From a virus, in the IMG/VR virus record IMGVR_UViG_3300025083_000162, positions 1 to 28,386 of that record: a stretch of 28,386 bases of DNA. The stretch is one strand, 5' to 3'. Under the pieces are notes generated by a model. It saw only the letters and a list, made by a program, of their open reading frames with translations, had not been told where the DNA came from and ran no database searches. Within the stretch, counting starts at the first letter, position 1; every line of letters starts with the position of its first letter. The translations under genes were made by a program, and so were the position numbers. Below, piece by piece: positions 1 to 28,386 of this stretch.

Positions 1-5
1 CCGTT

Positions 6-530
6 TTGACAAATCCCATAAAACCCGATGCCAATCTTTATCAGGCCAATCTTAGTGATGCCGATCTTCGTAGAGCCAATCTTCGTGGAGCCGATCTTCG
101 TGGAGCCAATCTTATTAGGGCCGATCTTCGTGGAGCCGATCTTATTAGGGCCAATCTTCGTGGAGCCGATCTTCGTGATGCCGATCTTCGTGGAGCCGAT
201 CTTAGTGATGCCGATCTTCAAGAGGCTAATATTTATTCAGCCAACTTTAATGCGGCTTATCTTTGTGGAGCTACTTTTACTAATTTAGATGTCAGGCAAG
301 GCCCAATTCGATCTGATGGCTATCAATATATTTTGTTTGTCTCTGATTTAGGAGGCTGTGTTATTCGAGCAGGTTGTCGGACATGGTCTGGCCAACATGC
401 TTTCGAAGAAGCACGACAACATTGTCGAGAAGCAACACGCGTAGATCTAAAAGAAGAAACTTTTAGGATTCTTGATTTTCTAGAGAAGGAATTCAAAGCT
501 ATGCCGGTTAAAAATCTGGATCTATTCTAA
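6..530 (+). CDS. Pentapeptide-repeat protein
   Basis: This 174-residue protein has about 17 consecutive pentapeptides of the A-(D/N)-L-x-x type over residues 9-93 ([15 protein letters not shown] and similar). The family folds into a right-handed quadrilateral beta-helix, and some members mimic DNA and bind gyrase; whether this one does is unknown. Residues 94-174 form a separate domain with GPIRSDGYQ and a Cys/Trp-containing stretch (VIRAGCRTW), followed by a charged helical tail. The start is a TTG at 6, inside CCGTTTTGACA, the same context as two other TTG starts here (562 and 7236 on the - strand). An upstream frame ends Pro-Phe-stop across this start. The Shine-Dalgarno would lie off the window, so the start is probable only. 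The gene opens a run of short overlapping + strand genes; no signal peptide is visible. Confidence 0.85.
30..284 (+). repeat. 15-nt tandem repeats encoding pentapeptides
   Basis: About 17 degenerate copies of a 15-base unit (for example GCCGATCTTCGTGGA and variants) lie in frame in the pentapeptide gene. The best-conserved copies are at roughly 60-210. Loss or gain of whole units would keep the frame, so coil length can vary. The repeat also keeps a second frame open over 28-288, which is an artefact. Confidence 0.9.
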
Positions 531-565
531 TGAAAGATCCGTATCACAGGGAGCCACCGTTTTGA
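530..565 (+). CDS. Possible 11-residue coupling peptide (ends EPPF)
   Basis: An ATG at 530 overlaps the TAA of the pentapeptide gene (TAATG) and opens an 11-codon frame, [11 protein letters not shown], ending TGA at 563-565. Its last codons contain GGGAG, and its stop overlaps the TTG start at 562. It may be a leader that couples translation of the two flanking genes, or the remnant of a longer gene. The same ending, EPPF-stop over TTGACA, closes the primase gene at 7233. There is no evidence that the peptide itself has a function. Confidence 0.3.
   Translation: MKDPYHREPPF
550..564 (+). promoter_or_regulatory. Shine-Dalgarno and TTG start, GGAGCCACCGTTTTG
   Basis: GGAG at 550-553 sits 8 bases before the TTG at 562. 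The block differs by one base from the one at 7248-7234 on the - strand (GGAGCCTCCGTTTTG). It decides the start of the gene at 562. TTGACA here also resembles a -35 hexamer, but no -10 hexamer follows at 16-18 bases, so a translation signal is the better reading. Confidence 0.65.
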
Positions 566-804
566 CAGATAAAAAACCGCAAGTTGAGGTTGAGACATAT
601 ATCATGTCCTGGGAACCGTATTTAAAAACGTATGACATACTGGTGACCGAGCGTTTGCCGAACACTGAAGATGTCACGTTACTTGAAGACTTTGAAGGGC
701 TTGGTGTTGACGCTGTTCAAACCACTTTGAAGGTTTTGGGTGATAGGTATCCGGACGCTATTTTTTACGACGTCACTTCTTTTTCGGAAACGGCGGTTTC
801 ATGA
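562..804 (+). CDS. Small acidic phage protein, unknown function
   Basis: This 80-residue acidic protein (MTDKKPQVEVE...) has no family I recognise. It is rich in Asp, Glu and Thr with mixed helix and strand character, including LEDFEGLGVDAVQTTLKVLG near residues 41-60. It has no Cys cluster and no membrane segment. The TTG start at 562 is supported by GGGAG 8 bases upstream and by overlap with the preceding mini-frame's stop. Its own TGA (802-804) overlaps the next ATG (801) as ATGA, so it is probably translationally coupled to the Cys/His microprotein. Size and acidity would fit an inhibitor or adaptor of a host protein, but that is speculation. Confidence 0.7.
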   Translation: MTDKKPQVEVETYIMSWEPYLKTYDILVTERLPNTEDVTLLEDFEGLGVDAVQTTLKVLGDRYPDAIFYDVTSFSETAVS

Positions 805-968
805 TTAAGCAAGGTCGTCAAGCAAAGCCTTTTTTTGAAACGTATGTACCGAAGAAGGGCAAAATACCTTCGGGTAGTTGTGTCTGGTGGGTGATTGTCG
901 ATGGCAAGGCCGTTCAATGCGGCAAGCCGTGCAAGGGTCAGCGGTGTGAGGAGCATCGTCATGCGTAA
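801..968 (+). CDS. Cys/His microprotein, probable zinc knuckle (copy 1)
   Basis: This is a 55-residue protein starting at ATG 801 by ATGA overlap. Its C-terminal half carries C27, C40, C44, C49 and H52 in the pattern V-x-G-K-x-V-x-C-G-x-P...G-x-(R/K)-C-x-E-H. The same pattern recurs in the protein at 1074-1265, so the two look like diverged duplicates. The Cys/His spacing suggests a small zinc-binding fold; the function is unknown. The codons for C-E-E-H (945-956) contain AGGAG, which lies 7 bases before the ATG at 961, so the conserved motif also serves as the ribosome site of the next gene. Confidence 0.7.
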   Translation: MIKQGRQAKPFFETYVPKKGKIPSGSCVWWVIVDGKAVQCGKPCKGQRCEEHRHA

Positions 969-1077
969 GTCCCGTGATCCGTGGGTCGTGATCCTGGTTG
1001 GTTTTGTTCTGGGCTTTGGTGTTGGTTATATGGTGTATGATCCGATAGAACCGTGGCCTTCTTTTACAGAAGAATGA
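961..1077 (+). CDS. Single-span membrane microprotein, 38 aa
   Basis: The protein MRKSRDPWVVILVGFVLGFG... has a basic N-terminus, a Gly-rich hydrophobic helix over about residues 8-25 and an acidic tail ending FTEE. This predicts one membrane span, likely with the N-terminus inside. The ATG at 961 is preferred over an in-frame ATG at 895 because AGGAG (949-953) sits 7 bases before it, and because the 895 start would overlap the Cys/His gene heavily. It overlaps the previous gene by 8 bases and the next by ATGA. The role is unknown; a membrane-modulating early peptide is one possibility. Confidence 0.6.
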   Translation: MRKSRDPWVVILVGFVLGFGVGYMVYDPIEPWPSFTEE

Positions 1078-1265
1078 AGATACGAATGAAATATCGACGG
1101 CAGCGGCGGCTAGTGTTTCGCCGTTGTCACTCCACCATACTGGTTGGTGGCAAGGAGGTTGTCTGTGGCAACCCTGTTTTTAAAAATGGAAAATGCAAGG
1201 AGCATCAGAATGAATTTGAGAGAAGCACGAAAGTCGTCGGGATACACACAGATACAGATAGCTGA
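1074..1265 (+). CDS. Cys/His microprotein, probable zinc knuckle (copy 2)
   Basis: This is a 63-residue protein with a very basic N-terminus (MKIRMKYRRQRR) followed by C-H-S-T-I-L-V-G-G-K-E-V-V-C-G-N-P and G-K-C-K-E-H. The layout matches the microprotein at 801-968. The basic arm suggests nucleic-acid binding on top of a zinc knuckle; this is inference. The ATG at 1074 overlaps the previous stop (ATGA) and is chosen over the in-frame ATG at 1053. Its C-terminal codons overlap the next gene by 56 bases. Its C-K-E-H codons (1194-1205) supply AGGAG for the ATG at 1210, exactly as in copy 1. Confidence 0.65.
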   Translation: MKIRMKYRRQRRLVFRRCHSTILVGGKEVVCGNPVFKNGKCKEHQNEFERSTKVVGIHTDTDS

Positions 1266-1404
1266 TCTGTTAGGTTGCACCCCGGCGCACATTTGCGGCA
1301 TTGAGAACGGTCAGCACCTGCCCTCTCTTCAGATGGCGGTTCGTTTGACGGAAGTTTTACCGGATCTTGACCTGAAGACCATCATCGAGGGAGCTAGGTC
1401 TTAA
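1210..1404 (+). CDS. Cro/XRE-type helix-turn-helix regulator, 64 aa
   Basis: The protein MNLREARKSSGYTQIQIADL... is a compact HTH_3/XRE domain. It has an N-terminal helix, the Gln-containing turn helix (TQIQIADLLGC), the recognition helix (PAHICGIENGQ) and a Leu-rich tail (LPSLQMAVRLTEVL). This is the usual size of a Cro-like repressor with no extra ligand domain. The start at 1210 is chosen over 1144 because AAGGAG lies 7-8 bases before it and because translation from 1144 adds residues unlike the family. It overlaps the next ATG by one base (TAATG). It probably regulates phage transcription; operators were not identified. Confidence 0.85.
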   Translation: MNLREARKSSGYTQIQIADLLGCTPAHICGIENGQHLPSLQMAVRLTEVLPDLDLKTIIEGARS

Positions 1405-1694
1405 TGCCGCTGCCGTTCAGGGTGACTCCCCCAACACGTAAGATCGTCAGGGATGTTTGCCAGAAGCGACTTGTGTCGGAGAGGGACGTTTTAAACGGCG
1501 GCCGGACACGAAACTTTGTAGAAGCGCGATGGCATGTTTGGTGTCTTCTCCGAGAACGAGGCTATTCTTATAAAAAGATTGCAATCATTTTTGGTATGGA
1601 TCACTCAACAGTAATTCACGGCGTCCGTAAGTTCCAAGCAAAGTACCCGGACCAAAACTTGCCGGAACAATTAGACGAGATATTATCTAAATGA
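1404..1694 (+). CDS. DnaA domain IV-like DNA-binding protein, 96 aa
   Basis: Residues about 40-75 (ARWHVWCLLRERGYSYKKIA, then GMDHSTVIHGVRKF) match the C-terminal DnaA-box-binding domain of the replication initiator, including the signature D-H-S-T-V-x-H. There is no AAA+ ATPase domain, so the protein could bind DnaA-box-like sites but not unwind an origin alone. It may direct phage replication, regulate transcription, or compete with host DnaA; the sequence does not decide between these. The ATG at 1404 overlaps the preceding TAA. The gene is the last of the + strand operon and is followed at once by a hairpin terminator. Confidence 0.85.
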   Translation: MPLPFRVTPPTRKIVRDVCQKRLVSERDVLNGGRTRNFVEARWHVWCLLRERGYSYKKIAIIFGMDHSTVIHGVRKFQAKYPDQNLPEQLDEILSK

Positions 1695-1696
1695 GT

Positions 1697-1730
1697 AAAG
1701 CCCCGACATCACGTTGGGGCTTTATTTTTA
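1697..1730 (+). terminator. Rho-independent terminator between converging operons
   Basis: AAAGCCCC (1697-1704) pairs with GGGGCTTT (1716-1723), and GAC/GTT extends the stem to 11 bp around the loop ATCAC. The T-rich tract TTTATTTTTA follows on the + strand. The stem starts just after the stop of the DnaA-like gene and overlaps the last codons of the opposing HNH gene. It would mainly end + strand transcripts, because no good T-run follows on the - strand. Confidence 0.8.
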
Positions 1731-2203
1731 CCGTGATGCAGGACATCTACACACAGGTTAACAAATTCTTGCATGGAAAGCTTGTGCTTTGCAAAATTCA
1801 CTGCCGACGTCACTAACCAGACATTACCCATATAATAGCCGCCAGAGCTGTCTATCCTGTCGATGCTAGGTTCGTGGCCCGTGGACCCTGATCCAGCCCC
1901 TATGGTCATTATACGGCCTGTCAGGGCACATTTACCGCCCTGTACCTGCCACAGGCTAAGAACATCTTCCACGGTAATGCTGACTTCGATCTTGGCGCGT
2001 CTTTTTACACGGGCGAGTTTATTCCCGAAATAGGTTTCCAGGCTACCGTAGCGAACTTTGTATTGCTCGTGGCGGCAGGGCTTGCATCGACCATAATACT
2101 GGCCTTTGCGTTTTGGTGGTGAATGTCTTTTTAGGAATGAGTTTAACGGCTGGTAAGTTTCGCAGCCTATGCAGAAGCGTTTTTTATCGGTTTCACGCTT
2201 CAT
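1709..2203 (-). CDS. HNH endonuclease with N-terminal zinc finger
   Basis: This 164-residue protein has two CxxC pairs (C11/C14 and C40/C43) that likely bind structural zinc. An HNH-type region follows: GGKCALTG (89-96), H110, the hallmark S-I-D-R-I-D (113-118) and GNV with N127, then VN (N136) in AVNFAKHKLS. The S-(I/V)-D-R-I-D...GNV...VN pattern is typical of stand-alone phage HNH nucleases. These may act as homing endonucleases, as helpers of terminase, or in host DNA breakdown; nothing here selects one. It starts by ATGA overlap with the upstream zinc protein and is the last gene of the - strand early operon. Its final codons fall within the terminator hairpin. Confidence 0.8.
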   Translation of the reverse strand: MKRETDKKRFCIGCETYQPLNSFLKRHSPPKRKGQYYGRCKPCRHEQYKVRYGSLETYFGNKLARVKRRAKIEVSITVEDVLSLWQVQGGKCALTGRIMTIGAGSGSTGHEPSIDRIDSSGGYYMGNVWLVTSAVNFAKHKLSMQEFVNLCVDVLHHGKNKAPT

Positions 2204-2403
2204 TCGTCTGGATCGTAGTCCGAGTCGATATATTTATCTATTATGTCTACTTCATCTTCGTCGATCATCCCCGCCCCCTTGCAGTTTGGGCAGGTTACGG
2301 AGGTAAGTCCTACAGTGCCAAAATCACGGGACATTGAGGGCGCGTCGTAGATTTCCCACGACAGCTCCCCCGTACCGTCACAAGTTTGACAAACGTCTAA
2401 CAT
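2200..2403 (-). CDS. CxxCxGxG zinc-motif protein, 67 aa
   Basis: Two DnaJ-type knuckles, CQTCDGTGE (C5, C8) and CPNCKGAGM (C38, C41), together can hold one zinc ion. An acidic tail follows (DEDEVDIIDKYIDSDYDPDE). The J-domain is absent, so this is a free-standing knuckle protein of the kind common in phages, not a DnaJ chaperone. The start lacks a strong Shine-Dalgarno, and 48 bases separate it from the upstream membrane-protein gene. It overlaps the HNH gene by ATGA, which suggests coupled expression. A chaperone-like or regulatory zinc role is possible but unproven. Confidence 0.75.
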   Translation of the reverse strand: MLDVCQTCDGTGELSWEIYDAPSMSRDFGTVGLTSVTCPNCKGAGMIDEDEVDIIDKYIDSDYDPDE

Positions 2404-2451
2404 GTCCCGAAGTTTGCATGATTAGGGTTGTTTATGCAACAACCAAAAGTC

Positions 2452-2709
2452 TTATCCGTCGAACTTGTTTCGATGCAAACCCTTGCTTAACCATGTAACA
2501 AACCCGAGGATTACAATCCAGAACCCTGTGGCTGCGACACATGTAAGAAGCCAAACCAGTATTGCTTCGTGAGGAGCGTTAAAACCTATTCCTAAAAATG
2601 TGAGCGGAACCATCGCGGCTCCAGCAATGAGCGGAGCAAAGAACCACCGCTCTATCTTTGGCGACATCGTTAGGTAAAGAACGATTATCAAAGTCATGTA
2701 ATATTCCAT
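2452..2709 (-). CDS. Small membrane protein, two to three helices
   Basis: This 85-residue hydrophobic protein has likely spans at about residues 22-45 (WFFAPLIAGAAMVPLTFLGI) and 50-74 (VWLLTCVAATGFWIVILGFV), plus a short hydrophobic N-terminus (MTLIIVLYL). The tail is basic (KGLHRNKFDG). Size and topology are compatible with a holin-like or host-membrane-modifying protein. No lysis gene is nearby, however, and it sits in an early-type operon, so its role stays open. AGAGGTG lies about 5 bases before the ATG, and 12 bases separate it from the upstream gene. Confidence 0.65.
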   Translation of the reverse strand: MEYYMTLIIVLYLTMSPKIERWFFAPLIAGAAMVPLTFLGIGFNAPHEAILVWLLTCVAATGFWIVILGFVTWLSKGLHRNKFDG

Positions 2710-2721
2710 AAAACACCTCTA

Positions 2722-3009
2722 TTAGTTTATTATGTTTTCTTCCAGCTCCGCAGCCAATGCGGCGTTTGTCATGCACGAAGACAAGAGTCCAATCGCCACG
2801 GAAGGGTTAGGACTTACTAAAATCAATCGCATGACAACTTGCGTCAGCGCACCCCCGATTATCAGGCCCTTGTCAAAGCCCATGTCTTCTAACCCGTTTA
2901 AAAGCTCTTCTACGGCCTCGGCAGATCGAGAGAAAGCCTCGTCGCCTCCATCAAAGTCATCCCCGAAGAATCCTGCGCCAAGCGTTTTCCGCCCTGGTTT
3001 TTTGATCAT
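2722..3009 (-). CDS. Conserved-type small phage protein, unknown
   Basis: This 95-residue protein has a Gly/Asp-rich N-terminus (GAGFFGDDFDGGDEAF), a helical middle (AEAVEELLNGLEDMGFDKG) and a hydrophobic C-terminal half (LILVSPNPSVAIGLLSSCMT). I do not recognise a family. The ATG at 3009 has AAGAAGG about 7 bases upstream. It overlaps the end of the preceding gene by 53 bases in another frame. The downstream membrane-protein gene follows after 12 bases. It may be membrane-associated or form a helical assembly; this is only inferred from composition. Confidence 0.6.
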   Translation of the reverse strand: MIKKPGRKTLGAGFFGDDFDGGDEAFSRSAEAVEELLNGLEDMGFDKGLIIGGALTQVVMRLILVSPNPSVAIGLLSSCMTNAALAAELEENIIN

Positions 3010-3127
3010 TTACATAGCCTTCTTGCAAGTTTGGGTCTGATTCAAGGTCGGTAACATATGAAGTCAACAGCTCGTCAATAATTAAAACCGCCTCAGACCA
3101 GGATAAGTCTAAGTTGGTTTCGCTCAT
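2957..3127 (-). CDS. Small acidic helical protein, 56 aa
   Basis: The frame starts with ATG at 3127 and ends TGA at 2957. The protein begins MSETNLDLSWSEAVLIIDEL and ends AENAWRRILRG, and is acidic and largely helical. AGAAGG lies just upstream, inside the end of the ribbon-helix-helix gene. The ATG overlaps that gene's TGA (ATGA), which is good evidence that it is translated. No family is recognised. Its place directly after a small DNA-binding protein recalls two-gene regulator cassettes, but it lacks the features of known toxins. Confidence 0.6.
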   Translation of the reverse strand: MSETNLDLSWSEAVLIIDELLTSYVTDLESDPNLQEGYVNDQKTRAENAWRRILRG

Positions 3128-3276
3128 TTGGCCTTCTTTTTGTAATACCTGTCGTAATGTTCAAAAATTATACGAAGTTGACCGCTAATTGTACGGCCTT
3201 CGTTCTTCGAAATGCTCCTGATCTCCTCGTATATCTCACGAGGCACCAAGATACTCTTCCATTTCGTAGTATCCAT
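3124..3276 (-). CDS. Ribbon-helix-helix (Arc/CopG-type) regulator, 50 aa
   Basis: The protein begins MDTTKWKSILVPREIYEEIR and continues SISKNEGRTISGQLRIIFEH. This fits the Arc/MetJ/CopG fold: a short beta strand (WKSILVP), helix A, the N-E-G-R-T turn, helix B and a basic tail (YYKKKAK). Such proteins dimerise and insert the paired strands into the DNA major groove. AAGGAG lies 9 bases before the ATG. It is the first gene after a promoter whose -35 is covered by an 8-bp-arm palindrome (3313-3332), so self-repression of its operon is likely. It couples to the next gene by ATGA. Confidence 0.8.
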   Translation of the reverse strand: MDTTKWKSILVPREIYEEIRSISKNEGRTISGQLRIIFEHYDRYYKKKAK

Positions 3277-3300
3277 TGTTAAACGCTCCTTGTGTCTAAG

Positions 3301-3329
3301 ATAATATACGACTTATTGCAGACTTGCAA
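3301..3329 (-). promoter_or_regulatory. Sigma-70-type promoter for the RHH operon
   Basis: Reading the - strand, TTGCAA (3329-3324) is followed after exactly 17 bases by TATTAT (3306-3301). Transcription would start near 3294, giving a leader of about 18 bases before the ATG at 3276. It lies directly after the terminator of the polymerase operon, so the RHH operon is probably an independent unit. Confidence 0.65.
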
Positions 3330-3332
3330 TAA
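3313..3332. promoter_or_regulatory. Palindromic operator candidate
   Basis: TTATTGCA-GACT-TGCAATAA is a perfect inverted repeat with 8-bp arms and a 4-base spacer. It covers the -35 hexamer of the RHH operon promoter. The encoded RHH protein is the obvious candidate to bind it. The last two bases merge into the T-tract of the polymerase terminator. Confidence 0.6.
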
Positions 3333-3359
3333 AAAAAGGCCCCCGCCGAAGCGGAGGCC
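3331..3359 (-). terminator. Strong terminator after the DNA polymerase gene
   Basis: On the - strand GGCCTCCGC-TTCG-GCGGGGGCC forms a 9-bp GC-rich stem (one T-G pair) closed by a TTCG tetraloop, followed by seven T. This is a textbook Rho-independent terminator, ending the replication operon about 40 bases after the polymerase stop. Confidence 0.92.
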
Positions 3360-3400
3360 AAGTGCGAGGGGGGAGGATCCCTCAGGGAGAAAAAAAACAA

Positions 3401-5296
3401 TCAAACTGCCTCACCCCAACTAGGTCCGATTTCAACATCACATTTACTCGGGACTTCGAGAGGAACTGCAGTTTCCATAAGGTATGCGATATTATTCGCT
3501 TCGTCAACACTTTTTACAGACATTGCTATTTCGTCATGTATTTGCACCAAGGGCAGGTGCCCTTCCTTGTACAAATTAACCATCGCTTGTTTTGTCATGT
3601 CGGCAGCAGATGCTTGGATCAAACGGTTCAACGCTTTGTAGGTATAAGCCCGTTTTAGCCTCGTAGTTGGCCCATAGGCGTCCACAGCTTCCTTGTAGGG
3701 CAGCGCTTTGTTCATTGCGAACGTATCGGGCTCCCAGAGATCAAAACGGCACTTACGGCCTAGTATGGAGCGCAGAGAGCCTTCGCTAGATCTCTCGTTC
3801 AATCTGTTCTGCACGCCAGTCATCAGACCTTTCACGAACGGAACGCGCTCATGATATTGTTTGATCAGAGCTTTCGCCTCGTCGGTCTCGATACCCAGCT
3901 CGCCGGCAAGCTTGTTAACACCCATGCCATACATCATACCCAGGTTGATCGTCTTAGCCTGCTTACGACCAATGCCGGCCATTTCCGCGACCATTGTATG
4001 GAAGTCCATGTCTGGATCGTTTGTGTACCCGTCAACAAACTCCTCGGCCCCCTTCAATGGAATACCCCGAGACTTGCCGTACACCGAAGCATAGTGGACC
4101 AAGATCCGTGGTTCCTGTTGCGAGAAGTCAATGGCCGCCCATTGGTCACCTTCTTCGGGTAGGAATAGACTTCGTATCATCGGCCCGATCTCTGGGTCGC
4201 GAGCCGGGATCTGTTGCAGGTTGGGGTTGTTCATTGAGATACGACCCGACACGGTCCCGCCATCGTCCGAGCGAATCTGATTGATATGGCTGTGTATGCG
4301 CCCGTCCTTGTGGCAATGCTTCATAATGGTGTTTATGAAGGTTCCACTGGTCTTGTTCAGGTTGCGAGCCTGTACCACCAGTTTAGCTAATGGCTCCTCG
4401 CTGTCAGATAGGAAGGATTTGGTAAAGCTTGGCGACCCTTTCTCGGTTTTCGGGTAGTAGATGCCCTGCTTATCAAAAGCCTTGGCTAGTGACTGTGCTG
4501 CCCATATCTCGACGTTTGAACCGGTAATGTGCTTGATCTGCTTCAGGACTTCCTTTTCCTTTTTCAGGAGATAGTCCTTGGTCCGTTCGACGCGGTCCGT
4601 GTCTACTCGAACGCCACGCATGGTCATGTCTACCAGGCAGGGCAACAGGTCCAACTCAAGGTTGGCTATCTGCCACAGGTCTTGGCGGTGCAGCTGACCG
4701 CTAAGGTAGTTCCACAGTTCAAGTGTTAGCTCGGCGTCACCCTCAGCGTATGGTCCGACGTACATCGCCGGCATCTTCCACATCTCGGCCTTCGGATCTA
4801 CGCCAAATTCTCTTGCGGCGGCGACAAGTTCTTTCTCCGACTTCACCTTGTTTAGGTGTTCGTAGGCGAGCGCGTTAAGGCTGAAAGAAAACCTGTTCTC
4901 ATCCAGAAGCGACGCCACCACCATTGTGTCGATGATCCTGCCGTTAACCTGAAAACCCATCTGGCGTATCCAGCCGAGATCGTATTGTGCGTTGTGCATG
5001 ATCTTATCCGCAGGGCACTCAAACACCTTTTTAAGCCATCGGTTAACAATTCGTTTATCGAGGTTACCGCCGCCTAAGTGACCCACAGGAATGTAACCAG
5101 ACCAGCCGTCTACGGCTACCGCGTAGCCCACGACCTCGCCATCGCCTGTGGGCCAGCCGGGACCATTAGACTTTAGGTTCGGGTCGCGTGTTTCAACGTC
5201 AATGGCAATTTTACCAGCAGACGTTATATCCGGAAGCTCCAGCGGAGGAATCCATTCGCTTTTCGGCGCGAACATAGCCATCTGAAGGTTTGCCAT
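3401..5296 (-). CDS. polA: Family A DNA polymerase with 3'-5' exonuclease (PolA-like)
   Basis: This 631-residue replicative polymerase lacks the 5' nuclease domain of bacterial Pol I. The proofreading domain is intact: Exo I D33/E35 (DVETRD), Exo II N102/D106 (HNAQYD) and Exo III Y183/D187 (YAEGD). Polymerase motif A is IDFSQQEPR (D390), motif B is RKQAKTINLGMMYG (R444, K448, Y456) and motif C is IHDE (587-589 HDE). The residue equivalent to E. coli Phe762 is Leu452. In published surveys of viral PolA, Leu at this site was linked mostly to temperate phages. AAAGGA precedes the ATG. The gene follows the DUF6378-like gene by 2 bases and ends the replication operon. Confidence 0.97.
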   Translation of the reverse strand: MANLQMAMFAPKSEWIPPLELPDITSAGKIAIDVETRDPNLKSNGPGWPTGDGEVVGYAVAVDGWSGYIPVGHLGGGNLDKRIVNRWLKKVFECPADKIMHNAQYDLGWIRQMGFQVNGRIIDTMVVASLLDENRFSFSLNALAYEHLNKVKSEKELVAAAREFGVDPKAEMWKMPAMYVGPYAEGDAELTLELWNYLSGQLHRQDLWQIANLELDLLPCLVDMTMRGVRVDTDRVERTKDYLLKKEKEVLKQIKHITGSNVEIWAAQSLAKAFDKQGIYYPKTEKGSPSFTKSFLSDSEEPLAKLVVQARNLNKTSGTFINTIMKHCHKDGRIHSHINQIRSDDGGTVSGRISMNNPNLQQIPARDPEIGPMIRSLFLPEEGDQWAAIDFSQQEPRILVHYASVYGKSRGIPLKGAEEFVDGYTNDPDMDFHTMVAEMAGIGRKQAKTINLGMMYGMGVNKLAGELGIETDEAKALIKQYHERVPFVKGLMTGVQNRLNERSSEGSLRSILGRKCRFDLWEPDTFAMNKALPYKEAVDAYGPTTRLKRAYTYKALNRLIQASAADMTKQAMVNLYKEGHLPLVQIHDEIAMSVKSVDEANNIAYLMETAVPLEVPSKCDVEIGPSWGEAV

Positions 5297-5298
5297 GA

Positions 5299-5583
5299 TT
5301 AATCCTTTGTCGCTATTTCACCGCCGAGTGCTGTGTACCCGGCCTTATCCACCCACGAGTCTTCATGGGTAACGTCAGTTAGAAGCCGACACGTTTTGAG
5401 CCAGTCCATCATCAGTGCGACGTGTTCCGGTGTCAGCGTACCGTGTGTGTCGTAAGCTCTTTGAACGATGTGATTCCAGCCCGTGGCAATTGCGATATGG
5501 TTATCCTTAGCGTCTCCATATTGCTTAGCTCTATCACCGGTGATCAGATTCAATGCTTTATCGAGGATATCTTCCCGCGTCAT
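5299..5583 (-). CDS. DUF6378-like phage protein
   Basis: This 94-residue protein has the motif string DRAKQYGDAKDNH (17-29), LTPEHVALMMDWLKTCRLL near residues 50-68, and HEDSWVDKAGYTALGGEI. I recall this pattern from the phage family labelled DUF6378, whose members often lie beside replication or nucleotide-metabolism genes. The family's biochemical role is not established to my knowledge. The His/Asp/Glu-rich helices recall MazG-like or HD-like all-alpha folds, but this is only a resemblance. The ATG overlaps the helicase stop (ATGA) and the polymerase gene follows immediately. Confidence 0.75.
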   Translation of the reverse strand: MTREDILDKALNLITGDRAKQYGDAKDNHIAIATGWNHIVQRAYDTHGTLTPEHVALMMDWLKTCRLLTDVTHEDSWVDKAGYTALGGEIATKD

Positions 5584-7094
5584 AGATAGTAGCTCCGTGT
5601 AACGTCTTCAGGTTCAACAATATAAAGTTTATTTCTAGTCCGAGTTATCCCGACATAAAACACTCTATGGATGTCATCCGGATTAATGTTCATGTCGTCG
5701 TCTGCCGCTGGGCTGAGGTCCGTGAACAATACAACATTGTCAGCTTCCCCGCCTTTTGACCCGTGGATCGTGGATGTTGAAATGCGGGGCACCCCATTAA
5801 ACTTCTCGCCACGACGCAGCAGCGCCGTGATGTAAGCTCTCTCGCTTTCTGGGATTTTGTCAAGGGCTTCACTCCAGATCATATCCACAGTTGCAAGCAA
5901 TCCGTGTTCTGTTTGCAGGGTTTCTAGGTTAACCAAATCTTCATCGGCTAGGGCGCTCAGCTTTTTAAACCCTCGTCGTACCCGGTCCTTAGTTGACATG
6001 TAGCCGTATATCTTTCGGGCTGTTTCGCCCGTAACAGAGAAACCTTTTCGCAACTGTTCCCATCCGTTAACAGCGTTGCTGATGCCTTCGCTAATGGACC
6101 GTGTGCCGCGATGCGTGAACAGGTATCCCGAGGACTTCAAGTCTCGTGCTACGGATTGCAGGTGATATGCGGCCTGAGACAGTATAAGCCACGACCCCTG
6201 TGTCATGTCTAAGCTGGATACTGTATTTATCCGCGCCACGTTACCTTGTTCTGTCCGAGGTTCGTACCGTTTCGGGAACCGTCGATTAATTCTCTTCACC
6301 ACGTTTTCTGCAAGTTTGTGAACTTCTCCGGGAACGCGGTAGGATTGGCTGAGTGTTTCGGAACCGCCTGGCAGGTTGATGAACTCGTCTACATCGGCAC
6401 CGGCCCACCGATAGATAGCTTGGTCATCATCACCTGCGACATACATCTTCTGACTTTTCTGATCTAGTATATGAGCTATGTCCCATTGCATAGGACACAG
6501 GTCTTGCGCTTCGTCTAGGAAGGTAAGCTCGAACTGGGGACAGCATGTTTCGGATTGTTCTACGAACGCAGCGAGCATGTCGGTAAAGTCGTACAGGTTC
6601 ATCTTCTTCTTGTACTCAGTCAGGCACCTGTCCACATAGCTTACAATGTTCCAGTCAACGTCTAGGTTACTTATGTTGTACTGTTCCCGCAGGTTCACCT
6701 TCCGTAACCGCGCTAAATTGATCAGGGCTAGGATAGGATCATTAGAGCTGGAAGCAGAAACAATGTCGTTGTCGTCAGACACCTTAGACGAGCCTAAGCG
6801 AACACCGATAGCGTCCCCCAGCTCTCGGTAGCTTTCCTCTTGCATGATCTGGCTGGGTTGGATGTCCGTCATGGTCAGCGCCAAGCTATGCAGTGTTCGA
6901 AAGTACACCAGATCCTTTTTGGGATCTAAGTTGAACCGCTCAGCGGCTCGCTCTTTTGCTTCATTTGCCGCTTTCCGCGTAAACGCAAAAAAGGCTATCC
7001 GCTCCGGAGCAACTCCAGAAGACAGCGCATTGTCTACCATATTCAAAAGCGTCGTAGTTTTCCCCGTTCCGGGGGGACCAAATATTCTAAACAC
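5580..7094 (-). CDS. UvrD/Rep-type superfamily 1 helicase
   Basis: This 504-residue ATP-dependent 3'-5' type helicase has motif I GPPGTGKTT (6-14), motif Ia AFFAFTRKAA (35-44), motif II LDEAQD (193-198), motif III AGDDDQAIYRWAGA (220-233), motif IV QSYRVP (250-255), motif V STIHGSKGGE (441-450) and motif VI VFYVGITRTRNK (478-489). It is shorter than cellular UvrD (about 720) and begins right at the Walker A strand, so the N-terminal Q-motif is missing or reduced. The start is GTG 7094 and overlaps the stop of the sigma-4-like gene by 8 bases; GGGAGG lies just upstream. With PolA and primase it is the likely fork or repair helicase of the phage. Confidence 0.93.
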   Translation of the reverse strand: MFRIFGPPGTGKTTTLLNMVDNALSSGVAPERIAFFAFTRKAANEAKERAAERFNLDPKKDLVYFRTLHSLALTMTDIQPSQIMQEESYRELGDAIGVRLGSSKVSDDNDIVSASSSNDPILALINLARLRKVNLREQYNISNLDVDWNIVSYVDRCLTEYKKKMNLYDFTDMLAAFVEQSETCCPQFELTFLDEAQDLCPMQWDIAHILDQKSQKMYVAGDDDQAIYRWAGADVDEFINLPGGSETLSQSYRVPGEVHKLAENVVKRINRRFPKRYEPRTEQGNVARINTVSSLDMTQGSWLILSQAAYHLQSVARDLKSSGYLFTHRGTRSISEGISNAVNGWEQLRKGFSVTGETARKIYGYMSTKDRVRRGFKKLSALADEDLVNLETLQTEHGLLATVDMIWSEALDKIPESERAYITALLRRGEKFNGVPRISTSTIHGSKGGEADNVVLFTDLSPAADDDMNINPDDIHRVFYVGITRTRNKLYIVEPEDVTRSYYL

Positions 7095-7236
7095 CCTCCC
7101 GTATCCTTTCTATTATCTGCCGAACACGTTCCCTCGAAATATTAAATCGTTTACCAATGGCACTAAGCGTCATCCATTCGCTAGAATACAGGCGATAAAT
7201 TTCGGCGTTGCGCTTGGCATATTCCTCCTTTGTCAA
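7087..7236 (-). CDS. Sigma-70 region 4-like helix-turn-helix protein, 49 aa
   Basis: The frame starts with TTG at 7236 and ends TAG at 7087. The protein begins MTKEEYAKRNAEIYRLY, and residues 24-47 read LSAIGKRFNISRERVRQIIE and RIRE. This closely resembles sigma region 4.2 (typical E-I-G-x-x-x-x-V-S-R-E-R-V-R-Q-I), the part that reads the -35 element and contacts the RNA polymerase beta flap. No other sigma region is present. The TTG overlaps the primase stop (TTGA) with GGAG 8 bases upstream, and the end overlaps the helicase start, so the gene sits tightly in the replication operon. It could be a transcription modulator, an anti-sigma decoy, or simply an HTH DNA-binding protein. Confidence 0.75.
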   Translation of the reverse strand: MTKEEYAKRNAEIYRLYSSEWMTLSAIGKRFNISRERVRQIIERIREGV

Positions 7237-8768
7237 AACGGAGGCTCCGAACCAAAGGTTGGCGAACGAACATCCACGTCCGTGTTGTCAAAAGCAGGTA
7301 TCTGCCACACTCGGACAGATCTCGATTTGATTTTGATTACAGTACTTTCACCATTAATATCCCGTAAACGCTGGGCTATCTTGTGCATCTTGTACTCAAA
7401 AAACTTGTTTTTCTTCAGGAAAGCTTCGAAGTCTTTCAGACGGAAATAGGTCAGCGAGCTTTCTTCGTCGGTCCAAGGCTTACGTAAAAGTATCTCTTCC
7501 TTGTCCTGGGCCTGCTGCAAGTGTCGGCAGAACTCTTCCAAGTAGTCATAGAACTGGCCGCTGATAGAAGCATCTTGAGCAACTTCGATGATAGAGCTTT
7601 CATTGTCCTTCATCTCGTTCATTAGGGTGCTGATACGCCCCTCCCATTGCACTTTTGCAACGGAACGCGGCATGAAGTTCAACTGCTCCATACAAGCCTT
7701 TTGGAACGTGGGCTGATTAAGAAGAGCCTCGGTGTCTAGCTCTAAGGGTTCCCCATTCACGTCCATAAACCAAACAGGCGGCGTACTTGCATACTTCCTT
7801 AGATTAGCAATTGTTGCGCCTTGGACAGCAGATCCCACTCCGAACTTTCGGGTTCGGCACAAATCTTTGTTACAATGAGAATTAATTGGAGCGTCAGAAC
7901 ATTTATAGGCATACTCTTTCCTCTCTAGCTGTTTTGCCACCGCATTGACTTCAGACAAGGGCAGGGGCGGATCTACGTACTGCATGTTGTACGTTAATAT
8001 CTCTGATTCCCAACTATCAGGGAAAGCCTTCCGTAAGTAAACACCGATGTTAAACAAGCCATTGTTTCGGCCCCCTTCGCTGACACCATTCTTACAGAGA
8101 ATTTGTAAGCACGGTGGTCCGTCGGCCATGATCTGCGTTTCTTGAGATTGCTGAACAACCTGTAGCTTTATGACCTGCTCTTTAGTTTGGGCGTAGGTTT
8201 CATGAAGCTGAATAAATTCTTCTAGTGTTGCGGAAGTGCCATCGTCTAAGAAGGCGTATCTAAGCCCTTCCTCCGCGTTATAATACGGCAGGTTCAAAAA
8301 GTTACCCACGTCTCCCCTGTCGAGGTGCAGGACAACTTGTTTTGGAAATATCTCGCTCTCACCATAGCCCAGGGCAGCAGCCATACACTGAAGCGCCTTC
8401 TGCACATCCTTTGCTGCGACCCATTCCGTACTAAAAAGGAAAAGGTGTGCGCCACCTGACTTTGACCGGCAGACGACTAAGGGTAGGTCAAGTTTTCTAA
8501 TTTTGGCGACCAGCGCCCCGTGATCTAGCGGGTACTGATCGACGTCAATGCAACCCCACTTACACGCATTATCTTCGTTAATAGGAATGATGCCAAGGCC
8601 GTTACCTGTTCCAGACAGGTGCCGTTCCCATAGTTCCGTGGTCCGTGGTTCGCGTAGGATGCCAGCTTTGCCGGTGCTCTTACCGGAAGATGTTTGGCTC
8701 TCTATCCGAAAGTAGCCGTAAGCTTGTTGCAGCCCGTCAAAGATAGATTGAAACTTTTGTACTGACAT
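7233..8768 (-). CDS. Archaeo-eukaryotic-type primase (primase-polymerase)
   Basis: This is a protein of about 511 residues. The N-terminal AEP catalytic core has the metal-binding C-I-D-V-D (about residues 73-77), SKSGGAHLFLF (about 102-112) and GNFLNLPYYN (about 155-164). This arrangement is like the TOTE-type AEP primases of phages. Next comes a helical PriCT-like region with GGRNNGLF, then a cysteine group (C220, C225, C290, C299, C304) suited to zinc or an Fe-S cluster. The C-terminus is about 190 residues of unknown helical sequence ending SEPPF. An in-frame GTG at 8780 is possible, but the ATG at 8768 is preferred because GGAGAG lies between them at proper spacing. The TGA overlaps the TTG of the sigma-4-like gene. 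Confidence 0.88.
   Translation of the reverse strand: MSVQKFQSIFDGLQQAYGYFRIESQTSSGKSTGKAGILREPRTTELWERHLSGTGNGLGIIPINEDNACKWGCIDVDQYPLDHGALVAKIRKLDLPLVVCRSKSGGAHLFLFSTEWVAAKDVQKALQCMAAALGYGESEIFPKQVVLHLDRGDVGNFLNLPYYNAEEGLRYAFLDDGTSATLEEFIQLHETYAQTKEQVIKLQVVQQSQETQIMADGPPCLQILCKNGVSEGGRNNGLFNIGVYLRKAFPDSWESEILTYNMQYVDPPLPLSEVNAVAKQLERKEYAYKCSDAPINSHCNKDLCRTRKFGVGSAVQGATIANLRKYASTPPVWFMDVNGEPLELDTEALLNQPTFQKACMEQLNFMPRSVAKVQWEGRISTLMNEMKDNESSIIEVAQDASISGQFYDYLEEFCRHLQQAQDKEEILLRKPWTDEESSLTYFRLKDFEAFLKKNKFFEYKMHKIAQRLRDINGESTVIKIKSRSVRVWQIPAFDNTDVDVRSPTFGSEPPF
7234..7248 (-). promoter_or_regulatory. Shine-Dalgarno and TTG start, GGAGCCTCCGTTTTG
   Basis: On the - strand GGAG lies 8 bases before the TTG at 7236, inside the last codons of the primase gene (E-P-P-F-stop). 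It matches the block at 550-564 on the + strand in all but one base. It fixes the start of the 49-residue sigma-4-like gene and implies coupled translation. Confidence 0.65.
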
Positions 8769-8780
8769 TTTTCTCTCCAC

Positions 8781-8810
8781 AAAAAAGTATGGTGGGGGTC
8801 TCCCCCCACC
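8781..8810 (-). terminator. Intrinsic terminator or attenuator between SSB-like and primase genes
   Basis: On the - strand GGTGGGGG-GAGA-CCCCCACC forms an 8-bp GC-rich hairpin, followed after ATAC by six T. It lies within the operon, between the ssDNA-binding protein gene and the primase gene. Leaky termination here would yield more ssDNA-binding protein than primase and helicase. The 4-base gap before the T-run makes it weaker than the site at 3331-3359. Confidence 0.65.
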
Positions 8811-8822
8811 AAAAAGGTTGGC

Positions 8823-9605
8823 TTAAAACGGAATGTCCGAGTTGTCGGAGGAGGAGTTTTCCTCATTGGCGTGTTTCACCACGACGTCTCCGGCGGAGAT
8901 GCTACTCGCAAACTCCTTGGCGCGTTTGTACATAAACGCCTCAGACACCGGACCGTCGCAAGCCATTTCCCAGCCGTGCCAGCTACCTTTAGAGTTTTCC
9001 TCAGACACCGTTTTGAGGTGATAAACGTGAGAAAAACGAGGTGGCGTGAACGGCCCGTTTTTACCTTGCATGGTCCGAGATGCGATGATCGAGTTCCACT
9101 TACGCGACTTTTTCAACTGAGTTGACTTAAGCGCAATAAGGGCTGTTTCGAACGTCCCATCTTCCTTCAGCAGCAGCACGTAATGCTGATGCGTCTCCTC
9201 AATATAATCACCGCTTCCGTCCATAACGTATTCTTTGTTATCGTCAGGAGACCGTTCAGTTTTTGGGCGAGCCTCACCGGCGTCGTAAATTTGCACAGGT
9301 GCGCCTGAACCAACACCACGAGGTGCCCACTGAATGAACCGGCGTTGATAAGCGCAAGGCACAACACGAATACCGTCTTTGCCTTTATACACTTCACCGG
9401 TCACGGTGTTATAAATGTCGCCCTTGCGAGCGACTTCGTTTGTGTCCAACACCGGGTCGTTTCCGGAGAGGACTTTGAGGAAGGGTAACGCTAGATCGTC
9501 TTGATCTAGATTCTCCATGCCGATGCCGGCATCCTCTTCAAACATGGAAGGGTCGAAAGCAGCTACTTCTGCTTTCTTGGTTTTTGCAACTTCTTGTTGA
9601 GCCAT
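8823..9605 (-). CDS. Probable single-stranded DNA-binding protein
   Basis: This 260-residue protein starts with a low-complexity charged N-terminus and DDLALPFLKVLSGNDPVLD, a pattern seen in phage proteins annotated as ssDNA-binding or recombination-associated. The central part is beta-rich with aromatic and basic residues (RFIQWAPRGVGSG, HQHYVLLLKEDG, PPRFSHVYHLKT). The C-terminus is a Ser/Asp/Asn linker ending SDIPF, which closely copies the acidic D-x-I-P-F tail by which bacterial SSB recruits partners. It lies between a coiled-coil gene and the primase gene, as expected for a replisome SSB. I do not see a canonical OB-fold signature, so the assignment rests on tail and context. Confidence 0.65.
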   Translation of the reverse strand: MAQQEVAKTKKAEVAAFDPSMFEEDAGIGMENLDQDDLALPFLKVLSGNDPVLDTNEVARKGDIYNTVTGEVYKGKDGIRVVPCAYQRRFIQWAPRGVGSGAPVQIYDAGEARPKTERSPDDNKEYVMDGSGDYIEETHQHYVLLLKEDGTFETALIALKSTQLKKSRKWNSIIASRTMQGKNGPFTPPRFSHVYHLKTVSEENSKGSWHGWEMACDGPVSEAFMYKRAKEFASSISAGDVVVKHANEENSSSDNSDIPF

Positions 9606-9606
9606 A

Positions 9607-10188
9607 TTACTTACCTTTCTTGATTACAGCTTTTTGTCCGACCCAAGCGCCGAACAATTCCATTGGAAATTCCTCTCCAAGCTCCACACGCTCTTTGACA
9701 AAAGCGCGAAGTGTCATGGGGTGGACTTCCGTTTTTTGTTGGACGTCGAAACCATTGCTTTCCGCTATTTCGCGGAACTCTTTGGCCTCAGTGTCCTCAC
9801 CTCTTCCGAACTGAGTGAAAACGGTGTTTTTGATGATGTCATCATAACCGTTGTCGCGAAGCCACCCGAAGGCGGTTTCTCGGTTCTTGACTAGGATCGA
9901 AGCCCCGTAGGTTTGCTTAATGTCTACGGTTGAACCATCGTCTAAGGTGAAGCTGGAAACTCCAACTTCGGCAAGCATTCCCGGCATATCTTCGTCGGTC
10001 AGTTTTACCAAAGCTTTTTTCGCGTCCTTCAGCTCACGCTCAAGGTGCTCAACAGTTTCTTCCTTTTGTCGGATCTCTCTAGCGAGAGCAGCTATCGAGG
10101 AAAGACCGGACTGGTCTAGCTTTTCAAGAGAGGAAGCACTGTGCTCCTCAAAGTCCTCTTCCATTTCAAAAATGAGGTTGTTTGTCAT
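9607..10188 (-). CDS. Coiled-coil phage protein of the replication module
   Basis: This protein of about 193 residues starts MTNNLIFEMEEDFEEH. A coiled coil follows at roughly residues 35-70 (LAREIRQKEETVEHLERELK), then a C-terminal domain with VGVSSFTLDDGSTVDIKQTY, FGWLRDNGYDDIIKNTV, FGRGEDTEAKE and VHPMTLRAFVKERVE. It resembles a widespread phage family of unknown function near SSB and recombination genes; I cannot name it safely. ATG 10188 is preferred over the in-frame ATG at 10248, because AAAGGAAA lies just upstream and the longer form would run into the divergent promoter region. It is the first gene of the leftward replication operon and is 1 base from the SSB-like gene. Confidence 0.7.
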   Translation of the reverse strand: MTNNLIFEMEEDFEEHSASSLEKLDQSGLSSIAALAREIRQKEETVEHLERELKDAKKALVKLTDEDMPGMLAEVGVSSFTLDDGSTVDIKQTYGASILVKNRETAFGWLRDNGYDDIIKNTVFTQFGRGEDTEAKEFREIAESNGFDVQQKTEVHPMTLRAFVKERVELGEEFPMELFGAWVGQKAVIKKGK

Positions 10189-10281
10189 TAGTTTCCTTTC
10201 GTTGTTAAAGGCATTGTTAAGCCTTGACAAAAGTAGATATAATCCCATACAACGAGAAGGTCAATCCTTTCGGAGAAAATA
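10189..10281. promoter_or_regulatory. Divergent control region: replication operon / SNF2 gene
   Basis: These 93 bases separate the leftward replication operon from the rightward SNF2 gene. On the + strand TTGTTA (10214-10219) and a perfect TATAAT (10238-10243) are 18 bases apart, a fair sigma-70 promoter. A TTGACA at 10224-10229 is too close to that TATAAT. Two TTGTTAA copies (10202-10208 and 10214-10220), and an AAGGC/GCCTT inverted pair around 10208-10225, are possible regulator sites. CGGAG lies 6 bases before the SNF2 ATG. No convincing - strand promoter was found, although one is expected. Confidence 0.5.
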
Positions 10282-11730
10282 ATGAAAGATTTTGTTTTTA
10301 AAACGCAGCCGTACGATCACCAGATGAAAGCCCTCAAAGATTCGTGGGCCGCGATCTATTACGCGCTGTTCATGGAAATGGGTACGGGAAAGACTAAGGT
10401 CGCCATTGATACAATCGGCATCTTGTATGAGCAGGGTAAGATAGACACGGTGTTAGTTATTGCACCGAAGGGGGTATACGACAACTGGGTCAAGGGGGAA
10501 ATCCCCACGCACTTGCCCGACCGCATTAAAAGAAAAGTTTATCGGTGGGTTCCTGCTCAAACAAACAAAAACAGGGCAGACCTGGACGAAATCACAGATC
10601 AACCGTTTGACGGTCTTAAGATATTTGTGATGAATGTCGAAGCCTTTTCCACGAGCCGTGGGGCGCAGGCCGCGATGGACTTCTTGAGTTTCAATCCAGA
10701 CAATATAGTTATCGTGGACGAAAGCACCACAATTAAGAACCGTACGGCGAAGCGCACAAAGAACATCGTCAAGCTAAAAGCACTGAGCAAGTACAGGCGT
10801 ATACTCACCGGCTCTCCTGTAACAAAGTCTCCGATGGACCTGTTTAGCCAATGCGCCTTCCTCGAAGCCAAAGCGTTAGGGCTAAAAAGTTTTTTTGCTT
10901 TTCAGAGCAGGTATGCAGTAATGCATGTCCAGCGAATGGGGCATCGTTCGTTCAACAAGATCACGGGCTACCGGCGATTAGATGAGCTAACGGAAAAGCT
11001 AGATAAGTTTAGCAACCGTATCCTGAAACAAGACTGTTTGGACTTGCCCGAGAAAGTTTACATCAAACGGGATGTCGCAATGACGGAGGAACAGAACCGG
11101 CTGTATCTTCAGATGAAGAAAATGGCCTTGGCTAAGCTCGACAACGGGGAGCTTTCTACTACGGCCAGTGTTTTGACGCAGATCATGCGAATGCAGCAAA
11201 TATGCTGCGGTTTTATTCAGCCCGATGAGGGCGAAATACAGCCTATCAAAAATAACCGTATGTCTCACCTTTTGGAGGTTGTTGAGGAGACGCAGGGTAA
11301 GTGTATCATTTGGGCAACATATACCCACGACATCAAAAACATCGCAGCCAACTTAGCCAAAGTATATGGCGAGGAAACGGTGGCGACCTATTATGGTGCT
11401 ACACCGCAGGACGAGCGTCAAGAAATAGTTAACCAGATGCAAGACCCAGAAAACCCCATGAGGTTTTTTGTTGGGCAAGCCCGTACCGGTGGATACGGAA
11501 TCACCCTCACACAGGCAAACACTGTTATCTATTACAGCAACAGCTACGATCTTGAGATCAGGCTACAGTCCGAGGACCGCGCTCACCGAATCGGGCAGAA
11601 GAACAACGTAACTTATGTAGACCTGGTTTGCCCCAACACTATCGATGAAAAGATACTAAAGGCTTTGAGAGACAAAAGCGACATAGCTGGGAAAGTGCTA
11701 GGCGAGGAAGCCCGAGACTGGTTGTCTTAA
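10282..11730 (+). CDS. SNF2-type superfamily 2 DNA helicase/translocase
   Basis: This 482-residue ATPase has motif I MEMGTGKTK (31-39), motif Ia LVIAPKGVYDNW, motif II V-D-E-S (145-148, in place of DEAH), motif III LTGSP (175-179), motif V QARTGGYGITLTQA (399-412) and motif VI QSEDRAHRIGQ (429-439). The Q-x-x-D-R-A-H-R-I-G-Q box is diagnostic for SNF2/Rad54-type proteins, which move on double-stranded DNA and usually remodel protein-DNA complexes. No extra nuclease or bromodomain-type module is attached. It is the only + strand gene between the replication and virion blocks. Its TAA overlaps the opposing virion gene's TAA. Confidence 0.95.
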   Translation: MKDFVFKTQPYDHQMKALKDSWAAIYYALFMEMGTGKTKVAIDTIGILYEQGKIDTVLVIAPKGVYDNWVKGEIPTHLPDRIKRKVYRWVPAQTNKNRADLDEITDQPFDGLKIFVMNVEAFSTSRGAQAAMDFLSFNPDNIVIVDESTTIKNRTAKRTKNIVKLKALSKYRRILTGSPVTKSPMDLFSQCAFLEAKALGLKSFFAFQSRYAVMHVQRMGHRSFNKITGYRRLDELTEKLDKFSNRILKQDCLDLPEKVYIKRDVAMTEEQNRLYLQMKKMALAKLDNGELSTTASVLTQIMRMQQICCGFIQPDEGEIQPIKNNRMSHLLEVVEETQGKCIIWATYTHDIKNIAANLAKVYGEETVATYYGATPQDERQEIVNQMQDPENPMRFFVGQARTGGYGITLTQANTVIYYSNSYDLEIRLQSEDRAHRIGQKNNVTYVDLVCPNTIDEKILKALRDKSDIAGKVLGEEARDWLS

Positions 11731-14700
11731 CCGCGTCCCAAGCTTCCTATTCCTTGAACAATATCGGCATTTATGTCGTTGGGGTCCGAGAAAACCCTTG
11801 CATAATCTTCTGGGTTTACAGGACCCTGTGCGGGACCCTGTAACATTGGAGACAAGGACTCGCCCATATAGTTTTGAAAATCCAAAAAGTTTTGCGTCAA
11901 ATTAGAGTAGTCTGGGACGGGCATCAAGTTTGATACTTGTGTAGGCGGCGCAACGGGGGCGGGGGCGGGTGGTTGCGGGGGTTCCAACGACTCAACCTCT
12001 CCCGAGTCCATAACGTATTGACCAACATAAGGCGCTCGACGTTGAGCTTGTCGAGCCAGTTGTGCAAAACCGTCTCCTATTATTCCCAAGTTTTGAAGAC
12101 CAGACGGACCGTCTAAGCTCTCGTTTACGCTGTTTCTAAACAGCGCGGGGTTGGACATAATATCAACCATGGCTTTGACGACATTTTCTTCGGGTCCGTT
12201 GACTAAAACATTTACGCCAAACTTAGAACCTTCGCCGGCAACGATAAGCCCAGCGGCTCCAATGCCTCCCGTGTCGAAGGGAGTTATTCTATTCAAAAGA
12301 TTACGGACGCCGCGAAGAACACCAAGAGCAACACCCGAACCCGTTGCCTTTGCGGCTAGGATAGAAGATGCGCTTGGCTCAGGGAACAAGTTTGGATCCC
12401 TGTCGCCACGCTTTAACCCGTCTTGAAGCCGGACCATTGTGTCCAAGGTGTCAGTAATGTGGCTTTCCCAGTCGGCGTCAATGATATCTTCTGATCGCAT
12501 CCAGTTCACAAGCGTCCAAGGAACCTCTTCCCCATCCACTACAACATTTACACCCTCCGCAACGTTGGCGGGACGAGAGAACAAAACGTCCTTCATCCTG
12601 CCCGGATTAAAAGCACCACTATCCAGACCCCCAGCGCGGGTTGAGGCGTGTTGCAGAACCGCGGAGACCAAGCCCTGACGAGCTAACTCCGCGTTATAGC
12701 CTTCGGGAAAAACTTCGGGATCTAGGCGCGTTAATTCAGCTAAGTCACGCAACCCGTTTTCAACGTTCCGGCTTTCTAAAATCTCAGAAACCACCAGATG
12801 TGGCGCTTTAGCAGAACCCATTACTCTGCGGAAAGTTGCTTCGTATGGTTGAATGCCTAAGTTATAATTTGCCGTTAGAGGGTTGTTAATCAACTGGTCC
12901 ACGGCATTTTGCGCGGAAGCTACGTTGTCCAAAGTTGTTTCCAGACTAGGAAACATTTTTACCATCTCAAGAAACGCGGGATCTTGCTTAAGTTTCTCTA
13001 AGGCTTCCCTTTCAACGATAAACGCAGGGCGTCCTCCCACGACAGTAAATCCTTGATCAGTCGTGGTTGGACGTAAAGACGCTGGACCTGTTTTTATTGG
13101 GTCTACCTGGTTTCGCAGCAACTTTGTCCGCAAGAAATTATAGAGTGTGTCCGTGGCAGCGTCTTGAACACTATTGTATTCATCGTCGGCACTACGAACA
13201 GTTCCGTCTATACCAACCTCAGCAAGAAGGCTTCTTCTGTTAAAATCAGCCGCGTCTAAGAGCGCTTGCAAGTTATTTGTTACCGTGGAGTACCTGCCAC
13301 CGAAAGAAGCTTCCAAAATATTTAATGGGTTCAGGACAAATTCTCCGCTGGGTCGCTGCCGCGTCATCTCACCAAAAATTTGTCTGTCGAAAAACTGGTG
13401 CATTGCATAGGTATACTGGCGAGCCGCCTCATACGCGACACTACCGGAGTTTTCTTGGCCCGTTAAATCATGCAGGATAGAGTTAGCAAAAAGACCAAAC
13501 AGGCGACGAGTATTAGAGTCTTTGGCCTCACGTTGCTCATGTCGAGCACGACTATACATTTGCGCCAACCGAGGAGAATTAACGGCCCCTGTTTCTTCAA
13601 ACTCCTCTCTAACCCGAGACACGTCTGTGTCTAACTCCGACTCTCTCAGCTTAGCTTCAAAGGTTGCAAGATTCGAGGAGGCGGTTCGTGAATCTAACGC
13701 GACTCCGTATGGGTTCCCGTTGAAACGAGCCGACGCAGGTGTGTCAAATATTTCTAATATGTTGGGCCGATCTAACGGTTCCCCTGTTTGAGCGTGAGTA
13801 AACCTAGTCAGGGTAAAGCCGGACTCGTCCACTTCTCGCCACAGCCGACTTTGTCTGTCGTTAGCTGTTTGGATTTCCCGCTCAATAATACCAAAAATTC
13901 GATCCCCTAAGTCAAAATCTTCTGGGGCATTTTGTAGATTGGGCCCGTAGATTCTTTGGGCGGCGGTATTAAAAGCCTGGATTCGTTCGTCTAAGGATCG
14001 AATGAAGCTTTCCTCAAAAATTCCTCGAAGAGCTTGAACATTTCTGGAAAGGGATTCCGGATCAGGATTAGATACGGCAAGAGACAATAATTTTTTATTG
14101 TTATCGAATGCCGTTTGACGCGCTCGGCCCGAACGTTGAGCTAAATCTTGAACTTCTCTACTAAGCTGAGCTTCAATTTCTGTTAAAACGGCAGAATTAG
14201 GCAACCGCAAACTATCCGCAAGACTTGAAACGGTTTCCCCCTCTGCAAACAAACGAACGTTTCCATCTGCGTCCAAAGTCAGGTCGTCTATGAGCTGCCT
14301 TATTTGATCGTCGCTAAATCCGGTGTTTTGTTGAAGAGTTGTTAGAACTCGTCTAGCTGCTTCTGTCCGTACGTTGGGGCTTTCCGGCGTGGCTTTCCCA
14401 AAACCCATAGCTTGTCTTCCAGCACCCAGCATTCTTCCCGCCCCGTACTTTAACAGGCCGAGCGCCGTAGCGCCTCCCGTAGCTCCAACAAGCTCCGCTA
14501 TGAGCCTTGTGCCTGCATCGTTTGGAGAAATACGCTCAGCCATTCCGGCCGCAACCCCTGCCGACGCGCCTGCGGTTAATTCGACAAGACCGAAGGTCAC
14601 AGGTGCCCCCAATGCCTGCGCGGCAGTTTGATTAATACCTTTTTCTAACGCGCTTACGGTTCTTAAAGAAAGAGGACCTTTTGTTGGATCAAACACGTAA

Positions 14701-15956
14701 CCCCCAGGAGTATACGGTATACCCAAAAACTTACTCGGCGCAGTAGGTTCACCGAACCTTGCCATGCGGGAAGAGTTCTTTGCGGCCAAGGCTTGGTTTA
14801 TTACATTTTGGGGAAGGCCCGCGTTTTCAACAATGTTTTGGATTAAACCGGGCGTACTCCTAGTGTTTCCAGACAAAGCCCTGAAGTTGTTAATAAACTC
14901 AATGGCCCCTGTGCCGCGTACCGTTTTTTCTGTGGGTCTGATGTAGTTTGCAACTCCGAGAGGGCTGATCAAACCAGCTCCCGACATAGCAGTGGTTTCC
15001 CCTGCAACGTAGTATGGCCTAAAAGATGGTAAAACAGGTTCGGGCTCGCCTTCCAAGGCTTCTTGAGCCTCTCTTCCTGCGATAGATCCAGCTATCCCGC
15101 CCCCTAGGCCCGCTAGGGTATACAAGGCCGAGGAAAGTACAGGCGCTGCAACTCCGGGAAGAGGCAACCGGCCAGCTGCGGAGGCTACGGGAGAAATAGC
15201 TTTTACGCCCCCCGCAAAGCCTGCGCCAAAGCCTAGTCCGGCTCCTATGTTTTCACGAGCGCCAGCCCCAGTAGCGCGTAATATAGTGCCGCCTCGTCCT
15301 TCATATCGCCCGAAAGCCCGAGCGTTACTTAACAACGTGATAATGGCTTCATCACTGAAGGGTCTACCCGATAAGCCTTCTCCTTGTCCCGTACGAAGTT
15401 GCTCATAGGTAAGTGTAAAAGGCGTATCCGTTTCTTCATTTAAATATTGTGCTTCGTTAACAAGCGCCCGTGCCATCAGGCTTTCGCCCGTCTCTCGGTA
15501 GTCTGGGTCTCTTTCTCTTTCTTCCCTCGCTTCTTCTCGGAGTTCACTCAATTGATCATTTAGCTGATTTGATGTGAAGGTCAGTATTCGTGAGGGTCTC
15601 AACGAAAAAAAGCTTAAGTCTTCTGGTTCGGGAAAGGCTTGTCCCTCTAAGCCATATAGTTCCGCCCTTGATTCCAAGCTCTCACCGAAAGTTGATGCTA
15701 GACCTGAGCTTACTGGATCAGGGCTACCTTGGGGATCACCCGAAGGGGCGTCGTCGCCACCACCAGACAAAAGGGCGTTAGCGGCTATCGCTGCACCCGT
15801 GCCCGCAGTACCCAGCAGCAGGTTTTTTGGTGTCGCAAGAGAAGCAATTGCTTGCGTTGCGGAAGAAGGAACTAAGTTGTCCAGATCTTGTTGGTATGGG
15901 TTACGTGACCGGCCTCCAGCGCCACCGCCGCCTGTGGACATCCTTGTTTTTTGCAT
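11727..15956 (-). CDS. Giant internal virion / DNA-ejection-type protein
   Basis: This 1409-residue protein has a Gly-rich N-terminus. It contains several Gly/Ala hydrophobic stretches, near residues 235-295 (GAGLGFGAGFAGG, LYTLAGLGGGIAGSIAG), 455-510 and around 1250 (GVALGVLRGV, GIGAAGLIVAG), and long charged helical regions between them. The C-terminus has a Pro/Ala linker (PPQPPAPAPVAPP). Large helical proteins with membrane-seeking segments at this place, beside other Ala/Gln-rich virion genes, are typical of podovirus ejection proteins that form a channel through the cell envelope. I see no lysozyme or transglycosylase motif. TAGGAG lies 8 bases before the ATG. The stop overlaps the SNF2 stop in TTAA, with no terminator between them. 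Confidence 0.6.
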   Translation of the reverse strand: MQKTRMSTGGGGAGGRSRNPYQQDLDNLVPSSATQAIASLATPKNLLLGTAGTGAAIAANALLSGGGDDAPSGDPQGSPDPVSSGLASTFGESLESRAELYGLEGQAFPEPEDLSFFSLRPSRILTFTSNQLNDQLSELREEAREERERDPDYRETGESLMARALVNEAQYLNEETDTPFTLTYEQLRTGQGEGLSGRPFSDEAIITLLSNARAFGRYEGRGGTILRATGAGARENIGAGLGFGAGFAGGVKAISPVASAAGRLPLPGVAAPVLSSALYTLAGLGGGIAGSIAGREAQEALEGEPEPVLPSFRPYYVAGETTAMSGAGLISPLGVANYIRPTEKTVRGTGAIEFINNFRALSGNTRSTPGLIQNIVENAGLPQNVINQALAAKNSSRMARFGEPTAPSKFLGIPYTPGGYVFDPTKGPLSLRTVSALEKGINQTAAQALGAPVTFGLVELTAGASAGVAAGMAERISPNDAGTRLIAELVGATGGATALGLLKYGAGRMLGAGRQAMGFGKATPESPNVRTEAARRVLTTLQQNTGFSDDQIRQLIDDLTLDADGNVRLFAEGETVSSLADSLRLPNSAVLTEIEAQLSREVQDLAQRSGRARQTAFDNNKKLLSLAVSNPDPESLSRNVQALRGIFEESFIRSLDERIQAFNTAAQRIYGPNLQNAPEDFDLGDRIFGIIEREIQTANDRQSRLWREVDESGFTLTRFTHAQTGEPLDRPNILEIFDTPASARFNGNPYGVALDSRTASSNLATFEAKLRESELDTDVSRVREEFEETGAVNSPRLAQMYSRARHEQREAKDSNTRRLFGLFANSILHDLTGQENSGSVAYEAARQYTYAMHQFFDRQIFGEMTRQRPSGEFVLNPLNILEASFGGRYSTVTNNLQALLDAADFNRRSLLAEVGIDGTVRSADDEYNSVQDAATDTLYNFLRTKLLRNQVDPIKTGPASLRPTTTDQGFTVVGGRPAFIVEREALEKLKQDPAFLEMVKMFPSLETTLDNVASAQNAVDQLINNPLTANYNLGIQPYEATFRRVMGSAKAPHLVVSEILESRNVENGLRDLAELTRLDPEVFPEGYNAELARQGLVSAVLQHASTRAGGLDSGAFNPGRMKDVLFSRPANVAEGVNVVVDGEEVPWTLVNWMRSEDIIDADWESHITDTLDTMVRLQDGLKRGDRDPNLFPEPSASSILAAKATGSGVALGVLRGVRNLLNRITPFDTGGIGAAGLIVAGEGSKFGVNVLVNGPEENVVKAMVDIMSNPALFRNSVNESLDGPSGLQNLGIIGDGFAQLARQAQRRAPYVGQYVMDSGEVESLEPPQPPAPAPVAPPTQVSNLMPVPDYSNLTQNFLDFQNYMGESLSPMLQGPAQGPVNPEDYARVFSDPNDINADIVQGIGSLGRG

Positions 15957-15971
15957 AGAAAATCTCCTAGA

Positions 15972-18212
15972 TTAACGGCCCGTGTTCTGAGCGGTCCCAC
16001 GTAAGCGACCCGGTCTAGTGCTTCGGTCAATACTTTCTCGTTGTTGTGGTGGAGGCGAAACATAGGGCCTAGAACCGCCACCTGCGGAGCGTTGCATTCC
16101 TCGTTTCATCCGCCTCACTGCCGCTAAGAGGTCCACACCACCAAGAACTTGTTGTCGCGCTCCCGATAATTGTGATTCCGTAAACTGACCGGTGTTTCGA
16201 TTTCCGCGTCTTGGAAGAATAACGGCAGCTTCTTCGATAACGTCCACTAGGCTGCTCTCAATAGCCGTTAAGGCCCTTACTACACGCACGTCTGATACGG
16301 TCAATCCGCCCTCAATCGTGCCAGCTAGTTCATTAACCGCGTCTTGTAGGCTGTTAAATGCTCTTCCACCTTCACCCACAAATTCATTGGTGTAAGTTTT
16401 AACACCAAGAGACAAGGCGGAGGCTTCATCGACTAACCGTCTAAACTCATCGACTTCTTCTGGAGGAGGTGCGGCTCCCTCTTGGTTTGAAAACTCATCT
16501 ACCAAGTCGTTCATGAAGGAGTTAATTCGGTCAAGCCCGGAACCAACGCCCGTGGCTCTGTAAAAATCTCCGCCCGTAATAAAAGCTCTACCAAAATCGG
16601 ATTCGGCCCAAACGTCTATGTCCGTCTTAAGACGGAACGACGTTCCATCTGGCGCTCTTTCAAAAAGTTCGTCAATTTTATCGTCATCTTCTGGGAGTTC
16701 GAAAGAGGGTGGCCTCAAATTAAACAGGTCCGCAAAACCAAAATTAGTTGGGTCCCCTTCCGTTGGGGGCTCTTCCGTTGGGGCCACTTCCGTTGGGGCC
16801 ACTTCCGTTGGGGCCACACCTTGGTTGCTATAGAATGCAGCCAAAATGTTTCTAAAGTTATCCGCTGTGGCACTTCCCGGCGATCCCAGAAGAGGTGGCT
16901 TTGCCACGTTCTCCCCAGTCGAGGCGTCATAAACATAGCCCTCTGACGCCAAACCTGATTCTAAAAGATACAGAATTTCCCGTTGTTTTTCAAGGGGTAA
17001 GGTCTTGTTGACAAAGCCCCTCATTAACTCATTATTGAAAAGCTGGTTATAAGGTAACCTTGCTTTTTGACTGAATGGTGAAAACGCCGCATCGGGCTCG
17101 TCGGGGATTTTTTCTGCAGCGGCTGCTCGCAAGTTAGTTCCTGGAAGCCCCAATTGATCAGATATATTTGACCAACGATACGCTTGCTCGTCCGTTAACA
17201 TCATAGTCTGTAAAGTAGTGCCGTCCGGACCAACTACAGCATAGTTAGTGTAATCTGGGGTAACCGTGTCTTCTTCTGCGGTAATGGCCGATTGCATTGC
17301 CGCCAGATCCAGCTCTTGGAGCCGCTCTTGACGAGCTAAGTCAGCCTCTGCAAGGGCCCCGGTCCGTGCTGCGATAGTCGGGAACAACTCAGTTTGCGTC
17401 GCCGCCGCCGCTAAACGCTCTGCGGTGCTCATTGGAACCGCTTGCGGTGCTGTGAAAGCTAGCGCTGTGTTGGCGATGTCAAAAAGAACTTGAGCCTGCG
17501 TCTGACGCTTAAGCTCTTCTTGTGCTGCTGCATCTTGTTCTGGATCTACCACACTCCGGAAGAGGTCTCGGTACTGTGAAAAACGGTTGTTTAAAGAGCT
17601 TCCACCCAGACCAGATAAGGCCGAAGAGGGTGGTGTAGCCAGTCCTATTCCAGCCGGTTTTAGTCCCGGTGGCAGGGGAGCGGTAACCGCCCCGCCATCT
17701 TTAAAATTTACAGGAGGGGCGACCTCCGGGGCACCCATGCTGACTGTGGACATAATACCTTCGGCTAAGTCCCCCATCACGGGAGAGTTCATTTCCTCTT
17801 CCGCAATACTACCGATCCCTTGGTCAACACCCGCCATTTGAATGACAGGTTGAACCAAAGTTAAAACCGACTCCGGTGTTTGTTGCGCGTCTTCTGGACC
17901 AACCAAGCTAGCCAACTCGGAGCGCCGATCTTCGACAGAAGCCTCGTCGCCGCGCATCATGTTCATTACTTCTTCGTAGCTGCCCGCCTGCTCCAAATCA
18001 CCTATGGTTTGTGAAGCTTGGGACAACATTGACTCAAGTTCGGCAGGATTTACCGCTTCTTGAGCCGTGGCCATCGGGTCTTCTATAGGCATAACAGGTG
18101 CCGGAGCGGGGGTCGCCATAGGCATGGCCGATGCAATCCCGCCCTCTTGCATGTATCGAACAGGTCCACCCTTGGCGAACATCTGACGTTCCATAACTGA
18201 TCTGTTCATCAT
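15972..18212 (-). CDS. Virion structural protein, ejection-type (746 aa)
   Basis: The N-terminus carries MFAKGGPVRYMQEGGIA (about 11-27), a short Gly-rich motif common to structural proteins of marine phages. A Pro/Ala stretch (ATPAPAPVMP), a long acidic helical region, an Ala-rich heptad-like region near 245-300 and a V-A-P-T-E tandem repeat around 460-480 follow. The C-terminus is basic and Gln/Arg-rich. No enzymatic motif was recognised. It starts by ATGA overlap with the 18209-19384 gene and is followed by the 1409-residue protein after 15 bases. The three are most likely co-translated components of the internal core or tail tube. The exact role is inferred from position and composition. 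Confidence 0.6.
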   Translation of the reverse strand: MMNRSVMERQMFAKGGPVRYMQEGGIASAMPMATPAPAPVMPIEDPMATAQEAVNPAELESMLSQASQTIGDLEQAGSYEEVMNMMRGDEASVEDRRSELASLVGPEDAQQTPESVLTLVQPVIQMAGVDQGIGSIAEEEMNSPVMGDLAEGIMSTVSMGAPEVAPPVNFKDGGAVTAPLPPGLKPAGIGLATPPSSALSGLGGSSLNNRFSQYRDLFRSVVDPEQDAAAQEELKRQTQAQVLFDIANTALAFTAPQAVPMSTAERLAAAATQTELFPTIAARTGALAEADLARQERLQELDLAAMQSAITAEEDTVTPDYTNYAVVGPDGTTLQTMMLTDEQAYRWSNISDQLGLPGTNLRAAAAEKIPDEPDAAFSPFSQKARLPYNQLFNNELMRGFVNKTLPLEKQREILYLLESGLASEGYVYDASTGENVAKPPLLGSPGSATADNFRNILAAFYSNQGVAPTEVAPTEVAPTEEPPTEGDPTNFGFADLFNLRPPSFELPEDDDKIDELFERAPDGTSFRLKTDIDVWAESDFGRAFITGGDFYRATGVGSGLDRINSFMNDLVDEFSNQEGAAPPPEEVDEFRRLVDEASALSLGVKTYTNEFVGEGGRAFNSLQDAVNELAGTIEGGLTVSDVRVVRALTAIESSLVDVIEEAAVILPRRGNRNTGQFTESQLSGARQQVLGGVDLLAAVRRMKRGMQRSAGGGSRPYVSPPPQQRESIDRSTRPGRLRGTAQNTGR
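16751..16816 (-). repeat. 15-nt tandem repeat (V-A-P-T-E) in virion gene
   Basis: Four to five in-frame units, close to TTCCGTTGGGGCCAC on the + strand, encode V-A-P-T-E, V-A-P-T-E, V-A-P-T-E, E-P-P-T-E and G-D-P-T-N. It looks like a flexible Pro/Thr linker prone to copy-number change. Confidence 0.85.
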
Positions 18213-19384
18213 CCAAATAATCCTGCTCTTGATGCACCTGCGGCGGCGGACAATCCTGCAACACCCAATCCTAAGAAGCGTTCCGCAGGGGAGGCTTGCG
18301 GTACAAACGTGCTTGTTGCGGTCATTTGAGCCGAAGGTGTTCGTGCGTAAAGGTCGCTCAAGAAGCCTAGACGCTGGTACGGTTCCATCGTTTGAGCCAT
18401 CTGAGACTGATAAAGAGATTCCAGCTCAGCCTGCTGCTGTGCCTGCTGGTTTCGACCCATGTCAAACAAGAAGCCCGCTTGCTGCTGACCAAGTTGCTGC
18501 GCCGTTTCACCCAAGGCACCTTGTCTAAGACCCAAAGTGCCAAGTGCTTCTCCGGCCTGCAAGCCTAGACCACCGTACTGTAGTCCAAGACTTCCCAAGC
18601 CTTCACCAATGCGGCTTCCCAACTCTGTTCCTTGCAGACCAAAGCGGCCCGCAGCTTCCGCAGCACTAAGTGCTGTTCCAGCACCGGCCTGACCTAGTTG
18701 TCCATATAATTGAGCGGCCTGCTGCGCTCTCTGAGCAGCGCTTTCAAAACCGGCTTGACGCATCTGGGCTGCGGTCCGTGCTTGTTGTTGCAAGACGTTG
18801 CGACCAAGTTCTGCTTCTGCAATGGCCGAACGAGATCCGCCAAAAGCACCCGCGCCTACAGCCTGTGCCCGTTGTCCCTGCTGCGCGATGTCGCCTTCGC
18901 GACGAATGTCCTGCATTGCCTGCTGAACAGCCGCATCTTCATAAGGATTAAAAAAGGCTTGTGCTCTGGAGGGGTCCAATCCCGCCATGCCCAAGGCCGC
19001 AGCTCCTTGTCCAAACCGACCGGCTTGCATTAGACCTTGTTGAGCCGCCGCCATTTGACCAGGCAGTTGCTGACCGGCTCGCGCCATGTATTGTGTAGCA
19101 GCTTGCTGATAGGGCTGTGCTCCGGGTAGAACGCCCGAAATCGCACCTTGAGCATCACCTATTGTATAGCCAGCCTGCTGGAGATACGGCAGGTAATTCC
19201 CAATCCCCGCCCCAGCTAGTCCTGTGGCAGCTTCTTGAAGACCCGACATTCCCGCAACTTGGCGAACAGGTAACTGCATGGGTTGCGAAGCCAAGTCTTG
19301 CGCGGATCTCAAAAGCCCTAGTCGATATGCTTCGACCTGTGGATCTTCACGCTGAATTACTGTTTGGGTTGTTTGCTCGGTCAT
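18209..19384 (-). CDS. Ala/Gln/Gly-rich internal virion protein (391 aa)
   Basis: The protein has a low-complexity helical composition. It contains the conserved block FFNPYEDAAVQQAM (about 148-161), then AQAVGAGAFGGSRSAIAEAE (about 178-197), a pattern shared by internal virion proteins of many marine podoviruses. The C-terminal half is built of Gln/Ala/Leu/Gly helices (LGSLGLQYGGLGLQAGEALG) and ends with a hydrophobic Gly/Ala tail. Both ends overlap neighbours by 4 bases (ATGA at 19384/19381 and 18212/18209). It probably belongs to the ejection core. No catalytic motif is seen. Confidence 0.65.
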   Translation of the reverse strand: MTEQTTQTVIQREDPQVEAYRLGLLRSAQDLASQPMQLPVRQVAGMSGLQEAATGLAGAGIGNYLPYLQQAGYTIGDAQGAISGVLPGAQPYQQAATQYMARAGQQLPGQMAAAQQGLMQAGRFGQGAAALGMAGLDPSRAQAFFNPYEDAAVQQAMQDIRREGDIAQQGQRAQAVGAGAFGGSRSAIAEAELGRNVLQQQARTAAQMRQAGFESAAQRAQQAAQLYGQLGQAGAGTALSAAEAAGRFGLQGTELGSRIGEGLGSLGLQYGGLGLQAGEALGTLGLRQGALGETAQQLGQQQAGFLFDMGRNQQAQQQAELESLYQSQMAQTMEPYQRLGFLSDLYARTPSAQMTATSTFVPQASPAERFLGLGVAGLSAAAGASRAGLFG

Positions 19385-21111
19385 TGCGCGGCTTTTCCCC
19401 TGCTCTCAAGATTTCTCATTACAGAGTACATGTTGTTAATGCCTTTGTTAAGGTCTCCGCCGCCAGCTCCTCGAACAGCATCCGTTGTCATGACAAACTC
19501 TCCGGGCATAAGCATAGCCCGTACACTGTCTTCGTCAGGGACGCCTTCGTAAGGCATTATGCCGCCGTTTCTACGGGGGAAAACTTCTCCGCCATGTTCC
19601 ATACCCGTGACCACAAGGGGCTGGTCAAAAGGCGAATCGGAACTTGGAGGGGTCTGGTAAAATCCAAAAGTGGTAGGTGTTGCAACTTGTGCAAAGGTAG
19701 GCATTGCACCGCCGCTAGGAGAAACCAAGTAAGCAGAGGGGTCGGCTTGGAAAAGGTCTTGTCCCGTTTGCTGGAACATCGGATCTACTTCAGTTTCGTT
19801 TTCCGGTGTTTTAAAGCCACCCGCCGCAGCCAATGCTCCTAGACCTAACGCAGCTGTTGGCAGCGTCCGTCGCATAAAACTTGGTTGCGATGCGCTCATA
19901 CTCTCGGCTACAAAAGTGTCTAGGTTATCCCCAGAAAAACCCTGCCTAATGCCCTGTTGCCGGAAAGAGGCCCGCATCTGAGCCTGTTCCATAGGGCTGC
20001 TCGGACCTTCTCCAAATAAGAAATCCCGAGCTTCTCCAAGAAACCCTTGAGAGCCGGCTCCCGTACCGGCTCCCGTACCGGCACTTTTTGCACCCGTAAC
20101 ACTCAGTTTTTCACCAAGTCCTACTTTTGGAGCAAGGTCTACTTTTGGAGCAATGTCTACTTTAGGTGTGATACGTGTCGCAGGACTTACCGAATCCCCC
20201 CGAAGCTTCATAACATCTCGGGTTGTGAGAGGTTGGGAGACACCATCAAATTCTGGTACTCCGCCTAGCTTTTCTTGGGAGAGAAGTTCGGACCGCGTTA
20301 TTGCATAGTTTTCTTTTGGATCCAGTATAGACGCGTCTGGACCCGGCTTGGCAACTTTTAAGTCTGCATCCGGAGTTGCTGCTGCGGCACCGGCCCCCGT
20401 TCCGCCGAACATTGAACCTACTGACGCTTTAAGAGAACCGATGCCGCCGCTTAGACCACCCTGGAAACCACCTTTCTGGAAACCTTTTAGGAACCCGCTA
20501 CCGAAGCTGCTTGCTGCGCCCATAAGACCACCGGTCAAACCCGCTTTAAGAGCGTCCCCAAGGTCTCCACCGTTCATCAAAGTAGCAATACCGGAACCCA
20601 AAGCACCCGCCGTAATTGCGCTTAGACCAAGACCGGCTGGTCCGAGGACCATGGGCAGAACGATAGGAGCTATCTTCTTAAATACTTTTACGACACCTTT
20701 GAAGGCTTTTGAGATGCCTTTGAAAAGCTTCTTAAAAAAGAACTCTGGCAAGCCGGTGTCGGGGTTCAAGCTGTTTGCTTCAGAACCAACGACATACCGT
20801 TGCGGATCTTCTACACCTTGTTCCCGCAAGTTGTTAAAGATGTCCTCACGAAGTTTCTCGTTACCTTCAATCAAAGCGCGTGGAATAATAAGCTCGCCGG
20901 TTTCAACGTGCGCTAGTGTGTCGTCTCCAAAACGACCGTAACCCGCCATCCGTTTGGCAACATCCGAGAACTCCGCAATGCCGGCTTCGCCAAACTCTTT
21001 CTTGGCGTCTTCGGCTTCCATAGCCTCAACTTCTTCTTCTGTACCAACAAAATCCGCGATACCGCCCTCGGGGACGATAAGCTCTTCAAATTTTTCGGCG
21101 GCTTCTGCCAT
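19381..21111 (-). CDS. Virion structural protein with paired GE-motifs (576 aa)
   Basis: Near the N-terminus is GDDTLAHVETGELIIP (62-77) and near the C-terminus DEDSVRAMLMPGEFVMTTDA (526-545). Both follow the D-(S/T)-x-x-A-x-(x)-x-x-G-E-x-(V/I) pattern found in many phage tail and internal virion proteins. Residues 124-215 are hydrophobic, Gly-rich and basic (KKLFKGISKAFKGVVKVFKK, IAPIVLPMVLGPAGLGLSAI) and could insert in membranes. Residues 300-360 contain short tandem repeats. GGAG lies 7 bases before the ATG. It is the first of four large, closely packed virion genes. An ejection or tape-like role is plausible but not proven. Confidence 0.65.
   Translation of the reverse strand: MAEAAEKFEELIVPEGGIADFVGTEEEVEAMEAEDAKKEFGEAGIAEFSDVAKRMAGYGRFGDDTLAHVETGELIIPRALIEGNEKLREDIFNNLREQGVEDPQRYVVGSEANSLNPDTGLPEFFFKKLFKGISKAFKGVVKVFKKIAPIVLPMVLGPAGLGLSAITAGALGSGIATLMNGGDLGDALKAGLTGGLMGAASSFGSGFLKGFQKGGFQGGLSGGIGSLKASVGSMFGGTGAGAAAATPDADLKVAKPGPDASILDPKENYAITRSELLSQEKLGGVPEFDGVSQPLTTRDVMKLRGDSVSPATRITPKVDIAPKVDLAPKVGLGEKLSVTGAKSAGTGAGTGAGSQGFLGEARDFLFGEGPSSPMEQAQMRASFRQQGIRQGFSGDNLDTFVAESMSASQPSFMRRTLPTAALGLGALAAAGGFKTPENETEVDPMFQQTGQDLFQADPSAYLVSPSGGAMPTFAQVATPTTFGFYQTPPSSDSPFDQPLVVTGMEHGGEVFPRRNGGIMPYEGVPDEDSVRAMLMPGEFVMTTDAVRGAGGGDLNKGINNMYSVMRNLESRGKAAQ
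20054..20165 (-). repeat. Short tandem repeats within virion gene (12-nt and 18-nt)
   Basis: Two copies and a part of the 12-base unit CCGGCTCCCGTA (20054-20083) encode G-T-G-A repeats. Three copies of an 18-base unit starting CTACTTTTGGAGCAAG (20121-20165) encode K-V-D-(I/L)-A-P. They form a linker of variable-looking length in the 19381-21111 gene. Confidence 0.8.
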
Positions 21112-21186
21112 CTAAAGCTCCAACTTTTGAGACACGGCTTTATCCTAACTATAAGCGCGTTTCACTAAGTAGTCCATAACCCCTGT

Positions 21187-21402
21187 TTAAGGCTGGGACG
21201 CGGTGATTTTCTCGACGAACTCGCCGTATTCATAAATGTCTAACTCAAGCTGACCGGAAGCCCGTAATGCGGATAAATCCTCCGTCGGAGCCCAGTCTGC
21301 CGTTGCCATGTCTATGCACCCGTCTATTGCAAGAGCGCGATCTTCGTCTGTGAAATAGGTGGCTCCGTCTTCGCCGACCTTGATAACTGCTGTAAAAGCC
21401 AT
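21187..21402 (-). CDS. Small phage protein, 71 aa, unknown
   Basis: The protein MAFTAVIKVGEDGATYFTDE... is acidic, with a beta-type N-terminus (AFTAVIKVGEDG), then DRALAIDGCIDMATADW, and ends EKITASQP. No family is recognised. It follows the fibre gene after 9 bases and is separated from the next virion gene by 75 bases with no clear gene or terminator. The position suggests a fibre accessory, chaperone-like protein or minor virion part. Confidence 0.65.
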   Translation of the reverse strand: MAFTAVIKVGEDGATYFTDEDRALAIDGCIDMATADWAPTEDLSALRASGQLELDIYEYGEFVEKITASQP

Positions 21403-21411
21403 TGCTTACCC

Positions 21412-24411
21412 CTATAACTTTTCAATTAATAAACGAGACTGGTTTGCGTTTAATGTAGTAGTTCCGCTATTACCGTCTCTAAAAGCCCGAACATCTAAAA
21501 TATCATTGGCAGAGCAATTAACGAAATCTTCAACATAAGCGGTAGCATCGTTTACATCATTTGCTCGCCTTACGTAACTACCCCTGCCTCGCCCAGATTC
21601 CGCGGTACCGTTTTTAAATATTTGGACCTGTAGGCTTACGCGAAATGTGCTGGCCGTAAACGTAACTTGACCGTATATGCGGTAGACCCCCGCTACAGGA
21701 ACCGTGATCCGTCCGCCGCTTTCCGTGAAAGAACCTTGGTTGAGAAGCTGCGAGTTAAAGTCTACCACGGTCGGTGTGTAGGTGGCATTGTGGTTTGTGG
21801 TGGTGTCCGTAGAGGTCGCTGAGTAATAGTATTTATTTGCTTCCGGATCTACGCCCGTTGCTATCGCAACTGTCCCGGATCGAAACGTCAGTCCCACAAT
21901 GCCGTTTGCCGGGATTGCTACCGTAGCTGGGTTAGTAACGGCAGTACCGTTTACATAGATGGTTAGTCCGGAAGCAGGCGTCAGGGTTCTAGCCGTACCG
22001 TTCCCGTCAAAAAGTATTGTATCATCTTGCGCGAAAGTTCCGGACGGAACAGTCATGTTGCCCGTCATAGTAATTTTTTTGTTAGCATCAGAAAGCACAA
22101 CCGTTCCTGTGGTGGTGCTGCCCGAAACTATTCGTCCAACCATCTCTGTGGCTTTTACTGTTCCGGAAACCTCAAGCGCTTCGGAGGGGCTTGATGTTCC
22201 AATTCCGATACGTCCGTTATCGTTAATACGAAAACGCTCTGTTGCATCAATAGCGAACGACATCGCGTTAGATGTAGCTATCTCAAACGCGCTGTTTATA
22301 TTATCTGCTGGTGGCGACTTAATCTGAAAGGTTCTGTTTGGCGCGGCAGTTCCCTGATAGACCAGCGACAACAAAGTCCTGTCCGTGGTCCCCGTCTCAA
22401 TCTCTAACTGTGTACCAGTCCACCGGAGGTCGGCGTCGCCTTCAATTGTGGTAGCGTCCGTCCATACAGCGATTTGATTGTTTGCGGGCGTTCCGGTGTT
22501 TGAGACGTTACCGCTGCCCCCGGCAGAGGCTGTTGTTTGCGTCGTACCATCAGGGAATTTTATGCCTCCTGTGGTGGACTCAATTACGCCTGCTACAGCC
22601 AGCTTCGAGGCCGGAGAGCTAACACCGATACCGACGTTACCACCGCTTGTGATACGCATACGTTCCGATGCGCCTGTCCCCGGGTCCGTGGTGCCTGTGT
22701 TATCGGTAAACCCCGTCTTAAACAAGATACCACCAGTGCTGCTGATGTTGTTTATCAACTCTAGGTAGTTGTTATTTAGTCGAACCGCGCCTTCGGTAAT
22801 GCCACCATCAGCCTTGAACCAGAGCTGAGGAACATCCCCCTCGGCATTATTATCCTCATCAGCCTCAATGATGACGATGCAGTCACCCGAGTCGCCGGAT
22901 GAGACGTGCAGATTCGTATCTGGAGCGGTTGTACCGATCCCTACATTGCCGACAGTATGGAATTCACCCTCAACCTTCACAGCGCCATCACGCACTACGA
23001 TAGCGTTACCGGATGTGCGACCCTGAAGTTTAAAGCTCTCCGTGCCATCTGCTGATACGTCGGTATACATGATGAATTCCCAGTCGGGATTCGTCCGGTT
23101 AGCCATCTTCCATGATACACGTTTACTGCCGGTTGAAGCGGTATTGTAAAAGCGCATAGTCTGCTCACCATCCCCTTGGATGATGAAGTTAGGATTTGTG
23201 CCGCCAGCATTCGCAACCGTGAACACCCCTCCGACGCTCATATCGGACCCGTCCCACGTCAGATTCGCGTCACCCTCAATGGTTGTCGCGTTTGTCCAGA
23301 CAGCCAGTTGATTGTTAACGGGTGTTCCTGTGTTTGAAACGTTCCCGCCACCCCCGGCAGAGGCTGTCGTCTGCGTGGTGCCGTCGGGAAACTTGACGCC
23401 GCCCGAGGTAGATTCAATCACCCCTGCGACGGTTAGCGGTGAGGCCGGGGAGGTTGTGCCGATCCCTACACGACTGTTAGCGATGTCTACGTATAAAGTG
23501 CCGTCTGCCACCGCTTGATTAGAGCTGTTCCCGACAAACAAACGGCCTGTGTTAAGATTAGGCACAGCATTTGTACGGCCCGCACCCATAATAAAGATGC
23601 TACCAGCAGATGCGTGAGATCGTGTAACCTTAGCCAGCTTTTGGAGTTGAGAAGATTCCCCTGTCGGGGGTGTGTCAGACAGCACACCCGGCGTGTTAGA
23701 GACAAAAAGCTCGTCTCCTTCCGAAAAGGCCGAGGTGTTCAAACCTTCTAATATTCCACTGGTGTAAACATCAACAGGGTTGTTTATTGATGCCGCCGCC
23801 GCGACAACACCAAAAGCAGGCATTTCGGCGGGCACGTCAGCATCCGCCTTAAAAACTATGGTTGTATTGCCCGAGATACCATTAAGGTAAACAACGTCGC
23901 CTTTCGCCAGCGCCTCGCCTGCTTTAGCCTTAAATAAAGTAGCGCCTCGAAGATCACCGATAAATTCGTCGGCTTCCACATTGCCCGTTACAACAAGTTC
24001 TTGACCGTCCCACGTAAGATTGGAGTCACCTTCAATGGTTGTCGCATTCGTCCACACAGCAAGCTGATTATTTAAAGGTGTTCCTGTGTTTGAAACGTTC
24101 CCGCCGCCTCCGGCAGAAGCTGTCGTCTGCGTGGTGCCGTCGGGAAATCTAATACCGCCTGAAGTACTTTCGATTATTCCACCAACGGTGAGCTGGGTGC
24201 CGTTCCACGTAAAGCTGGCGGACCCGCCAATAACGTTTGTCTCTGTGAAAAACGCAACTTCGTTTACGCTGCCTGTGCCGTCGTGATCGACATTGGAAGC
24301 TCGTTCCTGCTGAACAAAAACAGAGAAGTTTCGAACAAGATCCGCAAAGAACCGTTGGTTGTACTCAACCGGCGGATTACCGAAAAACGGTATCGCTGTC
24401 TTTCGGCTCAT
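21412..24411 (-). CDS. Tail fibre / receptor-binding protein with C1q-like tip (999 aa)
   Basis: The N-terminus (MSRKTAIPFFGNPPVEYNQR) is likely the virion anchor. The shaft contains three copies of a module (IESTSGGIRFPDGTTQTT, Gly-rich hinge, NVSNTGTP, NNQLAVWTNATTIEGD) and four V-G-I-G-T-(T/S)-x-P type repeats. A domain after copy 1 (FKAKAGEALAKGDVVYLNG ... VDVYTSGILEG) resembles beta-sandwich inserts seen in marine phage fibres. The last about 140 residues (ITVPVAGVYRIYGQVTFTAS, VQIFKNGTAESG, LDVRAFRDGNSGTTTLNANQ) have the pattern of C1q/TNF-like trimeric jelly-rolls, a plausible receptor-binding tip. It starts by ATGA overlap with the tail-hub gene. No chaperone or endosialidase domain is visible. 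Confidence 0.82.
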   Translation of the reverse strand: MSRKTAIPFFGNPPVEYNQRFFADLVRNFSVFVQQERASNVDHDGTGSVNEVAFFTETNVIGGSASFTWNGTQLTVGGIIESTSGGIRFPDGTTQTTASAGGGGNVSNTGTPLNNQLAVWTNATTIEGDSNLTWDGQELVVTGNVEADEFIGDLRGATLFKAKAGEALAKGDVVYLNGISGNTTIVFKADADVPAEMPAFGVVAAAASINNPVDVYTSGILEGLNTSAFSEGDELFVSNTPGVLSDTPPTGESSQLQKLAKVTRSHASAGSIFIMGAGRTNAVPNLNTGRLFVGNSSNQAVADGTLYVDIANSRVGIGTTSPASPLTVAGVIESTSGGVKFPDGTTQTTASAGGGGNVSNTGTPVNNQLAVWTNATTIEGDANLTWDGSDMSVGGVFTVANAGGTNPNFIIQGDGEQTMRFYNTASTGSKRVSWKMANRTNPDWEFIMYTDVSADGTESFKLQGRTSGNAIVVRDGAVKVEGEFHTVGNVGIGTTAPDTNLHVSSGDSGDCIVIIEADEDNNAEGDVPQLWFKADGGITEGAVRLNNNYLELINNISSTGGILFKTGFTDNTGTTDPGTGASERMRITSGGNVGIGVSSPASKLAVAGVIESTTGGIKFPDGTTQTTASAGGSGNVSNTGTPANNQIAVWTDATTIEGDADLRWTGTQLEIETGTTDRTLLSLVYQGTAAPNRTFQIKSPPADNINSAFEIATSNAMSFAIDATERFRINDNGRIGIGTSSPSEALEVSGTVKATEMVGRIVSGSTTTGTVVLSDANKKITMTGNMTVPSGTFAQDDTILFDGNGTARTLTPASGLTIYVNGTAVTNPATVAIPANGIVGLTFRSGTVAIATGVDPEANKYYYSATSTDTTTNHNATYTPTVVDFNSQLLNQGSFTESGGRITVPVAGVYRIYGQVTFTASTFRVSLQVQIFKNGTAESGRGRGSYVRRANDVNDATAYVEDFVNCSANDILDVRAFRDGNSGTTTLNANQSRLLIEKL
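22417..22603 (-). repeat. Fibre module, copy 3 (about 187 nt)
   Basis: This is the most diverged of three full DNA copies encoding the TWTGTQ/NVSNTGTP/WTDATTIEGD to IESTTGGIKFPDGTTQ module. It still shares long blocks with copies 1 and 2, such as CCCCCGGCAGAGGCTGT. Confidence 0.75.
23251..23439 (-). repeat. Fibre module, copy 2 (about 189 nt)
   Basis: It is close to copy 1 at 24007-24193. Shared runs include GTGTTTGAAACGTTCCCGCC and GTCGTCTGCGTGGTGCCGTC, which at both positions show almost no silent change. This suggests recent duplication or gene conversion. Confidence 0.8.
24007..24193 (-). repeat. Fibre module, copy 1 (about 187 nt)
   Basis: This is the N-terminal-most copy within the 999-residue fibre. 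It encodes the WNGTQLTVGG/IESTSGGI/PDGTTQTT to NVSNTGTP/WTNATTIEGD unit. Nucleotide identity with copy 2 is visibly high, including synonymous positions. Confidence 0.8.
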
Positions 24412-26330
24412 CTTTTTCCATCCTGCCTTACGTCAACCCGAGGCGTACCAAGACGCCAAGCTGTTCCTGTTTCATCTGAGGATATCTTCAAAGAGAAAGA
24501 TCGGCCCCGTAACCTAACAAAAGCTTGCTCCGTAAACTGTTCTACCGGAACTGTTGCAGATTGCTGGATGGGGCTGTCGGTAGTCTTACTGTTGGAAGAC
24601 CCTGGAAACCTTTTAACCGCCAGTGTGAAATCAACGGAAGGGTTCGGCTCGGAGGATCCGTCAAACGTAATGTCCGGTATCATCCGTCGGATAAACAAGA
24701 ACTGGTCCCCGTCCCCAATGCCTGCCGAACTGCTTTCGATAAAGGAGCTAATCGGCGAAGCCGGGTTTGTGCTGCCGTCGTCCAGACCAAAGTCATGGTT
24801 GTACAAGTAACCGTCGGTGCTTGCAGCAATGGGATATTCTTCAGTGCCTCGATCTATCCAGAAAGTTCTAGGCAAACTTCCGTAAAACCAAACCTGTTCG
24901 AGATAGTTAAACACCACGTACTTATCTAACTCTTCCGAAGATGCCGACGGGTAGAACCACCAGATCTCAGAGAAGGTTGAGTTTACAGAGGCAACTACCT
25001 TCTGTGACTGGCCCTCGTTGAAGTCATTAAACACATAGGATCGAACGCTACACGGAAGCTTTTGAACTTGACCGGTGTAAACATAGAAATCTTGCTTACC
25101 CATCCAGAATACCGAATCGTCCACCGCTGCAGCAGACATCGGTCCCATGATAGTCGTGTTTTCTGCAATTGTTTGCAGACCAAATGTGAACGGGGGACCA
25201 ACAAACTGCATAGCTTGCAGCGATACATCTGTGAAGATCAGGATCTGCTGACGTGTCTTTACAGCCGTAACAATCTCGGTGCCCGAACCAAGACGCAAGT
25301 CACCCGCAGTGTTTGTGGCGAGAGATTGCCAGATCAAAGGATTGGCCTGATCCGAGAAGCGTATCAACAACGGGTCTAATGTCCCAGGAGCCGCCTCTGT
25401 GCCAGTGCCAAAAACAATTACGTGCCGATCAATGTCGGAGACCATAACCTGCTTGGCTACCGTGGGACAGGTAGCGTCACCACTCAACGAGTCTAAGGTG
25501 ACGGCTCGTGCTAACGGGGCAGAGCTAGTGCTTTTGTCCCAGTAGTAAATGTTTGAGTCACGTACATTGAAGATCAAATCTTCGCCAAAGCTGTCATGGC
25601 TCCAGAGCCGCAAAACTTCACCGGTTGTTGGTGAGGTGGCCGCCGATCCCCAGCCTCCACGACTCCAAGTTCCAGCGCCCCAACCAGTACCTAAAACTGT
25701 TGTGTCGAGGCCCGTGGTCAACTGATATGCACCCACGGTCGAACTTCCGCCATTGCCGGTGTCACTTCCATTGGCAACAACCAACGTAGGAACAATCTGA
25801 CCGTTCACCGTGATGCTTGCAATAGTGGACACCGTACGGGCTTGGATAGTGTAGGTGTTAGGCGTAGGGACCGAAATAACTTGGTATTCTTGGTTTAGGA
25901 CCGCAGCGGTAATGTTACCGCCCAAGGACACCGCGCCAGAAAAAGTTACGAAATCGTTGATGTTTGCCGCGTGGTTGGCATCCGTCACTGTTATGGTGGA
26001 AGACCCGTTTGTTGCGGCAAAGGTAACATCTCCCGCAGCTGTTGTGCTTCTTAGCGGTGTAATGTCTTCAAACAGACCGCCCTCGACGAGGTAGTACTTA
26101 AGGTTCGTTCCTACGCCAAGATATTGTGTCTTATCCAAGGCAACAAACGGTAAGATGCCCCGACAGATGCCTAAGAAGCTGGAGGCGGCGTACTTAGCCC
26201 AGCCACCAAGCTTCTCTACTGTCCCGAACCGAAACCTAATTTTGTCACCGTCAAACCAGCCACCTTCGTTGGAGTACGAAGTGATTTCTCGGTTTACACC
26301 CGGTTTAAAATTAAGCTTCGTTAGAGGCAT
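24408..26330 (-). CDS. Tail hub / tail-stabilisation protein (P22 gp10-like class)
   Basis: This 640-residue protein starts MPLTKLNFKPGVNREITSYS, then EGGWFDGDKIRFRFG and EKLGGW. This opening is widespread in marine podoviruses for a beta-propeller-like tail hub or nozzle protein. Repeated Trp- and Tyr-rich blades follow (GVGTNLKYYLVEGG, RLWSHDSFGEDLIFNVRDSN, QILIFTDVSLQAMQFVGPP, VFWMGKQDFYVYTGQ, NYLEQVWFYGSLPRTFW). An inserted Thr/Ser-rich beta domain (about 100-190) resembles Ig-like insertions. Assignment to the P22 gp10-like class rests on pattern memory and on its place between the fibre genes. It overlaps the 999-residue fibre start by ATGA. Confidence 0.6.
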   Translation of the reverse strand: MPLTKLNFKPGVNREITSYSNEGGWFDGDKIRFRFGTVEKLGGWAKYAASSFLGICRGILPFVALDKTQYLGVGTNLKYYLVEGGLFEDITPLRSTTAAGDVTFAATNGSSTITVTDANHAANINDFVTFSGAVSLGGNITAAVLNQEYQVISVPTPNTYTIQARTVSTIASITVNGQIVPTLVVANGSDTGNGGSSTVGAYQLTTGLDTTVLGTGWGAGTWSRGGWGSAATSPTTGEVLRLWSHDSFGEDLIFNVRDSNIYYWDKSTSSAPLARAVTLDSLSGDATCPTVAKQVMVSDIDRHVIVFGTGTEAAPGTLDPLLIRFSDQANPLIWQSLATNTAGDLRLGSGTEIVTAVKTRQQILIFTDVSLQAMQFVGPPFTFGLQTIAENTTIMGPMSAAAVDDSVFWMGKQDFYVYTGQVQKLPCSVRSYVFNDFNEGQSQKVVASVNSTFSEIWWFYPSASSEELDKYVVFNYLEQVWFYGSLPRTFWIDRGTEEYPIAASTDGYLYNHDFGLDDGSTNPASPISSFIESSSAGIGDGDQFLFIRRMIPDITFDGSSEPNPSVDFTLAVKRFPGSSNSKTTDSPIQQSATVPVEQFTEQAFVRLRGRSFSLKISSDETGTAWRLGTPRVDVRQDGKR

Positions 26331-26332
26331 AG

Positions 26333-26764
26333 CTAAGAAACTCTTTCTACATAAAAAGTTATCGTTCCTGAATCAAGAACAGATCCAGAGCCTTTTCTTA
26401 TCTCAAATAAAACCTGAGCCGAGCTGCTTCCCACGCTAAACTGGGTTTTGCTCCAAGTGCGGTTTGAGGTTAGCGCCAACCAAGACCCAAAAGTACCGGA
26501 CGTCATTGTTCCACTAGAAATCGTAGCCCTGATTTGATAATCATCCGGCGCTGCCGATGTCGGGTCAATCCAGTCGGTAGAGTATCCCGTACCCGAGCTA
26601 AAAACCGACGAAGTTGTGCCGTCGTTTTTAAACGTCACCGAGGCCGTTGCGCTAGCTCCAAATTGGACATAGGTGATCGTTCGGTTTACGATGGTTACCG
26701 TCGCGCCCGGATCCTCCGAAGTAGATCCCAACGTAGCTATCAAGGCGTTGAGGATAATGCTCAT
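26333..26764 (-). CDS. Small beta-rich tail-associated protein (143 aa)
   Basis: Starting MSIILNALIATLGSTSEDPG, it is rich in Thr/Ser/Gly with alternating beta pattern (VTIVNRTITYVQFGASATAS, TWSKTQFSVGSSSAQVLFEI). It contains DWIDPTSAAPDDYQIRATIS and ends TITFYVERVS. It resembles short phage fibre-accessory or decoration-like beta-sandwich proteins, but no family is named with confidence. ATG 26764 is preferred over 26791 because it forms TAATG with the preceding fibre gene's stop. It precedes the tail-hub gene by 2 bases. Confidence 0.65.
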   Translation of the reverse strand: MSIILNALIATLGSTSEDPGATVTIVNRTITYVQFGASATASVTFKNDGTTSSVFSSGTGYSTDWIDPTSAAPDDYQIRATISSGTMTSGTFGSWLALTSNRTWSKTQFSVGSSSAQVLFEIRKGSGSVLDSGTITFYVERVS

Positions 26765-28119
26765 TACGACACGTTCCCGAAGATATGGCACTCCGTAGCA
26801 GTTCTGTACAATACACCCATCGTGCTGTTAGCCGCAAGCGTTACGGAAGCGGTGTCCGTACCGTTCAAAAACATCGCCAAGCCGGATCCTCGGGTTATTG
26901 TCCGGCCGGATATTGCTGTGCTTATGATAACAATGTCCCGAGCCGTGAAGACAGAAGCAGGGAGCGTTATGTTGCCCGTGGCTAAAACAATATCATTGGC
27001 GTCGTTGGCTGTTAAAGTGCCTGTTGTGTTAGAAGAGGGTGTTGCACGGCCATTCACCTCAGTAGATGACAACGTAGTCCCGTCAAAAGTTAGGGCTGCC
27101 ACCCCCTCGACTGTTGTGGCATTAGTCCAGACAGCAACTTGGTTGTTGACCGGAGTGCCTGTGTTTGAAACGTTACCGCCCGCAGATTGAGCATCCACAT
27201 ACGCTTTAACGGATTGTTGCGTTACCAGCGCTGTAGCGCTGTCACTAGCCATGTTGTCCTCGTCAAGGATGTTCGTGACAGTAGTAGCGCCCGTTCCTTT
27301 CAAGCTAGCAACCGTAACCAACCCAGAAGCAGTAACCGTGGTGAACGTACCGGCAGCCGCCGAGTTGGCACCAATAACGGCTCCGTCAACGGAGCCCCCG
27401 TCAATATCTACTGTAGTAAAGTTACCTGCGGCTGCTGAGTTAGCGCCGATGGTAGCACCATCAATAGACCCACCGTCGATGTCTACAGTAGTAAAGTTAC
27501 CTGCCGCAGGTGTCGCACCGCCAATAGTGGTTCCGTCGATAGACCCACCGTCAATATTGACCGTCGAAAAAGTACCTGCCGCAGCCGAGTTAGCGCCGAT
27601 GGTCGTACCATCAATAGCGCCCCCATTAATATCCACCGTGGTTGCCGTGATCTTCGTAACCGTCAGATCCGCAAAAACATCTGTTACCGTCGCTGCGCTG
27701 TTACCACCACCATCAAACTTAAGAACAACATCCGCCCCGTTAGGGATCTCAAAATCCCGAGCCGCGTTGTACGTTCCTTGGAACGCAATAATGCTTCGAT
27801 TGCCAGAAAGACTGTTTCGGATGTGAACAATCTTTTCCGCAGTCTCCGGCGTTAGCCGCACATAAGCAGTACCACCCAGATCGCCGCCATCAGAATACTC
27901 AATGTACTTATTGTGGCCGGCGCTTGTAGAACCGCTGTTTATCGGTAAATCGTTTGGGGAACCCGTGCTTCCGGTACCCGCCAACGTTATCACTTGGACC
28001 CCGTTTACCGACTGGTCAATAATGTCAAAGTTGACGTTGGTCGTAGTACCCCAAGTACCCGACTGCTCGCCATTACCAATCTTCTCAATACCTAAGTTGG
28101 TGGTGTACGTACTAGCCAT
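26764..28119 (-). CDS. Tail fibre-like protein with tandem D-G-x-x-I-G repeats (451 aa)
   Basis: The N-terminus STYTTNLGIEKIGNGEQSG, then TWGTTTNVNFDIIDQSVNG, matches a motif frequent at the start of phage fibre proteins. A beta-rich domain follows, then four tandem 25-residue units (D-I-D-G-G-S-I-D-G-T-T-I-G-A-N-S-A-A-A-G-type) at about residues 163-262. The block NVSNTGTPVNNQVAVWTNAT (about 318-337) recurs in the 999-residue fibre. The C-terminal domain (NGRATPSSNTTGTLTANDAN, DIVLATGNITLPASVFTARD) is similar in style to residues 780-850 of that fibre. It probably forms a trimeric fibre or adaptor. The start has GGGA upstream. Confidence 0.78.
   Translation of the reverse strand: MASTYTTNLGIEKIGNGEQSGTWGTTTNVNFDIIDQSVNGVQVITLAGTGSTGSPNDLPINSGSTSAGHNKYIEYSDGGDLGGTAYVRLTPETAEKIVHIRNSLSGNRSIIAFQGTYNAARDFEIPNGADVVLKFDGGGNSAATVTDVFADLTVTKITATTVDINGGAIDGTTIGANSAAAGTFSTVNIDGGSIDGTTIGGATPAAGNFTTVDIDGGSIDGATIGANSAAAGNFTTVDIDGGSVDGAVIGANSAAAGTFTTVTASGLVTVASLKGTGATTVTNILDEDNMASDSATALVTQQSVKAYVDAQSAGGNVSNTGTPVNNQVAVWTNATTVEGVAALTFDGTTLSSTEVNGRATPSSNTTGTLTANDANDIVLATGNITLPASVFTARDIVIISTAISGRTITRGSGLAMFLNGTDTASVTLAANSTMGVLYRTATECHIFGNVS
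27077..27189 (-). repeat. Partial fibre module (copy 4) in second fibre gene
   Basis: About 110 bases match the NVSNTGTP/NNQVAVWTNATT part of the module at 24007-24193, including a shared GTGTTTGAAACGTT block. The IESTSGG/PDGTTQTT half is missing here. It links the two fibre genes by common ancestry or recombination. Confidence 0.75.
27334..27633 (-). repeat. Four tandem 75-nt repeats in fibre gene
   Basis: Four consecutive 75-base units encode 25-residue copies of D-I-D-G-G-S-I-D-G, T-T-I-G-A-N-S-A-A-A-G and N-F-T-T-V. Unit 2 carries G-A-T-P in place of A-N-S-A. The nucleotide sequence is also well conserved (GTTAGCGCCGATGGT in two units on the + strand), so unit number may change by recombination. 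Confidence 0.88.
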
Positions 28120-28130
28120 CTTGTATGTCC

Positions 28131-28386
28131 CTATCCAATTCTAATGATCGCGCTGTTTGCATCCGCCGTCGGGAAAACAATCGTGAAGTTACCGTTACTG
28201 GTCGTCCTGTCCGAACCAAAATCTAATACAGCACAAGCTGGGTTAGTCACCGCAATAGAGGCTGTGTTTGGAGTTGAGTTGTAAATTAAAGCGCCGCGAG
28301 CCGTGATCGACGACGAGCTGAACGTAAGATCAGAAAAATCAGCAAACCCGGTACCGCCCGCCGCCGACGGGTCTATGTTAGTAAGC
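28131..28386 (-). CDS. Virion protein, C-terminal part only
   Basis: An open frame enters from the right edge and ends TAG at 28131; 84 residues are visible. The pieces FADFSDLTFSSSSITARGAL, IYNSTPNTASIAVTNPACAV, LDFGSDRTTSNGNFTIVFPT and ADANSAIIRIG form an all-beta domain. It is common at the C-terminus of marine phage structural proteins located just before fibre genes. The start lies outside the window, so length and full identity are unknown. It is 11 bases upstream of the 451-residue fibre gene and in the same operon. Confidence 0.75.
   Translation of the reverse strand, partial: LTNIDPSAAGGTGFADFSDLTFSSSSITARGALIYNSTPNTASIAVTNPACAVLDFGSDRTTSNGNFTIVFPTADANSAIIRIG

Follow-up and report, generated by a model that had tools for sequence, protein, structure and literature searches.

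The window analysed here, a virus record of 28,386 bases, encodes on its minus strand a conserved 49-residue microprotein resembling region 4.2 of sigma70, in which the residues for DNA reading are conserved and those for docking on RNA polymerase (RNAP) are not. We read it as a minimal DNA-binding regulator that would occupy -35 boxes and occlude the promoter of its own replication operon, a reading that we consider plausible, if just short of probable. The gene (7087-7236, minus strand; product, MTKEEYAKRNAEIYRLYSSEWMTLSAIGKRFNISRERVRQIIERIREGV), assigned from Pfam, synteny, purifying selection, and an AlphaFold2 model, begins with a TTG codon at 7236. It lies between the genes of an AEP-type primase (7233-8780, minus strand), the upstream neighbour, whose stop overlaps its start by 4 nt, and of a UvrD-like helicase (5580-7094, minus strand; GTG start at 7094), the downstream neighbour, whose start overlaps its stop by 8 nt. 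An earlier note on this DNA had described a TTG-start frame of 49 residues with a region 4.2-like helix-turn-helix (HTH) and with ends overlapping those of both neighbours, all of which are present.

The microprotein ORF is a real gene under strong purifying selection. Relatives were first gathered by a primase-based scan of IMG/VR, in which the slot between primase and helicase held contents of several kinds, and a further scan, in which IMG/VR was queried with the HTH alignment, gave 33 loci, all 33 located between primase and helicase. The HTH is present in 182 of the 270 related loci with a readable primase/UvrD-helicase slot (duplicates included), and some related phages are devoid of the gene. 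The start codon is ATG in most relatives; the nearest other relative group has an ATG aligned at exactly the position of the TTG, which supports the start assigned in the window. Between the window and a near relative (L012), 17 synonymous changes and one non-synonymous change were counted. Pairwise dN/dS was ~0.01-0.15 for nearly all pairs (0.25 in one pair with two changes in total), several of the pairs being saturated at synonymous sites, and pooled pN/pS in five groups was 0.02-0.19. A chance ORF is ruled out by the same-slot synteny together with dN/dS. The orthologue between primase and UvrD-like genes that the earlier note had proposed to look for does exist, and neither of the outcomes that it had named as counting against the gene was observed, the frame being kept in the same slot and the substitutions bearing the mark of protein selection.

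No near relative at the DNA level was found among named phages (bases 1-25000 compared). The nearest named phage by primase (51% identity) is the lake-metagenome phage DSL-LC04, for which 'Dishuiviridae' has been proposed (PMC10611076), and the phage group carrying the HTH gene is uncultured and mostly marine. The HTH of the window had no match in isolated phages at E 1, and the HTH of a relative, used as query, retrieved only sigma factors, hypothetical proteins, and unannotated records. The same slot of DSL-LC04 holds a protein annotated as 'RNA polymerase sigma-G factor' (L001:7530-7787, WJZ48105.1), which was rejected as a homologue, as it lacks an HTH, matches nothing in Pfam or NCBIfam, and belongs to another small family. 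Visual inspection suggests a resemblance to the MLxADGFDxA family, whose small phage proteins are often found in the primase-helicase slot and one member of which matches phrog_13182.

The likeness to sigma70 region 4 is seen in sequence searches. The microprotein scores 34.0 bits against Pfam Sigma70_r4 (PF04545; cut-off, 24.1; E 2.1e-8), and a PDB sequence search with a profile of 16 members gave region 4 of Escherichia coli sigma70 (2p7v_B; E 5.5e-6) as the top match, followed by other sigma factors. Sigma families also top the NCBIfam list, every one under its whole-protein cut-off because the query is a 49-residue piece. Among the best 80 cellular matches, 79 lie in ORFs of at least 171 residues, the lengths being those typically seen in complete sigma factors, and the single short ORF (L123) looks like a sigma fragment. 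The microprotein is itself no sigma factor, as region 2, the part of sigma that recognizes the -10 element and is the main binder of core, is absent and the whole protein has 49 residues. AlphaFold2 predicts three confident helices (residues 3-18, 24-31, and 35-47; pLDDT, 95.4), for which a Foldseek search gave no hit better than E 0.1 and thus none reaching E 0.001. In its ranking, DeoR/SorC HTHs were placed at the top, with KorA/ArdK and sigma region 4 structures close after, and the predicted fold is nearer to HTHs of the DeoR/SorC type than to sigma region 4. Since the fold is that of a generic three-helix HTH, the sigma 4.2 identity comes from the sequence. The ranking of DeoR/SorC and KorA/ArdK HTHs level with or above sigma region 4 would also be expected of a generic small HTH regulator that acquired its RERxRQI motif by convergence and binds an unrelated operator, as would the occurrence of SRQRxYQ, SKQRxQQ, or SRQYIFS in some relatives. 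This explanation is nevertheless very improbable, given that sigma factors are named first in the Pfam, NCBIfam, and PDB sequence searches and that the base-reading positions are the conserved ones.

The recognition helix of the microprotein (SRERVRQI, codons 34-41; 7114-7137, minus strand) carries Arg35, Glu36, and Gln40, aligned with Arg584, Glu585, and Gln589 of sigma70, which read the bases of the -35 element (PMC8407463); equivalents of all three readers are thus found in the window. In the same alignment, Arg9, Arg37, and Arg39 are placed at Arg554, Arg586, and Arg588, respectively. When 93 distinct cores of slot HTHs are compared, the position of Arg584 is occupied by Arg or Lys in 93, that of Glu585 by Glu or Gln in 93, and that of Gln589 by Gln in 87, with the position of Arg588 being variable. 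The residues listed for core binding (Glu555, Arg562, Phe563, Ile565, Gly577, and Leu598 of sigma70; PMC4943231) correspond in the window to Asn, Tyr, a deletion, a deletion, Gly, and Val, with Gly577 alone kept. The H5 tail, by which sigma binds the beta-flap tip (PMC2988021), is missing, and the first helix of region 4.1 is also absent. With H5 absent and most of the listed core-binding residues lost, docking on the beta flap is not supported by the residue mapping. Of the two targets that the earlier note had offered for a free-standing region 4 look-alike, the -35 element stays plausible and the beta flap is left unsupported.

In a wider scan, slot proteins of 115-199 residues were found. 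Six of the ten tested (L190:2841-3206, L207:3992-4357, L221:3977-4324, L181:2709-3308, L191:349-921, and L200:1821-2240) score above the cut-offs of two Pfam domains, Sigma70_r4 and RNA_pol_A_CTD (PF03118), and are hence fusions of a sigma region 4-like HTH with a domain resembling the C-terminal domain of the RNAP alpha subunit (alpha-CTD). The C-terminus of the L190 protein (...VRTYNCLCNENLTPMFLAEFVEYTKTNDLRRIPNLGKVSLREIK...) aligns with alpha subunits in the PDB (best E 2.9e-6) and, in comparison with the E. coli sequence (VRSANCLK...PNLGKKSLTEIK), retains Arg265, Asn268, Cys269, Gly296, Ser299, and Glu302, which we take to be the DNA-contact residues of alpha-CTD. An extra HTH-like stretch is found at the C-terminus of the L181 and L191 proteins (190-199 residues). 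The alpha-CTD of the L190 type is clear; the match of the L013 type (138 residues) is weak but consistent in Pfam, and was confirmed neither by a fold search (with a model of moderate quality) nor by a PDB sequence search. By an alpha-CTD profile built here, which includes the weaker L013 type, the domain follows the HTH in the same ORF at 61 of the 182 slot HTH loci. The protein of the window has no alpha-CTD-like domain and is no member of this fusion group, as defined here; it represents the minimal, HTH-only form. On the primase tree, the three states (none, HTH, and HTH with CTD) need at least 10 changes, so that the second domain has been gained or lost repeatedly; our guess is repeated loss from a fused ancestor, which is the simpler history. 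No description of a sigma4-alphaCTD fusion was found in the open-access literature, nor any cellular fusion in a small sample of 15 genomes, where matches cover one domain each. As far as checked, a conserved phage microprotein retaining only -35 reading and having fused orthologues is new, the sigma region 4-like HTH itself being known.

The sigma 4.2 sequence, together with the alpha-CTD domains of the relatives, which in RNAP contact DNA, sigma region 4, and activators, could also be taken to suggest that the protein is a region 4 mimic that docks on RNAP (with the alpha-CTD taking part in relatives) and blocks or redirects host transcription. We regard this as unlikely, for the conserved residues are the DNA readers, whereas H5, the first region 4.1 helix, and the equivalents of Glu555, Arg562, Phe563, and Ile565 are not kept.

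A candidate target of the microprotein is located in front of the replication operon. The operon begins with a Pam3 gp33-like gene (9607-10188, minus strand), which probably starts at ATG 10188, preceded by a Shine-Dalgarno sequence, rather than at 10248, the position of the first ATG, inside the promoter region; a Pam3 gp34-like gene (8823-9605, minus strand; PF23977) belongs to the same operon. Terminator-like hairpins are seen between the gp34-like gene and the primase (8811-8790, minus strand) and after the DNA polymerase gene (3359-3338, minus strand). A gene for an SNF2-family helicase (10282-11730, plus strand) is divergently oriented. Between the gp33-like and SNF2 genes lie paired -35 boxes (TTGACC..N29..TGTCAA, 10224-10264), 35 bp apart, which would form a divergent promoter, with one box serving the replication operon on the minus strand and the other the SNF2 gene on the plus strand. 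This pair is the sole match in the 28-kb window, with 0 expected. In relatives, two overlapping divergent sigma70-type promoters occupy the same interval, their TTGAC(A)...TGTCAA -35 boxes facing each other, and the 35-bp spacing is found in most of those bearing the HTH. In 36 distinct sequences with this spacing from loci with the RER-type HTH, TTGAC is invariant (36/36) and TGTCAA is conserved at 97-100% by position, with variation at base six of the first box. On the SNF2 side, the -10 element read from the sequence of the window at a spacing of 16-18 bp is a poor one. At its predicted 5' end, the mRNA of the operon carries a leader hairpin (AAGGC..GCCTT, 10208-10225, minus strand) that is conserved in relatives, with compensatory changes in 4 of 7 pairs, and is followed on its 3' side by a conserved TTTAAc.ACGAA stretch and then the Shine-Dalgarno sequence.

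The box pair was found in 29 of 31 primase clusters (90% identity) with the HTH vs 2 of 11 without it. These counts are not independent evidence, because the HTH and the boxes share a single origin on the primase tree, and only three independent pairs exist; the association is thus no proof of an operator and counts only as compatible with one. Two lineages (L015 and L340) have lost the HTH and kept the boxes, and one locus (L057) has the HTH and no box pair. In the L014 group, the one HTH clade in which the equivalent of Gln589 is lost, TTTACA replaces one TTGACA box, a co-change that is suggestive, L057 being a counter-example. TTGACA is the standard -35 consensus of sigma70, which means that a special reader is not required to explain the boxes, and the window as a whole shows no TTGACA excess (15 found vs 15.6 expected).

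The fixed slot between primase and helicase and the position of the paired site where the replication operon begins would likewise suit a replication protein, which would bind a phage origin (possibly 10188-10282) and help to load the adjoining primase and helicase. It seems quite improbable, however, as what the sequence retains is a promoter reader, the site shows the full form of a sigma70 promoter in relatives, and the gene is dispensed with in related phages. A DNA-bound activator at or beside the -35 element, recruiting host RNAP to middle or late phage promoters, perhaps via contacts of the sigma4-alphaCTD type, is distinctly unlikely: the N-terminal HTH of relatives has weak similarity to the Mor/C late activators and an alpha-CTD-like domain could contact host sigma region 4, but the Mor scores are under the cut-off, and the one conserved site that was found lies over the -35 boxes themselves, where a collision with sigma is expected.

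We therefore return to the occlusion of the replication promoter as the preferred reading. The microprotein would bind -35 boxes of the TTGAC type, first of all the pair at 10224-10264, which would place it on the divergent promoter of its own replication operon and of the SNF2 gene, in competition with host sigma70-RNAP. Reading TTGAC as sigma does and not holding the polymerase, a microprotein bound at -35 would block the latter, so that the effect on its own replication promoter would probably be repression, and transcription of the replication genes would come under delayed negative feedback or be shut off early. We infer the binding, as well as the direction and timing of the effect. A point against this explanation is that a single HTH of 49 residues may bind too weakly on its own. 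In relatives, the alpha-CTD may add a contact with AT-rich DNA beside the -35 box; the fused proteins would then combine both RNAP modules that contact the upstream promoter (-35 and UP element), without the enzyme-binding parts. It is possible, though somewhat doubtful, that the slot proteins constitute a family of phage regulators derived from the two promoter-contacting modules of RNAP (sigma 4.2 and alpha-CTD) and acting as standalone promoter occupiers, with the window encoding the smallest, HTH-only form, feeding back on its own replication promoter.

In comparison with known systems, the microprotein has in common with sigma70 region 4.2 the HTH, the recognition helix, and the equivalents of Arg584, Glu585, and Gln589, whereas the slot proteins are free-standing (47-85 residues) or fused to alpha-CTD and have neither region 2/3 nor H5. 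Unlike in the RNAP alpha subunit, the CTD of the relatives is joined to a sigma region 4-like HTH and not to the alpha N-terminal domain. YlxM (UPF0122) is likewise a small protein with a sigma region 4-like HTH, but the microprotein scores 18.0 bits against an NCBIfam cut-off of 80. The plasmid repressor KorA/TrfB has a similar HTH fold, and the cut-off of Pfam KORA is exceeded by the protein of one relative (L191); that of the window has no Pfam KORA match at E 0.001, and its 49 residues are too few to accommodate a dimer domain of the KorA type. The Mor/C late activators of phage Mu are also small HTH-bearing regulators of a phage and are weakly similar in sequence, but are longer proteins and activators, and the near relative L012 scores 18.4 bits against the Pfam Mor cut-off of 24.9. 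With T4 AsiA/MotA, the common theme is phage control of -35 recognition; AsiA binds and remodels sigma region 4 (PMC2988021), whereas in the present case the resemblance to region 4.2 lies in the phage protein itself. Elsewhere in the window, an endonuclease VII-like gene (1709-2203, minus strand) also matches phrog_4592, 'decoy of host sigma70' (E 1.5e-6), probably via the shared endonuclease fold, and a 1409-residue ORF in the structural-gene half (11727-15956, minus strand) has no Pfam or PHROG match.

Proteins that bind sigma region 4 or remodel it are a known means by which phages take control of host transcription. If the present reading is true, a stripped-down region 4.2, or its fusion with alpha-CTD, would compete directly with the polymerase for promoter DNA. 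As the proteins are small and the proposed target is short and known, the idea is testable by a few standard assays, and it provides a proposed function for a conserved gene of an uncultured, mostly marine phage group.
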